This document shows, in pieces, positions 1 to 64,000 of a DNA stretch of 64,000 bases (the first letter of the stretch is position 1; each line of letters opens with the position of its first letter). The notes below the pieces were generated by a model. The model was not told the DNA's origin and did not search any database. It was given only the letters and a program-made list of their open reading frames with translations. This DNA comes from Halorussus vallis (GTDB taxonomy: Archaea; Halobacteriota; Halobacteria; Halobacteriales; Haladaptataceae). A program made the translations under genes and the position numbers. Location: NCBI RefSeq assembly GCF_024138165.1, contig NZ_CP100000.1, positions 3,162,001 through 3,226,000 of the forward strand. Direction: 5' to 3'.

Positions 1-706
1 CGAGCGCTTCCAGCGCCTTCGTCCGGTGGCGCTCGACCGACCGCCCAGGACCCGCGAACTCCGCGTCCTGCAGTGCGTCGATGGCCGCGACCCGGTAGTC
101 GACCGCCGAGGCGTTCTCCTCGACGGTGACGTCGACGCTCGCGTTCGCCAGCGCCTCGCTCGCGTTCTTCCTGTGCGAGCGGTTGTCGACGTTCCCGGGC
201 GTGTTCCGGTTCGCCACCCACTCGGGCGGCCCGCGCTCCTTCGACGAGGGGCCGCCGGCCCACGACGGCGGGCCGCCGCCTTTGTCGCCTTTCTTCGGTC
301 CCTTGCCCTTCCCCGGATGGGTCCCGTTCTTCGGTCCCTTCCCGCTACCGGGGTTCGTTCCGTTCTTCGGCCCCTTTCCCTTGCCGGGGTGGGTGCCGTT
401 TTTGGGTCCCTCGCCCTTTCTCGGATGCGTCCCGTTCTTCGACCCCTTTCCGTTGCCGTTCTTCGGTCCCTTGCCCTGCTTCGGGCCCTTCTCGGTGGTC
501 GTCGCGGTCGAGTCACCGTCTCCTCGATACGGCGGGAGCAACCCGTGCCTGGAGAGCGAGTCGGTGACGCTATCGAGCAGCGCGTTTCGAGTCGCGTCGT
601 TCGGCCGGCTCGGCGGTTCGAGGGCCGCCGCGGCCGGCGTGAGCGTCGACGTGACTATCAGTACGGAGAAGACGACCGCGAGGATTCGTCTGGTCCGAAG
701 GTTCAT
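1..706 (-). CDS. secreted Gly/Lys/Pro-rich repeat protein (C-terminus outside window)
   Basis: The frame is open on the minus strand from the ATG at 706 to the window edge, so only the first 235 or so residues are seen. Residues 1-28 form a Sec-type signal peptide: basic MNLRTRRI, a hydrophobic core, then an Ala-rich cleavage region. Residues 73-143 are a Gly/Lys/Pro/Asn repeat with four Asn-Gly-Thr sequons exactly 12 residues apart (N91, N103, N115, N127). After it come a Gly/Pro/Trp stretch, four more N-x-S/T sequons and a charged segment that looks globular. Role unknown; probably an exported, N-glycosylated envelope protein. The opposite-strand frames here are shadows of the repeat. The family was not recognised. 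Confidence 0.72.
   Translation of the reverse strand, partial: MNLRTRRILAVVFSVLIVTSTLTPAAAALEPPSRPNDATRNALLDSVTDSLSRHGLLPPYRGDGDSTATTTEKGPKQGKGPKNGNGKGSKNGTHPRKGEGPKNGTHPGKGKGPKNGTNPGSGKGPKNGTHPGKGKGPKKGDKGGGPPSWAGGPSSKERGPPEWVANRNTPGNVDNRSHRKNASEALANASVDVTVEENASAVDYRVAAIDALQDAEFAGPGRSVERHRTKALEAL
278..490 (-). repeat. 36-bp in-frame tandem repeat coding GPKNGTHPGKGK-like units
   Basis: About five degenerate 36-bp units lie inside the secreted protein gene. Each encodes a 12-residue block around Gly-Pro-Lys-Asn-Gly-Thr. The period is constant, so every unit offers one Asn-Gly-Thr sequon. The outer units are degenerate: one reads NGNGKGS, and the last loses the sequon (GPKKGD). Confidence 0.85.
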
Positions 707-925
707 TGCGCCGAACTAATCACTAATACGTTAAGTAGAATTCGAGCGGTATCAACGATGATAACACTGGCAGAGAAATCCCACAGAGTGCCGGGAGAGC
801 TCTGATAACGTGTATTCCGCTCGCGAGGAAGTACGACAACGAAGCGCGCTTCCACCGATACGTGAGTGTTGTCTTACATATATTGCGTCGAGTTCTCTGC
901 CTGATTTCGTTCCGCCATCGCGCCG

Positions 926-1912
926 CTACAGTTCCGACGGCGCGAGCGCCGCCATCGTCGTCTCGAACGTCTCGCGGTCGGCCTGCTCCGGGACGTCGAC
1001 CAGCAGTCGGTCGATGGCGTCGACGTCCCCGAGCGCCCGGAGTTGCTCGCGGGCTTCTTCCGGCGTGCCCGCGACCCCGAGCGCGCCGACCATCTCGTCG
1101 GTCACCTCGTCTGCGGCGCGCTTTCGGTCGCCGACGCGCCAGGCGTCGGCGACCCGTTCGGCCGCCTCGGGGAACCGGCGGGCGACCGCCCGCCGGTAGC
1201 CCTCGCCGCTCCCGACGTAGTACGCGAGGTGGCCCCGGATGGCGTCACGGGCGGTTTCGGGGTCCTCGTCGACCGCGCTCGGGACGTACGGAGCCACCGT
1301 AATCGCGTCGGGGTCCCGACCCGCCTCGGCGGCCGCCTCGGCGACGGTTTCGAACGCGGCGTCGACGTCGGCGAACGGGACGTTGTGGGGAATCCAGCCG
1401 TCGCAGACCCGGCCGGTCGCCCGGCGGTTGGCCGCCCCGAGCGCCGCGTTGTAGATCGGGACGTCGGCGTCCAGCGCGGGGAAGTCGGCGACCGAGAATA
1501 TCTCGCCGTCGTAGTCGACCCGGCCCGCGTCCTCGCCCGAGAGGAACCGCCTGACCAGTTCGGCGGTCTCGTGGGTCCGGCGGACCGGCCGTTCGAAGTC
1601 CAGGCCGTGGAGGTCCTCGATGGACTTCGGCGTGCTCACGCCCAGCCCGAGCGAGAACCGCCCGTCCGAAACCCGGTCGAGCGTGGCGGCCGCCTGCGCG
1701 AGCGCCGCGGGCGACCGCGAAAACACGTTGACGATGGCGGTCCCCACCTCGACGCGGTCGGTTCGTTCGGCGACCTCTGCCAGCCTGACGAACGCATCTT
1801 CGCCCCAGAGTTCCCCCGACCAGACCGAGTCGTAGCCCAGCGCCTCCGCGCGCTCGCCCAGTTCGCCCGGCCGCGCCTCGCCGGTGTCGGGGAGCAGTAG
1901 TCCGACGTGCAT
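926..1912 (-). CDS. F420-dependent luciferase-like (LLM) oxidoreductase
   Basis: This 328-residue protein belongs to the bacterial luciferase-like superfamily, whose archaeal members mostly use coenzyme F420. It starts with the usual beta-strand 1 (MHVGLLLPDTG). The middle GTAIVNVFSRSP and GLGVSTP segments match the TIM-barrel strands that bind the flavin or deazaflavin. Length is normal for the family. The substrate cannot be read from sequence. It stands alone on the minus strand, about 215 bp from the secreted repeat gene and 66 bp from the HalOD1 gene. The long plus-strand frame across it is a GC-driven shadow. Confidence 0.85.
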   Translation of the reverse strand: MHVGLLLPDTGEARPGELGERAEALGYDSVWSGELWGEDAFVRLAEVAERTDRVEVGTAIVNVFSRSPAALAQAAATLDRVSDGRFSLGLGVSTPKSIEDLHGLDFERPVRRTHETAELVRRFLSGEDAGRVDYDGEIFSVADFPALDADVPIYNAALGAANRRATGRVCDGWIPHNVPFADVDAAFETVAEAAAEAGRDPDAITVAPYVPSAVDEDPETARDAIRGHLAYYVGSGEGYRRAVARRFPEAAERVADAWRVGDRKRAADEVTDEMVGALGVAGTPEEAREQLRALGDVDAIDRLLVDVPEQADRETFETTMAALAPSEL

Positions 1913-1978
1913 ACCGGTCCGTCGACCGCCCGGCGTAAAGTTGCTCGGACGGGGACGGTCCTCCCGCCCCGCCGACCG

Positions 1979-2323
1979 TCAGCCGGTCGGTTCGACGGTC
2001 AAGTCGACTTCGGTCGTCGGCGGCCGGATGAGGATGCGCCCGAAGCTCTTGACCGTGACGTCGTAGCCGTGGTACGAGAACGTCACTTTACATTCGCGCG
2101 CGACCGTGCTTCCCGACGGACGGAACAGTTCGTCGAGCGCTTCCGGGTCGACGCTCTCGGCCTCGTAGAGTGGTTCGAGGTCCGTCGTATCGCTGTCGGT
2201 CAGCGCCATCATCGCGAGCGGCACGGCGAGACTCGGTGGCTCGGACGGGTAGTGGTACGTCGCCCGGTAGGCGCCTGCCTCGGGGTCGACGTCGACGTGC
2301 TTCTGGGTGCGACCAGCGGTCAT
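1979..2323 (-). CDS. HalOD1 output-domain protein
   Basis: A 114-residue protein from the ATG at 2323. It is nearly all one HalOD1 domain (halobacterial output domain 1): an AYRATYHYPSE strand, a helix with SLAVPLAMMALTDSD, and the closing VTFSYHGYDVTVKSFGRI and IRP strands. Such domains occur alone or fused to response regulators; their ligand and output are not known. The open frame runs upstream to 2647, but that Arg-rich lead is unlike coding sequence of this family, so I use the internal ATG. A regulatory role is inferred from the family only. Confidence 0.8.
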   Translation of the reverse strand: MTAGRTQKHVDVDPEAGAYRATYHYPSEPPSLAVPLAMMALTDSDTTDLEPLYEAESVDPEALDELFRPSGSTVARECKVTFSYHGYDVTVKSFGRILIRPPTTEVDLTVEPTG

Positions 2324-2738
2324 GGGCGTCCATCGGTACGAGCCCCCATCAACCGACCAGGACGTTTCACCCGTTCCGTCGCACAAGCCCACGTTGGGTG
2401 TTGGCGGGGCGACGTTCCCCGCTCTAGTGCAGTATTGTGGCCTCCCGGTGCGCCGGCGTAGAAACGGCCAACGCGGCCGACCCGGGCCGACGCGACCGAA
2501 ACGGCGGGTTCCGACGGACCGGTCGGTCGCGAGGTAGGTTCGTCCGCGTCGGTCGTCGTCGGAACGGGTCGTCGACCGACCGGTGTCCACCCCTCGCCGA
2601 GGAATCCCCCGCGTCTCTCGGCGGGTCGGGTCACCTAACGTCGCCATTAGAGGTGTAAAATTTACACTATTTCGGTTCGGTCGGGGGATTCCCCGTTCGG
2701 TAAGGTCGGACTACCGAAGGCCGACCGCCGCGCGGACG
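2324..2738. other. intergenic region, no gene seen
   Basis: About 415 bp between two minus-strand genes. The open frames here are Arg-rich shadows without family features. The only notable sequence is the palindrome at 2653-2667. Confidence 0.6.
2653..2667. promoter_or_regulatory. perfect palindrome GTGTAAA-A-TTTACAC
   Basis: Two 7-bp arms separated by one base, in an AT-rich patch within GC-rich DNA. It lies about 330 bp upstream of the HalOD1 start and 72 bp past the stop of the 2739 gene. It resembles a dimeric regulator operator; a terminator role is also possible. No regulator can be assigned. Confidence 0.4.
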
Positions 2739-3554
2739 TCACAGGAGCACTTCGCCGTCGGCCAGCAGTTCCCGTTCGGTCCGTCGGGCCTCCCGGCCCT
2801 CCGCGACGAGGACCGGTTCGTCGACCGATTCGGAGAATCGGTCCGGGTCGGGGTCGACCCGCTTCAGCATCGCCGAGAACACCGACCCGCGTCGTCCGCC
2901 GGCCGAGACGATGCCGCCGTAGGCCCGCTCTTCGAACGACGTCTCGTCGGGGTCCGGAAACTCCTCGCGGATGATTTCGGCGGTGTCTCGGAGGTACGCC
3001 GCCGCCCGCCGCTGGGAGTAGTTGCTCTCCTCGTAGTACGTCCGGGCGTGCTCGGCGTCGAGTTCCTCGGTGGAGTGCTCGGGCGACTCGTAGCGGACCG
3101 ACTCGGTCGTGGCGTACCCGCTCGCGAACCGGACGTTCACGGTGAAACTGTCGGGGTACCGCAGGATGACGGGGAAGAAGAGCATGTCCGTCACGGTGGT
3201 CCGCTGTTGTATCCGCCAGAGGCCTTCGAGGTAGTACGACGCGAGCGCCCCGGTCCGGTCGTCTCGCTCGCCGCGGTAGTACGCCGCCGCGACCTCCCGA
3301 TAGTCGTCGCCCGCGACGCGGCGGAGTCGACGCTCGAAGCTCCGCGCGACCCGGTCGAGTTCCCGCTCGTAGGCCTCCAACAGCGTGACGTCGGGGTCGG
3401 CGAGCAGTTCCGCCTTCTTCTCGCGGGCGTCGGCGACGTTCATCATGTTCTCGTGGAACGTGCGCTCGGCGCGCGCGTCCGGGAGCGGCGTCCGCACTGC
3501 CCGTCGGTGCAGAACTCCCGGGTCGCCGTTGAACCGGCGCTGCCGTCCGCTCAT
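2739..3554 (-). CDS. hypothetical haloarchaeal protein
   Basis: A 271-residue acidic, Arg-rich protein starting at the ATG at 3554. There is no signal peptide or membrane segment. It is mostly helical in appearance, with a long charged helix near residues 40-80, a tyrosine-rich centre and a YYEESNYSQRRAAAYL segment near 170-185. I do not recognise the family. It stands 62 bp from the histidine kinase stop on the same strand, so it may be co-transcribed with it. Confidence 0.6.
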   Translation of the reverse strand: MSGRQRRFNGDPGVLHRRAVRTPLPDARAERTFHENMMNVADAREKKAELLADPDVTLLEAYERELDRVARSFERRLRRVAGDDYREVAAAYYRGERDDRTGALASYYLEGLWRIQQRTTVTDMLFFPVILRYPDSFTVNVRFASGYATTESVRYESPEHSTEELDAEHARTYYEESNYSQRRAAAYLRDTAEIIREEFPDPDETSFEERAYGGIVSAGGRRGSVFSAMLKRVDPDPDRFSESVDEPVLVAEGREARRTERELLADGEVLL

Positions 3555-3616
3555 GCGAGCGTCTTCGGGGCCGAAGGATTATCAATCGTCGCTTCGCGGC
3601 GTGGCGACAAGTTCGG

Positions 3617-4735
3617 TCAGTGAGTCGACGTCTCGGTCTTGCACACGCGGTCGACGTCGGTGAATTCGAAGCGCGCGCCGCCCGACTCGCCGTCGGTGAT
3701 CGAGTAGTCCCAGCCGTAGGTTTCGGCCAACTCGGCGACGAACATCAGGCCGAACCCGGTGCCGCCGGTGGTGTAGCCCGCGTCGAATATCCGCTCGCGC
3801 TCGTCTGCAGGGATGCCGGGACCGTCGTCTTCGACGTAGAAGCCGCCGTCGAGGTCCCCGACGCGGATGGTCACGGACCCGTCGGCGTGTTCGACCGCGT
3901 TCGTGAACAGATTCTCCAGCAGGTGCCGCAGGTGGACCGGGTTGGCCAGGAGCGTCAGGTCGGTTTCGACGGCGAGTTCGGCGTTCGCGACATCGAGGTC
4001 GACCCACGCCGCCTCGGCGACCGACGCCAGCGCCACCGCCTCGCGGTCGATGTCGGCGTCCTCGCCCCTGGTGATGACCAAGATGACCTCGACCATCTCC
4101 TCGATGCGGGTGAGCGCGGTTTCGAGTTCCTCTGCGGCGTCCCGGTCGCCTTCGACCGCCGGTCCGAGGTAGATTCTGGCGACCGAAAGCGGGTTGCGGA
4201 GTTCGTGGGCGAGGAGGCTCGCGAAGTTGTCCAGCAGGGAGTTCTGGCGCTGTAGCTCCTCGCTCTGTTCGCGGAGTTCCTCCTGTTGGCGTCGGAGTTG
4301 CCGGCGCTGGCGGCGGAGTTGGCGGGCCTGAGTCCGCCCGCGGGCGTCGTACACTCCGACGAGGAAGCCGCTGGCGGTGCCGATGGACGTGGTGAGCGTC
4401 AGCGACCAGCGCGGATACCGGATGACGACGCCCGGTTCGAACCGCAGGAGTTCGACCAGTCCGAGCGTGACGGCGAACCCGCCGAGACACCACCCCACGA
4501 TTCTGGTGTACGTCTCCGGTTCGATCTCCATCTCGGGCAGGCGGTAGCCGCCGTAGAGGAGGACGAGGCCGGGTGCGCCGACGAGCAGGAAGTCGATGAA
4601 ACCGGTCGACAGCGCTTTACTTCCCGAAACGACGTACAACGCGCGCCCGACGGCCAACACGACGTAAATCCCCCCCAGAAGACAGAACACCCGATTCCAA
4701 CCCACCGACCTGAGGCGATTCCGTCCCTGTCCCAT
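3617..4735 (-). CDS. membrane sensor histidine kinase
   Basis: A 372-residue kinase with several N-terminal hydrophobic segments (about residues 12-130). An Arg/Gln-rich coiled coil follows (135-168), then the H box LLAHELRNPLS with phospho-acceptor His177. An N box (ENLFTNAVEHA), a G1 box (DDGPGIP) and a glycine-rich lid (GGTGFGLMF) complete the ATPase. The upstream GTG at 4741 is also possible; I prefer the ATG at 4735. No receiver domain or cognate regulator gene is adjacent. It is a close relative in layout of the kinase at 11202. The signal sensed is unknown; with no extracellular domain, sensing within or near the membrane is likely. Confidence 0.88.
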   Translation of the reverse strand: MGQGRNRLRSVGWNRVFCLLGGIYVVLAVGRALYVVSGSKALSTGFIDFLLVGAPGLVLLYGGYRLPEMEIEPETYTRIVGWCLGGFAVTLGLVELLRFEPGVVIRYPRWSLTLTTSIGTASGFLVGVYDARGRTQARQLRRQRRQLRRQQEELREQSEELQRQNSLLDNFASLLAHELRNPLSVARIYLGPAVEGDRDAAEELETALTRIEEMVEVILVITRGEDADIDREAVALASVAEAAWVDLDVANAELAVETDLTLLANPVHLRHLLENLFTNAVEHADGSVTIRVGDLDGGFYVEDDGPGIPADERERIFDAGYTTGGTGFGLMFVAELAETYGWDYSITDGESGGARFEFTDVDRVCKTETSTH

Positions 4736-4975
4736 TGCCACCTTCGACGTGAGGCAGTCATTTAACTCGTTTGATGGGGGTGTCAGCCCGTCGGATTCCG
4801 CGGCGCTGTAACGTGATCGTTGGGCGGTCGCGCAGACGGACCGTCACGCTCGGTCCCGTCCTCTCACCGACGAGGTGCCCGACTTAGAGACGGGTGATAT
4901 AGAAAGTCCCCGACGGTGCGCGTGGCGATATCAACCCACACCCTCACTCTGGTGGCCGTCTTGCACGGGCAGTAC

Positions 4976-5341
4976 ATGTTCACCCCGGACAACTCGCTCG
5001 CGGGAGTGCTCGACGACGACCTGTTGGAAATCCTCGGTCGGTCGCGGTGTCGGTGCGTGCTCCACTACTTCAGATACCGGTCGACGGACGTGGCCACGCT
5101 CGACGACGTCGCGACGTTCGCCCTCGGTCGAGCGGAGGACGAGGAGGACGACCTGCGAGTCCGGTTGCACCACACGACGCTCCCGCGACTGGCCGATGCG
5201 GGCCTCGTCGACTACGACCCGCGGAGTCGCACGGTCAGGTACAGAGGGGGTAACCCGGCGGTCGAGGTCTGGCTAAACCACGTCGTCGAACGAGAGGACC
5301 AGGTGGTCGAAGGGGGGAACGACGCGTATGCCCGCGCGTAG
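4976..5341 (+). CDS. DUF7344-type winged-helix protein
   Basis: A 121-residue protein from the ATG at 4976; a GTG at 4916 would add 20 residues. It shows the DUF7344 pattern: a first helix with LDDDLLEILGRSRCRCVL, a Glu/Asp-rich loop, then a HHTTLPRLADAGLVDYD recognition-helix and wing region. These proteins are probable DNA-binding regulators in haloarchaea. The last 14 bp overlap the next gene in another frame, implying coupled translation. The next gene repeats the C-terminal half of this domain. Confidence 0.65.
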   Translation: MFTPDNSLAGVLDDDLLEILGRSRCRCVLHYFRYRSTDVATLDDVATFALGRAEDEEDDLRVRLHHTTLPRLADAGLVDYDPRSRTVRYRGGNPAVEVWLNHVVEREDQVVEGGNDAYARA

Positions 5342-5555
5342 ACGGGAAACGAGCGACGACGGCGGCCGCGACGAGTACGCGGAGATAGAAGACGCGCTGA
5401 CCGACGAGCATCTGCCGGCGTTGGCCGAGCGGGATATCATCGAGTGGGACCGCGAGAACCGACAGATTCGGCCGGGGCCGAACTTCGAGCACATTCTCCC
5501 CGCGCTTCGAGAGATGGACGACCCCGGCGAGGAGGGTCCGGACGGCCTCCGCTGA
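5328..5555 (+). CDS. C-terminal half of a DUF7344 domain, overlapping small gene
   Basis: A 75-residue protein whose start lies inside the preceding DUF7344 gene. Residues 24-65 (EHLPALAERDIIEWDREN, then GPNFEHILPALREM) match the second half of the same domain. The N-terminal helices of the DNA-binding fold are absent. It could be a truncated duplicate or a small partner that dimerises with the full protein. Its start at the tail of the upstream gene suggests coupled translation. I cannot tell decay from function. Confidence 0.5.
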   Translation: MPARRRETSDDGGRDEYAEIEDALTDEHLPALAERDIIEWDRENRQIRPGPNFEHILPALREMDDPGEEGPDGLR

Positions 5556-5627
5556 CGCCCTGCGCGACCGACGCCGCAGAGCGGTCGCCCCAAGACGCAA
5601 ACCCGTCGGGCCGTTAGCTGGCGTGCC

Positions 5628-5936
5628 ATGTCACCGACCGAGACGCTCGAAGGCTACGTCATCGACGTCGGCTGTGTCCGAAAGAACGCCCGCGACGACC
5701 TGTTCGAGAGCGCCAGGACCCACTCCCGGGAGTGCGCCCTGATGGGCCACTGCGTCGAGAGCGGCTACGGAATCGTCTCCGAGGACGACCGGCTGACCGT
5801 CCTCGACCCGAACGCGACGCCGAAGGTCGTTAACGTCGTCGAGCAGAGCGACACCGAGGAGGGAATCCGCCTCCGCGTCGAGCGCGAGGAACGCGACAGG
5901 ACGACGGAGACGACCGCCGTCACCGAAATCGACTGA
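5628..5936 (+). CDS. small Cys/His protein upstream of metal ATPase
   Basis: A 102-residue soluble protein with Cys16, Cys36 and Cys42 plus His32 and His41 in the pattern GC...[19 protein letters not shown]. From memory this resembles small domains found near copper genes in bacteria, but I cannot name a family with confidence. It ends 98 bp before the ATPase start on the same strand, so a metal-related role is plausible. The second half (residues 60-102) is charged and looks beta-rich. No signal peptide. Confidence 0.6.
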
Positions 5937-6034
5937 AATGGCCACCGCCGACGGTGCCCCGCCGAGCGAGGCGCCGTCGGCCGCAGAACACCCTTCACGC
6001 TCGACGCCGTATCGATTCCCCGCGAGGACTCCTC

Positions 6035-8413
6035 ATGGACGACCACCACCACTCGAACGGCGACGAAGCCGAGGACCGCTCCGACCCCGACGGTCACGCC
6101 GGTCACGATGGCCGCGCCGACCATGACGGTCACGCCGACCACGACGGTCACGACGCGGGCGACGAGGCCGGGGGAACCAGCCTCGGCGACGATGAGCCGC
6201 GGGTGGAGCAGTCGCTCCTCGAAGACGAGGCCGACGCCGACGAAGCCGAGGAACGCGTCGAACACGGGAGCCACCCCGAGGGCGACCACGGAGGCGGCCC
6301 CGGTCACGCTGGCAGTCACGGTGACCACGACGGCGACCACGGCGGGATGCACGAGGGCCACGAGGAGATGTTCCGCCGGCGGTTCTTCGTCTCGACGCTC
6401 CTGTCGATTCCGGTCCTCCTCTACAGCGAGGCCCTCCAGGAGTGGCTGGGGTTCTCGGTGCCGGCGTTCCCCGGCAGCGAGTGGATCAACCCGGTGTTCG
6501 CGGTCGTCGTCTTCGCCTACGGCGGCGTCCCCTTCTTGCGGATGGCGGTCCCGGAACTTCGCGAGCGCTCGCCCGGCATGATGACGCTCATCTCGATGGC
6601 CATCTCCGTCGCGTTCGTCTACAGCCTTGCGGGGGTCGTCTTCCCGACCACGTCGGCGTTCTTCTGGGAACTCGTCACGCTCATCGACATCATGCTGCTG
6701 GGCCACTGGATAGAGATGCGGAGCGTCCGCCGGGCGTCGGGCGCCCTCGACGAACTCGCCGAACTGATTCCCGACACCGCCGAGCGAATCGCCGACGGCG
6801 GAACCACAGAAGAGGTGCCCGTGAGCGACCTCCGGGAGGGCGACCTCGTGCTCGTGCGGCCCGGAGCCAACGTGCCCGCCGACGGCGTCGTCGAGTCGGG
6901 CGACTCGGACGTGAACGAGGCGATGATAACGGGCGAGTCCCGGCCGGTTTCGAAGGAACCCGGCGACGAGGTCGTCGGCGGCACGGTCAACGGCGACGGG
7001 AGCCTCCGGGTTCGCATCACCGCCACCGGTGAGGAGACGGCGCTCGCCGGAATCGTGCGACTGGTCGAGGAGGCCCAGCGGAGCAAATCGAAGACCCAGG
7101 TGCTCGCGGACCGCGCCGCGGGGTGGCTGTTCTACGTCGCGCTGGCGTCGGCGGCCGTCACCGCCGTCGCCTGGACCGTCGCCACGTCGTTCGGCGCGCC
7201 GGTCATCGAGCGGGCGGTCACGGTGCTGGTCATCGCCTGCCCGCACGCGCTCGGCCTCGCGATTCCGCTGGTCGTCGCCATCAACACGTCGTTGGCGGCC
7301 CGCAACGGCATGCTCGTCCGCGATCGCATCGCCATGGAGCAGGCCCGCGAACTCGACACCGTGGTCTTCGACAAGACGGGGACGCTCACCGCGGGCGAAC
7401 AGGGCGTCGTGGACGCGGCGACCGTCGACGGCCTCGCCGAGGACGAGGCGTTCGCGCTCGCCGCCGCCGTCGAAGGCGACTCCGAGCACATGATCGCCGA
7501 GGCCATCCGACAGGCGGCGGCCGAGCGCGGCGTCACACCTCCGGACGCGACCGACTTCGAGGCGCTGAAGGGTCGCGGCGTGCGCGCGACCGTGGAACGG
7601 GCGTCGCGTCGCGACGCCGACCAACCGAGCGGCGGCGGCCCGCGAGACGGCGAGACGGTGTACGTCGGCGGCCCGAACCTGCTCGCGCAACTCGACGCCG
7701 AGGTCCCGCCCGAACTCGCCGCGTTCGCCGACAGGGCCGGCGAGAACGCACAGACGGTCGTCTACCTTCTACGAGACGACGAACTCGTCGCCGCCTTCGC
7801 GCTCGCCGACGTTATCCGCGAGGAGAGCTACCAGGTGGTCGAGGCGCTCCACGAGTTGGGCGTCGAGGTGGCGATGCTCACCGGCGACTCCGAGGACGTC
7901 GCCCGTGCGGTCGCCGACGAACTCGGCATCGACACCGTCTTCGCCGAGGTGCTCCCCGAAGACAAGGACAAGAAGGTCGCCGAACTTCAGGACCAGGGAA
8001 AACTCGTCGCCATGGTCGGCGACGGGGTCAACGACGCCCCCGCGCTCACGCGCTCCGACGTCGGCATCGCCATCGGCAGCGGGACGGACGTGGCGGTCCA
8101 GTCGGCCGACGTCGTCCTCGTCCGGAACAATCCCCTCGACGTGGTGCGACTCGTCAAACTCAGCCGGGCCAGCTACCGGAAGATGCGAGAGAACCTGGTC
8201 TGGGCCGCGGGCTACAACGTGTTCGCCATCCCGCTGGCGGCGGGCGTGCTCGCGCCGATCGGTATCGTTCTCTCGCCCGCGGTCGGGGCGCTGTTGATGT
8301 CGCTGAGCACGGTCATCGTCGCCATCAACGCCCAGTTCCTCCGCCGGGTTGACCTCGACCTGCCGTCGCTGCCGGGCGTCGCTTCGTCCGGGAGTCCTCG
8401 ACCGGCCGACTGA
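6035..8413 (+). CDS. copB: heavy-metal P1B-type ATPase, CopB-like (CPH motif)
   Basis: A 792-residue metal-exporting ATPase in the cytoplasmic membrane. The first 110 residues are a very His/Asp/Gly-rich metal-binding tail in place of a CxxC domain. Then come membrane helices, the actuator TGES (about 299), the transmembrane CPH motif (402-404), the phosphorylation site DKTGT (Asp446) and the hinge GDGVND (about 662). CPH with a His-rich tail is the pattern of the CopB (P1B-3) group, which moves copper and sometimes silver. I start at the ATG at 6035, where the His-rich tail begins. The 641-residue minus-strand frame across its 5' half is a shadow. Confidence 0.9.
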
Positions 8414-8600
8414 CCGGCGCGCCGACGCCGCGATTCCGATTCACCTCGGTCCCGTCGTCGGCCGGTCGGGGACGTCACCACACGCTGCGCCGCGACGACC
8501 AATCAGAAACGGACACGAACAGAGAGGGACAACGGGTTCCGGCACGGTATTTATCCGTATTACCAAGGTTGAATTACTTTGAGCAAGAACGTAATATTCG

Positions 8601-9605
8601 ATGTCCGAACACGGAGACGAAGTGAGACGGCGTACGTTTTTGCAGCGAACGGGCGTAGTCGCGGCAGGTACGTCGCTCGCCAGCGCGCGCGTCGGTGCCG
8701 ACCCGGGTGACCGAGAACACATGGAGGAAAGCCAGGACCCCGTATCAGAACTATCCCCGAACGTCATCGCCCACCGCGGATTCGCCGGCGTCTACCCCGA
8801 GAACACGGTCGGCGCGGCCGAAGCGGCGTCGCGAGGCGGCCGCGCCGACGCGTCGGCGAATCGCGCGGCCGATATGGTCGAAATCGACGTGATGCCGACC
8901 GCCGACGGCGACGTCGTGGTCTTCCACGACACGCACTTGAGCGGCCGCGACGGCGGCGAGCGGGGCCTGACCGACGCGAGCGGCGTCGTCTGGGAGACGC
9001 CCACCGAGACGGTCACGAGCGCCGAGGTCCTCGAAACCGGCGAGACGGTTCCTCTGCTGACCGAGGTGCTCGACGCCATCCCGTCGCCCGTCGGCGTCAA
9101 CATCGAGTTCAAGAACCCCGGTTCCGCCGACGTGCGATTCGCGGAGAACCTCTCGGGACCGACCCTGGAGACGCAGAAGGAACGCTGGCGGCCGTTCACC
9201 GAGGACGTCCTCGAAATCGCCTCGCGGTACGACAACGAGATACTCGTCTCGTCGTTCTACGAGGCGGCTATCGCGACGGTCCGGGAGGTCGATTCGAGCG
9301 TCCCCGTGGCGTTCCTGTTCTGGGACTCCATCGAGGACGGCCTCGACATCACTCGCACGTACGACTGTGAGGCGCTCCACCCGCCGTACAACCTCGTCGA
9401 GGGGACGCCGTTCTTCGGCGACGAGTACTACTTCTCGGGCCCGTTCGCCGACGTGGACCTCGTCGACGTGGCCCACCGCGAGGGCCGCGAGGTGAACGTC
9501 TGGACGCTCGCGACGCACTTCCAGGCCCGGAAACTTGCCGCCGCCGGCGTCGACGGTCTCATCGCCGACTACCCCGGCCTCCTTTCGTTCGGCGCGCGAC
9601 GCTGA
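8601..9605 (+). CDS. Tat-exported glycerophosphodiester phosphodiesterase
   Basis: A 334-residue GDPD-family enzyme that hydrolyses glycerophosphodiesters to glycerol 3-phosphate and an alcohol. The N-terminus has a twin-arginine signal (RRRTFLQRTG) followed by a hydrophobic stretch, so it is exported folded. The catalytic HRG..PENT box, the EIDVMPTADGDVVVFHD segment with the metal-binding Glu/Asp and catalytic His, and the late EFK are all present. Single gene, 187 bp after the ATPase; the opposite-strand frame is a shadow. Probably works on lipid head groups or on released glycerophosphodiesters. Confidence 0.88.
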   Translation: MSEHGDEVRRRTFLQRTGVVAAGTSLASARVGADPGDREHMEESQDPVSELSPNVIAHRGFAGVYPENTVGAAEAASRGGRADASANRAADMVEIDVMPTADGDVVVFHDTHLSGRDGGERGLTDASGVVWETPTETVTSAEVLETGETVPLLTEVLDAIPSPVGVNIEFKNPGSADVRFAENLSGPTLETQKERWRPFTEDVLEIASRYDNEILVSSFYEAAIATVREVDSSVPVAFLFWDSIEDGLDITRTYDCEALHPPYNLVEGTPFFGDEYYFSGPFADVDLVDVAHREGREVNVWTLATHFQARKLAAAGVDGLIADYPGLLSFGARR

Positions 9606-9676
9606 CCCGGCGGCGGTCCCGAAGCCGAACGCGGCCGACCGGCGACGAGCGGTTCCGTCGCCCCTCGCCGTTCTGT

Positions 9677-11005
9677 CTACGAGTCCTCGATTATCCACTC
9701 ACCTTCGAGGATTCGATTCACCAACCGCGGGTCGATTTCCACGGTGAACTCGGGCGCGAGGTCGCCGTCCAGCCTCGCCGCGGTCGTGGCGTCGCCCGTC
9801 GTCGTGGTCGTCGTCGCGGAGGTCTTCATCGTCGTCGACGTCGTGGACGCAGTCGTCGTGGCGGTCGGAGTCGACGTCAACGTCTCCGTCGTCGAAGTTG
9901 CCGAGGTCGTCGCGGTCGTCGTGTCCGTTTCGGTCGCGGTCGTACTCGTGCTCGTTTCCGTGGTCGTCGTCGCGGTCGTGGTCGTTGTGGTCGTCCCACC
10001 GCCGCCTCCGCCGACCGCGCGCTCGACGATGGTGCCGCCGGTGCCGACCGCGACGTCGTAGTCGGGACCGCTGGCCCCGCCGTTGAACTTCGTGTCGGTC
10101 GGCGTCTGGTGGCGGGTCCACTGGCCCGCCGACTGGCGCTCGTAGACCTTACCGCCGGCGCCGACCGCGAACCCCTTCTCGCCGTCGCGGTCGATGCCCC
10201 GGATGGCCTGCCGGGCGTCGTCGATGACGTGGGGCGTCCAGCGGAAGCCGTCGTAGCGGTACACTATGCCGCCGCCGGCGGTGACGTTGACGTCGCTCGC
10301 CCCGACGCTGGCGACGTCGTAGAACGCGTTGCCGGCGAAGTCGATGCCGATTCGGGACCAGTTCTTGCCGCCGTCGGTGGTCTCGGTGACGAGTTGGCTG
10401 GTGCTGATGACGTGGCCCTTCTTCCGACTCCGGAAGTCGATGCCGGGGATGGTCGACCCGCCGCCGGGTTTGACGACCTCGCGGTACTTCACCGCGCCAG
10501 ACTCCTGGCGGACGCCGACGAGCAGTTCGCCCGACCCGTTGACGAAGTAGAGGCGTTCGTTCTTGCCGGCGGTGCCGACCACCGCGACGTCCTCCCACGT
10601 GCTCGTCTTGCCCTTCGGCGCGGAGTAGTTGGTCAGCGTGTTGGTGTCGACCCGGAACTCGCCGATGACCCCCGACCCGCCGACGAACCAGACGGCCCGG
10701 CCGTCGTCGGTGACGTCGGCGCCCTTCAGCGGTCGACTCCGGGCCTGCGGGCCGTACTCGACGACCTTCCGCCAGCCGTCGTTTCCGCGGGCGAGGACGT
10801 CGCCGCCCGCGCCGACCGCGTACGGCCCCTCGGCGGTGTTGACCGCGCTGAACAGCGTCTTCGTCGTCGGGGAGTCCTCGACGACGGTGAACTCGTTCTC
10901 GCCGGACTGGGCGTTCCCGGTGGCGCTGAGCGCGCCGGTCCCGGCGGCCGTCAGTAGCGATGCTCCTGCGACTTTCACGAAACTCCTGCGGGTTTGCCGT
11001 GACAT
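9677..11005 (-). CDS. Tat-exported beta-propeller-like protein with Thr-rich tail
   Basis: A 442-residue protein from the ATG at 11005. A twin-arginine signal (TRRSFVKVAG) comes first. Residues 35-330 hold repeated YAVGAGGDVL, VWFVGGSG and FAVGAGGKVY units, typical of a propeller like Ycf48 or sialidase-type folds. A low-complexity Thr/Ser/Ala tail (about 330-415) follows and probably carries O-glycans. The short end (LAPEFTVEIDPRLV) looks like a separate small motif. The frame extends upstream to 11341, but that part lacks coding character. Role unknown; extracellular or envelope-attached. Its Thr-rich DNA gives long false Val-rich frames on the plus strand. Confidence 0.78.
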   Translation of the reverse strand: MSRQTRRSFVKVAGASLLTAAGTGALSATGNAQSGENEFTVVEDSPTTKTLFSAVNTAEGPYAVGAGGDVLARGNDGWRKVVEYGPQARSRPLKGADVTDDGRAVWFVGGSGVIGEFRVDTNTLTNYSAPKGKTSTWEDVAVVGTAGKNERLYFVNGSGELLVGVRQESGAVKYREVVKPGGGSTIPGIDFRSRKKGHVISTSQLVTETTDGGKNWSRIGIDFAGNAFYDVASVGASDVNVTAGGGIVYRYDGFRWTPHVIDDARQAIRGIDRDGEKGFAVGAGGKVYERQSAGQWTRHQTPTDTKFNGGASGPDYDVAVGTGGTIVERAVGGGGGGTTTTTTTATTTTETSTSTTATETDTTTATTSATSTTETLTSTPTATTTASTTSTTMKTSATTTTTTGDATTAARLDGDLAPEFTVEIDPRLVNRILEGEWIIEDS

Positions 11006-11170
11006 GGCGGTGCACGTTATCCTTGGGCCGGAGTTTATTGTATTTATCTGACGTAATTGGATATGTGAAAAAGGTTGCTCGGTCGGGCGGGACGCGACGC
11101 TTGGCGTCCCGCCGTCGCGTGAGAGCGTCGACCTCTTTCCGCTTCGACACCGCCGTCCCGAGCCGCATGC

Positions 11171-11179
11171 ATTATTATG
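11171..11179 (+). promoter_or_regulatory. TATA-like box for the second histidine kinase
   Basis: ATTATTATG stands about 27 bp before the ATG at 11202, in an AT-rich patch within GC-rich DNA. The spacing fits an archaeal TATA box serving a leaderless transcript. Confidence 0.45.
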
Positions 11180-11201
11180 CAAGCACCCTTTTGTACGGGC
11201 G

Positions 11202-12341
11202 ATGCTTCGCCGGCTCCGGTTCCGCTCGCCGAGGAGTGCCGAGTTCGCCATCACGCTCCTGGGAATTGTTCTCTCGGGCGTTGCGATCGGACGATTCCCG
11301 TTCGCGGTCGTCGTCCGGGCACCGTTCGCGGAGGCGGTCATCCACGCCGTCCTCGTCGGCGCGCCCGGCCTCGTCCTCGTCTACGGCGGCCTGAGACTCT
11401 CCGAAAGTGGTATCGACCCCGAGGCGTACCCGCGGGTGGCCCACTGGTGTTTCGGTGGGGTGGGCGTGTTGCTCGTCGGCCTCGGCCTGCTCGGACTCAA
11501 CCCCGCGGGCCGAATCGCCAACCCCGTCGAGGCCGGAATCTTCGCCACGGCCATCGGGGGCGTCGGCGGGTTCACCATCGGCCTCCACGACGCCCAGGCC
11601 GTCACTCGGGCCGAAGAGGCCGAGGCCCACCAGCGCCGACTTCGGCGGCAGAAACAGGCGCTCGAACGCCAGAACGAGCAGTTGGAGAGCTTCGCGAGCA
11701 TGCTCGCCCACGAACTCCGCAATCCGCTTCAGATCGCCCAGATATACCTCCAGCAGATACCGACCGACGACGGGAGCGCCCTCGCCGAAGTCGAACACGC
11801 CCACGACCGCATCGAGGAGATGATCGACATCCTGCTGGTGACCGCGCGGCGGACGGACCCGGACATAAGTTGGGAGGCGGTCCCGCTGGCCGACGTCTGC
11901 ACGGAAACTTGGTCGGCCGTGGAGACGAACGGGGCTGAACTCGCCGTCGAAACCGACCGGACGATTCGCGCGGACCCTCTTCACCTCCGCCACCTCCTAG
12001 AGAACCTCTGTAAGAACGCTGTGGAGCATAGCTCCACGAGCCCTCGTCGGAACGACGAGAACGCCGTCGAACACGGCGACTGGTCGCCGACCGTCAGGGT
12101 CGGCGACCTGCCCGACGGCTTCTTCGTCGCCGACGACGGTCCCGGTATCCCCGAGGACGAGCGCGAAACCGTCTTCGACGCGGGCTACAGCACGCGCAAG
12201 GACGGCATCGGACTCGGCCTCACCTTCGTGGCTCGGCTCGCAGACACCTACGGCTGGGAGTGCGCGGCGACCGAGAGCGAGGCGGGCGGCGCGCGCTTCG
12301 AGTTCCGGAACGTCGAACTCGTCGAGTCCGAGGGCCGATAG
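11202..12341 (+). CDS. membrane sensor histidine kinase with palindromic insert in N box
   Basis: A 379-residue paralogue of the kinase at 3617-4735, with the same plan. Several membrane helices (15-130) are followed by a short coiled coil, the H box MLAHELRNPLQ (His170), the N box ENLCKNAVEHS, DDGPGIP and the GIGLGLTF lid. Unlike its sister it has a 15-residue insertion after NAVEH that ends by repeating NAVEH (N272 and N287), so the end of the N box is duplicated. No response regulator is adjacent. The stop is 42 bp from the convergent regulator gene at 12383. Confidence 0.88.
   Translation: MLRRLRFRSPRSAEFAITLLGIVLSGVAIGRFPFAVVVRAPFAEAVIHAVLVGAPGLVLVYGGLRLSESGIDPEAYPRVAHWCFGGVGVLLVGLGLLGLNPAGRIANPVEAGIFATAIGGVGGFTIGLHDAQAVTRAEEAEAHQRRLRRQKQALERQNEQLESFASMLAHELRNPLQIAQIYLQQIPTDDGSALAEVEHAHDRIEEMIDILLVTARRTDPDISWEAVPLADVCTETWSAVETNGAELAVETDRTIRADPLHLRHLLENLCKNAVEHSSTSPRRNDENAVEHGDWSPTVRVGDLPDGFFVADDGPGIPEDERETVFDAGYSTRKDGIGLGLTFVARLADTYGWECAATESEAGGARFEFRNVELVESEGR
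12015..12074 (+). repeat. in-frame insert of two small palindromes flanked by a duplicated NAVEH coding block
   Basis: AACGCTGTGGAGCAT (12015-12029) recurs as AACGCCGTCGAACAC (12060-12074), exactly 45 bp later. Between them lie two perfect hairpins: GTGGAGC-ATA-GCTCCAC (12021-12037) and CTCGTCG-GAA-CGACGAG (12043-12059). The reading frame is kept. Confidence 0.75.
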
Positions 12342-12382
12342 CGAGTTCCGGATTGACCATCTCGACGCGACCGCCGCGAGCG

Positions 12383-13291
12383 TCACCGAGATGCTCGGCC
12401 GGCGTCGCGTCCGTCGTCGCATCCATCGTCGGTGGTGACCGAGCGCACGTCGAGGTCGCCGTCGACGACGACGGTCGCCGTCCCGCCGTCGGACTCGATT
12501 CGCAGTTCGAATTCGAGCGGGTCGTCCGACGCGACGGTCACCGTCGGCTCGGGCAACTCCCACGAGAAGGCCGTCTCCACTGGAACGTCGAGGTCCACCA
12601 GCGCCGCCGCGACGCGGGCGTCCGAGAGCAGCGGCAGGAGGAAATCGACCGCGACCACCCAGGTACAGGTGTCGCAGGTTATCTCGACGTCGTGCTCGTC
12701 GTCCCGGTCGAGGAGGCCCCGCCGTATCGCGACGGTCGTCGTTCCGGCGCAGTCGGGACACTGGCCCTGCCGCGCCAGTCCGACCTGCGAGCGAGCGCGC
12801 TGGTACACCGCGCGGACGACCTCCGCGTCGGTGCGGTCGTCGAGTCCGTTCTTCGGGAACGGGTAGGTGAAGTCGCCGACCACCCGGTCGCACCCCGGAC
12901 AGCGGAGGGTGAGAAAGTCCCCCTCGTAGGTGGCGACCAGCGACTCTTCGCAGTCGGGGCAGGCCGCGTCGCTGTCGAGTTCCGATCGCGCCGCCGACTC
13001 CGTCGGGCGATTCGCGAGCACCGCCCGGTAGAGCGCGGTCGCGCTGGCCGTCGGAACGTAGCCGTCTTCGGTCTTCCGGAGGTACGCGCCGCGCAGCCTC
13101 CCCAGATGGTAGTTGAACTTCCCGCTGTCCTGCAGGCCGACCGCGCGCATCAGCTCCGAGTACCGCTGTGGCTCGGTGTGGGCGGCCCGCCAGCGGTCGA
13201 GCAACGCCAGCAGGATCTCGAGACGGAGGTCGTGGCCGAGGAGCGCGAACGCCTCCCGGGGTCGGGCCACACCCTCGTCGTCGCTCGGCAT
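12383..13291 (-). CDS. ArsR-like winged-helix regulator with zinc ribbons
   Basis: A 302-residue protein from the ATG at 13291. Residues 10-90 form an ArsR-like winged helix (REAFALLGHDLRLEILLALL, then FNYHLGRLRGAYL). Two Cys-pair ribbons follow: CPDC..RCPGC and CPDC..TCDTC. The C-terminal 100 residues look beta-rich. This matches haloarchaeal regulators combining a wHTH domain with zinc ribbons. DNA binding is inferred from the fold. It lies 68 bp downstream of the phosphoesterase gene on the same strand. The Arg-rich frame up to 13543 is not used. Confidence 0.75.
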   Translation of the reverse strand: MPSDDEGVARPREAFALLGHDLRLEILLALLDRWRAAHTEPQRYSELMRAVGLQDSGKFNYHLGRLRGAYLRKTEDGYVPTASATALYRAVLANRPTESAARSELDSDAACPDCEESLVATYEGDFLTLRCPGCDRVVGDFTYPFPKNGLDDRTDAEVVRAVYQRARSQVGLARQGQCPDCAGTTTVAIRRGLLDRDDEHDVEITCDTCTWVVAVDFLLPLLSDARVAAALVDLDVPVETAFSWELPEPTVTVASDDPLEFELRIESDGGTATVVVDGDLDVRSVTTDDGCDDGRDAGRASR

Positions 13292-13359
13292 ACCGTCCCC
13301 GTGGCCGGGCGATGCAATCAGGCTGTCGGTGGCCGAGGGATTCAGCGTTTCGCGGGGTG

Positions 13360-13914
13360 TCACGCCTCGTGCAGCGTCACCTCGACCGCGCCGTCGTCGA
13401 CGACGGCGGTCATCATGGTCGCGCTGTCGGCCGGCGCCGCTCCCGTTGCGGAGCCGGGGTTCAGCACACGGACTCCCTCGTGGACCTCGTCCTCGACCCG
13501 ATGCGTGTGGCCGCCGATTCCGACGACGCCATCGCCGTCCCACACACGAGTTCGCGCGCGGGCCGTGTCCGCAATCGCGTTCAACCAGTCTTCACGGCTC
13601 GTAACCGTTCCGTTATGACTGTAGACGGCCGCTTCGACGAGATTGAACGTGCCGTGCGTGACGACGAACGTGACGCCTCCGAGAGTCACGTCCGAAACGG
13701 TCGGCAGTTCGATCGCTACGTCGGTTGCATCGATGTTGCCGTGTACGGCCGTCAGCTCCGTCGCAAGCTCACGGACATCCGCGAGGACCTCCGTCGTCTC
13801 GAAGTCGCCAGCGTGAATCGTGTGATCCGCCGCCGCAATTCGCTCTCGGAAGGATTCCGGAATCGCTTCCTCCCGTTCTGGAATGTGCGTGTCGGAGACG
13901 ATGGCAATTTTCAT
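13360..13914 (-). CDS. YfcE/MJ0936-type metallophosphoesterase
   Basis: A 184-residue calcineurin-like phosphoesterase of the small YfcE group. All metal-binding motifs are visible: SDTH (7-10), HAGDFE (about 40), HGNID (about 59), a THG His and GGHTH (about 134). Such enzymes hydrolyse phosphodiesters in vitro; the natural substrate is not defined. Length is normal. It is transcribed towards the wHTH regulator gene, and its start lies about 200 bp from the divergent M23 peptidase. Confidence 0.88.
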   Translation of the reverse strand: MKIAIVSDTHIPEREEAIPESFRERIAAADHTIHAGDFETTEVLADVRELATELTAVHGNIDATDVAIELPTVSDVTLGGVTFVVTHGTFNLVEAAVYSHNGTVTSREDWLNAIADTARARTRVWDGDGVVGIGGHTHRVEDEVHEGVRVLNPGSATGAAPADSATMMTAVVDDGAVEVTLHEA

Positions 13915-14118
13915 ACGTCCGATAGATGTAACGCGTTAATAATATTTAGATTTCCTGATGATTTCCAGTCGCGCAGGATCGTTACGGGCATCGACGAGTT
14001 GCACTCGACCGTGCTGCGGTTTCCGAGCGCGTCGGGTCAGGCAATGCTATTTGTCAACACGACTTGTGAGCTGGGTTTCGCAAAATCGCTAATAAGTCGG
14101 CGTACGAACCCCGTATCC

Positions 14119-15177
14119 ATGACCCAGAACACGACCCGGAGCTCCGACTCGCCCGAGGGGGAGTCTTCGTCTCGGTCGCTCCGGTCGCTCTCGGGCTGGT
14201 TCGTGCGGTGGCTCGCGGGCGTCAACATGTTCGCGTTGATGGGGGTCTTCTTCGCGGTGGGGTTCCTCGCCGAGGCAGTTCCGCCGCTGGCTCCGTACGA
14301 TTGGGTGTTCTTCCTGCTCGGCGGAATCCTGCCGATACTGCTGGCGACGGTGTCGACCGAGGAGGACGGCTACGACCACGAGATGTCGAACCGCGACCGG
14401 GCGACGTTCGTCGCCTCGATGCTCCGCTGGGCGTTCACCCCGTGGGGCATCTACACCCAGTTCCTCCAGATCGCCGGGACGCTCGCGGCGTACCTCCGGT
14501 ACCTGGGCCGACTGCCGAACCGCGACCGCCACGTTCCGAAGACGGAACTGACCCTCCCGTTCGACGGCGAGTGGACGACGGTCAACGGCGGGGTTACCCA
14601 GCGCACCTCTCACTCGTGGGGCATCGTCTCCCAGCGGTACGCCTACGACTTCGTCGTCACCGACGCGGACGGCGACACCCACGCGGGCGACGGCGGCGAA
14701 CTGACCGACTACTACGCCTTCGGGAAGCCGATTCGCGCGCCCGCCGACGGCACCGTCGTGAAGACGAAGGACTCGCTTCGGGACTACCCCAAACCCGGTT
14801 CGGGATGGATAGAGTGGCGGACCTGGGACATCGCGGGCAACCACGTCGTCGTCCGCCACGCCGACGGCGAGTACAGCCTGCTCGCGCACCTCCAGGAAGG
14901 GAGCGTCACCGTCGAACCCGGCGACGAAGTCGCGCGCGGCGACGTCGTCGGCGCGTGCGGCAACTCCGGGGCCTCGACCGAACCCCACCTCCACTTCCAG
15001 ATTCAGGACAGCGCGAACTTCTGGTTCGCCGCGGGCCTCGTCCCCCGGTTCGTCGACACGACCGTCGCCCGCGACGACGACCGGCGCGCCGACCACGAGG
15101 AGTACGACGAGGCTCCCGAATCCGGAGACGGCCTGTACCTCTGGGCCGGCGACGTGGTCTCGCCCGTGGGTGGCTAA
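14119..15177 (+). CDS. membrane-anchored M23 (LytM) family metallopeptidase
   Basis: A 352-residue protein from the ATG at 14119. Two hydrophobic segments (about 32-75) anchor it, and a further amphipathic stretch follows. The C-terminal half is an M23 domain: VVRHADGEYSLLAHL, a PGDEVARGDVVG turn and the metal-binding PHLHFQI. Haloarchaea lack murein, so the substrate is probably another envelope polymer or a protein; M23 proteins can also be inactive scaffolds. The open frame extends back to 13168 as a shadow of the divergent gene, so the internal ATG is chosen. Confidence 0.82.
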   Translation: MTQNTTRSSDSPEGESSSRSLRSLSGWFVRWLAGVNMFALMGVFFAVGFLAEAVPPLAPYDWVFFLLGGILPILLATVSTEEDGYDHEMSNRDRATFVASMLRWAFTPWGIYTQFLQIAGTLAAYLRYLGRLPNRDRHVPKTELTLPFDGEWTTVNGGVTQRTSHSWGIVSQRYAYDFVVTDADGDTHAGDGGELTDYYAFGKPIRAPADGTVVKTKDSLRDYPKPGSGWIEWRTWDIAGNHVVVRHADGEYSLLAHLQEGSVTVEPGDEVARGDVVGACGNSGASTEPHLHFQIQDSANFWFAAGLVPRFVDTTVARDDDRRADHEEYDEAPESGDGLYLWAGDVVSPVGG

Positions 15178-15364
15178 GTCTGAAAGCCGAATCCGCGGGC
15201 CGCACTGACGTCGAGCGATTCTCTGCGTCCATCCGCAGGCGAGGCGTTGTGCTCGTCCCCGACGACTCCCATCTGATACCGACGGTGGCCGTCCATCGGA
15301 TGGGTGACGAGAACGGGCGTGGATAACATAAGTAGATTTAAAATATATAAAATAGTAAGAAAAC

Positions 15365-15371
15365 TATATAT
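15365..15371 (+). promoter_or_regulatory. TATA box for leaderless Tat-protein gene
   Basis: TATATAT lies about 26 bp upstream of the ATG at 15394 within a long AT-rich stretch (15327-15393). The spacing fits an archaeal TATA box with transcription starting at or next to the start codon. Confidence 0.5.
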
Positions 15372-15393
15372 CTGGTGCGTATAACGGAAAATT

Positions 15394-16227
15394 ATGGAAT
15401 CTAATGGTTCCAAACAAAGTCGAAGAGCCCTCCTGAAACGGACCGCGACCGGCGCTGCAGTCGTCGGCGGCATCGGAACCGGTACCGAACTGATCTCGGA
15501 GAACGCCCGCGCAAGCTCTCACTGCCCGTACGACGCCGTCGACTGTACGGGCGCGTCCAACGACCGCGTCTACGACGACGGTGCCGCAGTGCCGGACGTC
15601 CGAATCACGCAGTCGACCGCGCTCGCCTATTACGGACACGACTACTTCAGCGGTCAGGACGATTACGTCCACCAGTTCCAACTGTTCAACTTCGGAGAAG
15701 CCCGCGAACGCGATACGAGCGACTCGAACGGAGAGTGGGACCAGGCCTACGGCAAGGAGGTCAAGTCGTCCGGATTCGAGATTTCGTCGCCCCACGAGGT
15801 GACCTTCGGGAAGGACTCCCCGCGTGCGGGTCCCGGCGCTCCGCGAGAGGACTCGACCGCCGACGTCATTATCGAACACGGCGACGAACTCGCGTCGCTC
15901 ATCGTCGGGCACTACTTCCCGTGGGCGGGGATGGCCTACAGTGTCGGAACCATCGCGGCGTCCATCATCGACGGCGCGACTGGAAGCGACGGCGGCGACG
16001 AGACGACGCTCAAGCAGACGTGGGACAACGGGGCCGTCGACACTGACTTCACCCCTGCGTTCACCACGTACACGTCCTTCCGAGTGCACGTTCCCGCGTC
16101 GCCACCCTGTCAGACGAGCAACGTGAGCATCACCAGTCGGAGCGAGGCGGACTCGTACGGGAGCCAGTATGTGGAGACGGACCTCTACTACTCGTTCGAG
16201 AACCCGCAGGAGGGCTGTAACCTGTAG
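15394..16227 (+). CDS. Tat-exported hypothetical protein
   Basis: A 277-residue protein with a clear twin-arginine signal (SRRALLKRTATG followed by a hydrophobic stretch). The mature part begins near a Cys-containing SHCPYDAVDC segment and ends with another Cys pair (SPPCQT, GCNL), so disulfides are possible. The middle is rich in aromatic and charged residues, and a hydrophobic stretch near 175-195 could be a buried helix. I do not recognise the family. It stands alone, with an AT-rich promoter upstream and about 290 bp without genes downstream. Confidence 0.7.
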   Translation: MESNGSKQSRRALLKRTATGAAVVGGIGTGTELISENARASSHCPYDAVDCTGASNDRVYDDGAAVPDVRITQSTALAYYGHDYFSGQDDYVHQFQLFNFGEARERDTSDSNGEWDQAYGKEVKSSGFEISSPHEVTFGKDSPRAGPGAPREDSTADVIIEHGDELASLIVGHYFPWAGMAYSVGTIAASIIDGATGSDGGDETTLKQTWDNGAVDTDFTPAFTTYTSFRVHVPASPPCQTSNVSITSRSEADSYGSQYVETDLYYSFENPQEGCNL

Positions 16228-16516
16228 ACGGCGCCGCCCGGAGTCGGAGAGCGGTCGACCGGCGACGTCCTCGCCCTCTTCGTTTGGTTGCGACGTCGCT
16301 ACCGTCCCAGTCGACCCGGCCCGAACCGCTTCGGATTCCCTCGAACTTTATAGTAATTGGTAGTTCGGTGAGCGTCCGAAAACGGGGCCCGTGACCCTCT
16401 ACTAAATACGCTTTCCGACCCGGACGAAACGTCGGTTTTCGGCCGCTGACGACCGGCGACCGCTACGTTGAACCCCGCGGGCGTCGTAGTAAATTCCCGG
16501 GGGAGTAATCGACGAA

Positions 16517-17479
16517 ATGACGTACGCCATAGAGACCGCAGACCTGACGAAATCGTTCGGAGAGACGCGCGCCCTGGACGGTATCGACTTACAGATAGAC
16601 CGGGGGTCCGTCTTCGGACTCCTCGGGCCTAACGGCGCTGGCAAGACGACCATCATCCGAATTCTGGCGACACTGCTGGACCCCGACGGCGGTTCGGCGA
16701 CCGTCCTCGGCCACGACGTCGAGCGCGACCCGGCGGCGGTTCGCGAGAGCGTGAGCCTCACCGGCCAGTACGCCTCTATCGACGAGGACCTCACGGGCCG
16801 CGAGAACCTCGTCCTCGTGGCCCGCCTCCTCGGATTCCGGTGGCGGGAGGCCAGAGCGCGCGCGAACGACCTGCTTGGAGCATTCGGCCTCGCCGACGCC
16901 GCGACGCGCCAGGTCCGGACCTACTCCGGCGGCATGCGGCGGCGCCTCGACATCGCCGCGAGCCTCGTCGTCACGCCGGAGGTGCTGTTCCTCGACGAAC
17001 CGACGACCGGCCTCGACCCGCGGAGTCGAAACCAGGTCTGGAAAATCATCCGCGCCATCGCCGCCGAGGGGACCACCGTCGTCCTCACGACCCAGTACCT
17101 CGAAGAGGCCGACCACCTCGCCGACCGACTCGCCGTCATCGACGACGGGCGCATCATCGCCGAGGGGACGAGCCGCGAACTGAAGGCGAGCGTCGGCGCG
17201 AACACGCTCGACGTCCGCCTGCGAGACCCCGACCGGCGTCCGGAGGCCGAGTCGATTCTGGCGGACGTCCTCGGCACCGAAGTTCGGCGCGGGACCGACC
17301 GGGACGCGCTTTCGGCTAGCGTCACCGACGACGAGCGCTCGGCCGAGGCGTTGATGGCGCTCGCCAGGGCCGGCGTCCGGGTCGCCGAGTTCTCGCTCGG
17401 TCAGGCGAGCCTCGACGAGGTGTTCCTCGCGCTCACAGGTCGCCCCGCCGAGGAGCGGATCGAGGGGGCGGCCGCGTGA
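16517..17479 (+). CDS. ABC exporter ATP-binding protein (DrrA type)
   Basis: A 320-residue ATPase with Walker A GPNGAGKT, a Q loop, signature TYSGGMRRR, Walker [13 protein letters not shown] and the switch region [11 protein letters not shown]-terminal domain of about 90 residues follows, as in the DrrA/daunorubicin-resistance group. It overlaps the permease gene by 4 bp and must power it. Two-gene exporters of this type move drugs, lipids or glycans; the cargo here is unknown. Confidence 0.9.
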
Positions 17480-18315
17480 GTGCCGAGACGCCGGAGGCGC
17501 CCCCGGTCGTCGAGGAGGAGATCGGAGACGTGCTCTCCCGGACCGAGCGCCCGCCGCGCGCCGGCGCGCTCTCGGCCTCGCTCACCCTCGGCTGGCGGGC
17601 GCTGTTGAAGATCAAGCACGTGCCGTTTCAGCTCTTCGACGTCACGGCGTTCCCGCTCATGAACACGCTGCTGTTCACCTTCCTGTTCGGCGGCGCCCTC
17701 GCGGGGTCGCCGCGCGAGTACATCCAGTTCCTCCTGCCGGGCATCCTCGTCCAGGCCGTCCTCTTCATCACCGTCTACACGGGCGTCGGGCTGAACACCG
17801 ACATCGACGAGGGGCTGTTCGACCGCTTCCAGTCGCTCCCCATCTGGCAGCCCGCACCGCTAGTCGGGGCGCTCCTCGGCGACCTGTTGCGCTACACTAT
17901 CGCGGCGTGCATGGTCCTCGGACTCGGGTTCGTCCTGGGCTTCCGACCCGGGGCCGGAGTCGTGGGGGTGCTCCTCGCGCTCGCGCTGGTGCTCGTCTTC
18001 GCGTTCGCCCTGTCGTGGATCTGGATAGCGGTCGGACTGACCGTCGAGACGCCCGAGTCCGTCATGACGACGAGCTTCCTGTTGCTCTTCCCGGTCACGT
18101 TCGTGAGCAACATCTTCGTCGACCCGGCGACCATGCCGGCGTGGCTCCGGACCGTGGTCGGCCTGAACCCCGTCACCCACCTCGTCGACGCTTGCCGCGG
18201 ACTGATGCACGGCGGCGATGCGCTCGGAGACGTGACGTGGGTGCTCGTCGCCGCCGCCGCGGTCCTCGCCGTGGCCGCACCGCTCTCGCTCCGGATGTAC
18301 CGCAAGGAGCGGTGA
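17476..18315 (+). CDS. ABC-2 type exporter permease (DrrB type)
   Basis: A 279-residue membrane protein starting at a GTG that overlaps the ATPase stop. It has about six hydrophobic segments and the ABC-2 hallmark region near its end (a [12 protein letters not shown] segment after TM5). An N-terminal cytoplasmic tail of about 45 residues precedes the first helix. With the upstream ATPase it forms one exporter. It converges on the DUF7847 gene 68 bp downstream. Confidence 0.88.
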
Positions 18316-18383
18316 GCCGAGCGGACGACGGACGGCGGCCCCTCGCCGTCGGCGGAATTGGCCACGATTCGCGACCCGGAAAC

Positions 18384-19253
18384 TCAGCGACTCGCGTACG
18401 GGAGCGTCTCGCGGTCGATGTCGGCGATGCGAACGTATGCGGGAGCCATGATTCCGATGGCGAAGACGCTCGCGACGGCCGACCCCACGAGCGCGACCAA
18501 CTGTGCGAGTACCGGTGAGAGGAACGCCGACGCGGCGACCGAGAGCAGAAGGGAGGGCGCCACCGGTATCGCGAACAGGACGAACAGCCGAACCCGGTTT
18601 CGGCGAGTCAACCGCCAGCTTCCCACGAGCGCATCGCCGACGCTCTTGTCCCGGACCGATATCTCCTGACCGACGAAGAGCAGGCTCGCACCGAGCGCGG
18701 CGGCGGGGGACAGGAGACCGAGGCCGAGAACGGCCAGCGACGCCTGCCCCGCCCGGGTCGTGAACAACCAGAGCCGAATCGGCTCGCCGACGACGGCGAA
18801 CAGCGCCGAGAAGCCGACGTACAGGCAGGCGAGCGAGACGGCCAGAACCGCGAGCGAGACGACCCAGACGCCGACGAGTCGGTTGGCCATGGCCCGCCCG
18901 AGCCGATGGACGACCGCTCCGTCGGGGATGCGTTCTGCGTACTCGCCGACGAGCGTCCGGGTGGCGACGACGTAGACGGGGACGGTCAGCAGTCCGCCGG
19001 TCATCGTCGCGATGAGGGCGGCGGGGAACGAGACGAGGGTCGGCAGTTGCGTGCCGGGAGCGGGACCGGTGCTCTCGACGCCGGCAACGGGGACGCCGCC
19101 GGAACTGAGCGGAAGATAGGTCGTAGTCGCGGCGAGCACGAATCCAGTCTGCAGCAGGATTGCTCCCAGATAGACGGCGAGCAACACGGCTCCGTTACGG
19201 GTAGTTACTCGCGAGATGCCGTCTGCGAGCGTATCTCGGATGTGGAGGGTCAT
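18384..19253 (-). CDS. DUF7847-type multi-pass membrane protein
   Basis: A 289-residue protein with about six membrane segments. Small-residue-rich helices are separated by short loops; a VGDALVGSWRLTRRNRVRLF segment near 215-235 is typical of the DUF7847 and YIP1-like proteins of haloarchaea. No enzymatic motif is visible. Function unknown. It is monocistronic, convergent with the upstream exporter and divergent from the HTH gene. Confidence 0.7.
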   Translation of the reverse strand: MTLHIRDTLADGISRVTTRNGAVLLAVYLGAILLQTGFVLAATTTYLPLSSGGVPVAGVESTGPAPGTQLPTLVSFPAALIATMTGGLLTVPVYVVATRTLVGEYAERIPDGAVVHRLGRAMANRLVGVWVVSLAVLAVSLACLYVGFSALFAVVGEPIRLWLFTTRAGQASLAVLGLGLLSPAAALGASLLFVGQEISVRDKSVGDALVGSWRLTRRNRVRLFVLFAIPVAPSLLLSVAASAFLSPVLAQLVALVGSAVASVFAIGIMAPAYVRIADIDRETLPYASR

Positions 19254-19462
19254 ACGGATTCTCCGTCGAACTCTTACTTAGCTATCTTGTTCTGACCCCG
19301 TCGAGCGGCCGAGCCGAAACCGAGCGACGGAGCGCCGCATGCCGGCGGAAACGCCGGCGACGGGTCGACAATCGAACGCCGGAGAAGTAATACCCGGTCG
19401 CCGATTCTCCGGGCCGGAAAATCGAATACGTGTTTTACCTCCCCCCGAAACAACCGACGACC

Positions 19463-19810
19463 GTGAGTGAGGACTGCCCACCGAGCGAGCTTTTCGCGCT
19501 CCTCGACGACGAGTACGCGCGGGCCATCCTCACCGCAACGAGCAAAGAACCGATGTCCGCAAAAGCCCTCAGCGAGGACTGTGACGCCTCGCTCCCGACC
19601 GTCTACCGGCGCGCCGACCGCCTCGTCGAGTGCGGGCTCCTGACCGAGCGAACCGAGGTCGTCGCCGACGGCCACCACTACAGCGTCTACGAGGCCCGCC
19701 TGCGGCGGCTCACCGTCGAACTCGACGACGGCGACCTCGCCGTCGACGTGGAAGAACAGCGCGCCGACGACATGGCCGACCGCTTCACCGAGATGTGGGA
19801 GGAGATATGA
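19463..19810 (+). CDS. ArsR-family helix-turn-helix regulator
   Basis: A 115-residue protein, taken from the GTG at 19463 (SEDCPPSELFALLDDEYAR). A GTG at 19430 would add 11 unlike residues. Residues 10-70 give a winged helix with SAKALSEDCDASLPTVYRRADRLVECGLL as recognition region. The tail is acidic and could dimerise. Its stop overlaps the next start (ATGA), and it heads a same-strand run that ends in the second ABC exporter, so it probably regulates that operon. Confidence 0.78.
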   Translation: MSEDCPPSELFALLDDEYARAILTATSKEPMSAKALSEDCDASLPTVYRRADRLVECGLLTERTEVVADGHHYSVYEARLRRLTVELDDGDLAVDVEEQRADDMADRFTEMWEEI

Positions 19811-20148
19811 CGGCGGTGTCGCTCCTCCAGGCCGGCGCTACCCAGCAGTACGTCGACTACCTCGTCCTGCTCGGCGTGACCAGCGTCGCGATGGTCCTCG
19901 GCCTGTTCATCGTCTTTCAGGCCTACCGCGGCTACCGGCGCAATGCGAGCCGTCGGATGCTGTATCTCGCGCTCGGCCTCGCGCTACTGACGGTCGCGCC
20001 GTTCGCGCTCTCCATCGCCGTGGCGTCGCTCGGCCGCACGCTCGGCCTCGGTCCCCGGACGTACACGTTCTTCCTGCCGGTGACGACCCGCCTGGTGGAG
20101 ATCGCGGGCCTGGGATGCATCCTCTACTCGCTCAACACGCGGACCTGA
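19807..20148 (+). CDS. small membrane protein (DUF7521-like)
   Basis: A 113-residue protein with three hydrophobic segments (about 17-38, 48-70 and 85-108) joined by an Arg-rich loop (YRGYRRNASRR). It overlaps the HTH gene by 4 bp, a pair often seen together in haloarchaea. It probably senses or anchors at the membrane and works with the regulator; that role is inferred only from the pairing. Downstream lies the mini-ORF chain leading to the ABC ATPase. Confidence 0.72.
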   Translation: MTAVSLLQAGATQQYVDYLVLLGVTSVAMVLGLFIVFQAYRGYRRNASRRMLYLALGLALLTVAPFALSIAVASLGRTLGLGPRTYTFFLPVTTRLVEIAGLGCILYSLNTRT

Positions 20149-20170
20149 CGGACGAACGCTCCGAACGACG

Positions 20171-20279
20171 ATGAACGTCACCGAATCCGCCGAACCTACT
20201 GACGAACGATGAACGCCGCTGAAACCACCGAACAACGATGAATACCACCGAATCTACCGGGATTACCCAACGACAATGA
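20171..20279 (+). other. chain of three mini-ORFs joined by ATGA stop-start junctions
   Basis: Three ORFs of 13, 10 and 13 codons (20171-20212, 20209-20241, 20238-20279) encode MNVTESAEPTDER, MNAAETTEQR and MNTTESTGITQRQ. Each TGA stop overlaps the next ATG as ATGA, and the last overlaps the ATPase start at 20276. The peptides resemble the first residues of the ATPase (MNAIETTELT), so the segment looks like repeated duplication of its start region. It may act as a translational relay or be neutral duplication. A CTG-initiated copy may lie at 20145-20174. Confidence 0.7.
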
Positions 20280-21010
20280 ACGCCATCGAAACCACCGAAC
20301 TGACGAAACGCTACGGGGACGCGACCGCCGTCGAGGGGCTCGACCTCTCGGTTCCGGAGGGGGTCGTCTACGGCTTTCTCGGGCCGAACGGCGCGGGCAA
20401 GACCACCACGATGCGGATGCTGACGACGCTCACGCGCCCGACGAGCGGGACGGCTCGCGTCGCGGGGCGGTCCGTCGCGGACCGCGACGCCGTCGTCTCC
20501 AGAATCGGGTATCTTCCCGAAGAGCCGCCGCTCTACGACGAACTGACCGCACGCGAGCAGTTACACTACATCGCCGACCTGCGCGATATCGACGTGGACG
20601 ACCGGATCGAGGCGCTGCTCGACCGGTTCGACCTCGCCGAGGACGCCGACAAGCGCGTCGGCGCCTACTCGAAGGGGATGAAACAGAAGACGGCGCTGAT
20701 TCAGACGATTCTGCACGAACCCGAGGTCGTCTTCCTCGACGAACCGACCTCGGGGCTGGACCCGCGGGCGGCTCGCACGGTCCGCGAACTCGTCGCGGAA
20801 CTGACCGACGACGGGATGACCGTCTTCCTCTCGACGCACATCCTCCCGGTGGTCGAGGAGATCGCCGATGTCGTCGGCGTGCTCTCCGACGGGTCGCTGG
20901 TCGCCGAGGATGCGCCGGAACGGCTTACGAGCCGAGCCGAGGACGAGCGGACGCTGGAAGACGTCTTCCTCGCGGTCACCAGCGAAGAACCCGCGGCTCC
21001 GACACCATGA
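20276..21010 (+). CDS. ABC transporter ATP-binding protein
   Basis: A 244-residue ATPase with Walker A GPNGAGKT, signature AYSKGMKQK (Lys in place of the second Gly of SGG), Walker B VVFLDEPTSGLD and the switch His in STHIL. It lacks the long DrrA tail. Its start overlaps the last mini-ORF, and its stop overlaps the permease start at 21007, so translation is probably coupled along the run. It would energise the 550-residue permease. Confidence 0.9.
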   Translation: MNAIETTELTKRYGDATAVEGLDLSVPEGVVYGFLGPNGAGKTTTMRMLTTLTRPTSGTARVAGRSVADRDAVVSRIGYLPEEPPLYDELTAREQLHYIADLRDIDVDDRIEALLDRFDLAEDADKRVGAYSKGMKQKTALIQTILHEPEVVFLDEPTSGLDPRAARTVRELVAELTDDGMTVFLSTHILPVVEEIADVVGVLSDGSLVAEDAPERLTSRAEDERTLEDVFLAVTSEEPAAPTP

Positions 21011-22659
21011 ACGCGAGTCGGCTCCGGCTCCGAAACGGCGTCCGCATCGCGGGCGTCGAGTTCCGCCGGAGCCTGCGCGCGCTCGGCGGCAATCCGGTCC
21101 AACTGGCCGTGTTCGCCGTCACCGCGCTCTTCTTCGTCGGCGCTCCGACGGCCGCCGGAGCCTACGTCGCCCTCCACATGGGGGCCTCGCTGCTCGAAGT
21201 CGTTCCCGTCGTCGAGGGCGCGCGGAGTGCGCTCGCCTTCCTCTGGCTCGTCCCGACGATCATGGTCGCCCAGCGCGCCGTCGGCAAGACCGGGCGAATC
21301 GACCACGCCGACGGGATGCTCACGGTCACCCTGGCGGTCGACGTCGTCGTCGGCCTGCTGTTGGCCGAGTACGCCCGATTGCTCGCGGTCGTCTCGCTGC
21401 CGATACTGGTCGTCGCCGCGTCGCTGGCGTACGGACTCGGCGCGCCCGCCGCGTTCGCGACTATCGTCGCGGCGCTGTTCGCGCTGTTGACCACCGCCGT
21501 ACTGACCGGACACCTCTTGGGCGTGCTGCTCAAGACCGTCCTCGAAGGCTCGGAACTGCTCACGCGCCACAAGTCCGCGCTCGCGGCGCTCGCGTTCGCC
21601 GCCTACCTCGCGGCCGCCTTTTCGGAGGGGTTCGGCGGGTGGTTCGCCGACGCGCTCGGCGTCCTGGCGACGCTTCCGACGGGGTGGTTCGGTGACCTCC
21701 TCGCGCTGGGGTTCCCGGGCGCCTCGCCCTCGCCGATTCGAATCGCCGGCGCGGTCGCGCTGTTCGCGGTCGGCGTGCCCGTCCTGCTCGCGCTCGACGT
21801 GCGCGCTTCGACCCGGCTCTGGTACGGCGACCGCGCCCGGCCCGCCGTCCGTCGGCACGCGTCGTCCTCGGGGTCGAACGTTCGGTTGCTCGCGGGCGTC
21901 GCGTCCGGGCCGACCCGGGCCATCGCGGCGGGCGTTTGGCGGCGGACGGCGCGCGGGCCGCTCCGGCTCGTCTACGTCGTCTACCCGCTGTTACTGCTCT
22001 TCGCGCCGCTTCGCGACGCGGTCACGACCGGCCGGGTACCCGAGTCGCTTCCCGTTCTCCTCGCGCTCTACGGCACGTGGGCCATCGGCGCGGCGGCGCT
22101 CAACCCCCTCGGCGACGAGGGTGCGATGCTGCCCACCACGGTCACCTCGACCGTTCGGGGTCGACGGTTCGTCGGCGGCCACGTGCTCGCCGTTGCGCTC
22201 GTCGGACTTCCAGTCCTCGTCGCGGTCACCGCGACCGCCGGCCTGCTGAGCCCGCTCGCCCCGACCGTTTGGCTCCCGCTGACAGTCGCGGGTGGGTATC
22301 TCGCGATGGCCGGCCCGCTCGTCGCCCTCGCCATCGGAACCGCCTTCCCCCGATTCGGCGAGGTTCGCATCACCCGAAGTCGGAGCGCCGTCGTTCCGAG
22401 CAAGACCGCGTTCGTCTACTACACGCTGGCGCTCGTGCTGGGCTTCGGTGGTTCGGTCGTGGCGCTGGTCCCGGGCGCGGCGGTGTTGCTCTCGAACGTC
22501 GTCGCGTTCTGGTCGTCGTTGCTCGGCCACCCGGTCGACGTCGGTGCGAATGCGCTCCGTCTCGGCGGCGGCTCGGTGGGCTTCCTGCTGGTCGTCGTCG
22601 CCCCGCCGCTGGCGTACCGGTACGCCGTGCGACGGTTCGAAACCTACACGCTCGGTTAG
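21007..22659 (+). CDS. large ABC permease-like membrane protein
   Basis: A 550-residue protein with about 12 to 14 hydrophobic segments in two halves joined by a hydrophilic linker near residues 265-305. It is probably the membrane partner of the ATPase that overlaps its start. It is much larger than a typical ABC-2 permease and resembles fused, duplicated exporter permeases. Cargo unknown. Its stop overlaps that of the convergent gene at 22656 by a few bases. Confidence 0.82.
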   Translation: MNASRLRLRNGVRIAGVEFRRSLRALGGNPVQLAVFAVTALFFVGAPTAAGAYVALHMGASLLEVVPVVEGARSALAFLWLVPTIMVAQRAVGKTGRIDHADGMLTVTLAVDVVVGLLLAEYARLLAVVSLPILVVAASLAYGLGAPAAFATIVAALFALLTTAVLTGHLLGVLLKTVLEGSELLTRHKSALAALAFAAYLAAAFSEGFGGWFADALGVLATLPTGWFGDLLALGFPGASPSPIRIAGAVALFAVGVPVLLALDVRASTRLWYGDRARPAVRRHASSSGSNVRLLAGVASGPTRAIAAGVWRRTARGPLRLVYVVYPLLLLFAPLRDAVTTGRVPESLPVLLALYGTWAIGAAALNPLGDEGAMLPTTVTSTVRGRRFVGGHVLAVALVGLPVLVAVTATAGLLSPLAPTVWLPLTVAGGYLAMAGPLVALAIGTAFPRFGEVRITRSRSAVVPSKTAFVYYTLALVLGFGGSVVALVPGAAVLLSNVVAFWSSLLGHPVDVGANALRLGGGSVGFLLVVVAPPLAYRYAVRRFETYTLG

Positions 22660-23849
22660 TCGGCCGAAACGGCCGACGTCGACCCGACCGGCCGCCGCGC
22701 CGATTCGACGGAGTAGACGATACTGCCGGCGAACAGGACGACGCTCCCGACGATGAACAGCGAACTGAGCGGCGACGCCGAATCGACGAACACCCAGTAG
22801 AGCGGGGCGGCGATGGACGGCCCCGCCGCCAGCACCGCGACCTTGGCGATGAGGGGTCCGCAGCACCCGCAGGTACACGAGCCGACGATGGCGGCGCCGC
22901 CGGCGGCGCCTTCGGTCAGACCCGCGCGCTCCTCCATCCGCCAGTGGCGGGCGATGAGGGCGGCGTTCAACCCGACGAGCGCGCTCAGCAGTCCGACGAC
23001 GACGAGTTGGCCGGGCGAGATGGCGACGAAGAGCGGGATGTGCGGGAGGTATATCTCGAGGATGGGCCACGTCACGAGCTGATAGACCGCCGGAAGCACG
23101 GTGACGAACGGTTCGTGCGGGAGGCCCTCTTCGGGGAAGAACGAGACGTAGCCCGTGACCGAGACGAAGAAGAGCGCCAGCACGACGCCGACGCCGACGC
23201 CGAACCGTCGGGCGACCGGGTCGCGGAAGACCGACCGGAGTACCTCTCTCGCGTCCTTCCAGACGATGTATCCGACGAGCATGGGCGTCCCCAGGACGAT
23301 GGCGTACCCGAGGGGGTGCGAATCGCTCGCCGCCCCGCGAATCAGGTAGGGGTAGGCGACCCAGAGTCCCATCACGATTCCGAGGAACGTGTAGCGAGGC
23401 CGGGTCGGCCATCGGAGTCGGCCGACGACCAGACTCGACACCATGATGAAGAACCCGACCGACAGCGACAGGGCCGGATACCACGACCGCGGGAACGGCA
23501 TCGATTGCGCCGAGTACGTCGGCTCCGGCGAGAGGCCCTCGAAGAGCACGGCTCCGAGCGCCGTCAGGACGATACCGAGGAACGCGCCGTAGAGCGCGGT
23601 CGTCGGCGAGAGGCGGTCCCGCCGCTTGAGGGCGCTCGCCCCGACGAGGAGGCCGACGCCGAGGACGGCGAGGACGACCCCGTGTCCCTGCGAGAGGCCG
23701 CCGGTCGCCGTCGAACCGTGTGCCGACGCGACGGGCACCCGTGTCAGTACCAACAAGGAGAGGAGAACGGAGAGCGTCCGGGAGAGTCCGTGGCCGCTCG
23801 GTCGTCGACGGAGCCACCCCGCTCGCGTTCGACGGTGTTCCAACGCCAT
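22656..23849 (-). CDS. multi-pass membrane protein with CTCGCCG motif
   Basis: A 397-residue protein starting at the ATG at 23849. A short Arg-rich N-terminus precedes a signal-like helix, then about ten membrane segments. Near residues 320-335 a loop carries GSCTCGCCG, four Cys within six residues, next to a Gly/Ala-rich helix. This could bind a metal or cofactor, or form disulfides. I do not recognise the family. The stop is interlocked with that of the convergent ABC permease gene. Confidence 0.68.
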   Translation of the reverse strand: MALEHRRTRAGWLRRRPSGHGLSRTLSVLLSLLVLTRVPVASAHGSTATGGLSQGHGVVLAVLGVGLLVGASALKRRDRLSPTTALYGAFLGIVLTALGAVLFEGLSPEPTYSAQSMPFPRSWYPALSLSVGFFIMVSSLVVGRLRWPTRPRYTFLGIVMGLWVAYPYLIRGAASDSHPLGYAIVLGTPMLVGYIVWKDAREVLRSVFRDPVARRFGVGVGVVLALFFVSVTGYVSFFPEEGLPHEPFVTVLPAVYQLVTWPILEIYLPHIPLFVAISPGQLVVVGLLSALVGLNAALIARHWRMEERAGLTEGAAGGAAIVGSCTCGCCGPLIAKVAVLAAGPSIAAPLYWVFVDSASPLSSLFIVGSVVLFAGSIVYSVESARRPVGSTSAVSAD

Positions 23850-23978
23850 TAGAGAACCTTGGCCAGCGACGCACTTCTACCTGACTGATTCGGTCGACCG
23901 CTCGCCGTCGCGTCGAACGGTCGCTCCGGTCGGCGAACGCCCCGCAGACGACGAGCGTCGACGAATCGCGAGGAGCCT

Positions 23979-24734
23979 TCAGACGGTCGGCGACGGCGGT
24001 TCGGCCGTCCGACAGCGACGGACGACCTCCCGAATGGCGTCGACGTCCTCCTCGTGGGTCCCGTAGACGACCGCGTCGGCGTGCGGGTCGACCTGGCGCG
24101 TCACGTCGACGAGGCGGTCGACCTCGGCCTCGGACGCCGAGAGCTGAATCGTCAGCGACGCGTCGAGTTCTTCGAGTTCGCGGGCGAAGCCGCGGGCCAG
24201 CGACTCGACCCAGTAGGTCGTCTCGTAGCTGATGCTACAGAGCGGGACGAGAAAGCCGTCGACGTGGGAGTCGAGTTCCCGCGGGTCGAGGCCGGTGCGC
24301 TCGCGGAGGTTCCCGGGATACGGGTCCGGGTACAGCGTGATGACGAGGTTTCCCGACACCCGGTTCGACGCCTGCCGGACGAATCGGGTGATCGTCTCGG
24401 TTCGCCACGCGACCCGGTCGTCGCGGTCGCTCGCCGCGAACTGCCGTTCGCACCGCTCGCACCGACAGAACTCGACGCCGGGAAAGCCGGGCGTGGTGAG
24501 CCTGACGGCCCCGGCGGCGCCGACCGCCTCGATTCGGTCGAGGAGCGCCGCGCGGTAGTCGGGGTCGGTCGGACAGACCGTTCCCCAGTGGTGACCCTCG
24601 GCGTCGGGCGTCGTCCGGGTCCCCTCGGCGGTGACGGCGGCGCGACTCGGGTCGTCGCGCACGACCGCCGTATCGCCCCAGCAGGCGACGGAGTTTATCG
24701 CGCCGTCGAGCGGAGCGGCGCGCCGTCCGCTCAC
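23979..24734 (-). CDS. hypothetical TIM-barrel-like protein, N-terminus disturbed
   Basis: A 251-residue protein if started at the GTG at 24734. The same frame stays open upstream to 24821 and encodes a natural-looking N-terminus (TTLYGILTSNADLAR), but without ATG, GTG or TTG. A one-base shift near 24823 would join it to a GTG. The body has EFCRCERCERQF (two CxxC-like pairs), TLYPDPYPGN and a C-terminal VVYGTHEEDVD, reminiscent of TIM-barrel glycoside-hydrolase-like proteins. Function unknown; the start is uncertain or the gene carries a frameshift. Confidence 0.6.
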   Translation of the reverse strand: MSGRRAAPLDGAINSVACWGDTAVVRDDPSRAAVTAEGTRTTPDAEGHHWGTVCPTDPDYRAALLDRIEAVGAAGAVRLTTPGFPGVEFCRCERCERQFAASDRDDRVAWRTETITRFVRQASNRVSGNLVITLYPDPYPGNLRERTGLDPRELDSHVDGFLVPLCSISYETTYWVESLARGFARELEELDASLTIQLSASEAEVDRLVDVTRQVDPHADAVVYGTHEEDVDAIREVVRRCRTAEPPSPTV

Positions 24735-25036
24735 GTCGTCGGCGACGAAGTGGACGAAATCGCCGACGTCCTCCCGGGCGAGGTCCGCGTTGCTCGTGAG
24801 GATTCCGTACAGGGTCGTGAGTCACGACGGAACGTCTTAACGGTACTCGTCGCGTCTCTTCGTCGAACTGGCGACTTCGGTTAGACCGGAGACGCGTACG
24901 AGTTCGAGTCGACTACACGAAGCGGTTGACGGACCAAAATCGGCCGCAAGGGAAAGTGCGCCCCCTCTCGGAGACGTGTGAGGCCGGAGGGATTCGGAGC
25001 GGTCTAGCACCGACCGAAGCAATCGGAAGGGACCGA

Positions 25037-25801
25037 CTACGAAAGCGTCATGCGGAGTTCAAACTCGCTCGTCAGCCCTAGTACGATGCTCGGTAGTTCC
25101 TCGCGGAACCAGTCCTCGGTCAGACGGTTCGCTGGCCCGGAGACGCTGAACGCTCCGATGACGTCGCCGTCGGGGTTCTCGACCGGTGCGCCCACTGCGA
25201 TGACGCCCTCTATCTGCTCCTCGTCGTTGAAGGCGTACCCGAGATCGCGAACGCGCTCCAGTTCCTCGTACAGTTCGTCCTCGTCGGTGATGCTGTACGT
25301 GGTTTCGCGGGTCAGCCCGTGTTGGTCCACGATTTCGTCGAGTCGGTCGTCGGGGAGGAACGCGAGAATCGACTTGCCGGCGGCGGTGACGTGCAACGGG
25401 ACACGCTTGCCGATGGTCGACTTGGTCCAGACGCCGTGGTCGCCCGGCGACGTGTAGAGGTACACTCCGCGGCCGTGTTCTTCGACGAGGAAACTCGACC
25501 GACAGCCGCTCTCTTCCGAGAGCATCTGCGTGTACTCTTCGGCGTTGGTGTACACGTCCTTGCGAGTGCGGGCCTGTTCGCCGAGAGCCAAGAAGTTGAG
25601 CGAGAGGTGGTAGACGCTCTCCTCCTTCACCAGGTATCCCTCGGCGTGAAGCGAATTGAGGTACCGATGAACCGTGCTCGAACTCATGTCGAGGGCCTGG
25701 GCGATGTCCGCAACCTCCCCGCCGTCGTTCTCGCGTATCCATTCGAGTATCGCGAAGCCCCGTTCGATCGTCTTGAGCTTGTCTTTATCAGTAGAGGTCA
25801 T
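25037..25801 (-). CDS. IclR-family transcriptional regulator
   Basis: A 254-residue regulator from the ATG at 25801. The N-terminal winged helix covers residues 8-70 (KTIERGFAILEWI, then SSSTVHRYLNSL). The C-terminal effector domain shows the usual HVTAAGKSILAFLP and GVIAVGAPVENPDG segments. It is divergent from the peptide-type importer operon and probably controls it through the half-sites at 25932-25993. IclR proteins usually respond to the substrate of the neighbouring pathway. The frame extends to 25894, but the ATG at 25801 gives the normal family start. Confidence 0.9.
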   Translation of the reverse strand: MTSTDKDKLKTIERGFAILEWIRENDGGEVADIAQALDMSSSTVHRYLNSLHAEGYLVKEESVYHLSLNFLALGEQARTRKDVYTNAEEYTQMLSEESGCRSSFLVEEHGRGVYLYTSPGDHGVWTKSTIGKRVPLHVTAAGKSILAFLPDDRLDEIVDQHGLTRETTYSITDEDELYEELERVRDLGYAFNDEEQIEGVIAVGAPVENPDGDVIGAFSVSGPANRLTEDWFREELPSIVLGLTSEFELRMTLS

Positions 25802-25931
25802 AGAAGATAAGTAGCTCTCCCTCCTCAATATGTTTTCGCATATCGGAGTTGTTAATCCCTCGGTGTTTTTCGGATCCTCGGTCACGTCCGGCATTTTTCG
25901 AGTTCTCTCAAAAACCCGGACAGAAACTGAG

Positions 25932-25993
25932 TCCCGAATATCGGGAATACAATATCCTACATATCGGGATATGACTACTATTATCCCAGATAT
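25932..25993. promoter_or_regulatory. palindromic operator cluster between iclR and importer
   Basis: A perfect TCCCGA-ATA-TCGGGA palindrome lies at 25932-25946. A second inverted repeat, ATATCGGGATA (25961-25971) with TATCCCAGATAT (25982-25993), stands 15 bp further. The half-site ATATCGGGA occurs at 25938 and 25961, and a variant ATATCGGAG near 25841. Repeats in a shared promoter beside a regulator gene suggest IclR binding sites. Confidence 0.6.
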
Positions 25994-26023
25994 GCGCCCG
26001 GCAATTGCTATGTGAAGCGGTTG

Positions 26024-26033
26024 TTATTAATAC
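26024..26033 (+). promoter_or_regulatory. TATA-like box for importer operon
   Basis: The AT-rich TTATTAATAC lies about 45 bp before the ATG at 26074. Transcription about 25 bp downstream would give a short leader of roughly 20 bases. It sits just past the palindrome cluster, so a protein bound there could cover it. Confidence 0.4.
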
Positions 26034-26073
26034 AAAACTTCTTGGTAGGTGGCCACAACGCTAACATGTACCA

Positions 26074-27729
26074 ATGGGAGATCGACAGGTTCCGCGGCGA
26101 CGGATATTGCAAGCGACGGGCGCGACGATACCGGCCATACTCGCAGGTTGCACCGGCGGCAACTCCACGGACCAGGGGACTACGACCGACGAGACGACCG
26201 GCGGATCGACCAACTCCGACGATACGGGCGGAGGGTCGGGCCAGACTAACTCGGGAGCGACGCTAAACGTGGCCCAGCACCTCCAGCCCTCGCGGTTCGA
26301 CCCGATACTGCAGTACTCCAATCCCGACGCGATGGTGGGGAACCGAGTGTTCAGCAAGCTGTACACCTACAACGAGGGCACCGAGACGGTGCCGAACGTC
26401 GCGAAGGCCGACCCCGAAATCTCGAAGGGCAACACCCGATACGTCGTCCCGCTGCGCGAAAACGTTACGTTCCACAACGGCGACCCGCTGACCGCCGAGG
26501 ACGTGAAGTACTCCTTCATGGCGCCCATCAACGAGGAGACTCCGCTGAAGGGCATCTTCAAGGTCATCGACAAGGCCACCGTCGTCGACGAGCACACGGT
26601 ACAGTTCGACCTCAAGTACCCGTTCGCCATGTTCGACGACGTCCTGACCCACCACATCGTCCCGAAGTCGGTGCGCGAGAAGGACAAGGAGGCGTTCAAC
26701 ACCAAGCGCCCGATCGGCTCGGGTCCGTTCAAGTTCGTCGAATGGGAGGAGAGTTCGTACGTCGACCTCGAACGGTGGGACGACTACTGGGGCGACGAAC
26801 TCCCCAACCTGTCTGGCGTCAGGTTCCAGCCCATCACCGAGTCGACGACCCGGGTGACGGAACTCCGAACCGGCAAACAGGACATCATCGAAACCATCCC
26901 GCCGAAGCTGTGGTCCACGGTCAAGGGCATGCAGGGCGCCAGCATCGACGCGGTCGAGAGCATCGGCTACTTCTACGTCGCGTTTAACTTGAACGAGGGG
27001 CCGACCAAAGACCTCAAAGTCCGAGAGGCGATCGACCACACCTTCTCGATGGACAGTGCGGTCGAACAGTTCATCAAACCGGCGGGCGTCCGCCAGTACA
27101 GCCCGATGCCAGGGCCCATCGTGGAGGACTGGGGCTTCCCCGTCGACCGATGGAAGGACATCCCCAACGACAAGGACGTCGCACGAGCCAAGAAGCTGTT
27201 CTCGGAGGCCGGCGTTCCCTCCAACTGGACCTGCAAGATCATCGTCCCGCCGGACGACAACCGCGAGAACATCGGCATCAGTATCGCCAACGGAATCAAG
27301 GAGGCTGGCTACGACGCCAACGTCCAGCGCCTCGACTGGGGTACTCTGCTGAGTAAGGCCTACACCGGCAAGGCCGCCGACTACAACATGTACGTACTCG
27401 GGTGGGTCCGGTACCCCGACCCCGACGACTTCATGTACAACCTCTTCCACCCCGACGCCGAGGGCGCGAACCAGGGCGTCTACTACAAGAACGAGACGGT
27501 GGCCCAGCAAATCTCGCAGGCTCGCAAGTCCATCGACCGCAAGGAACGCAAGCAGTTGTACACCAAAGCGATCACCACGATCCTGGAGGACAAGGTGCAC
27601 CTCCCGGCGTTCAACTACAAGAACTCCTTCGGCGTCCGTTCGGCGGTCAAGGACTTCGGCGTCCACGCCGTGGCGCCGATCAACCCCCGGCTGCTCACCG
27701 ACTACGCGAACGTTTCGGTCGAAAAATAA
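26074..27729 (+). CDS. peptide-type ABC importer substrate-binding lipoprotein (SBP family 5)
   Basis: A 551-residue family 5 solute-binding protein. It has a Tat-lipoprotein signal: RRRILQATG followed by the lipobox LAGC. An acidic Thr/Ser/Gly linker (25-65) places the domain off the membrane. Family features include ENVTFHNGDPLTAEDVKYSF and GSGPFKFVEWE. It should capture an oligopeptide, dipeptide or similar compound outside the cell for the two permeases downstream. First gene of the operon; the permease starts 30 bp after its stop. Confidence 0.92.
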   Translation: MGDRQVPRRRILQATGATIPAILAGCTGGNSTDQGTTTDETTGGSTNSDDTGGGSGQTNSGATLNVAQHLQPSRFDPILQYSNPDAMVGNRVFSKLYTYNEGTETVPNVAKADPEISKGNTRYVVPLRENVTFHNGDPLTAEDVKYSFMAPINEETPLKGIFKVIDKATVVDEHTVQFDLKYPFAMFDDVLTHHIVPKSVREKDKEAFNTKRPIGSGPFKFVEWEESSYVDLERWDDYWGDELPNLSGVRFQPITESTTRVTELRTGKQDIIETIPPKLWSTVKGMQGASIDAVESIGYFYVAFNLNEGPTKDLKVREAIDHTFSMDSAVEQFIKPAGVRQYSPMPGPIVEDWGFPVDRWKDIPNDKDVARAKKLFSEAGVPSNWTCKIIVPPDDNRENIGISIANGIKEAGYDANVQRLDWGTLLSKAYTGKAADYNMYVLGWVRYPDPDDFMYNLFHPDAEGANQGVYYKNETVAQQISQARKSIDRKERKQLYTKAITTILEDKVHLPAFNYKNSFGVRSAVKDFGVHAVAPINPRLLTDYANVSVEK

Positions 27730-27759
27730 CGGCCTCCCGCACCTACCACATCTCTCGAA

Positions 27760-28761
27760 ATGAACCTGGTCCGGTATATCGTTCGTCGATTAGCACAGTC
27801 GGTGTTCGTACTCTGGGGCGTCGTCACCATCACCTTCCTGCTGGTGTACGCCTCCCCCGGCGACCCGATTCGGATACTCATCGGGCCGAGCGCGGACGCT
27901 TCGACCGTTGAGGCCATCCGCGCCCAGTACGGCCTCAACCAACCGCTGTACGTTCAGTACGCGAAATACGTGCTCAACGTCGCGAGCGGCGACTTCGGGC
28001 ACAGCATTCACTACGGGGTGCCGGTCGTCGAGAAGATACTCCAACGGCTCCCGACGACCCTGCTGTTGGTCGCGTCCAGTTTCTCGTTCGCCATCGCCAC
28101 CGCCATCCCCATCGGGGTTCTGTCGGCGAAGCGACGCAACGAGGCGGTCGACCACGTGTTCCGCATACTCGGCCTGATCGGCGTCAGCACACCCAGCTTC
28201 TGGATCGGGTTGTTGCTCATCATCGTGTTTGCGTACCACCTCGGGGTGCTCCCGGCGACCGAACTCGTCATGCCGTGGGCGCCGCCGAGCGAGGTGGACG
28301 GGGTGGCGACCCGATTCGGCGTCCTCCGGAAGGCGGCGACCCACCTGGTGATGCCGACGCTGACGCTCGGCACGCTCCAGATGGCCGCCATCATGCGCAT
28401 CGAGCGGTCGTCGATGCTCGAAGTGCTCAACCAGGAGTACGTGACGCTCGCGCGGGCGTTCGGGGTTTCCGAGCGCACCATCCTCCGGAGGCACGCGTTC
28501 CGGAACGCCCAACTGCCGGTGTTGACCGTCATCGGCCTCCAACTGACGACGGCGCTCGGCGGTTCGGTGCTGACCGAGACGGTGTTCAACATCGGCGGGA
28601 TGGGGACGCTCATCATCACCGCCGTGGGGGCGCGCGACTACCCGCTCGTGCTGGGGACGACGCTGTTCTTCGCCAGCATGTTCGTCGTCGGCGTCCTCGT
28701 GACCGACCTCCTGTACGCGTATCTCGATCCACGGATCTCCTACGGGGAGGGTGGTGTCTGA
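27760..28761 (+). CDS. peptide-type ABC importer permease, DppB/OppB type
   Basis: A 333-residue permease with six membrane segments. The N-terminal VRYIVRRLAQSVFVLWGV is the classic DppB start, and the EAA loop is near residues 225-250 (EYVTLARAFGVSERTILRRHAFRNA). It pairs with the next gene as a heterodimer. Its TGA stop shares one base with the following ATG (TGATG), so translation is coupled. Confidence 0.92.
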   Translation: MNLVRYIVRRLAQSVFVLWGVVTITFLLVYASPGDPIRILIGPSADASTVEAIRAQYGLNQPLYVQYAKYVLNVASGDFGHSIHYGVPVVEKILQRLPTTLLLVASSFSFAIATAIPIGVLSAKRRNEAVDHVFRILGLIGVSTPSFWIGLLLIIVFAYHLGVLPATELVMPWAPPSEVDGVATRFGVLRKAATHLVMPTLTLGTLQMAAIMRIERSSMLEVLNQEYVTLARAFGVSERTILRRHAFRNAQLPVLTVIGLQLTTALGGSVLTETVFNIGGMGTLIITAVGARDYPLVLGTTLFFASMFVVGVLVTDLLYAYLDPRISYGEGGV

Positions 28762-29699
28762 TGAGCGACACCAGCTCTGGGGCACGCACGCGCCAATCGG
28801 GTTGGGACGAAGTCAAGACCCAATTACGGAGGAACCCCACCGCGAGGTGGGGGTTCTACATCATCTCCGCCGTCGTCGCGGTTTCGCTGTGGGCGTTCGT
28901 CGACGGCGTCCTGCTCGACTACCACTTCGCGCGCACCTATTGGCACAACCCAGTGAGCGCCGAACCCGGTTCGAAGGGCCTGCTCCCGCCGGTGGGCGTC
29001 ACCAACGAGTTCGGTGCCGGGACGTGGAAGTATCCGCTGGGAACCGACGACCGCGGGCGGGGCATCCTCGTTCGACTGGTCTACGGCACGCGAATCGCCA
29101 TCCAGGTCGGCGTCGTGGCCACGGGCATCGGCGCGGCCGTCGGCACGGTCGTCGGAGCGGTTTCGGGCTACTACGGCGGCTGGGTCGACGACCTGCTCCA
29201 GCGGACGGTCGAGACGTTGTACGCCATCCCGTTCCTCGTGTTGATGATCGCCATCATGTCGACGTTCGGACGCGACCTCTGGATCGCCATCGTCGGGGTG
29301 AGCATCATCACCGTGCCGGTGTTCACCCGCCTGATCCGCTCGGAAGTGCTCAGCGTGCGCGAGGAGGAGTACATCGAGGCCGCCAAGGCCGCCGGCGTCC
29401 GCGACCGCAACATCATCCGTCGCCACATCATCCCGAACAGTTTCGCCCCCGTGCTGGTGCAGGCTTCCCTGCAGGTGGGCGTCAACATCCTCATCGTCGC
29501 GGCACTGTCGTTCCTCGGGTTCGGCGCACAGCCACCCACCCCGTCGTGGGGAGCCATGCTCGCCCAGTCGCGGACGTACATGCTCCCCGACCCGTGGTTC
29601 AGCATCTGGCCCGGACTCGCCATCCTCGTGACGGTGATAGGGTTCAACCTCCTCGGAGACGGCTTGCGCGACGCCTTCGACCCGCGACTCGACGATTGA
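28761..29699 (+). CDS. peptide-type ABC importer permease, DppC/OppC type
   Basis: A 312-residue permease from the ATG at 28761. A cytoplasmic N-tail and first helix are followed by a periplasmic-side loop (about 55-95) and five more helices. The EAA loop reads EEYIEAAKAAGVRDRNIIRRHI. The FLGFGAQPPTPSWGAML segment near 255 is diagnostic of DppC. Longer upstream frames are shadows of DppB. Confidence 0.92.
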   Translation: MSDTSSGARTRQSGWDEVKTQLRRNPTARWGFYIISAVVAVSLWAFVDGVLLDYHFARTYWHNPVSAEPGSKGLLPPVGVTNEFGAGTWKYPLGTDDRGRGILVRLVYGTRIAIQVGVVATGIGAAVGTVVGAVSGYYGGWVDDLLQRTVETLYAIPFLVLMIAIMSTFGRDLWIAIVGVSIITVPVFTRLIRSEVLSVREEEYIEAAKAAGVRDRNIIRRHIIPNSFAPVLVQASLQVGVNILIVAALSFLGFGAQPPTPSWGAMLAQSRTYMLPDPWFSIWPGLAILVTVIGFNLLGDGLRDAFDPRLDD

Positions 29700-29723
29700 C
29701 ACGACAATCCACACAACCAATCT

Positions 29724-30845
29724 ATGAGCAACGACCCACTGTTACGCGTCAAGAACCTGCAAACGCAATTTCGAACCGAGGCCGGTGCCATCCGAGCGGT
29801 CGACGGTGTTTCGTTCACCGTCGACCGCGGCGAGATAGCCGGTCTCGTCGGCGAGTCGGGAGCCGGCAAGAGCGTCGCCGTCCAGAGCGTCCTCCGACTC
29901 ATCGACTCGCCCGGCCGCATCGTCGGCGGCGAAGTCACCTTCGACGGCGAAACCCTCGTGGGGTTCGAAACCGACGCCGCCGACGGCGACCCCACGCCCC
30001 GCGAGGAGATGCTCTCCGAGCGGGAGATGCGGTCTCGGATACGCGGTAAGGAGATCGCCGTCATCTTCCAGGACCCCATGGAGAGCCTCAACCCCGTGTT
30101 CACCGTGGGCGAACAGCTCTGCGAGTTCATCGAACTCAATCGCGACCTCTCCAGAGCGGCCGTCCGCGAGTGCGCCGTCGACATCCTTCGGGAGGTGGGC
30201 ATCCCGCAGCCCGAAGAGCGTCTCGACGACTACCCCCACGAGTTCTCGGGCGGGATGCGCCAGCGAGTGCTCATCGCGATGGCGCTGGCGTGCGAACCCC
30301 AACTCGTCATCGCCGACGAGCCGACGACGGCGCTCGACGTGACCGTCGAAGGACAGATACTCGACCTCGTGGACGACCTGCAGGCGCGGTACGACACCAG
30401 CTTCCTGTGGGTGACTCACGACATGGGCGTGGTCGCCGAGATCTGCGACCGGGTGAACGTGATGTACCTCGGCGAGGTCGTCGAGCAGGCCGACGTCGAG
30501 AACCTGTTCTACGACCCACAACACCCCTACACCGCGGCGCTGCTCGACTCGGTGCCGCGCCCCGACAAGACGGTCGAGAAACTCCGACCGCTTCGGGGGT
30601 CGATGCCCGAACCCCTCGACCCGCCGTCGGGGTGTCGGTTCCACGACCGGTGTCCGGACGCCCGGGAGGTTTGCGTCCGCGAACATCCGGACCTCCGGAC
30701 CGTGACCGATGAGGGTCAGCAAGCGGCTTGCCTGAAGCACGACGCCTTCGATGCCGATTACGACGCGAGTCCGCCACTCGACGGTCCGAACGACGGGTCT
30801 GTCGGAGGAGTCTCGGTTTCCAGCGCGGGTGATGGCGATGAGTGA
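29724..30845 (+). CDS. peptide-type ABC importer ATPase, OppD/DppD type
   Basis: A 373-residue ATPase with Walker A GESGAGKS, the Q-loop [10 protein letters not shown], signature FSGGMRQR, Walker [13 protein letters not shown] and switch His in VTHDMG. The oligopeptide-type C-terminal extension is present ([13 protein letters not shown], then [14 protein letters not shown]), with the Cys ladder that in relatives binds an iron-sulfur cluster. Starts 24 bp after DppC and overlaps the next ATPase by 8 bp. Confidence 0.92.
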
Positions 30846-32157
30846 CGCCGGAGGCGACCCGTTGGTTCGGGTCGAGGGGCTGACCAAGTACTACGACAAC
30901 TCCGGCGGCCTGCTGGCGGACCTCGAACTCGACTTCGATGCCGGGGGCCTGCCGCTGCGGTACCGGCCCAGCAGGGTCCGGGCGGTCGAGGACGTTTCCT
31001 TCGAGATCAGGCGCGGCGAGACGCTCGGCCTCGTGGGCGAGTCCGGATGCGGGAAATCGACGCTGGCGCGAGTCCTCCTCCGATTGCTAGAGCCGACCGA
31101 CGGCGCGGTCTACTTCGACGACGAGGACCTCGCGGGCATGGATCGTGAACGGTTGCGCCGACGCCGCAAGGACGTCCAGATGATCTTCCAGGACCCCCAG
31201 TCGAGCCTCGACCCGCGGATGAAGGTCGGCCCCATCATCGAGGAGCCGATGCGGGCCCACGGCATGCTCGACGAAGCGGGCCGCCGCGAGCGCGCGGAGG
31301 AACTGCTGGAGGCCGTGGGGTTGGAGCCCCAGTACTACGACCGGCGACCCCACGAGTTCTCGGGCGGTCAGCGCCAGCGCATCAACCTCGCTCGGGCGCT
31401 GTCGGTCGAACCCGAGTTCGTGGTGCTCGACGAACCCACGAGCGCGCTCGACGTGTCGATACAGGCCCAGATACTCGAACTGCTCGACGACCTCCAGGAC
31501 GAGTTCGACCTCACGTACCTGTTCATCTCCCATGACCTGTCCGTAATCAGGTACGTAAGCGACCGCATCGCGGTGATGTACCTCGGCGACATCGTGGAGA
31601 TCGGCGACAAGGAAACCGTGTTCGCCGACCCGAGCCACCCCTACACCGAGTCGCTACTCTCGTCCATCCCCGTCCCGGACCCGAAACACCGAGGCGAGCG
31701 GAGCGTTCTGAAAGGCGACGTGCCCAGCCCCATCGATCCGCCGTCGGGGTGCCGGTTCCGAACGCGTTGCCCGAAACTCATCGTGCCCGCCGAGTACGAC
31801 CTCGACGACGAGGAGTGGGCCGGCGTCCGCGAGTTGATGCGCGCGGTCGAACGCCGCGAGTTCACCGCGGACGACCCCGAGTCCATCCGAAACCGCTTCC
31901 TCGACGGTCCTCTGTCCGACCAGACCTGCGAGAACGTGGTCCAGCAGGCACTCGACCGCGTAGCCAACGACGAGTGGGAGCGGGCGACCGACCTCCTGCT
32001 GGAGACGTTCGCCGAACGGAGCGTCTGCGCCACCCGGCGCCCCGGACTCGAATCGCCGACCGACGAAGCGATGGGTCGCCGAGTGGCCTGTCACCTCCGC
32101 AATCCCCCGGACGACGGCAGATCGACCCCCGTCCGGAGAGGTGAACCGGACGCGTAG
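30838..32157 (+). CDS. peptide-type ABC importer ATPase, OppF/DppF type
   Basis: A 439-residue ATPase taken from the ATG at 30838 (30832 is equally possible). Walker [19 protein letters not shown], signature FSGGQRQR and [12 protein letters not shown] are all present. The C-terminal region is long: [14 protein letters not shown] is followed by a helical insertion of about 100 residues before the last Cys pair ([16 protein letters not shown]), a form I associate with haloarchaeal OppF. With OppD it drives uptake by the upstream permeases. Followed by 55 bp, then the amidohydrolase gene. Confidence 0.9.
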
Positions 32158-32212
32158 CCGGCCGGGATACCGGCGCGGAACCACCTGCCGACCAACGACG
32201 ACGCAACCATCA

Positions 32213-33628
32213 ATGACGAAAGACACACTGCTCGAACGAATCGACGACGGCCGAGACGAGTTGATCGACCTGACTCGTCGCCTCTGGGAGAATCCCGAAC
32301 TCGGCCTGGACGAAACCGAATCGGCCGACCTGCTGGCAGATTGGCTCGACGACGCCGGCTTCGACGTCGAACGCGGCGTCGGCGGTATGCCGACCGCGTT
32401 CGTCGCTTCCTACGGTTCGGGAGCGCCGAAGATCGGCATCCTCGGAGAGTACGACGCTCTGCCGGGACTCTCCCAAGAAGTGACCGCCGAGCGGGCGCCG
32501 GTCGAGGAGGGCGCGCCCGGACACGGATGTGGGCACAACCTGTTCGGCGTCGGAAGCCTCGGCGCGGCGTGCGCGCTCAAGGAGGAGATCGCCGACGGCG
32601 AACTCGACGGGACGGTCCGGTACTACGGCTGTCCGGCCGAGGAGACGCTCGTCGGCAAAGTGTACATGGCCCGGGACGGTGTCTTCGACGACCTCGACGC
32701 CGCGCTGACGTGGCACCCCAGCCAACTCTCGGCCCCGTGGAAGTCCCAGTCGCTGGCGATGAACTCCGTGCGGTACGAGTTCGAGGGCCGGTCGGCCCAC
32801 GCCGCCGACTCGCCCGAATCCGGACGAAGCGCGCTCGACGGTGTCGAACTCATGAACACCGGCGCGGAGTTCATGCGCGAGCACGTCTCCGACGACGCCC
32901 GGTTGCACTACACCATCGTCGACGGCGGCGGTGCGCCCAACGTAGTTCCGGCGAGCGCGTCGGTCTGGTACTTCGTCCGGGCTCCCACCCGCGAGGAGGT
33001 CGACCGTATCACGGAGTGGCTCGACGACGTTGCGGAGGGCGCGGCGCAGATGAGCCAGACCTCGGTCGAGCGCCGGTTCCTGACCGGCTGTTACGACTAC
33101 ATCGCCAACGACGTGCTCTCGGATTTGTTGCGCGAAAACATGCGGGAGCTAGGGCCGATAGACTACTCGGAGTCCGACCGGGAGTTCGCAGCCGACCTGC
33201 AAGCCACCTTGGACGGAGAGACGATACGCAACCGGACCGACCAGCTCCCGCCGACTGTCCGCGAGACGGCCCGCGAGCGAACCCTCTACTCGGAACCGCT
33301 CGAGTCGTTCGACGAGGGGACCGTACTGAGCGGCTCGACCGACGTCGGCGACGTGAGCTGGCTCACCCCGACAGCCCAGTTCTGGTGTGCGTCGTGGCCG
33401 GTCGGGACGCCCTCGCACTCGTGGCAGGCGGTGGCCGCCAACGGCGACTTCGGCGCGAAGGCCGCGGTCTACGCCGCGAAGGTCCTCGCTGCGACCGGGT
33501 TCGACCTGATTGCAGACCCGTCGCTGGTCGAGGAGGCCGACGCGGAACTCAGCCGGACCCGGCCCGGCGAGTACGAGAGCCCGCTCCCGGCCGACGCTGA
33601 ACCGCCGTTCGACATCGACCAGGAATGA
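32213..33628 (+). CDS. M20-family amidohydrolase, AbgB-like
   Basis: A 471-residue metal-dependent amidohydrolase from the ATG at 32213. GEYDALPGLSQE and the metal-binding GHGCGHNLFGVGSLGAA (about 100-120) are typical, as is the WHPSQLSAPWKSQSLAMNSV segment, which is closest to p-aminobenzoyl-glutamate hydrolase subunit B (AbgB). A dimerisation lid domain lies about 190-310. It probably cleaves an N-acyl amino acid or peptide amide delivered by the importer. The exact substrate cannot be read. It shares the operon strand with the importer. Confidence 0.87.
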   Translation: MTKDTLLERIDDGRDELIDLTRRLWENPELGLDETESADLLADWLDDAGFDVERGVGGMPTAFVASYGSGAPKIGILGEYDALPGLSQEVTAERAPVEEGAPGHGCGHNLFGVGSLGAACALKEEIADGELDGTVRYYGCPAEETLVGKVYMARDGVFDDLDAALTWHPSQLSAPWKSQSLAMNSVRYEFEGRSAHAADSPESGRSALDGVELMNTGAEFMREHVSDDARLHYTIVDGGGAPNVVPASASVWYFVRAPTREEVDRITEWLDDVAEGAAQMSQTSVERRFLTGCYDYIANDVLSDLLRENMRELGPIDYSESDREFAADLQATLDGETIRNRTDQLPPTVRETARERTLYSEPLESFDEGTVLSGSTDVGDVSWLTPTAQFWCASWPVGTPSHSWQAVAANGDFGAKAAVYAAKVLAATGFDLIADPSLVEEADAELSRTRPGEYESPLPADAEPPFDIDQE

Positions 33629-33702
33629 CCCGTAAACGAGTCTATCCGCGAACGACCGACGACGATTCGACCGATCGACTACCCACGAACACCCAATCAC
33701 AC

Positions 33703-34446
33703 ATGACAGACAACACCGACGACTACCGACTCGCGACCAAGACGTGGGAGGACGCCGAGGTGGCGTTCGAAGCCGCCGACTACGTGGTTCTCCCCTGCGG
33801 AAGCACCGAACAGCACTCCACCCATCTGCCGACCTCGGTCGACACGTTGCGCGCGAAGCACCTCACCTACGAACTCGCCGAGGCCGCGCCGGGACACGAC
33901 CTCGACCTGCTCGTGTTGCCGCCGTTGCCGTACGGCTACTCCGAACATCACCTGCCGTTCTCGGGAACCATCACGCTCGACGCCGACACCTACAGGGACG
34001 CGATAGTCGACGTCGGCCAGTCGGTGAAGGAACACGGCGGCAAGCGGTTCCTCATCACCAACTTCCACGCCGGCAACATCGAACCCCACAAACTCGCCAT
34101 CGACCGACTTCAGCGCGACCACGGCCTCAGGACCCACTACGTCAACTGGACGGACTTCGCGCGTGACGAACTCGAAGCGGAGTTCGGCGACGACTGGGGC
34201 CACGCGGGCGAACACGAAACCAGCGTCATCGAACACTACCGCCCGGAGCTCGTTCGGACCGAGAACAAGCGGCCCCAGACCATGAAGGAGAACGGGGACA
34301 CCACACAACAACGCTACTTCGACGACCTCACGGTCGAGGGCGGCCTGGGCGACCCGAGCAAATCGAACCCCGAGTTCGTGGAGTCGGTCATCGAGCACAC
34401 CACCGACAGGATACTCCGGAAGCTCGCGTCCGACCTCGACAGATGA
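33703..34446 (+). CDS. creatininase-family amidohydrolase
   Basis: A 247-residue creatininase-fold enzyme from the ATG at 33703. Metal-binding motifs are complete: PCGSTEQHSTHLP (Glu, His), VDTLRA (Asp), the NFHAGN His and AGEHETS (Glu). Family members open cyclic amides such as creatinine or hydrolyse formamides and related amides. An in-frame ATG at 33625 overlaps the M20 stop (ATGA) and would add 26 hydrophilic residues; I prefer the inner start. Its stop overlaps the deacetylase start by 4 bp, so the two are coupled. Confidence 0.87.
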   Translation: MTDNTDDYRLATKTWEDAEVAFEAADYVVLPCGSTEQHSTHLPTSVDTLRAKHLTYELAEAAPGHDLDLLVLPPLPYGYSEHHLPFSGTITLDADTYRDAIVDVGQSVKEHGGKRFLITNFHAGNIEPHKLAIDRLQRDHGLRTHYVNWTDFARDELEAEFGDDWGHAGEHETSVIEHYRPELVRTENKRPQTMKENGDTTQQRYFDDLTVEGGLGDPSKSNPEFVESVIEHTTDRILRKLASDLDR

Positions 34447-35276
34447 CGGAAACCGACACTCGCGCCACCGTCTGTCTGACCGTCGACTTCGACGCGGTTT
34501 CGTCGTGGATTCACTCGTTCGGTGAGGGCGACAGCCCGACGAACCTCTCGCGGGGAGTGTTCGGCGCCGACGTGGGCGCGCCCCGCCTGCTCGACCTACT
34601 CGACCGGTACGACCTGCCAACGACCTGGTTCGTCCCGGGACACACCGTCGAGAGCTTCCCCCGGGTCGTCGAGGAGGTGTGGGCGCGCGGCCACGACGTC
34701 GAACACCACGGCTGGTCGCACACCCGCCCGTCGAACTACGCCGACCGGGCCAGCGAGCGAGCCGACGTCGAACGCGGCGTCGAAGCCATCGAGTCGCTGA
34801 CCGGGCGACGACCCACGGGATACCGCTCACCGTCGTGGGATTTCTCGCCGAACACGCTCGAGATACTCCAGGAACTGGGCTTCGAGTGGGATTCGAGCCA
34901 GATGGCCCGCGACTTCGAACTGTACCGACTTCGGGAGGGCTGGCGGGCCCCCGCGGACGCACCCTACGAACGCGGCACGCCGACCGACATAGTCGAGGTG
35001 CCCGTGTCGTGGCAGCGCGACGACTTCCCGGCACTGGCGTTCAGTCGGGAACGCGGGTTCGCCGACGAAACGGCCGTGTTCGAGATGTGGCGACGCCAGT
35101 TTGACTGGATGCGCGAAAACGTCGACGGTGGGGTGTTCGTACTCACGGTCCACCCGCAGGTCATCGGCCAGAGTCACCGGCTGGCCAACCTCGAACCGCT
35201 GCTCGAACACATGCTGGCGGCCGACGACGTCGAGTTCGAGACGGTCACATCGGTCGTCGCGGAGTTCTCCGACTGA
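34443..35276 (+). CDS. polysaccharide deacetylase-family (NodB/PuuE-like) hydrolase
   Basis: A 277-residue NodB-fold enzyme. The first motif [10 protein letters not shown] gives the catalytic Asp pair, and [11 protein letters not shown] supplies the His ligands; [15 protein letters not shown] and TVHPQVIGQ match the later motifs. There is no signal peptide, so it is cytoplasmic and unlikely to act on a polymer. The layout is closest to PuuE-like members, which act on allantoin and related amides. Sitting between a creatininase and an SDR supports a small-molecule amide role. Confidence 0.85.
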
Positions 35277-35278
35277 CC

Positions 35279-36016
35279 ATGCCCGACGAACCACTGGCTG
35301 TAATCGTGACGGGCGCCGGTAGCGGCATCGGCCGAGCGATCGCCGCATCGCTCGCGGCGGATTCGAGGTACGAATACGTGGCGTGCGTCGACGTCGACCT
35401 ACCCGACGATTTGGACGCGTCGGACGATCGGCTCGTCCCGTTCGAACTCGACGTGCGTGACGAGGTTGCGGTTCGGGAGATGGTCGAGACGGTGGCCGAG
35501 GACGCCCGCATCGGCGCGGTGGTGAACAACGTCGGCGTCTCTGCAGACGTTCCGCTGGCCGACCTCACCGCGGACGAGTGGGACAGGCTGTTCGACGTCA
35601 ACCTCAAGAGCTACTTCACGCTTGTCCGCGAGGCTGCGCCCCACCTGCGCGAGCGCGACCGGGCGTTCGTGGTCAACGTCTCCAGCACGGCGGGATTGGT
35701 CGGGAGTGCGTCGGCTGGCGTCCACTACTCGGCGTCGAAGGCCGGCGTACTCGGCCTCACGAAGGGACTGGCCACGGAACTCGGCCCGACAGTGAACGTC
35801 AACTGCGTCGTTCCGGGCCTCGTGGACACGCCGCTCCTGACCGACTCCGGTCTCTGGACGGCGTCGGAACTCGACGCGTTCGTGAGTGACCTCCCACTCG
35901 AACGCGTCGGCGGCCCCGAAGAGGTCGCAGACGTCGTCCGCTTCCTCTGTAGCCCGGCCGCCTCCTACGTGACGGGGAGCGTGCTGACCGTCGACGGTGG
36001 GCTGACGATGCGGTGA
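35279..36016 (+). CDS. SDR-family dehydrogenase/reductase (FabG-like)
   Basis: A 245-residue classical short-chain dehydrogenase. The cofactor motif TGAGSGIG (10-17), NNVG, the catalytic Ser in NVSSTAG and YSASKAG (Tyr, Lys) are present. A VDVDLPDD segment after the second strand ends in Asp, suggesting NAD(H) preference. It begins 2 bp after the deacetylase stop and is the last gene of the catabolic run, so it probably oxidises a hydroxy intermediate of the same pathway. Confidence 0.88.
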
Positions 36017-36108
36017 CTCGATTCGGTCCAAATACGGCCGGAGGACGAATCCGGAGGGTAAGTCCGTGGAACGGAGGTCGACGCAAACGGAATTCCACTA
36101 TTCGAGAG

Positions 36109-36474
36109 CTACGCCTCGACGATTTCGGGTCGCAGTTCCTCGACCTCGGCGAGCACCCGTTCGCGGTCCTCGTCGGCGACCCCGTTCTCGTCGAGGGCGG
36201 TGTCCAGGTGGGTCGCGACAGCGTTGAACTCCTCGTCGGTGATGCCCATTCCGCGGTGTGCCTCCTCCATGTCGTCGCCGGTGTACTGGACGGGGCCGCC
36301 GGTCACCGCCGAGACGAACTGTACCTGGTGGGCGCGTAGCGCCGTGGTGTCGGCGTCCTCGAAGTGTTGGACGACCCGTTCGTCGGTCAGCACCCGGTCG
36401 TAGAAGTCGTCGACGACGCTCTCGACTGCCTCGCGACCGCCCAGTCGGTCGAAGATGGTTTCGTCGGCACTCAT
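36109..36474 (-). CDS. group 1 truncated hemoglobin
   Basis: A 121-residue truncated globin from the ATG at 36474 (SADETIFDRLGG). The B-helix Tyr is in DFYDRVLTDERV, the AHQVQFVSAVTGGP segment covers the E helix, and the proximal His is in EEAHRGMGI. Such proteins bind O2 or NO and are linked to NO detoxification or redox sensing. The TnpB element lies just 59 bp upstream of its start, close enough to alter its promoter. Confidence 0.88.
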   Translation of the reverse strand: MSADETIFDRLGGREAVESVVDDFYDRVLTDERVVQHFEDADTTALRAHQVQFVSAVTGGPVQYTGDDMEEAHRGMGITDEEFNAVATHLDTALDENGVADEDRERVLAEVEELRPEIVEA

Positions 36475-36532
36475 CGTCCCGGTCGATTCGTCCACGATAA
36501 ACAAGTGGATTATGGACGTTTCAAGGCTAAAA

Positions 36533-36552
36533 CCCCGCCCTTCAGGGCGGGG
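36533..36552. repeat. left-end hairpin of the IS605-type element
   Basis: A perfect 8-bp stem of CCCCGCCC and GGGCGGGG with a TTCA loop. A longer inverted pair, GTGGATTAT (36505-36513) with ATAATCCAC (36573-36581), encloses it. Confidence 0.75.
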
Positions 36553-36661
36553 ATATAGCCGACAACTCCTACATAATCCACCGTCGATGGAAAGCCCGGA
36601 TATTCCACGCCAACCGACCCTATTAAGAGAACAGCGTTCATAACCGGTTATGGGCCCAGAA

Positions 36662-37936
36662 ATGAGTCGAACCATCCGAACCTTCGAGGCCACGATTACG
36701 AACCAGCGACAGGTTCGTGACGACCTCGATCAACTCGGATGGGCCGCCTCAAAACTCTGGAACGTCGGTCGCTACTACGCACAAGAACAATGGGATGAAA
36801 CGGGCGAGATCCCCGATGACGGGGAACTCAAAGCCGAACTCAAAAGCCACGAACGCTATACGGACTTGCATTCTCAATCCAGTCAGCGCGTTCTCGAAGA
36901 ACTCGCTGAAGCGTTTAACGGCTGGTTCGGCAAGCGTCGGAACGGCGACGACCGTGCCCGACCACCCGGCTACCGGAAACACGGAGACTCCCACCCGCGT
37001 TCAACCGTGTCGTTCAAAGCGGCTGGCTTCAAGCACGACGCACAGTTCAACCGCGTTCGCCTCTCAAAAGGTCGCAACCTCAAGGAACACCGTTCCGATT
37101 TCATTCTATGTGAGTACCAGACTCGTCCGGATGTTGACCTGACCGAGTGGGACATGCAACAGGTTCGTGCCGTCTACAAGCGTGATGAGTGGCGACTTCA
37201 GTTCGTCTGTCGCACCACTATCGACCCGGAACCGCCGGGTGACGAGGTGGCTGGTGTTGACCTCGGGATTTGCAACTTCGCCGCCGTCTCGTTCGGCGGT
37301 GAGTCGGTGTTGTATCCCGGTGGCGCACTCAAAGAGGACGAATACTACTTCACGAAGAAGAACGCCAAGTGCGACGATTCCTCGTCCCATGAAGCGACTC
37401 GTCTTGACCGGAAGCGGACTGGTCGCCGGACGCACTTCTTGCACGCACTCTCGAAAGCAATCGTGGAGGAGTGCGTTGAACGAGGTGTCGGAACGCTTGT
37501 CGTGGGCGACCTCGGCGGCATCCGAGAAGATGACGAGAACGGTGAGTCCCGCAACTGGGGCGACCACGGGAATCTCGACTTGCACGGGTGGGCGTTCGAC
37601 CGCTTCACAACGCTTCTCGACTACAAGGCTGAAGCGGAAGGTATCGACGTGGAGTTGGTGTCGGAACGCGATACGTCGAAGTCCTGTTCGGCGTGTGGAC
37701 ACACCGACGGCAAACAGCGTGTCGAACGTGGACTGTACGTGTGCGAGGAGTGCGAGACAGTGGCGAATGCGGACGTGAACGGTGCGGAGAATATTCGGCA
37801 GAAGGTACTCCCGAATCTCGCCTACGATGGGGGAGATAGGGATAACGGCTGGTTGGCACAGCCAGAGGTTCACCTGTTCGACCGTAGTGAGGGCTATTTT
37901 GCCCCACGAGAACAGGTTGCTAACCGCGAACCGTAA
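36662..37936 (+). CDS. tnpB: TnpB, RNA-guided RuvC-type nuclease (active site altered)
   Basis: A 424-residue TnpB from the ATG at 36662; an ATG at 36650 adds four residues. The N-terminal helical and wedge part (1-200) is followed by RuvC-I GVDLGICNFA with the first Asp, RuvC-II as LVVGDLGGIRED, a zinc ribbon (CSACG...CEEC) and RuvC-III NADVNGAENI with the last Asp. The RuvC-II position normally holding Glu reads Gly in VVGDL, a form I recall from many haloarchaeal relatives. The C-terminal 60 residues are a variable tail. Cleavage activity is therefore uncertain. Confidence 0.88.
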   Translation: MSRTIRTFEATITNQRQVRDDLDQLGWAASKLWNVGRYYAQEQWDETGEIPDDGELKAELKSHERYTDLHSQSSQRVLEELAEAFNGWFGKRRNGDDRARPPGYRKHGDSHPRSTVSFKAAGFKHDAQFNRVRLSKGRNLKEHRSDFILCEYQTRPDVDLTEWDMQQVRAVYKRDEWRLQFVCRTTIDPEPPGDEVAGVDLGICNFAAVSFGGESVLYPGGALKEDEYYFTKKNAKCDDSSSHEATRLDRKRTGRRTHFLHALSKAIVEECVERGVGTLVVGDLGGIREDDENGESRNWGDHGNLDLHGWAFDRFTTLLDYKAEAEGIDVELVSERDTSKSCSACGHTDGKQRVERGLYVCEECETVANADVNGAENIRQKVLPNLAYDGGDRDNGWLAQPEVHLFDRSEGYFAPREQVANREP

Positions 37937-37957
37937 TATCCCAACGCGGTCGGGAAT

Positions 37958-37977
37958 CCTCGCCCTTTAGGGCGGGG
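37958..37977. repeat. right-end hairpin of the IS605-type element
   Basis: An 8-bp stem (CCTCGCCC with GGGCGGGG, one T-G pair) with a TTTA loop, 21 bp after the tnpB stop. It is nearly the same as the left hairpin. Confidence 0.75.
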
Positions 37978-38166
37978 AGGATGTCAAGACCGCGAAATTA
38001 AGATGTGGAATCCGGAACTTCCGAACCGCGTACACCGGAGTCAGGACGGTGTCTCGAACCCCGAGTTACGGGAATGTCAGTCGCCGGGGTCGCTCGAAGG
38101 AAAGACGGAGCCTCCGCCGCGGAGAGGGGTCGAACGGACCTCCGATGGCGCGGAGAACGCGCGGCG

Positions 38167-38574
38167 CTACTGGTCTGCAAGCCAGTCCAGGGCTTCCGAC
38201 TGGGTGCCGAATACACGGTACTCGAAGTCCGGGTCGAGCGAACTCAGCGTCTCCTCGACGCGCCGCATCTCCATGTCCGCGATAGCGGAGTCGGCGTACA
38301 CGCCGGCGCCGGCCCGGACGCCGCGGTCGATGAGGTTCGGGACCCACGTGTCGGCGAGCCACTGCTTGTCGGCGTCGTCGTGTGCGGCGATCTCCTCGGT
38401 GTTCACGAGGTACCGTTCGGCGTCCTCCTCCTCGATGACCTCGGCCCATCGGTCGGCGATCTCCCGCAGGTCCTCGCCCGAGGCGAACTCGTTGTAGACG
38501 AAGATCGGGATGCCGTGTTCGGTGTCCTTCTCGACCGTGTACTCGCTCGTCTGCGCTACCGTTTCTGTCGACAT
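38167..38574 (-). CDS. hypothetical small protein, STAS-like in layout
   Basis: A 135-residue acidic protein from the ATG at 38574. It alternates strands and helices, with IPIFVYNEFASGEDLREIADRW early and RVFGTQSEALDWLADQ at the end, a plan like SpoIIAA/STAS proteins. No catalytic motif is seen. Function unknown; a signalling or protein-binding role is only a guess. Single gene between the TnpB element and a small membrane gene. Confidence 0.62.
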   Translation of the reverse strand: MSTETVAQTSEYTVEKDTEHGIPIFVYNEFASGEDLREIADRWAEVIEEEDAERYLVNTEEIAAHDDADKQWLADTWVPNLIDRGVRAGAGVYADSAIADMEMRRVEETLSSLDPDFEYRVFGTQSEALDWLADQ

Positions 38575-38814
38575 GTCTCTGTACGTCGACAGAATCGTCT
38601 CTTAATTGTTCGGTTCGAATTATCATCGATGATACGGCCGTCTGGCGGTTTCCCACGACAGGCGTCCACATCCATCGGGCAAACGAACGCGGACCACACC
38701 GAGACGATAGAAGTCTTTGGAGGCTCCCGTCTCGTCCGGCGCCGAATATCGAGGTCGGTCAGCGGCCCGGGGTAAACGGCGTGTTTATCTCCTGGCACGA
38801 CGAAAGAAACGACC

Positions 38815-38988
38815 ATGGTTTCGGACAGAAACGAGAACGGCTCGAAGGAGACGGGAATCGGCGTCGCGCTCGGCCTGGCGCTCGGCGTGGCCTTCGGGGT
38901 CGCGATGGATAATCTGGCGACGGGAGTCGCCCTGGGGGTGGTGCTCGGCATCGGCATCGGCGCGGGGTGGCCCCGGATACGTGGATAG
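38815..38988 (+). CDS. 57-residue Gly-rich membrane protein
   Basis: Runs from the ATG at 38815 to a TAG at 38986-38988. A hydrophilic start (SDRNENGSKETG) is followed by about 40 residues of Gly/Ala/Val/Leu arranged as two near-repeats (GVALGLALGVAFG and GVALGVVLGIGIG) that form one or two membrane helices with small-residue packing faces. It ends PRIRG. Similar small proteins are often missed by annotation. Function unknown. Confidence 0.65.
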   Translation: MVSDRNENGSKETGIGVALGLALGVAFGVAMDNLATGVALGVVLGIGIGAGWPRIRG

Positions 38989-39029
38989 GTGTCACTTCGT
39001 CGGTCGGCGGTCATGAGACATGCAGACGG

Positions 39030-39884
39030 CTACCGAACGGAACGGTCCGTCCGCGCGGGAACGTGCTCCTCCAGAAACTCCAGCAGCACGCGGTTGAAGA
39101 ACTCGGGGTTGTCCTGGTTCGCGTTGTGGCCCGCATCCGGAATCACCTCGTACCGGCACTCGGGTTCCTTCTCGGCCCACGCAGGGGCGTCTCTCGCTAT
39201 CGTCCCCGTCTCGTCGGCGTCGCCGTGCGTGAGTAACAACGGTTTCTCGACGACGTACCCCGGTTCGGCGTGGAGGGCCGTCGCGACGCCCTTCCAGACG
39301 GCGACGAACTCGCGCTTCGACAACTGGCCCGTCGCGCCGTAGGCGTAGCGCTTCGCCGCTTCGGTCTTGGCGGTGCTGTCGGCGACGACCTTCCGGAGAT
39401 GCCGGTACGGCCAGAGTCCGAACAGATAGGGCGAGAGTCTGAGTGCGAGGGACTCCAGTTTCGACGGGAGTTGGGTGATATCGGTCGCGCCCACGATGGC
39501 GACCGCCGCCACCCGCTCGGGATGCCGAAAGCAGAGTTCCTGGGAGACGTAGCCGCCGAACGACTGTCCGAGGGCGACGACTTCGTCCGCGCCCACGCGG
39601 TCGAGAACCGCGACGAGGTCCGCGACGACCGTCGGAACGTCGAAGCGGGCACCGATGGGTTTCGACAGGCCGTGTCCCCGGATGTCCCAGGTCACGACGC
39701 GATAGCCGGCGTCGAGGAGCGGCTCGCGCTGGGCGTCGAACATGTGGTGGTCCATCGTCGCGCCGTGGCTACAGACGACCGTCGGCGCGTCGGCGGGGCC
39801 GACCGCCCAGTAGTGAATGCGACAGCCCTCCCTGTCGATGACGGACGGTTCGCCCCAGCCGTTCGAGTCGCCGTCGCTCGCCAT
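39030..39884 (-). CDS. alpha/beta-fold hydrolase
   Basis: A 284-residue serine hydrolase. The oxyanion-hole SHGATMDHHMF, a DIRGHG strand, the nucleophile elbow GQSFGGY (about Ser110), an Asp in THGDADE and the His in DAGHNANQ make a full triad. The cap domain (about 135-190) is helical. It resembles esterases and ester-cleaving C-C hydrolases, but the substrate is not visible. Single gene. Confidence 0.85.
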   Translation of the reverse strand: MASDGDSNGWGEPSVIDREGCRIHYWAVGPADAPTVVCSHGATMDHHMFDAQREPLLDAGYRVVTWDIRGHGLSKPIGARFDVPTVVADLVAVLDRVGADEVVALGQSFGGYVSQELCFRHPERVAAVAIVGATDITQLPSKLESLALRLSPYLFGLWPYRHLRKVVADSTAKTEAAKRYAYGATGQLSKREFVAVWKGVATALHAEPGYVVEKPLLLTHGDADETGTIARDAPAWAEKEPECRYEVIPDAGHNANQDNPEFFNRVLLEFLEEHVPARTDRSVR

Positions 39885-40081
39885 AGTGTCGATGGGTCAT
39901 CCGACGAAAAATAGATTTCCTCGATTCCGTCGGACAGCTAGCTTCGTCTCGCACGACGTGAACGGGCGATTCCGGAACGAACGGCGGATTCTCGCCTCGT
40001 CGACGCCACGCTTCGTGATAGTCGACCGGACTGGTTTCCCGGTACTTATGCGGGGGTCGGTAAGCGACGTTCGTGGTCGCA

Positions 40082-40252
40082 ATGATCGCAAAGGCTACAA
40101 TCCAGTCCAACGACGCGCTGTCGAACAGCTTTACGGCTCTCCAGACCAGCGGCGGCTCCATGTCGTGGCAGACGATGCTTCTGCTCGGCATCTCGGTCGT
40201 CATCGTCGCGTTCCTCGCGTGGTTCTTCCTCTTCCGGAAGGGCGCGGACTGA
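40082..40252 (+). CDS. 56-residue single-helix membrane protein
   Basis: From the ATG at 40082 to the TGA at 40250-40252. A Ser/Gln/Thr-rich first half (IQSNDALSNSFTALQTSG) precedes one membrane helix (MLLLGISVVIVAFLAWFFLF) and a short RKGAD tail. The charge pattern places the tail inside the cell. It stands alone, about 200 bp from the divergent hydrolase. Function unknown. Confidence 0.6.
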   Translation: MIAKATIQSNDALSNSFTALQTSGGSMSWQTMLLLGISVVIVAFLAWFFLFRKGAD

Positions 40253-40438
40253 GCGCACGGCGAACAACCTCCTGAGAACCGTCGGCCCTCGGCCGACGAC
40301 TCCCGTTTGTGTCCGACGAACGGCCCGTTCTGCCGTAAAGCGGTCAGTAGATTCTCCGCATGGAATCCGTGTCGGGAGAAAGATTGGAGTACGTTCGACG
40401 CAGGCGCCCGGGCGACGGTTGTCGTCGTTATCGACGCG

Positions 40439-41701
40439 TCAGTCGTCGTGTCGACGGTCGTGGTACGGGACGGAGTCTGCGCCGTCGAAGGACGGCGCAC
40501 GGTTCTCACCCCGGTCCTCGTGAAGGAACGCGAGACCGCCACCGATGTCGCTGACGACGGTGAACCCGCGGGCACGGACGGCCGTCCAGAACGACGATCC
40601 GTCAGGGTCGTACTCGTAGGTCTTCTGTGGATTCGATGGGTCCGTTGTATCGTAGACGCGAGCGCCGGCGTTGTACCATGACGTGTAGAGACGATTCGGC
40701 GTAACGTCGAAGTTGTGGGACGTGTCCGGGAAGATACCGGGGTTGCGGTCTTCCGCTTCGATCGTCGCGACCTGCTGCGGGTCGTTGAAATCGCTCACGT
40801 CGAAGACCGTGATACCGCCAGACTCGCCCGCGTAGGTTTCGGCACCGACGTACACGTGGTCACCGTCGGGCGACGGTTGGACGTAGTGTGCGTTTCCGGG
40901 TGAGCCGTAAACACGCGACCAGGGGTCACCGTCCATGCCCATATCCGCGTTCTCGGTCTGGCCGAACCAACTTACCTCGACGGGGTCGGTTGGATCGCTC
41001 ACGTCGAGGACGCGGCAGCCGGCATCCCAGTACGCGAGGTAGGCGTAGTCGCCCTGGGCGTAGACATCGTGGACGAAGTTCGTCACCGAATCCAGTTCGG
41101 GGTGAACTTCCTCGAGGATCCACCGAGAGGACTCCGTAGGGTTCGCGGGGTCGCTTACGTCTACGATGATGAGCGCGCTCTCGTCGAACGGCGCTTCCTT
41201 CGCGATGTAGAGCACATCGTCGACGAGATGCGCGTTGTGAACCCCTTCCGGAAGCACCTGGAACGTACTCAGGTACCGCGGGTCGGTCGGGTCACTGACA
41301 TCGTAGAGGTGGGTGCCGATCTGTGCGTCCGGGTCGGCGTTCGGTTCCTCGCCCGGGCCGTGGTCGTGTTCGCCACCCTGCGTGCTGACCGCAAGCAGGT
41401 CACCGTCGACCTTGACGTCGGCGATACCAGTTCCCGGTGCATCCCACGTCCCGACCAGTTGGGGTCGATTCGAATTTCGCCAGTCGACGACCGCGAAGCC
41501 ATCTCCTGTCGCGACGTAGGCCCACGTGTTCTGGGTGACGACCTCGGTCGCGCCCGAGACGGCCACCTCCCCGAAGAGGCGGAGCGTCTCGCTGCTGCTG
41601 GTACCGATTTCACCGCCACGTCCGGCCGTGACACCCGTAAATCCGGCGAAACCGAGTGCTCCGGTCGCCTTCAAGAAGTCACGCCTTCGGGGACGACGCA
41701 T
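40439..41701 (-). CDS. Tat-exported LVIVD-repeat protein (second of pair)
   Basis: A 420-residue protein from the ATG at 41701. The twin-arginine signal is RRPRRRDFLKATG. The rest is a chain of repeats of the form LIIVDVSDPANP, RVLDVSDPTDP and TVFDVSDFNDP, typical of LVIVD beta-propellers. HDHGPGEE near 140 could bind metal. It starts 2 bp after its neighbour's stop; both are 420 residues, so they are a tandem duplication or partner pair. Extracellular or surface role likely; function unknown. Confidence 0.82.
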   Translation of the reverse strand: MRRPRRRDFLKATGALGFAGFTGVTAGRGGEIGTSSSETLRLFGEVAVSGATEVVTQNTWAYVATGDGFAVVDWRNSNRPQLVGTWDAPGTGIADVKVDGDLLAVSTQGGEHDHGPGEEPNADPDAQIGTHLYDVSDPTDPRYLSTFQVLPEGVHNAHLVDDVLYIAKEAPFDESALIIVDVSDPANPTESSRWILEEVHPELDSVTNFVHDVYAQGDYAYLAYWDAGCRVLDVSDPTDPVEVSWFGQTENADMGMDGDPWSRVYGSPGNAHYVQPSPDGDHVYVGAETYAGESGGITVFDVSDFNDPQQVATIEAEDRNPGIFPDTSHNFDVTPNRLYTSWYNAGARVYDTTDPSNPQKTYEYDPDGSSFWTAVRARGFTVVSDIGGGLAFLHEDRGENRAPSFDGADSVPYHDRRHDD

Positions 41702-41703
41702 CG

Positions 41704-42966
41704 TCAGTTCCCTCCGCTCGACGCGGCCGGCGTCACTTTGAGAACGTACACGCCGGTGACCATGTCCGAGACGACGGTGAGGTCGCGCTCCTCGTTGTAG
41801 TTCGCACCCCACGCCATCGGGGCGTCGCCGAGCCATGTCGGTCCCTGGGCCTGGTCGGCCATGTCGTCGGTTTCGTACTGGTCGGCGACGGCGGGGTTCG
41901 TCGGGTCGCTGATGTCCCAGACGACCGCACCTTCGTGGTACGCGCCGTCGACGAGCAGGGAGGTGTCCTCCTTCGCGATGATGTCGTGGTTGTGCGTCGT
42001 CCAGTCGTAGGTTTCGAGCGGGTCGTCACCCTGGTACTCGGCGTCCGGCGACGCGGTGTACCCGATTGGCTGCGGGTCCGAGACGGAGCCGTCGCCCCAG
42101 CCGATGTCGAAGATGTGTTTGCCGCCGGGCTTGCCGTGGCCGATTTCGTCGCCGACGACGGCGATGGCGCGCTCGGGGTCGTAGTTCGCGTAGTGGCAGT
42201 TCTCGAAGCCCTCCTCGCCGAGCGGGACGTCCTCGTAGGACGGGAGGCCTTCGTAGCTGAACTGCCCCGCCACTTCGGGACTGGCGGGGTCGCTGACGTC
42301 CATGATGACGTAGCCGTCGAAGCCGCCGCCGATGAACGCGAGGTGTGCGAGGTCGTTCTCGGGGTCGACGACGATGTCGTGGAGGTCGGCTTCGGGGCCG
42401 AACCGGCCGACGTACGAGGTACTGGTCGGGTCGCTGACGTCGAAGACGCCCATTCCGTGGTGTTCGGTGGTGTAGACGTACGGTTCGGTGGGATGGGGGA
42501 AGAGGTTGTGCGTCGGACCCGCGTCGAGCGTCCCGATGATGGCCGGCTCGCTCGGCGTCCCCTCCGCGTAGCCGTAGTCGATGATCTCGACGCCGGCGAA
42601 CTCCGCGTCATCGGTGTTGGGTTCCTGTGAGCGGTAGTAGAGTCCGTTGCGGCGGCCGAACTTCACGTCCGCGTTCCGCACGTCGGCCGACGACGGCAGG
42701 CGGTGGACCTGCGTCGGGTCCGTCGGATTGCTGATGTCGACGAGGAAACTTCCACCCGTTCCGAAGAAACTCCCCGTCAGCGCGTACTGTCCGTCGTCAC
42801 GGACGTCGCCTTCGGTGTATCCGCCCGGCGGGTCTTCGAGGAGCGAGTGACCGAGTTTTCGGATTCGGCCCTTGGTTGGGTTACCTCGGGCTGTTACCGT
42901 ATCGATGCTTCCGATCGCGGCCGTGCCGCCTAGCACTTTGAGCAGCGTGCGTCGTGTTGATTTCAT
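41704..42966 (-). CDS. Tat-exported LVIVD-repeat protein (first of pair)
   Basis: A 420-residue protein with signal TRRTLLKVLGG. Propeller repeats include FLVDISNPTDP, GVFDVSDPTST, VIMDVSDPASP and VVWDISDPTNP. Several conserved His residues (PTHNLFPHP, EHHGMG, NHDIIAKED) recur at blade ends and are more numerous than in many family members. First gene of a two-gene run with the paralogue 2 bp downstream. About 400 bp without a clear gene separate it from the divergent kinase-like gene. Confidence 0.82.
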   Translation of the reverse strand: MKSTRRTLLKVLGGTAAIGSIDTVTARGNPTKGRIRKLGHSLLEDPPGGYTEGDVRDDGQYALTGSFFGTGGSFLVDISNPTDPTQVHRLPSSADVRNADVKFGRRNGLYYRSQEPNTDDAEFAGVEIIDYGYAEGTPSEPAIIGTLDAGPTHNLFPHPTEPYVYTTEHHGMGVFDVSDPTSTSYVGRFGPEADLHDIVVDPENDLAHLAFIGGGFDGYVIMDVSDPASPEVAGQFSYEGLPSYEDVPLGEEGFENCHYANYDPERAIAVVGDEIGHGKPGGKHIFDIGWGDGSVSDPQPIGYTASPDAEYQGDDPLETYDWTTHNHDIIAKEDTSLLVDGAYHEGAVVWDISDPTNPAVADQYETDDMADQAQGPTWLGDAPMAWGANYNEERDLTVVSDMVTGVYVLKVTPAASSGGN

Positions 42967-43095
42967 CGACGATCCAGTTTGGTGTTCGACTCTACTATGA
43001 TAGTTAATGGCTAGCTACAGACTTCGTGAACCATTTAAACTAAGGAAGGTATTATTGGCGTTGAAGAAAAGGGATACAATAGTTTTACTGACTGA

Positions 43096-43242
43096 TGGAA
43101 AGTTACAATTCCGGATCCGTCTGAAGGCCACTTTCACCGGAACTCGGAGGCTGTGGCCGAGTTCCTTACAGACACTGATATCCTTGTGGCCGGATCCACG
43201 ACGAACGCGACCCAGTATCGTAGTAACGACGAGCGCAAGTGA
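43096..43242 (+). pseudogene. possible gene remnant without start
   Basis: An open stretch, from just after a TGA to the TGA at 43240-43242, encodes a protein-like tail (EGHFHRNSEAVAEFL, then TDILVAGST) but has no start codon. The 400-bp gap 42967-43365 otherwise holds only AT-rich and shadow sequence. The family was not recognised. Confidence 0.3.
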
Positions 43243-43365
43243 TTGTCTGCGCTCTCTCGCAATGAATCGCTACCCACGCAGAGGAAACGAACCTCGGGTC
43301 ACCCCCCGACGGGTGGGAAGGGCTATGCGTGTCCGACACCAACGAGTATCGAATCCCTCCACCGA

Positions 43366-44007
43366 ATGTTACAGACCGCACGCACTATCGCCATCGTCGG
43401 GCCGGATGGAAGCGGGAAAACCACGCAGGCGGAACTCCTCGTCGAGCGCCTGCAAGAACTCGGCTACGACGTTCAGTACGTCCACGCGTTATACTATCTC
43501 TCTGACAGAGTTCCCTACGCGGACCGATTCCGGAGAAAGCTCGGACCCCGGAAGATGCGGACCCGGGACCGGAGAACGGACGGCCCGCTCTACTTCGTTC
43601 GACGCACACTGTTCGGTCTGTTCGGCTTTTGGTTCGCACTGCTCACGGTCGGTGTCGTCTCCGTCATCTACCGCGGCAGCAATCGAGTCGTGGTGTTCGA
43701 CCGATACTATCAGCAGTTCCTCTACGACGTGTACGGTCGGTCGAGCGTCCCACTCTCGCAACTGCTTCCCCAGCCGTGGCGGATGATTCACCTGAATGCC
43801 GATCTCGACACGATCCAGATACGGATGGGAACCGTCGACCGATCGGCCGACGAGCAGTACTACGCCACCGTCATCGACCTGTTCGACGAATGCTCGACTG
43901 ACGACTGGCTGTCCTTCCGTGCGGAACTGCCGATCGAAACGCTCAACGAACGAATCTTCGAGGCAGTTCGTACCGACGTCAAACGAGGTCGACTCGTCTC
44001 CGAATAG
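43366..44007 (+). CDS. thymidylate-kinase-like P-loop protein
   Basis: A 213-residue P-loop kinase from the ATG at 43366. Walker A is GPDGSGKTTQAE, close to dTMP kinases, and VVFDRYYQQFLYD matches the DR-Y motif. The centre carries an unusual hydrophobic stretch (LFGLFGFWFALLTVGVVSVIY) that could touch a membrane, and the lid region (MGTVDRSADEQYY) differs from bona fide TMP kinases. It may phosphorylate another substrate. The longer upstream frame has no family features. Confidence 0.75.
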   Translation: MLQTARTIAIVGPDGSGKTTQAELLVERLQELGYDVQYVHALYYLSDRVPYADRFRRKLGPRKMRTRDRRTDGPLYFVRRTLFGLFGFWFALLTVGVVSVIYRGSNRVVVFDRYYQQFLYDVYGRSSVPLSQLLPQPWRMIHLNADLDTIQIRMGTVDRSADEQYYATVIDLFDECSTDDWLSFRAELPIETLNERIFEAVRTDVKRGRLVSE

Positions 44008-44291
44008 GTGTGAAAATAGATTACAATACGACCACTACGCAAGTAGTCTACTCTCCGTTCGATTTCCTAGCAAACTCTTGGCAGAGTTTTCTTCGCCGAG
44101 GTTGTGAGTCTCTGTTTAATGAAGCATCTGAATGTATTCCAAAATTGCCTGAATCCAACACCTAAGGAACGACTTACCCCCAAGTCATATGCGTAACTCA
44201 GACAATAGAGAGACACAAATGAACGACACACATAATAATCTGTTCGTACAAACTACGCCAATGAACGACAGTAACGAACGGTGGTGTACAG

Positions 44292-44825
44292 ATGAGTAAT
44301 GTAGAAAGTAATTTTCAGGCTTATACACTCCGTCTTGAGCTCGTGGATGAGCCCGGTGAACTCCTCCGATCACTACGCCCTATTGCCGAAAATGGCGGAA
44401 ATCTCCTTTCGATATTCCATGAGCGAGGGAACGTAACACCGAGAGGTCATATTCCCGTCGAGGTGGACATTGAAGCGGCGCCAGACCAATTTGAAAAAAT
44501 TGTCGAATCACTGAGGGACGCTGGAATAAAGGTTATACAAGCAGGTACAGAGCGCTATAGTGAAGAACTAACTATAATTCTCTCAGGGCATCTCATCGAC
44601 ACAGATCTTTCAGACACGATTTCCCAAATTCAGGCTACACGGAATGCAACTGTCACAGACGTCTCCCTCGCTGCTCCGGAAGGCTCGACCAATACCTCGA
44701 GTGCTCGACTCCAATTAGCTGCCGAAACCGATTCGACTGAGCAAGTATTAGATGCAGTTCGAACCATCGCAGACGAGAAGAATCTTCGCGTTATCGAACC
44801 GCTTACTTCTGGAGGTTTTGCGTAG
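44292..44825 (+). CDS. ACT-domain amino-acid-binding protein
   Basis: A 177-residue protein with two ACT-like halves. The first (about 10-85) opens with TLRLELVDEPGELLRSLRPIAENGGNLL, the classic ligand-binding pattern; the second (about 90-170) is more divergent. In haloarchaea such proteins usually sit beside homoserine dehydrogenase, where they may sense an amino acid. Here that neighbour is missing, and a 3-dehydroquinate dehydratase gene converges 46 bp away. It may regulate aromatic metabolism; that is inference. Confidence 0.8.
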   Translation: MSNVESNFQAYTLRLELVDEPGELLRSLRPIAENGGNLLSIFHERGNVTPRGHIPVEVDIEAAPDQFEKIVESLRDAGIKVIQAGTERYSEELTIILSGHLIDTDLSDTISQIQATRNATVTDVSLAAPEGSTNTSSARLQLAAETDSTEQVLDAVRTIADEKNLRVIEPLTSGGFA

Positions 44826-44871
44826 AGACAGCGACCACTTTAGAACTCTTTCGTAGTTCCAGTATCCGTCT

Positions 44872-45615
44872 TTAATCGGAGAGACACAGTTCCTTTGGGA
44901 CGGATACTTCGTCGCTGATTGTGTCGATTATATGGTTATCGTCGCCGGTTTTTTTCGTGAATTCGATAAGCGACGCAAGTTTCTCCAACGGAATTTGCCC
45001 TGGCGCGTAATTGTTGTTATCTGCGAGGAGAGGCGCGTAGCCAAGCTTTGAGCCGTACAGGTGTCCAATAATGCGTGTATGACTTCCAAGCTCTCCCATC
45101 GAAATTCCGGCGACATCGTGTCCCTCGTTAGTTGCTTCGTTAACTGCTTCTAGAAGCGTGAGTGTTTCAGCCTGGGTTCGTGGGAAGGTAGCGACCTTCG
45201 CGATGTCACCGTATTCGGCACACTGTTCGATGATTGCGTCCAGAATCTCCCTTTTGGGTGTCTCCTCGAAGTCGTGGTGCGAAATAATAAGTTGGACATC
45301 GTTCTCTCGGAACTCGTGAACGAGCCAATCCTTTGAGCGAACCGTCTCTAACTCCAGGTCAACGAATTTCACCGAGTCAAATCTAGAAGCAGAAAATAGA
45401 GTATCGAGTCGACCAGTGCCGCTCGCTTTTCCTCCAAACCAGCGCGCTCTGTTCGTCGCAATAATAGGGAGTTCACCATCGTACTCAGAAAGTTGTTCAA
45501 TCGGATCTTCTGCTTTATCGATACGGAATTCAATGAGGTCTGCTACCCCGTGTGCGTCTTTAGCCCTTGTGAGATCGTTTGTCGTAGCGGCAAGGGCAGA
45601 ATCTCTAATTTCCAT
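44872..45615 (-). CDS. aroD: type I 3-dehydroquinate dehydratase
   Basis: A 247-residue class I dehydroquinase (3-dehydroquinate to 3-dehydroshikimate) from the ATG at 45615. The active site is intact: Glu29 and Arg31 in EFRID, catalytic His114 in ISHHDFEETP, Schiff-base Lys140 in GDIAKVATF, and Arg181 in GELGSHTR. It could serve the shikimate pathway or quinate breakdown. It lies with two degenerate paralogues (45855, 57200) rather than other shikimate genes. Its DNA is less GC-rich than the left of the window. Confidence 0.88.
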   Translation of the reverse strand: MEIRDSALAATTNDLTRAKDAHGVADLIEFRIDKAEDPIEQLSEYDGELPIIATNRARWFGGKASGTGRLDTLFSASRFDSVKFVDLELETVRSKDWLVHEFRENDVQLIISHHDFEETPKREILDAIIEQCAEYGDIAKVATFPRTQAETLTLLEAVNEATNEGHDVAGISMGELGSHTRIIGHLYGSKLGYAPLLADNNNYAPGQIPLEKLASLIEFTKKTGDDNHIIDTISDEVSVPKELCLSD

Positions 45616-45854
45616 GCGTAGGCGTAACGCCCTGCCATACATAAAGGTTGGCTGTACGCGCAATATCTATTGAAACCAGAAAAGCAGAGAATGCCCACAT
45701 TGGGCCGTCTATCGACTATATGTGTCTGCTTAGTAGGGAATTCAAATCTTCGATTCGCTTAAAAGTCTAGTTACAAATCTTAGCTTTTAAGTCCATCTCG
45801 GTCTGGTGAAGTAGACCAGATTGAATCCTCCGAACCGAGAAACGAGGAGTACCT

Positions 45855-46565
45855 CTAAAATTTCCCCTGAAGCTCGTCAATTAGAGTGGCGCTCTCGGAA
45901 TTGATTAGTGTTTTAAGGAGATTCTGGAGGAGACGCAGATCAATTTCCTCAGTGTCCGAGCTCCCTTCGTAACCAGCAATAGGGGCATAGGCCATCTGTG
46001 CCCCGTAGAAAATACTGATTACACGAGTGTGTTTTCCAATATCCCCCAGTGCATAGCCAGCGACGTCAATTCCTTGACGAGACGCCGCATTGAGACACTG
46101 GAGTAGAGATAAAGCGTCAGTTTCTGTTTCGGCTCGAACGACTATTTTTGCAATATCCCCATATTGGGAGCAATTTGAAATAATATTCTGAAGCCGTTGT
46201 TCGGTAGGTGTTTCTTCCACGTTATAGTATGAGATGACTGTGCTAGCGCTTTCTTTCTGAAATTTCCTCACAATGTGTTCGTTTTCTTTCGCCACAGATA
46301 GTTCGAATTCTACTGTTTTAATTTTGTCTGCGGGTTGTTCCGAGACGATGTTGTAAAGTGCTTTTTCCTGCTCCTCACTGCTATTGACTTGATTAACAAC
46401 GTCTGAAACGATGATTGGGGTATCACCATCATAGTTGGATATTTGTCCATACGGGTCTTTTGCCTCACCAAATCGAAACTCTACTAAATCAATGATATCC
46501 TCGACAGTAGACACTTGGCTTAGATCGTCGGTTAATCCAACAAGCTGGTATTCGCCCGCATTCAT
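45855..46565 (-). CDS. AroD paralogue lacking the catalytic histidine
   Basis: A 236-residue protein colinear with the 44872 enzyme. Arg31 (EFRFG), the Schiff-base Lys140 (GDIAKIVV) and GDIGKHTR are kept, but the ISHHDF block reads ISYYNV, so His114 becomes Tyr and Asp115 becomes Asn. It may form a Schiff base without dehydrating the normal substrate, catalyse another reaction, or regulate. It starts about 135 bp from the IclR stop on the same strand. Very AT-rich for a haloarchaeal gene. Confidence 0.78.
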   Translation of the reverse strand: MNAGEYQLVGLTDDLSQVSTVEDIIDLVEFRFGEAKDPYGQISNYDGDTPIIVSDVVNQVNSSEEQEKALYNIVSEQPADKIKTVEFELSVAKENEHIVRKFQKESASTVISYYNVEETPTEQRLQNIISNCSQYGDIAKIVVRAETETDALSLLQCLNAASRQGIDVAGYALGDIGKHTRVISIFYGAQMAYAPIAGYEGSSDTEEIDLRLLQNLLKTLINSESATLIDELQGKF

Positions 46566-46700
46566 AGTCGGTTATTCTAACTAGGTGCATAAAAACCATC
46601 CGGGGCCGTTGTTCTGTACTACTCCCCCGGATAAGCGAATTCGTGTACCAGCGGCTCGTTCAACAATGACGTCAAGGAGGAAGTGGCCGAGAGGGTGTAT

Positions 46701-47477
46701 TTACCGATTCTTTTTGATCTTGAGTTCGATTATATTCTTCTTGCTCAGAAGTTCAGGGCCCAATTCCTCTTCAATTCGCTCTTGCTCCATTCGGCTCTGC
46801 GGGCCACTAATGCTTATTGCACCGATTGCGTTGTCCGGTTCTGAGACAACTGCAGTCCCCACTGCACAGACCCCAGCGTAGTGTTCTCCACGGTTGATAG
46901 AGTACCCTCGTTCACGAATATCCTCGAGTTCTTCGAAGAGAGTATCCTCATCGGTAATTGTATCGTCGGTCAGTGCTGGAAGTCCTCGTTCATCGATGAC
47001 ACGATCAACTTCGTCTTCCGTCAGTTCTGCAAGAATGGCCTTTCCTGTTGCAGTTGAATGGAGGTACAAGTGGTCACCCATCGGTGCGTTATCGTCGATC
47101 GAATCTGGACTCTGGGACTTATATAACTGGACAGAATACCCATTTTCCTTTACCGTAGCGTTTGTGTGCTCACCTGTTTTTACTCGCAAGTCGTCCAGCT
47201 CCGGTTTGGCTGCCTGATAAAGAACCAGCTCATCGCGCATTTCACCACCCACCTCAAGGAACTTTAAACTACATTGATACTCCTTCGATCTCTTCACAAC
47301 GTAGTTTGACTCGACGAGCGTCGCCAAATGGATATGAGTCGTACTCACAGGCATCTCCAGATCCTCCGCGGTCTGAGAGAGCGTTGCACCCTCTGTCTCT
47401 CGAAGATACTCCAGAATCTCAAACGATTGTTTGACACTCTTCAATTGCCGTGAGCCCGTTTCGCTCTGATCCGCCAT
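46701..47477 (-). CDS. IclR-family transcriptional regulator
   Basis: A 258-residue regulator from the ATG at 47477. The winged helix (LKSVKQSFEILEYLRE, then PVSTTHIHLATL) precedes an effector domain with HSTATGKAILAEL and GVCAVGTAVVSEP. IclR members often control aromatic and hydroaromatic acid catabolism in bacteria. Here it is flanked by an AroD-like gene and, past a decayed MFS gene, an SDR gene, so it is the best candidate regulator of the island. Confidence 0.88.
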   Translation of the reverse strand: MADQSETGSRQLKSVKQSFEILEYLRETEGATLSQTAEDLEMPVSTTHIHLATLVESNYVVKRSKEYQCSLKFLEVGGEMRDELVLYQAAKPELDDLRVKTGEHTNATVKENGYSVQLYKSQSPDSIDDNAPMGDHLYLHSTATGKAILAELTEDEVDRVIDERGLPALTDDTITDEDTLFEELEDIRERGYSINRGEHYAGVCAVGTAVVSEPDNAIGAISISGPQSRMEQERIEEELGPELLSKKNIIELKIKKNR

Positions 47478-47949
47478 AGGAGGTCTATAGAGAGTGGCGG
47501 TACAAATAGCTCTCGAAATTTCCAACAATATTGAAACGGGAGGGTGGTATACAGATAAGGGAACTACCCGTTGAGCGCCGTACTATAAGTTCAGCGAACT
47601 CGTGTATTCTACGCACTAAACATAAGTGTAGGTATTATTATGAATGCGGAAAATATTACATATGTATTGATGTGGCGTCTCACGAACTGATTCTATCCTG
47701 CGTCGATGTACCATCTAAACATGAATAATTGGAAAATAGAAGGGATTATACCGTTACCGATTGCTGACGAAGATACAGCAAAGGTACATCTACTATGGAA
47801 CCAAATAGCTAGAGCGCAAAGACTGCAAACGGGAAAATGCAAGGAATTATGTTAGATTCTCTTGAAGTATGAGATGAACGACTACCTATACTGAAAAATA
47901 TTATAGAGGAATTTATGTCATTATCTCAAAGCCCTCTTATTTACGTTGA
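47478..47949. other. AT-rich intergenic DNA
   Basis: About 470 bp upstream of the IclR gene with no convincing gene. A short frame at 47531-47728 has no family features. It probably contains the IclR promoter; no clear repeat pair stood out. Confidence 0.5.
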
Positions 47950-48376
47950 TTACAATGCTTGTTCGGCATCAATCGTAGGCAAATCGTATTGAGCTGCGAT
48001 TACGGCGGATGAAAAAAACAGACGAACCCAGAAAAACGGCACGCCATCTTGATATCGAGAGGGTGACGCTCACGAGCTGGGGCGTAAGAACTGCTCCAAC
48101 AGCCCAAATGAGCGTATAGGTGATAAACATCTTTCCTCGGTTATCAGGGTGTGAGCCCTGTACATCTCCCGTTTTGAGTCCTACTGGAGCAGTTTTCCAA
48201 TGATGTCGAAAACGCTCCTGCCACTTGGTTTGAAGGGGAACTCTCACCGAGGGCTTATATACCATTACAGGAGTAGTTCTGTAACGGACGGCCATCAGGC
48301 GACCGATGTGAGTTTCGATAATTTTGAAAATAGATGACGTTGGGACTGAAATGGTGATAGAGGCAATATTCTCCAA
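47950..48376 (-). pseudogene. decayed MFS transporter fragment
   Basis: A minus-strand frame ends in membrane-helix sequence like MFS permeases (NRGKMFITYTLIWAVGAVL, then SRWRAVFLGSSVFF). A one-base shift near 48010 continues it naturally as FFSSAVIAAQYDLPTIDAEQAL to a stop at 47950. The N-terminal and C-terminal portions of a full transporter are absent. It points to an earlier transporter in this island; the assignment rests on short matches. Confidence 0.45.
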
Positions 48377-48420
48377 CTACAACAATCTCTAAATATGAGG
48401 GTGGTCGATTTAGAGTATCG

Positions 48421-49317
48421 ATGGCAGCCCAAAACGTACTAGTGACGGGTCCATACGGTGAGGCTGGCGAGGCGATTCTCACCTACTTGGCCGGCAAAGA
48501 GGAGTACAACTTCACGTATCTCAACCGAAGCGATCACCCGGAATACGAAACCCACGTCGCCGATATCGCCGATTACGAGGCAATCCGACCTGCATTTGAC
48601 GGACAAGACGCCGTCATTCACCTTGCGGCTCAATCGGACGCAGGGGCTGAGTTTGAGGATATTATTGAGCCAAACATCGTGGGCACGTATAACGTCCTCA
48701 AAGCAATGGAGGACGCAGACGTCAAGAAGCTCATCTACGCGTCCTCACAGCGAGTAATGGGACTGTACGAAGAAGAACACGCACCAGAACTCTACGAGGA
48801 GGACTATCCCAGTGAGTACGATCCTCTCAGACTTTCTCACGAGACGATACCGAAGCCCGACGGTTATTACGGTGCGTCGAAGATGTTCGGTGAGTACATT
48901 TGCCAAACCCATGCGCGTCGTGACGGTGCGCCCGAGCAGGTCTACTCTCTCCGGATTTCCAGCGTCCGAACGGAAGAATATGACCACCCCTACGGTGACG
49001 CTGAGCGAGGAGTCGACCGCGGTGGTGAGCACAAGGTCGAGGATGGAGAAGTATGGGATCAGTCCCAAACTGGCTCCTGGGAACGCGGAAGTCAAGAGTA
49101 CAAGGAGATGGAAAAGCGGCTCAAGGCATCGTGGACGTCTCAACGCGACTTTGCACAGATGCTAGAGTGTTGTCTTGAGGATGAGGACGTCACTTACGAT
49201 ACGTTCTACGCAGTAAGTGGCAACGATGCTCGCTGGTTCGATATCGAGCATGCACAGGCCGTTCTCGGCTACGAGCCACAGGACAACGGCTCAGAGTGGA
49301 CGAGTCCTCCAGAGTAA
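48421..49317 (+). CDS. NAD-dependent SDR epimerase/dehydrogenase (uronate dehydrogenase-like)
   Basis: A 298-residue extended SDR. The cofactor motif is TGPYGEAG, followed by HVADIADYEAI, the HLAAQSDAG strand and the catalytic Tyr-Lys in YYGASKMFGE. The NRSDHPEY segment after the second strand fits NAD preference. It is closest in layout to uronate dehydrogenases and to archaeal Azf-type sugar dehydrogenases, which oxidise a sugar C1. Divergent from the IclR side of the island; a sugar-acid or cyclitol-type substrate would fit. Confidence 0.82.
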   Translation: MAAQNVLVTGPYGEAGEAILTYLAGKEEYNFTYLNRSDHPEYETHVADIADYEAIRPAFDGQDAVIHLAAQSDAGAEFEDIIEPNIVGTYNVLKAMEDADVKKLIYASSQRVMGLYEEEHAPELYEEDYPSEYDPLRLSHETIPKPDGYYGASKMFGEYICQTHARRDGAPEQVYSLRISSVRTEEYDHPYGDAERGVDRGGEHKVEDGEVWDQSQTGSWERGSQEYKEMEKRLKASWTSQRDFAQMLECCLEDEDVTYDTFYAVSGNDARWFDIEHAQAVLGYEPQDNGSEWTSPPE

Positions 49318-49436
49318 GCGAGAAACAGAGCTTGACGGATGACACGGTGTCCGTCCAAAGAGATTCGATGTACTGGCGAAAAAGCGGTTAGCGTTTGACT
49401 CCATTCTAGTTGAGTCTGTTCGTCTGCGGTGTGTGG

Positions 49437-50126
49437 TTACTGAATCGAGTCTTCTGGACCGACGACTTCCAACTCCTCGAACAGTTCATCGTAGCCGTTG
49501 ATCTCGTAGAGGTACGCACCCTCTTTGACTTCTTGGCGTGTCGTATCCTCTGCATTGATTTTCTGATGGGCGAGATCGAGGACCTCCTCAGCACCGTCTC
49601 CGGGGATGACCGCTATTCCGTCATCGTCACCGACGACGATATCTCCTGGGTCGACACTTACACCGCCACAGGAGATTGTGACGTTGATCGAACCAGGATC
49701 CTGCTTCAGGGGTCCTTGGGGATTGACACCGCGGCCGTAGACCGGGAACTCCATCTCAGCGATTTCTCTACTGTCTCGGTAGGCTCCATCGATGATGACC
49801 CCCGAGAGATTGTGCGCTTTACAGGACTGGCACATCAGCTCTCCAAGGTGTCCTGTATCGGTGTAGCCGTCACAATCGATAACCAAGACGTCACCCGGTT
49901 CGGCCATCGTGATGGCCTTGTGGATGATCAGGTTGTCGCCCGGCGCTGCTTTAACTGTGACCGCAGTGCCGGCCATCTCGACACCGTCGTAAGCAGGTCT
50001 AATCCCAGAGTCCATCGTCAGGCCGACGTTCCCAGTCACGTCGGAAACGATTGTACTGGGAACCTCTTCGAAAGCCTCAACGATTTCACTGTCCGGTTTC
50101 TCGATATCGTACTCTATTGTATGCAC
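49437..50126 (-). CDS. RraA/HMG aldolase-family protein
   Basis: A 229-residue protein beginning at a GTG (MHTIEYD). It has the RraA fold signatures: SDVTGNVG, AGTAVTVKAAPGDNL, HLGELMCQSCKA and GVIIDGAYRDSREI with the catalytic Arg and Asp. Members include 4-hydroxy-4-methyl-2-oxoglutarate and 4-carboxy-4-hydroxy-2-oxoadipate aldolases, which yield pyruvate and oxaloacetate. Next to a TTT binding protein and an alcohol dehydrogenase, a last-step aldolase of an acid-catabolic route is likely. Confidence 0.83.
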   Translation of the reverse strand: MHTIEYDIEKPDSEIVEAFEEVPSTIVSDVTGNVGLTMDSGIRPAYDGVEMAGTAVTVKAAPGDNLIIHKAITMAEPGDVLVIDCDGYTDTGHLGELMCQSCKAHNLSGVIIDGAYRDSREIAEMEFPVYGRGVNPQGPLKQDPGSINVTISCGGVSVDPGDIVVGDDDGIAVIPGDGAEEVLDLAHQKINAEDTTRQEVKEGAYLYEINGYDELFEELEVVGPEDSIQ

Positions 50127-50386
50127 ATACTCGTTGAGGCAAACAATACACGTAAAACCATCGGTGGGCTATCTGGCGCTCTCGTTCAGGATGTTGTCTG
50201 GAATCAAATAAATATTGGAGTCCGTCAAAAAGGTTCGATGGGGACAGAATCTACCTGTTACCACCGTTGACTATCATACTCCTAAAAAACAGGGGACAGC
50301 ACCATTCGAGCATTTTGGGCACTGTAGCACCAAAATGCACTACGGACAAAGGTCATACCTCTCCCTCGTCGACGTCGCTCAGGTGG

Positions 50387-51409
50387 TTACTGTTTCTTGA
50401 TGCCGAGTTTGTCTACCAGGTTTCCGTAGTACTTGTACTGCTCGTCGAGGAACTTCTTCAGTTCTTTGGGGCCACGCTTGACACGGATGAATCCGTTGTT
50501 GCTCATGAACTCCTTGAACGCCTTGTCCTCGTAGACCGAGTTGTACACGTCCACGATTTTCTTTTGGCGGTCTTCGGAAAGCTCCGGGGGTGCAAAATGC
50601 GCCAGCCAGGAACCGATACGGATGTCGAGACCCTGGCTCGCTAACGTCGGGGTGTTCGGAAGCGACTTCACCTTCTTGTCGAACGCGACGCCCAGTGCGG
50701 TTAGCTTTCCGTCCTTGACCTGGGGTGCGACTTCAGCGGCACCCACCGCAGTACAGTCGACCTCACCGTTTGCGACGGCCGTCATTGCAGGCGCTGCACC
50801 ATCGTAGCTGATGTGTTCGACTTTTACGCCTGCCTCGTCCGCGATGGCTGCCGCAGCCATGTGCCACGACGAACCGAATCCGGAGTTGGCCATCTTGAGC
50901 TTGTTCTTCTTCCCGTAGGAGATCCAATCATCGAGAGATTTGAACTGAGAGTCTTTTTTGACGACGAGTGCTGCCGGGAACTCAGTGTACTGCATAATCG
51001 GCGTGATATCGTCGGGACTGAGTTTGGCGATTCCGAGGTGTTCGAACAACGCAATTTCAGGTGCCGTACACCCAAGCGTGTGACCGTCCGGCTCGGCGTT
51101 TGCGGCGGCATTCATCCCGACGGAACCGGAACCACCGGTCTGGTTACTTACGTTCCAAGAGACATCGGTATGGCTCTTGGCAGCATCTGCAACGGCACGG
51201 CTGGTTCGGTCGGCACCACCGCCCGCTGCCCACGGAGCGATGATTTCAACCGGACGCGCCGGCCACTCCTGCTTGCCCGTAAGCTGTCCGAGACAGCCAG
51301 CAGTTGCCGCGAGACCTGACGCCCCGACGGTTCTTGCGAAGTTTCGTCGGCTGAGCACGGTTCGACGACTGGCTTTTTCACTGCTATCGCCTGCCATACT
51401 ATCCTTCAT
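50387..51409 (-). CDS. tctC: TctC-family substrate-binding lipoprotein
   Basis: A 340-residue binding protein of the tripartite tricarboxylate transporter (Bug/TctC) family. A Tat signal (SRRNFARTVG) is followed by the lipobox TAGC. Family features include EIIAPWAAGGGADRTSRAV and the ISYDGAAPAMTAVANGEVD segment. Bug proteins bind carboxylic acids, from citrate to aromatic acids. It stands on the minus strand, while the TctB and TctA genes are 2.4 kb away on the plus strand. It most likely feeds them. Confidence 0.9.
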   Translation of the reverse strand: MKDSMAGDSSEKASRRTVLSRRNFARTVGASGLAATAGCLGQLTGKQEWPARPVEIIAPWAAGGGADRTSRAVADAAKSHTDVSWNVSNQTGGSGSVGMNAAANAEPDGHTLGCTAPEIALFEHLGIAKLSPDDITPIMQYTEFPAALVVKKDSQFKSLDDWISYGKKNKLKMANSGFGSSWHMAAAAIADEAGVKVEHISYDGAAPAMTAVANGEVDCTAVGAAEVAPQVKDGKLTALGVAFDKKVKSLPNTPTLASQGLDIRIGSWLAHFAPPELSEDRQKKIVDVYNSVYEDKAFKEFMSNNGFIRVKRGPKELKKFLDEQYKYYGNLVDKLGIKKQ

Positions 51410-51649
51410 GTTTGACCCAACATATTAAACCTTCGGTTAGGCGGACTGATTACCGTCAGATTCCGTCGATGGAGAAAAGTCATTTCAATGACTCGATGGC
51501 GATTACAAATGGAGGGAATTACCCGGATATGCCCCCAAAAACTCGCAATTCGGTCTTCAACCAGTCTGGATTCAACGGAATCAGGCGGTCAGAGCGTTAG
51601 CATATACCAATGCGAAACCTTATAATACGCCACAGCCGAGTTTTCGCGT

Positions 51650-52693
51650 ATGCAAGGACTGGCGAAGACCAGCCATGAGTCTGGGAGTATGGAACTCATC
51701 ACCGTCGATACTCCGGAGCCGAAGTCGAACGAAGTGTTGATCGAAGTGGACTACGCTGGACTTTGTGGGAGCGATGCTGGAATATATGAATTCAAATCGG
51801 CGTTCGAACGGATGGATACGCCGACGATTATCGGCCATGAGTACACAGGCCGAGTAATTGAACTTGGTGAGAACGTCACACGGTTCTCTCAGGGAGAACG
51901 TGTCGTTGAACGCCCCATTCATGGTTGTGGTGAGTGTTACCAGTGCCAGACCGGCATGGAAAACATCTGTCAAGATTCCCAACTGACGGGGATAGACCAT
52001 AATGGGGCCTATGCAGGGTACATAATTGCGCCCGAGGATTCCCTCCAATCGGTACCGGGCGATGTCGATCCACGACATGCGGCGCTCGCTGAACCGACTG
52101 CGGTCTGCACACGCGCAGTCATCGAGAACTCCCGAGTTGATGCGGGCGACAGAGTTCTCGTCGCTGGACCAGGTCCGATTGGCCTTCTCACTGCACAGGT
52201 TGCAGCAGCAGAGGGAGCAACAGTTACCGTTGCTGGCGTCACTCCGGACACGAAGTACCGTCTACCGCTCGCGGAGAAACTCGGGTTTTCGGCGATCAAC
52301 ATCGAGGAGATGGACTTGGAGGCGTACCGTGAGGAATTCACTGATGGAATCGGGTATGATGTGGTCTTCGATACGACCGGTCATCCCTCGGGACTCACGA
52401 TGGCCGCCGAGGAGGTCCGTAAGGGTGGACAAATCGTTATCGTTGGCCAACCGGGAGAAACAACACTGTCCTATACTCCGCTCGTTCGAGCAGAGGTAGA
52501 CTTGCAGTGTTCCTACAGTGCAATGTATGAGGACTTCGAACGAGCATTCCGACTGAGCGCCTCGGGTGACATCGACCATGAGACGTTCCTTGACGACCGA
52601 TTCAGTCTGCTTGACTCAGAGAAAGCCTTCAAGGCATTCTTGGCTGGTGAAACCTGCAAACCCATCTTCGATGCATCCTCTCTACGAGAGTGA
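51650..52693 (+). CDS. zinc-dependent alcohol dehydrogenase (MDR family)
   Basis: A 347-residue medium-chain dehydrogenase. The catalytic zinc ligands are Cys in GLCGSD, the IGHEYTG His/Glu pair and a later Glu; the structural zinc lobe is intact (GCGECYQCQTGMENICQ, four Cys). The Rossmann motif is VAGPGPIGLL. It resembles sorbitol, threonine and polyol dehydrogenases. Between TctC and the MBL gene, it could oxidise a hydroxy group of the imported acid. Confidence 0.87.
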   Translation: MQGLAKTSHESGSMELITVDTPEPKSNEVLIEVDYAGLCGSDAGIYEFKSAFERMDTPTIIGHEYTGRVIELGENVTRFSQGERVVERPIHGCGECYQCQTGMENICQDSQLTGIDHNGAYAGYIIAPEDSLQSVPGDVDPRHAALAEPTAVCTRAVIENSRVDAGDRVLVAGPGPIGLLTAQVAAAEGATVTVAGVTPDTKYRLPLAEKLGFSAINIEEMDLEAYREEFTDGIGYDVVFDTTGHPSGLTMAAEEVRKGGQIVIVGQPGETTLSYTPLVRAEVDLQCSYSAMYEDFERAFRLSASGDIDHETFLDDRFSLLDSEKAFKAFLAGETCKPIFDASSLRE

Positions 52694-52931
52694 TGATTGC
52701 TTCGTGCATGTATCCTTAATTTAGGCAGATGACCATTCTCAGCACTTCGTTCTCAAGGGTGTTGGCGAAGCGGTCATCTCTTTGGTCGCTCTAGAATGCG
52801 TGAACGCACCATAATCCCACCTCTAAGGATATCTGAATGCTGAGAGGGAGAAATTGAGACTGGCTATGTACGTCTCAGTACTGCAGACGTCTAGCTGGCA
52901 TTTCGCTTGAGGCGTGATTGGGAGCGACGAA

Positions 52932-53606
52932 TCAGTTGTTCCGCGGATCCCACTCGTTCCATTCACGCTCTACGAGATAGTCGTCCAGTTTGCCCTTGGG
53001 GTTCTCGAAGACGTGTGAACCGTGGAAGACCAGCAGCGTAACGAAGTCGTGTTCGAGTAGATTGTAGAGGTTAAGCTCTGCATCCTTGTGATTGTCATTG
53101 AACAGTGCCGGAGGCGGAAGGAGATACCCTTCTGGAAGTCCGCCTCGGTCAGCACCGTCCAGAGCATCACCGGAGATGAGGATGTTTCTGTCTTTGAGGA
53201 GTAGCGCCGACGTCGCTTCTGTGTGCCCGGGTACCTGAATGACTCGAATGTTGCCTTCAAGGACGTCTCCATCCTCAAAGGCAATGTCAGGCTCGATGTC
53301 GAGGTCCGCCTCATCGAGGTGGTCGTAGAGTTTCGTCTCGTCCGCCGGCATTGCGAGTTCGGGCGAGAACGCCTCAACCACGTGAGCGAGTCCACCGTGG
53401 TGACCGTGATCGCCATGGGTAAGGATTACGCGGTCAACGGTTCCGTATTCGGCTCGAAGCGTTTCAACGAGTTCCTCGCCGTTTTCGTCGAACGCCGTGT
53501 CGATGAGTGTGATTTCCCCCTCCGCTGGCATATCTTCCAATACGAACACCCGAACGTGCTCGAACTGTATCTGGTCGATTCCCTCTAATACGTTATTTGC
53601 GCTCAT
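52932..53606 (-). CDS. metallo-beta-lactamase-fold hydrolase with atypical metal motif
   Basis: A 224-residue MBL-fold protein. The usual HxHxDH motif reads THGDHGHHGG: the second His is Asp and the Asp position is Gly, with His residues shifted next to them. The other ligands are recognisable (VPGHTEATSALL, ISGDALD, VFHGSHVF). Two-metal binding is thus uncertain or rearranged. MBL proteins include lactonases and thioesterases, so a lactone-opening step is possible. Divergent from the TctB start. Confidence 0.8.
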   Translation of the reverse strand: MSANNVLEGIDQIQFEHVRVFVLEDMPAEGEITLIDTAFDENGEELVETLRAEYGTVDRVILTHGDHGHHGGLAHVVEAFSPELAMPADETKLYDHLDEADLDIEPDIAFEDGDVLEGNIRVIQVPGHTEATSALLLKDRNILISGDALDGADRGGLPEGYLLPPPALFNDNHKDAELNLYNLLEHDFVTLLVFHGSHVFENPKGKLDDYLVEREWNEWDPRNN

Positions 53607-53814
53607 CTACAACCGCCAGATATGAGACAATCCTAATTAAGGTCGTCGGTCCACTGACGGTTCTCGGGTACCTCACCCTAAGCGAGCACGACAGATGTAA
53701 TAATAAACCAACTTTGTATCGATAAAAAGCACCGCGTTCCAATAACCAACTGGTGGGACCAGTACCTTTATACAACTACCATCCGTGATTTCGCAACACG
53801 AGCGTGAGACACTA

Positions 53815-54330
53815 ATGATTAAAGGCTGGATAGGAGATGTAGCTGATCGGACTTCCGGAAGTTCAATCTCATCGAGTCCCTTGTCGCTGGGATTCATCCT
53901 CCTCTCGCTCGTGGTCATCTATACCGCGAGTACGTTCCCGGAGGAGGGCACCCTTGGTCCCGGTTTCTTCCCGATGCTCATTTCAGTTGGGATTATCGTC
54001 TTTGCCGCTATTGACCTCCTGAACGAGACGGAAACTGAACTGGAAATGACCGAACTCGACTTTAGATCGCCGGCTGTCGTGCTAGGGTTGCTTGTGGCCT
54101 ACGTCTTCCTCATGCCCATTACCGGATTTTTAGTCGGGTCGATGCTGTTTCTCCCGGTGTTCCTTTACTATTCGAATATCCGCTCAAAGCCGACCCTCAT
54201 CGCACTCTCGATAGGGCTTCCCATCCTGTTGTTCTACATCTTCGGCCGCATCTTCCTAGTGCGGCTACCTGAGGGAATCATTCCGTTTTCGAGACTGCTT
54301 CCACGGCTCCCGCTGGGGGTGATGTTCTAA
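53815..54330 (+). CDS. tctB: TctB-family small membrane subunit
   Basis: A 171-residue membrane protein with four or five helices (about 30-50, 55-75, 100-120, 125-145 and later), as in TctB subunits. I use the ATG at 53815; a GTG at 53785 would add ten residues. Its TAA stop shares a base with the TctA ATG (TAATG), so the pair is translationally coupled. Confidence 0.82.
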   Translation: MIKGWIGDVADRTSGSSISSSPLSLGFILLSLVVIYTASTFPEEGTLGPGFFPMLISVGIIVFAAIDLLNETETELEMTELDFRSPAVVLGLLVAYVFLMPITGFLVGSMLFLPVFLYYSNIRSKPTLIALSIGLPILLFYIFGRIFLVRLPEGIIPFSRLLPRLPLGVMF

Positions 54331-55817
54331 TGGTCTTCGAATACATTGTCCAGGGGTTCGTGAACGTCATGGACCCGTTCGTAATCGGACTGATGATCTT
54401 GGGAATCTCGTTAGGGATTCTTATGGGTTCCATTCCCGGAATGACGGCGACGATGACGATCGCCGTGTTGCTCTCATTCACGTTCACGATGGAGCCAGCA
54501 CACGGAATGATGCTGCTCTTAGGTATCTATGGCGGGGCAGTCTATGCCGGGTCGATTCCAGCCATCTTGATTCGAACGCCAGGGACACCGTCGGCAGCAG
54601 CGACAATCTTCGACGGATATCCGCTATCCCAAAAGGGTGAAGCCGGACGAGCTATCCGGGTCAGCACGGTTTCTTCTTTCGTCGGTGGAGTGATAAGCGT
54701 CTTCGCATTAATGTTCTTCTCGCCTGTTATTGCGAACGCTGCACTCCGCTTTCGGTCACCCGAGTTTTTCGCACTTGCCGTCTTCGGACTCACGATTATC
54801 GCCAGTGTGAGCGGAGATTCCCTCACAAAAGGGATGATATCCGGCCTTCTCGGAATGCTCGTTGCATCCATAGGAATTGATCCAATCACGGGCTTCCACC
54901 GATTCACGTTCGATATCCCTGAACTTCTGACTGGTGTTGAATTCATTGCCGTGATGATAGGGCTGTTTGGGATCGCCGAAGGACTTCGTAAATATTCTGA
55001 AGGAATTGACGAGAACCAAGAGAAAGTTGACCAAGATATTTCGGGGCTGTTACCGTCGTTGTCGGACATACGGGCAATTGCCCCTGTTAGTACGGCGTCT
55101 GGTGTTCTTGGAGCGCTTGTCGGTGCTATTCCAGGTGCTGGAGGTGACATTGCAGCGTTCATCACGTACAATGAGGCGACACGGTGGCTCAAGAATGCAA
55201 CCCCGTCATTCGGTGACGGAAACATTCGTGGTGTCGCTGCTGCCGAATCTGGTAACAACGCAAGTACCGGCGGTGCGCTGATTCCGACGCTTACGTTAGG
55301 TATCCCAGGCGACTCTGTCTCCGCAATTCTCATTGGTGCCCTGTTAGTTCACGACGTGAACCCTGGTCCAGGGCTCTACAAAGATGAACCAGTACTACTG
55401 TACACCATATTCGTCGGGTTCCTGATCATTTACGTCTTCATATTGCTCTTCGGACTTCTTGGCGCAAACTACTGGGCGAAGATCATCAACATCCCGAAGC
55501 AGTTCCTTTGGCCCATCATCCTACTGCTTTGTGTCATCGGCGCAATTGCCCTTCGTGGCAATCTCTTCGACGCATGGGTGATGCTCGGAGCGGGACTACT
55601 CGGGTACGTGATGCGCCTCCGTGGTTATCCGCTCGCACCGATGGTCCTTGGATTAATTCTTGCCCCAATCGCTGAGGTGAACCTGCGTCGCTCGCTTGCG
55701 CTTTCGGGCGGGTCACTTGATATCTTCCTCGGCAGTCCTCTTGCCCTTCTCATCCTACTGCTCAGCGTACTAACGATACTACTTCCGACTGCACGGGCAC
55801 TTCGTGGAACGGCCTAA
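54330..55817 (+). CDS. tctA: TctA-family large permease subunit
   Basis: A 495-residue permease with about 12 membrane helices, the usual length for TctA. The two family glycine-proline motifs are present: MGSIPGMTATMTIAVLLSF and LVGAIPGAGGDIAAF. With TctB and the distant TctC binding protein it makes a complete tripartite tricarboxylate transporter, which imports carboxylates using an ion gradient; in this organism sodium would be a natural choice. Confidence 0.92.
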   Translation: MVFEYIVQGFVNVMDPFVIGLMILGISLGILMGSIPGMTATMTIAVLLSFTFTMEPAHGMMLLLGIYGGAVYAGSIPAILIRTPGTPSAAATIFDGYPLSQKGEAGRAIRVSTVSSFVGGVISVFALMFFSPVIANAALRFRSPEFFALAVFGLTIIASVSGDSLTKGMISGLLGMLVASIGIDPITGFHRFTFDIPELLTGVEFIAVMIGLFGIAEGLRKYSEGIDENQEKVDQDISGLLPSLSDIRAIAPVSTASGVLGALVGAIPGAGGDIAAFITYNEATRWLKNATPSFGDGNIRGVAAAESGNNASTGGALIPTLTLGIPGDSVSAILIGALLVHDVNPGPGLYKDEPVLLYTIFVGFLIIYVFILLFGLLGANYWAKIINIPKQFLWPIILLLCVIGAIALRGNLFDAWVMLGAGLLGYVMRLRGYPLAPMVLGLILAPIAEVNLRRSLALSGGSLDIFLGSPLALLILLLSVLTILLPTARALRGTA

Positions 55818-56359
55818 TCACCCCCTTTGACCGAAGTCGGTCGTGTTCTTCGTATTTTAGCCACCTTGTAGAGGTTGTTGAACACTGAATACACTCAGTA
55901 AGCAATACTCTACGTACCGCCTTTTTACGGGCAAATCGGGTATCAATCTCAGTTGGCCTCTTGTTCTCACCTATTGCATCGAACTAGGTGGTACTGATCC
56001 TCCAGAGAGAATACTTCTACTTTTGCTCAATTGGAAGCGCCCTTATTTTCGCCTAGAACTATAGAAAATTCGACATCGGGGATGCAAACCAATTTCTAAG
56101 AAGGGTTTCAATAATGTCGAAACTCAGGCCCCAAATCACCTCTAAATAGGAGGAGAATTACAGTACTACTGGTGTAATAGAATAGCTCTAACACCCTCAG
56201 AATTTCAATAACGATGGAAACCGAATTTCCCTCTTCCTCCTTTTGGGGTCATTTTGATTCATTTGACGATAAGATGACTACAGACAGGGCGCGAGAAGAC
56301 GTCGCTCGACACTCTGGAAGAGCAAAACTATATTGTGGTCCAGCGATAGATATGAACAC
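55818..56359. other. AT-rich intergenic region
   Basis: About 540 bp after TctA without a supported gene. It is AT-rich with scattered short runs. The promoter of the stress-protein gene should lie near its right end. No repeat or RNA gene was recognised. Confidence 0.5.
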
Positions 56360-56788
56360 ATGGTGATTGTTGCCGCAGTTGATCGATCCGAGAAATCGTC
56401 GCTCGTTATTGACGAGGCAGCAGTATTAGCAGAGGCATTCGATGAGACGGTTCACGTTGTACACGCACTGACACGTTCTGAATTCCTTGACCTGGGTATT
56501 ACCAGCGCGCAGGCAGACGAACCGAAGGACATGGAACAAATCCGGTCTGCAGCGGCAGAGATGGCAGAGAAGTCTATCTCCAGCCTCAGTGTACCTTACG
56601 AGACTGTTGGCTTGGTCGGAAACCCCGCAGACAAGATTATTCAGTACGCTGAAGAACAGGATGCACGGTATATCGTAGTTAGTCCTCGAAAACGCTCCCG
56701 GACCGGGAAAGTTCTGTTCGGGAGTGTTGCCCAGTCGATTCTGTTGAATGCCAGCTGTCCTGTCGTTTCTCAGATTGACGCCCAGTAA
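56360..56788 (+). CDS. universal stress protein (UspA domain)
   Basis: A 142-residue single-domain UspA protein from the ATG at 56360 (VIVAAVDRSEKS). The ATP-binding pattern G-2x-G-9x-G(S/T) is visible as SRTGKVLFGSVAQSIL with CPV after it. The upstream TTG would add nine residues. In haloarchaea such proteins often accompany transporters and may tune them; here it follows the TTT transporter by 540 bp. Confidence 0.85.
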   Translation: MVIVAAVDRSEKSSLVIDEAAVLAEAFDETVHVVHALTRSEFLDLGITSAQADEPKDMEQIRSAAAEMAEKSISSLSVPYETVGLVGNPADKIIQYAEEQDARYIVVSPRKRSRTGKVLFGSVAQSILLNASCPVVSQIDAQ

Positions 56789-56892
56789 GAAGATGATCGC
56801 CAATCGTGAGTTCAAGTCCTGTGTAGGACGCTTTGAGGAATTCCCTTGTCACTTGGCGGTGGATTTATCACCATCTCGCTCCACTTTTGAAC

Positions 56893-57168
56893 ATGGTACG
56901 CTTCAAGGATAGAACCGACGAGGTAAAAGACGATCTTGAGGAGAAGCTTTCTGAGGCAAGAAACACGACGGTTTCGGCGTCTCTGGTAGAGAGTTCGCTC
57001 TCGGACAACAAACTTACATTCTCGATAGAGGCGGACATCCGTGAGCTATTCCCCGAACTCGACGACGACCAACGCTACAACGATATCTCTCTGGTCGAAT
57101 TAAGAATCTCAACTATACCCGATGAGGAGTTTGCCAACTTAGAAGATTCGACCTTTCCTGAGTGCTAA
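56893..57168 (+). CDS. small hypothetical protein
   Basis: A 91-residue acidic soluble protein from the ATG at 56893 (VRFKDRTDEVKDDL). It looks helical at the start and strand-rich later (KLTFSIEADIRELF). No motif recognised. It converges on the third AroD-like gene 31 bp away. Could be real or a chance frame; codon use is plausible. Confidence 0.45.
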   Translation: MVRFKDRTDEVKDDLEEKLSEARNTTVSASLVESSLSDNKLTFSIEADIRELFPELDDDQRYNDISLVELRISTIPDEEFANLEDSTFPEC

Positions 57169-57199
57169 AGAGGGCTGAACGAGGAAGATACGACCGCAT

Positions 57200-57934
57200 T
57201 TATTCGATTTCTTGGTCGTCTGTAAGCATCGGATTCGTGATTTTGTCGTGAAGCGATGTCGGTGGGCAAGGCTCTTCTGAATCTTTGATGAGCTTTGCGA
57301 GTTCTTTGAGACTATACTCGTCGGAGCCAACGTTCCTTCCGGCTTCGTTCACTGGAGCATAGGCAAGCTTTGAGCCATATGCCGGTGCAATAACACGGGT
57401 ATGGCGGCCAATTTCTCCTCTCGCGATTCCTCCAATTCGGATATCTCCGTTCGTTGCTTCGTTGATAATAGTGAGAAGGGTTAAAGCGTCATCTAGTTTT
57501 TGCGCTGTTGTTTCGATATATACAACGTCCCCGTACTCGGCAGCTTCCTTAACGATGGAGAGCAGTGTTAGACGTTTTTGAGTATCGGAGTAATCACGAT
57601 ATGAAACGATGATTTCGACATCGGTTTCTCGTAATGAATCGAGAATCTCTGGGTTTTTCTTGACAATATCATAGTTGATGTCTACCGCTTCAACGGAATC
57701 CAGTTTCGCTGCTTGCTCTATGTTCTCGATTCTGCGCTCAATGTTCAATCTACGTTCAGATTTGCCGTATCCCGCAGTAGCGATTATTGGGGTTTCGGCG
57801 CTGTACTTGTTCAGTTCCCTTATATCGTCTCTGTTATTCACCTCAAACGAAATAGCGTCGGCGTGCTCTCTCGCACCAATTTCTTCTGATAACTGATTTA
57901 CCATCCCCGCAAGAACTAGCTCGGTGAAATCCAT
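57200..57934 (-). CDS. AroD-fold paralogue lacking catalytic His and Lys
   Basis: A 244-residue protein from the ATG at 57934; a TTG at 57949 would add five residues. It aligns end to end with the 44872 enzyme and keeps GEIGRHTRVI and YGSKLAYAP. The key positions have changed: the FRID Arg becomes Glu (FEVN), catalytic His becomes Arg113 (VSYRDY), and the Schiff-base Lys becomes Tyr139 (GDVVYIE). It cannot be a standard dehydroquinase. A binding, regulatory or new catalytic role is possible. AT-rich. Confidence 0.75.
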   Translation of the reverse strand: MDFTELVLAGMVNQLSEEIGAREHADAISFEVNNRDDIRELNKYSAETPIIATAGYGKSERRLNIERRIENIEQAAKLDSVEAVDINYDIVKKNPEILDSLRETDVEIIVSYRDYSDTQKRLTLLSIVKEAAEYGDVVYIETTAQKLDDALTLLTIINEATNGDIRIGGIARGEIGRHTRVIAPAYGSKLAYAPVNEAGRNVGSDEYSLKELAKLIKDSEEPCPPTSLHDKITNPMLTDDQEIE

Positions 57935-57949
57935 GCCCTGGAGTTGCAA

Positions 57950-58313
57950 CTCAACGAATAAAAATGTTTTATCAAGCCCTTGCCACCCATCACAGGCTAA
58001 ACGGGGAGGAAACTGTAGAAGACTAAAAAGTCATATTCTTGGCCGTAAATTTCCAGAATGAAACAGGAAAAATATACTATTATTGTACATTTATTCCCTC
58101 GACCTTCACGACTGCCCCTCCCTATATTAGCCAGACGTACTCTCAAGGCTGAAAAGTTTGGGCATTAAATAAAATTTAGTAATATCCAATTCCTAGCTAG
58201 ATTAGGTTATTACCCCATTACTTCGTACTGCTCCACGTCGATTTCTTGTGGGCCACTTATATGAACTAGTTGTCAAGAGGCTGGTTTCCATTTCTTGGCT
58301 ATGGAACACCCAC
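57950..58313. other. AT-rich boundary region
   Basis: About 360 bp with strongly AT-rich stretches between the AroD-like gene and the integrase region. No gene, tRNA or attachment repeat could be recognised. Confidence 0.45.
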
Positions 58314-58430
58314 ATGCCGTTCATCAACTACGGGGACCAGCACATCTCCATCAACGAGGGCTCCCGGGAAATCCGCCTCATCCAGGAGAAGGGCGTCTCG
58401 CTCACTACGCGCGACCATGAGAGTGACTAA
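58314..58430 (+). pseudogene. short GC-rich ORF, probable gene fragment
   Basis: A 38-codon frame from an ATG (PFINYGDQHISINEGSREI) to a TAA. Its GC-rich codon use contrasts with the AT-rich DNA before it, and it lies tail to tail with the integrase gene. It may be the end of a gene cut by insertion of the integrase segment. Family not recognised. Confidence 0.35.
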
Positions 58431-58466
58431 GCGAATGACGATGGGCGACGTGATGACCGAGCGTCG

Positions 58467-59561
58467 CTACAATAGCCGATAGATTTCTCGTCGATGTACC
58501 GATTCGATGTCCTCGTAGTAGGTGTGAATGTAGTCGTCGATTCCGGCCCGCTCCGTGATTGACTCGCTATCCGGCCGATCACCACGCATGTACTTCACTA
58601 ACGGCCGAGGGAGGTCCTGTTCTACTCGCCAATATGACGTGAATCGGTGTCGGCCGTAATGGCTTGAGACAGGTCGGTGGTGTTCGGTTTCCGCGTACTT
58701 TGGGTGAAACACGTCACGCCAAATCTCACTAACTACTTTTCGTCGCAACTTGTTCCCTTTCTCGCTGAGGAATATCCACGGTTCGCCGCTATCGGGCCGA
58801 ACGAGAAGGTACCGTGTGAGAACGTCTTGGAGTTCTGTATCAAGGGGCAGGACTCGGGGACGTCCGGATTTGTTTCCAAATCGGTCGTGAGGAATGTACA
58901 CGGCATTCGGGCGTCCGTTGAGCATCCAGTGATTGCCGAGAGACTGGAAGTGTGTTTGGAGTTCCTCGTCTTGAAGGTTGAGTTCACCAAGGGGTAGATT
59001 ACAAACCTCTGTTGCGCGGAGTCCCAATTTGAGCTGCATCAGGACAATCGCCAGATTGCGCAACGTCTTAACACGTCCGACGAAGTCTCGTAGCTCTACA
59101 AGCGGAATTCGTGGGAGCGGCTTCTGCTCTGGTGCATCCAGCGCTACCGTCTGCTTCACGATAGTGAACGGATTGTACTCCGAAGAGTGTGGGAAACTCG
59201 GTGAAGCCTGCCAGTATCGATAGACCTCCTCGAGTTTGCGGACTTTCTCTTTCACGGTCCCCGGGTGATTCCCCTTATCGTCGCGCTCATGGTAGATGAA
59301 CGACCGTAAATGCTGTTCAGCCAAACACGCGGGGTGGCGGCCCTGTTCGTGCATGTGCGCTCGCCACTGTTTGAACAATCGATGGTAGCCAGCCCGCGTC
59401 CGTGGTGTGATACTCTTCGCATCTAGGACTTCATCTGCGAACAGGTCGAACGGGTCAATACCTGTTGCTTCGAACGTCGCCTCGTACTTGGCAAGAGGGT
59501 CAATTTCTTGACCGAAAGCTTCGGCGAGTCGCTCTTTGTCTGCGGAAAAATCATCAGTCAT
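58467..59561 (-). CDS. tyrosine recombinase (phage-type integrase)
   Basis: A 364-residue integrase. An N-terminal SAM-like binding domain covers about residues 45-125 (ITPRTRAGYHRLFKQW). The catalytic domain shows Arg182 (LGLRATEV), the HxxR box His301 to Arg304 (SHYGRHR) and a C-terminal Tyr cluster (DYIHTYYED, 343-351) holding the nucleophile. All core residues look present, so it may be active. Its start overlaps the stop of the upstream partner by 4 bp (ATGA). No attachment site was found. Confidence 0.88.
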   Translation of the reverse strand: MTDDFSADKERLAEAFGQEIDPLAKYEATFEATGIDPFDLFADEVLDAKSITPRTRAGYHRLFKQWRAHMHEQGRHPACLAEQHLRSFIYHERDDKGNHPGTVKEKVRKLEEVYRYWQASPSFPHSSEYNPFTIVKQTVALDAPEQKPLPRIPLVELRDFVGRVKTLRNLAIVLMQLKLGLRATEVCNLPLGELNLQDEELQTHFQSLGNHWMLNGRPNAVYIPHDRFGNKSGRPRVLPLDTELQDVLTRYLLVRPDSGEPWIFLSEKGNKLRRKVVSEIWRDVFHPKYAETEHHRPVSSHYGRHRFTSYWRVEQDLPRPLVKYMRGDRPDSESITERAGIDDYIHTYYEDIESVHRREIYRLL

Positions 59562-59944
59562 CGCGACCCTCCTCTTCGCTCAATTTTCTTGTCCCAAACA
59601 CGACCTGCGTGTTCGAGGTTTGCGGCGACCATCAGAACGGGATGGTACAAATGTGGATGATTCGGGTGATTTTGGAGCCAGCCATAGAACCGCTCGATTT
59701 TCACCCAATAGGTGTTATAGGCTGTATCGAGCGAAACTTGTTCGAGCAGATTTCCAATCCATGCCTCAACATCGGTAGGACCGGCAAGTGCATGATGGCG
59801 TTCGCGCCAATCGAGGTGTTCTTTCCAGCGCCGGCCAGCCAACAGGTACTCCTCTCTTCCCCGGGTCGAATTGCATCTTTCAAGGATGTACTCTGTCAGG
59901 AATGTTCCGTAGGTATCTTCACCTTCCGCGCCCGATGTCGGCCT
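59558..59944 (-). pseudogene. 5'-truncated integrase-associated core-binding-domain gene
   Basis: The frame is open from about 59944 to 59558 and encodes a SAM-like DNA-binding protein (TEYILERCNSTRGREEYLL, then AGRRWKEHLDWRERHHAL). There is no ATG; the first near-start is a TTG at 59842 inside the domain. Intact relatives, as I recall them, precede integrases with the same ATGA overlap. The 5' end seems lost where it meets the polymerase fragment. A shorter product from the TTG is possible. Confidence 0.6.
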
Positions 59945-61085
59945 TCACGAGAACGTCCATGAGTTGGACTTCTCCTCGCTGTATCCGAACATCATCCGGA
60001 CGCGGAACGTTAGCCCGGACAAGATTTGCTGTGAGTGTCATTCAGACCGCGAAGATGTCCCAGGACTCGGCTACAGCATCTGCGACGATCGAGGGTATCT
60101 GCCGGACGTACTGGCGCCGCTCATCGAGGACCGCGACGATATCAAGGCCGAGTTGCGGGAGACGGACGACGAACAGCGCCGCGAGGAACTCCAGGGCAAG
60201 TCGGACGCTATCAAGTGGATTCTGGTGTCGTGTTTCGGCTATCAGGGGTTCTCGAACGCGAAGTTCGGCCGCATCGAGTGCCACGAGGCTATCAACGCAT
60301 TTGCCCGCGAGATTCTTCTGGACGCAAAGGAGGCGCTCGAGGACGGCGGGTGGCGCGTCGTCCACGGCATCGTCGACTCCATCTGGGTGACGCCGCGCGA
60401 CGGCGAGGAACAGGAATCGCTGGAGACGCTCGCCGAGGAGATCACGGCAGACGTCGGGATTCGATTGGAGTACGAGTCGGCCTACGACTGGGTCGCGTTC
60501 GTCCCTCAGCGAACCAGCGACGCCGGGGCACTCACGAAGTACTTCGGGGCACTGGCGACCGACGTCGACGAACGGGAATTCAAGTACCGTGGCATCGAGA
60601 TTCGCCAGCGGAGTACCCCGCCGTTCATCGCCGACGTCCAGGAGGACCTCGTTAGGGTTCTCGACGAGACGCGATCGCCGGAAGCGGTCTGCGACCGACT
60701 CCAGCGGGCGCTTCAGGAGCTTCGGACTGGCGAGGTTGATTCGGGCGAGCTAGTCGTTGAGCAGCGAACGTCGAAGAAGGCCGAACAGTACGCCCATTCG
60801 ACGCGGACTGTCGCGGTGCTCGAGCGAGCGGCGGACGACGGCCCGGACATCCAGCCGGGCCAGGGCGTGGCCTACGTGGTGGTCGACGACTCGAAGCGGT
60901 CGCGAGAACGCGTCCAGTTGGCCGGAGAAGTCGACGAGTACGACGCGGAGTTCTACGCCGAGGAGTTGCTTCGGGCGGCCGAGAGTGTGCTCTCGCCGTT
61001 AGGCTGGCAGCAGACGGATATCGAGGAGTATCTTGCGGAGCGGACTGACGCTAGTCTTGGAGCGTTTATAGGCACCAGGTACTAG
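59913..61085 (+). pseudogene. polB2: family B DNA polymerase, C-terminal half only
   Basis: In-frame polymerase sequence starts right after a TAG at 59910 with APDVGLHENVHELDFSSLYPN. Motif A (DFSSLYPNII), motif B (KSDAIKWILVSCFGYQG) and a modified motif C (HGIVDSIWV, where DTDS is usual) are present, then the thumb. The N-terminal and 3'-5' exonuclease domains are missing, and a TTG at 59964 is the only early start. A one-base shift near 59923 would link it to a short upstream piece (SVGIFT). It is a truncated gene next to an integrase; activity is unlikely. Confidence 0.8.
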
Positions 61086-61264
61086 TACTAGGCTTCAAGG
61101 TCGGATAGGTGGTGAACCTTGGCAGAACAAACAAGTCCAGCTACGATGGCTTTTGAGGTGGCAGACCAGTTACGAACTTGGCTGGAAAGCACTTTAGAAT
61201 CGTAGTTCGTCGCACTTAGCCCGCTAACTGTACACCGCAGTGATGTGCGTCAATAAGGTCAATA

Positions 61265-61708
61265 TCACAACTCGTCGAGAGTCGACGGTGCGTCCTCACT
61301 CAGTATCCCCGAATTTTCTCCGTATTCGATCGAATCAAATCCACCTTCGAGTACCCCGAGGAACACTGGACCGCGGTTGGGTAGGCGTGTGATCATGTGG
61401 TCCGCATCGGTGACCGTGATCGTTCCTCCACCTTTCTTCTCGTGAACGTACTCTGCGGCGTCCTTGATGGCTGGTGTCACGATGTACCGACGAGAATTCC
61501 GACGACTTCTAAAAGGACGCCCTTCTGAGTCGACGCTGATTTGGTAACCGCCAAGCGGACCCTCGTAAGGGTCTCCTCGACTCAGCGACTCGGGGTCGGG
61601 GACTTCGGGCAGTTCGAACTCGTCAACTTCTGGGAGTTCGTCTTCTGTCGCAGGCCGTAAGGTTCCATCAATGGCGCTCTCGTTGGTTTCCCAGATATAA
61701 TGATTCAC
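61265..61708 (-). CDS. hypothetical protein
   Basis: A 147-residue protein from a GTG at 61708 (NHYIWETNES). The first third is acidic and Pro-rich (DEFELPEVPDPESL). The centre is basic (RPFRSRRNSRRYIVTP), and the end is mixed with a HEKKGGGTITVTDADH strand. No motif recognised. It lies between the polymerase fragment and the nuclease pair, so it may belong to the mobile segment. Confidence 0.5.
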   Translation of the reverse strand: MNHYIWETNESAIDGTLRPATEDELPEVDEFELPEVPDPESLSRGDPYEGPLGGYQISVDSEGRPFRSRRNSRRYIVTPAIKDAAEYVHEKKGGGTITVTDADHMITRLPNRGPVFLGVLEGGFDSIEYGENSGILSEDAPSTLDEL

Positions 61709-61907
61709 TTCGGCGTTCGCGGTCCTGTCACAGGTTGTCCAAGCAATTATTTCCAGCTTTACTGAATCTATACTGAATTTACCAGCGAACCTGTGCTTTG
61801 AATAGTGGTGGTCCTCCCTCTCTTCGGCAAGTTCCTCTGCAATACAGATTGCAGTCCGTCATTGTCCAAGGGAAAAACACATTACAACATCAAATAATCT
61901 ACCTGTA

Positions 61908-62945
61908 ATGTACCTGTATACCCCAGACGAGATCGACAGAGAACGAGCAAACCATCAGGCGGTTATCCAAGGATGCGACGATATCGACGTCAAGCGAATT
62001 GGGAACCTCGGTGAACTTGCCTTCGAGCAGTTCTGCCGAGAGTATCTCCCGGTCGAGATGTGGGACTGGCAAAATGAGGAGGCTATCCGTCGCTGTAACC
62101 CCGAGAGTTTCTCCGGATATGATTTCGAGGTTTTTGGCTACGAAGTTGACGTTAAAACCTCACGAGATGTCTCTGCATTCCGGCCTGCAAACATTCTAGA
62201 AAACGATCCTGACGATGACATCATCGTCATGGTCTGGCATCGCGACAACGAAGATGCACTCATCCTCCTCGGCTGGGAACACACTGAGACACTCAAGTCG
62301 AAGGTTCGTACCCAAGCTGCATATTCAGGTGATGAGCCGGAGAAACTCGCCCACCTTGCTGCTCGCCCAATGAACGAGCTACACGATTTAGGGCCGAACA
62401 CAGCCCACATGAACCAGAAACCAGAGAACCCGTTCAAACCGGGTAATCGGGTGGTGAAAGCTGGCGATGATGATGCGTCTGTGGCAGTCGTCATAGAAGT
62501 TCTCCCGCCAGAGCAAGACGTCGATCTCTATGGCCAGACGATGGATGGCGAAGCCGTTAAAGTCGCGTTCCCCAGCACGCTCGACGAAGGGCCTGGAAAC
62601 TGGCGTGAAATTCACCCCGCTAAGCTCGCCTCTTACTGTGACGACCAAGATATCAGGCTCTACACGTACAAACATACAAACCTCGAGTATCCGGAGAACC
62701 CGTTCACCCTGGGGGATTACGTCATAAAACCCGATTATGATGATCCGGATTTAGCCAAGGTCGTTGAAACTGCACCAGATGAGCCGGAAAGAGATGTGAG
62801 CATTGCGTTTGTCCATCATCTCGACAAGGAATTAGGCGACCAGAGCAATGTCCCTTCTGCAGAACTCGGTGTTCAGTGTGAGGAATCCGGCATCAAACTT
62901 TATTCCTACAATCACACAGAATTGAGTTTCAAACCTCAGTATTAA
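61908..62945 (+). CDS. PD-(D/E)XK nuclease-like protein with duplicated C-terminal domain
   Basis: A 345-residue protein. Residues 30-125 form a restriction-endonuclease-like fold: Glu36 in GNLGELAFEQF, Asp72 in GYDFEVFG, and Asp81-x-Lys83 in YEVDVKTS. The C-terminal 170 residues hold two copies of one domain (173-259 and 263-340), each opening ENPF..G..V.K and ending RLYTYKHTNLE or KLYSYNHTELS. The repeat may bind nucleic acid or a partner. The next nuclease-like gene starts 92 bp later on the same strand. Confidence 0.72.
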   Translation: MYLYTPDEIDRERANHQAVIQGCDDIDVKRIGNLGELAFEQFCREYLPVEMWDWQNEEAIRRCNPESFSGYDFEVFGYEVDVKTSRDVSAFRPANILENDPDDDIIVMVWHRDNEDALILLGWEHTETLKSKVRTQAAYSGDEPEKLAHLAARPMNELHDLGPNTAHMNQKPENPFKPGNRVVKAGDDDASVAVVIEVLPPEQDVDLYGQTMDGEAVKVAFPSTLDEGPGNWREIHPAKLASYCDDQDIRLYTYKHTNLEYPENPFTLGDYVIKPDYDDPDLAKVVETAPDEPERDVSIAFVHHLDKELGDQSNVPSAELGVQCEESGIKLYSYNHTELSFKPQY

Positions 62946-63037
62946 CCAGGGGAGCATATTCTGCTGAGACAGCACTGTCTCGCAACTTAACCTATCACCA
63001 CGACCCTTTACATTGCTAAACGATGATATGTGGGATA

Positions 63038-63988
63038 ATGCCCGAGTTCACTCCCTTAGTATCACAAGATGTTCGCGACTATTGGAGCCACGAAGAGCAA
63101 GAATTTACTCCGTGGCTTGCAAGGGAAATCGAAGCCGAAGAGCCCTCGAATCTGGAAAATACTCTGGGTCTTGATCTGGAGGTTCTTGAACGCGAGAAGA
63201 ACGTCGGCAAGTACAACGTTGATATCTACGGCCGGGTCGCCGACGATGGGCGTACAGTGATTATTGAGAATCAGCTCACGGTGTCAGACCATGATCATCT
63301 CGGGAAAGCTATGGCCTACGCCGCTGGGGTTGATGCGGATATCATCGTATGGATTGCGCCTCGTTTTAACGACGAGCACACAGACGCCTTTCAGTGGCTC
63401 AATAGCAACAGTCGAGAGGGAATCGATTTCTTTGCAATTCGCCTCGAGGTCTGGCGCATCGGTGATTCGGACCCTGCCGTTCGCCTGAATCCAATTGAGG
63501 AACCTAGTGAGTGGAAGGAAAAGGCAAAACGAACGAGCGATGAACTCTCAGATCGTGACAAGCGTCGAGAGGAGTTCTGGACGGAACTCCGAGATCGAAT
63601 CAACTCCCGACCAACCTCGCTACGCGCCCGGAAACCACGGCCACGACATCATTACAGTAATCCAATTGGGAAAGCCGGATTCCACATGTCATTTGCCGTC
63701 TACCCGGACGAGCACGAGCTCTGTATTGCCCTTATTATCGAGGACGATGCCGATGCCTACTACGAATTAGAAGCCTACCGGAGTGAAATTGAAGGCGACT
63801 TCGACGAGCCACTCCTATGGATAGAGCCCGAGGAGACCAGAAGCGGAAATATGCGAAGTCGAATTGAACTCCGGACTAATGGCCATCTCGAGAATCGAGA
63901 CAAGTGGGATACGTACCTCGACTGGTTTATAGAGAATGGTGAGCAGTTCCACGAGACATTTGGAAATCGGATTCAACAGCTCAATTGA
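63038..63988 (+). CDS. DUF4268-family PD-(D/E)XK nuclease-like protein
   Basis: A 316-residue protein from the ATG at 63038. The N-terminal domain shows Asp62 in YNVDIYGRV and IIENQL (Glu77-x-Gln79) followed by SDHDHLGKAM, the usual DUF4268 nuclease-like core with Gln where Lys is typical. The C-terminal half (from about 190) is the DUF4268 part, with HHYSNPIGKAGFHMSF. Members are found near defence and restriction loci. Second of a same-strand pair with the duplicated-domain nuclease. Confidence 0.78.
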   Translation: MPEFTPLVSQDVRDYWSHEEQEFTPWLAREIEAEEPSNLENTLGLDLEVLEREKNVGKYNVDIYGRVADDGRTVIIENQLTVSDHDHLGKAMAYAAGVDADIIVWIAPRFNDEHTDAFQWLNSNSREGIDFFAIRLEVWRIGDSDPAVRLNPIEEPSEWKEKAKRTSDELSDRDKRREEFWTELRDRINSRPTSLRARKPRPRHHYSNPIGKAGFHMSFAVYPDEHELCIALIIEDDADAYYELEAYRSEIEGDFDEPLLWIEPEETRSGNMRSRIELRTNGHLENRDKWDTYLDWFIENGEQFHETFGNRIQQLN

Positions 63989-64000
63989 AGAGTACGTCGA

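Follow-up and report, generated by a model that had tools for sequence, protein, structure and literature searches.

Palindromic elements within coding sequence are best known from Rickettsia and from some bacterial REPs. In archaea, Suyama et al. 2005 reportedly found palindromic repeats with coding potential in Methanocaldococcus jannaschii, a methanogen. These repeats, cited as an archaeal precedent in another report (Suyama et al. 2005, in PMC2229807), resemble by description the unit studied here in being fused into protein genes, but come from a methanogen and not from a haloarchaeon. Rickettsia palindromic elements (RPEs) and the CGTC- and GTAG-tagged REPs are short bacterial palindromic units with variable arms that occur in clusters, both in intergenic DNA and in frame in conserved genes, with tRNA synthetases among the REP hosts (PMC3733652, PMC2229807). 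RPE-4 and RPE-6 are counted there as CGTC REPs and lie inside ORFs, and the CGTC REPs, which have stems of 8-9 bp and loops of 4-5 nt, form mostly head-to-head dimers and are given no dedicated transposase (PMC3733652). The PATEs, or terminal-only IS605 derivatives, of Haloquadratum are themselves haloarchaeal; they are described as having two near-terminal palindromes, a terminal-only form that goes down to 52 bp, and a terminal oligonucleotide that serves as the target (PMC3119063). Perfect inverted repeats in coding sequence are also described from nematomorph mitochondria, where repeat conversion is proposed, but these palindromes reach 284 bp and are scattered through mitochondrial genes, and are not copies of one short, dispersed unit tied to a target motif (PMC6649704).

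Here we examine a 64,000-nucleotide stretch of Halorussus vallis DNA (the window), in which a histidine kinase gene carries a palindromic insert that belongs to a family dispersed among haloarchaea. Like RPEs and REPs, the family unit is short and palindromic, has variable arms, forms clusters, lies in frame in unrelated conserved ORFs (a tRNA synthetase among them) as well as in intergenic DNA, is present or absent at orthologous sites, and, like the CGTC REPs, occurs without a recognised transposase. It differs from them in being archaeal and in consisting of two different hairpins arranged head to tail, with 7-bp stems, a 3-nt loop in hairpin 1 (HP1), a GAGC linker and an ACGCC target. The unit lacks the stems of 8-9 bp, the loops of 4-5 nt, the A-T pairs at the first two positions and the CCA tail of CGTC REPs; at its ends and target stands (G)ACG, which is CGT(C) on the opposite strand. 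As for GTAG REPs or REPINs with a RAYT, no GTAG stands at either end of the aligned units, and 6 of 14 high-copy genomes lack PF01797. The unit shares with PATEs the features listed above but differs in that no matching IS605-type end was found, many copies are coding and in frame, and it is present without a Y1 transposase. By description it works like RPEs and terminal-only PATEs, and the comparison with Rickettsia drawn in the preliminary description is apt in this functional sense, although the repeat anatomy differs from the one given there. A literature search of titles and abstract openings, with subscription journals mostly outside its reach, returned no account of haloarchaeal coding palindromic elements, and we therefore file the unit as a new family of a known type, the comparison with RPEs and PATEs being one of descriptions.

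The insert in the window kinase

The preliminary description had reported two perfect 7-bp-stem hairpins beside the N-box Asn of this kinase, in 15 residues that a sister kinase at 3617 lacks, and closer analysis agrees on each point (Table 1). Each hairpin has a perfect 7-bp stem and a 3-nt loop, and the 45-bp insert, which directly follows the Asn-Ala codons, adds 15 in-frame residues that are absent from eight of nine aligned kinases, including the sister (the nine are seven from other genomes of the genus, an own-genome paralogue and the sister). In the ninth (L085) a shorter insert with other arms is present; its stems, read by eye, are GTGGAGC/GCTCGAC and CACCGTC/GACGGTG, and the own-genome paralogue L002 has a decayed version in which hairpin 1 pairing is lost. 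The nearest kinases are only 50-60% identical to the window kinase, so that the window insertion has no close empty allele, and the copy is itself a weak model match (37 bits) with AACGCT as its left target. An 81% direct repeat, with AACGCTGTGGAGCA starting at 12015 and AACGCCGTCGAACA at 12060, flanks the hairpins, and GTCGAACACGGC follows directly 3' of AACGCC.

Table 1. Features of the window kinase, its insert and the sister gene.
Feature	Position	Strand	Basis
Histidine kinase with insert, 4TM-HisKA-HATPase_c	11202..12341	+	Pfam HisKA_4TM, HisKA, HATPase_c
Left target copy, N-box Asn-Ala codons AACGCT	12015..12020	+	Left flank [AGT]ACGCC in 50/55 units, flank not fixed in search
Palindromic element, 45 bp, short-loop class	12021..12065	+	Covariance models R1 (37.3 bits) and R2 (36.9 bits)
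Hairpin 1 (HP1) GTGGAGC-ATA-GCTCCAC, also coding for Val-Glu-His that completes the N box	12021..12037	+	Sequence, RNA fold
Linker GAGCC, conserved	12038..12042	+	GAGC invariant in 60 units
Hairpin 2 (HP2) CTCGTCG-GAA-CGACGAG, short loop	12043..12059	+	Sequence, RNA fold
Right target-motif copy AACGCC	12060..12065	+	Sequence
Host Val-Glu-His-Gly codons, displaced	12066..12077	+	Analogy with filled/empty kinase pair L256/L257
Extra perfect 11-bp hairpin, following strand region	12082..12108	+	Sequence, RNA fold
Sister kinase without insert	3617..4741	-	Alignment

The hairpin pair is unlikely to come from chance or codon usage. Perfect 7-3-7 hairpins number 11 in the window against a mean of 7.6 in Markov controls; the kinase pair is the window's only hairpin pair within 45 bp, and of 100 Markov controls two held such a pair. 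When the synonymous codons of the kinase were shuffled 20,000 times, two non-overlapping hairpins arose once, and RNA folding of 12010-12110, a region that takes in two further downstream hairpins, gave z = -6.9. Directly 3' of the insert, the hairpin GGTCGCCGACC-GTCAG-GGTCGGCGACC (12082-12108) includes two residues (Trp-Ser) more than L002 and may mark another palindrome-creating event.

Distribution and host genes

The family unit reads hairpin 1, GAGC, hairpin 2 and a terminal (G)ACGCC over 45-57 bp, with G-C rich 7-bp stems and a loop of 3 nt in HP1 and of 3-10 nt in HP2. A search of haloarchaeal genomes for the hairpin pair in kinases and other genes, as the preliminary description had proposed, was positive: of the 391 genomes of the class, 27 matched the exact pattern GTGGAGCNNNGCTCCACNAGCCC, 40 times in all and in 17 of 86 genera, and the reversed control matched nowhere. 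In translation the unit is seen in kinase N boxes, often in tandem, and in a glutamyl-tRNA synthetase. A second pattern, in which only the linker and right end were fixed and hairpin 1 was left free, drew 45 stretches from ~85,000 genomes, all 45 with haloarchaeal titles. The R1 covariance model (E<=1e-4) matched in 236 of 391 genomes and 63 of 86 genera; because no more than 14 candidates per genome were scored, its copy numbers are lower bounds. From the best R1 matches 90 loci were taken, 81 with the strict regex core and nine others that are also good R1 matches; 59 of the 81 bear a kinase signature, and among the 22 without one are some kinases that the regex missed. The insert is thus not an ancient, conserved part of this kinase subfamily with palindromes at no other locus, since the closest kinases mostly lack it and many non-kinase genes have the unit, which agrees with the selfish-element reading first put forward.

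In the window's own genome, the broader model R2, partly built from that genome's copies, gave 71 matches at E<=0.01, most of them non-coding: by an ORF and GC3 test 17 are coding (9 sense, 8 antisense; L282, L289, L294 and L298 are doubtful as coding) and 54 are non-coding. The matched length is divisible by three in 16 of the 17 coding copies, and the 54 non-coding copies have remainders 0/2/1 in 34/12/8 cases. Intergenic relatives in window genome C1 (e.g. L154, L155, L160 and L165) have longer flanks in common (CCAGCGCGCGCC), as though they belonged to a more extensive intergenic repeat. Several fixed-end subfamilies (TCCACC...GACCTC, ACCGCC...GACGCA) are also seen among this genome's non-coding R2 matches and resemble a haloarchaeal REP family.

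The unit inserts in frame in many genes, sometimes essential ones. Kinase N boxes are the site of most retrieved copies; other hosts identified by Pfam are glutamyl-tRNA synthetase, a flavin amine oxidoreductase, a response regulator with PAS, a tetrapyrrole methylase, a VLRF1-type release factor and a rhodanese/metallo-beta-lactamase protein with the unit at two sites. Hosts in the window's own genome (Pfam) are arylsulfotransferase, methyltransferase, biotin ligase, FrhB, DUF790, iPGM (phosphoglycerate mutase), molybdopterin oxidoreductase, ScpA and COX1, the copies in FrhB, ScpA and COX1 lying outside the recognised domain. TnpB and, in another genome, a CGI-121 protein (L206) are further hosts, and host L053 has no Pfam match. 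Four plasmid records with the unit are annotated as sensor kinase, cobalt-precorrin methyltransferase, MBL-fold hydrolase and hypothetical protein. The reading frame is not set by the protein, as in TnpB the copies are read in a different frame and in the own genome some are antisense. A viral vehicle was rejected, with no match in viral contigs (slightly shorter pattern) or in phages.

Filled and empty sites

Comparison of filled and empty sites in several genes reveals exact insertions of 48 or 45 bp, usually at RACGCC. For a kinase type present in two of seven genomes searched, the filled gene (L256) reads AACGCC-(48 bp)-GTCGAACACGGC and the empty gene (L257) reads AACGCAGTCGAACACGGC, the proteins being 81% identical. 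From the empty allele it follows that the host Val-Glu-His-Gly codons are the right-hand copy and that the N-box Val-Glu-His comes from the element. The preliminary description had spoken of duplicated NAVEH coding blocks; an 81% direct repeat is indeed present, but the blocks are no simple duplication, since in this pair, the clearest filled/empty one among the kinases, only the Asn-Ala codons (RACGCC) are duplicated.

Among 30 metallo-beta-lactamase loci of one genus (L226-L255), identified as Haloarcula by the matching record L070, site 2 is filled in 7, empty in 15 and unmatched by the regex in 8, and site 1 is filled in one (L253), empty in 19 and unmatched in 10, site 1 being filled in other genera as well. 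Glutamyl-tRNA synthetase is filled in three of seven genes of one genus (one copy longer and decayed) and empty in four, and iPGM in the window's genus is filled in 2 of 18 and empty in 16, with a 45-bp copy in the own genome and a different 51-bp unit in L335, which lies beside the own-genome insertion place and is apparently an independent insertion. The duplicated bases in iPGM are GAC, not ACGCC, and fit GAC|G and not RACGCC. TnpB is filled in L272 and L274 and empty in L261 and L269, and throughout the genus biotin ligase has a hotspot of variable length that holds more than one kind of hairpin. The presence/absence contrasts are within genera, or between genera for TnpB, and no insertion difference was seen between strains of one species. 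Of the 55 linker-only units, 50 have [AGT]ACGCC as their left flank (38 of the 41 that do not follow directly on another unit) and 53 have G as the base that follows on the right; many own-genome non-coding matches end in motifs other than RACGCC.

Covariation in the stems

Since hairpin 1 lies outside the linker pattern, its pairing in the linker-only units is an unbiased test. The HP1 arms pair at 7 of 7 positions in 44 of the 55 units and at 6 of 7 in 9, giving 368 of 385 pairs where shuffled partners give 307+-6, and the three free pairs of HP2 form in 140 of 165 cases against 70.5+-6.7. In an alignment of 60 units, taken from 90 collected, 95.6% of cells are standard pairs, two-sided change affects 8 of the 13 pairs and 126 cells, one-sided change is found in no cell of helix 1 and in five cells of helix 2, G-U pairs are nearly absent from the stems, and sliding the stem partner lowers pairing to <=42.4%. 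These 60 units are related and were pre-filtered for hairpin-1 pairing, so shuffle figures for them are not to be read as probabilities. An RNA-family reading was rejected, no Rfam family being matched in the five loci scanned. The covariation suggests palindromes at the level of DNA, maintained either through template-switch correction or because a folded strand is under selection, and not an RNA structure.

Origin and persistence of the insert

The unit is dispersed, has inserted exactly and in frame at one motif in several genes, has covarying stems and forms tandem arrays. The insert is probably a copy of a non-autonomous, selfish family of haloarchaeal palindromic elements that inserts at a short motif, mostly RACGCC, which is left on both sides. 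Such an element would move in the form of a folded single strand of DNA, either acted on by a single-strand transposase or recombinase or copied by template switching on the microhomology that the repeated motif offers. Its perfect arms would be kept via quasi-palindrome correction, and copies would last where they are in frame and code for a flexible loop. Kinase N boxes may be a hub because their Asn-Ala codons form the target motif and because gene conversion can carry the element between paralogues. As the element brings Val-Glu-His, the N box stays intact and the host VEHG moves ~15 residues. In an AlphaFold model of the window kinase built from ten sequences (mean pLDDT 73.9, pTM 0.43), insert residues 279-293 have pLDDT <50 and form a loop that links the N-box helix (259-278) to the strand after it (297-303), N-terminal of the later nucleotide-binding motifs, which are intact in sequence; the host copy is pushed into this predicted disordered loop. 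A protein-domain reading was rejected, as Pfam finds no domain of the insert's own and the model leaves it unstructured. No gene emerged as a driver: of 14 high-copy genomes, 8 have Y1_Tnp and 6 lack it, and at 14 Y1_Tnp loci R2 gave two strong matches, one inside TnpB and one ~2 kb off, with none at IS200-type ends. An IS200/IS605 driver was rejected on that incomplete presence and because neither model puts the unit at IS ends in the loci examined. A more specific scenario, which we put forward tentatively, is a still-active, target-specific ssDNA parasite with a new enzyme, one lineage of which has specialised on kinase N boxes by rebuilding the split motif, paralogous kinases being its safe harbour.

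It is possible, if rather doubtful, that the unit spreads with no dedicated enzyme, hairpin-stalled replication and 5-bp microhomology (ACGCC) copying it into other ACGCC sites. That the motif flanks most copies on both sides, that no driver was found and that the strictly Watson-Crick arms fit template-switch correction, a process discussed for coding palindromes in PMC6649704, would all suit this account; yet ACGCC is frequent (0.25% of window positions) while one unit dominates, and precise 48-bp units recur across genera.

A benefit to the host, either from an acidic loop tuning kinase activity or from an mRNA structure pausing the ribosome, seems improbable. It could be argued from kinases being the commonest host (59 of 81 loci examined), from the strong RNA fold and from the His kept in 72 of 72 N-box units, but His is kept in 96 of 99 later kinase units too, so its retention need not reflect N-box selection and was rejected as a sign of it. 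Against a benefit stand also the many unrelated hosts, the common empty orthologues, the near absence of G-U pairs, unlike RNA-level selection, the lack of an Rfam family in the five loci scanned and the predicted disorder of the insert.

Tandem arrays of 48-bp units are common. Of 88 first pairs of adjacent units, 24 agree in their Val codon where 37+-4.5 would be expected, the contrast being weaker over all 132 pairs (44 against 53+-5). Neighbouring units are no more alike than shuffled ones, so the arrays probably did not grow by simple slippage, and pure tandem slippage was rejected. In the arrays of L041, L048, L068, L038 and L027, the VEH-type unit is mixed with GSENASEP and GRQPSGEP hairpin units, and the GAGCCC...GGACGCC frame is kept. 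A local origin in the kinase, by slippage duplication of a NAVEH block and template switching that perfected the palindromes with no mobile element, could draw on the 81% direct repeat flanking the insert and on the common arrays but is very unlikely, given the unit in unrelated genes and intergenic DNA, the Val codon deficit, the empty kinase allele with right-hand and not left-hand VEH codons, and the contradicting non-kinase filled/empty pairs.

Implications

The palindromic family is present in most sampled haloarchaeal genera and has a clear target motif, filled/empty pairs and genetically tractable hosts, so that element movement and protein tolerance become testable. The 15-16 residue DAVEH/STSP-type repeats of haloarchaeal proteins are likely to be inserted DNA and not domains.
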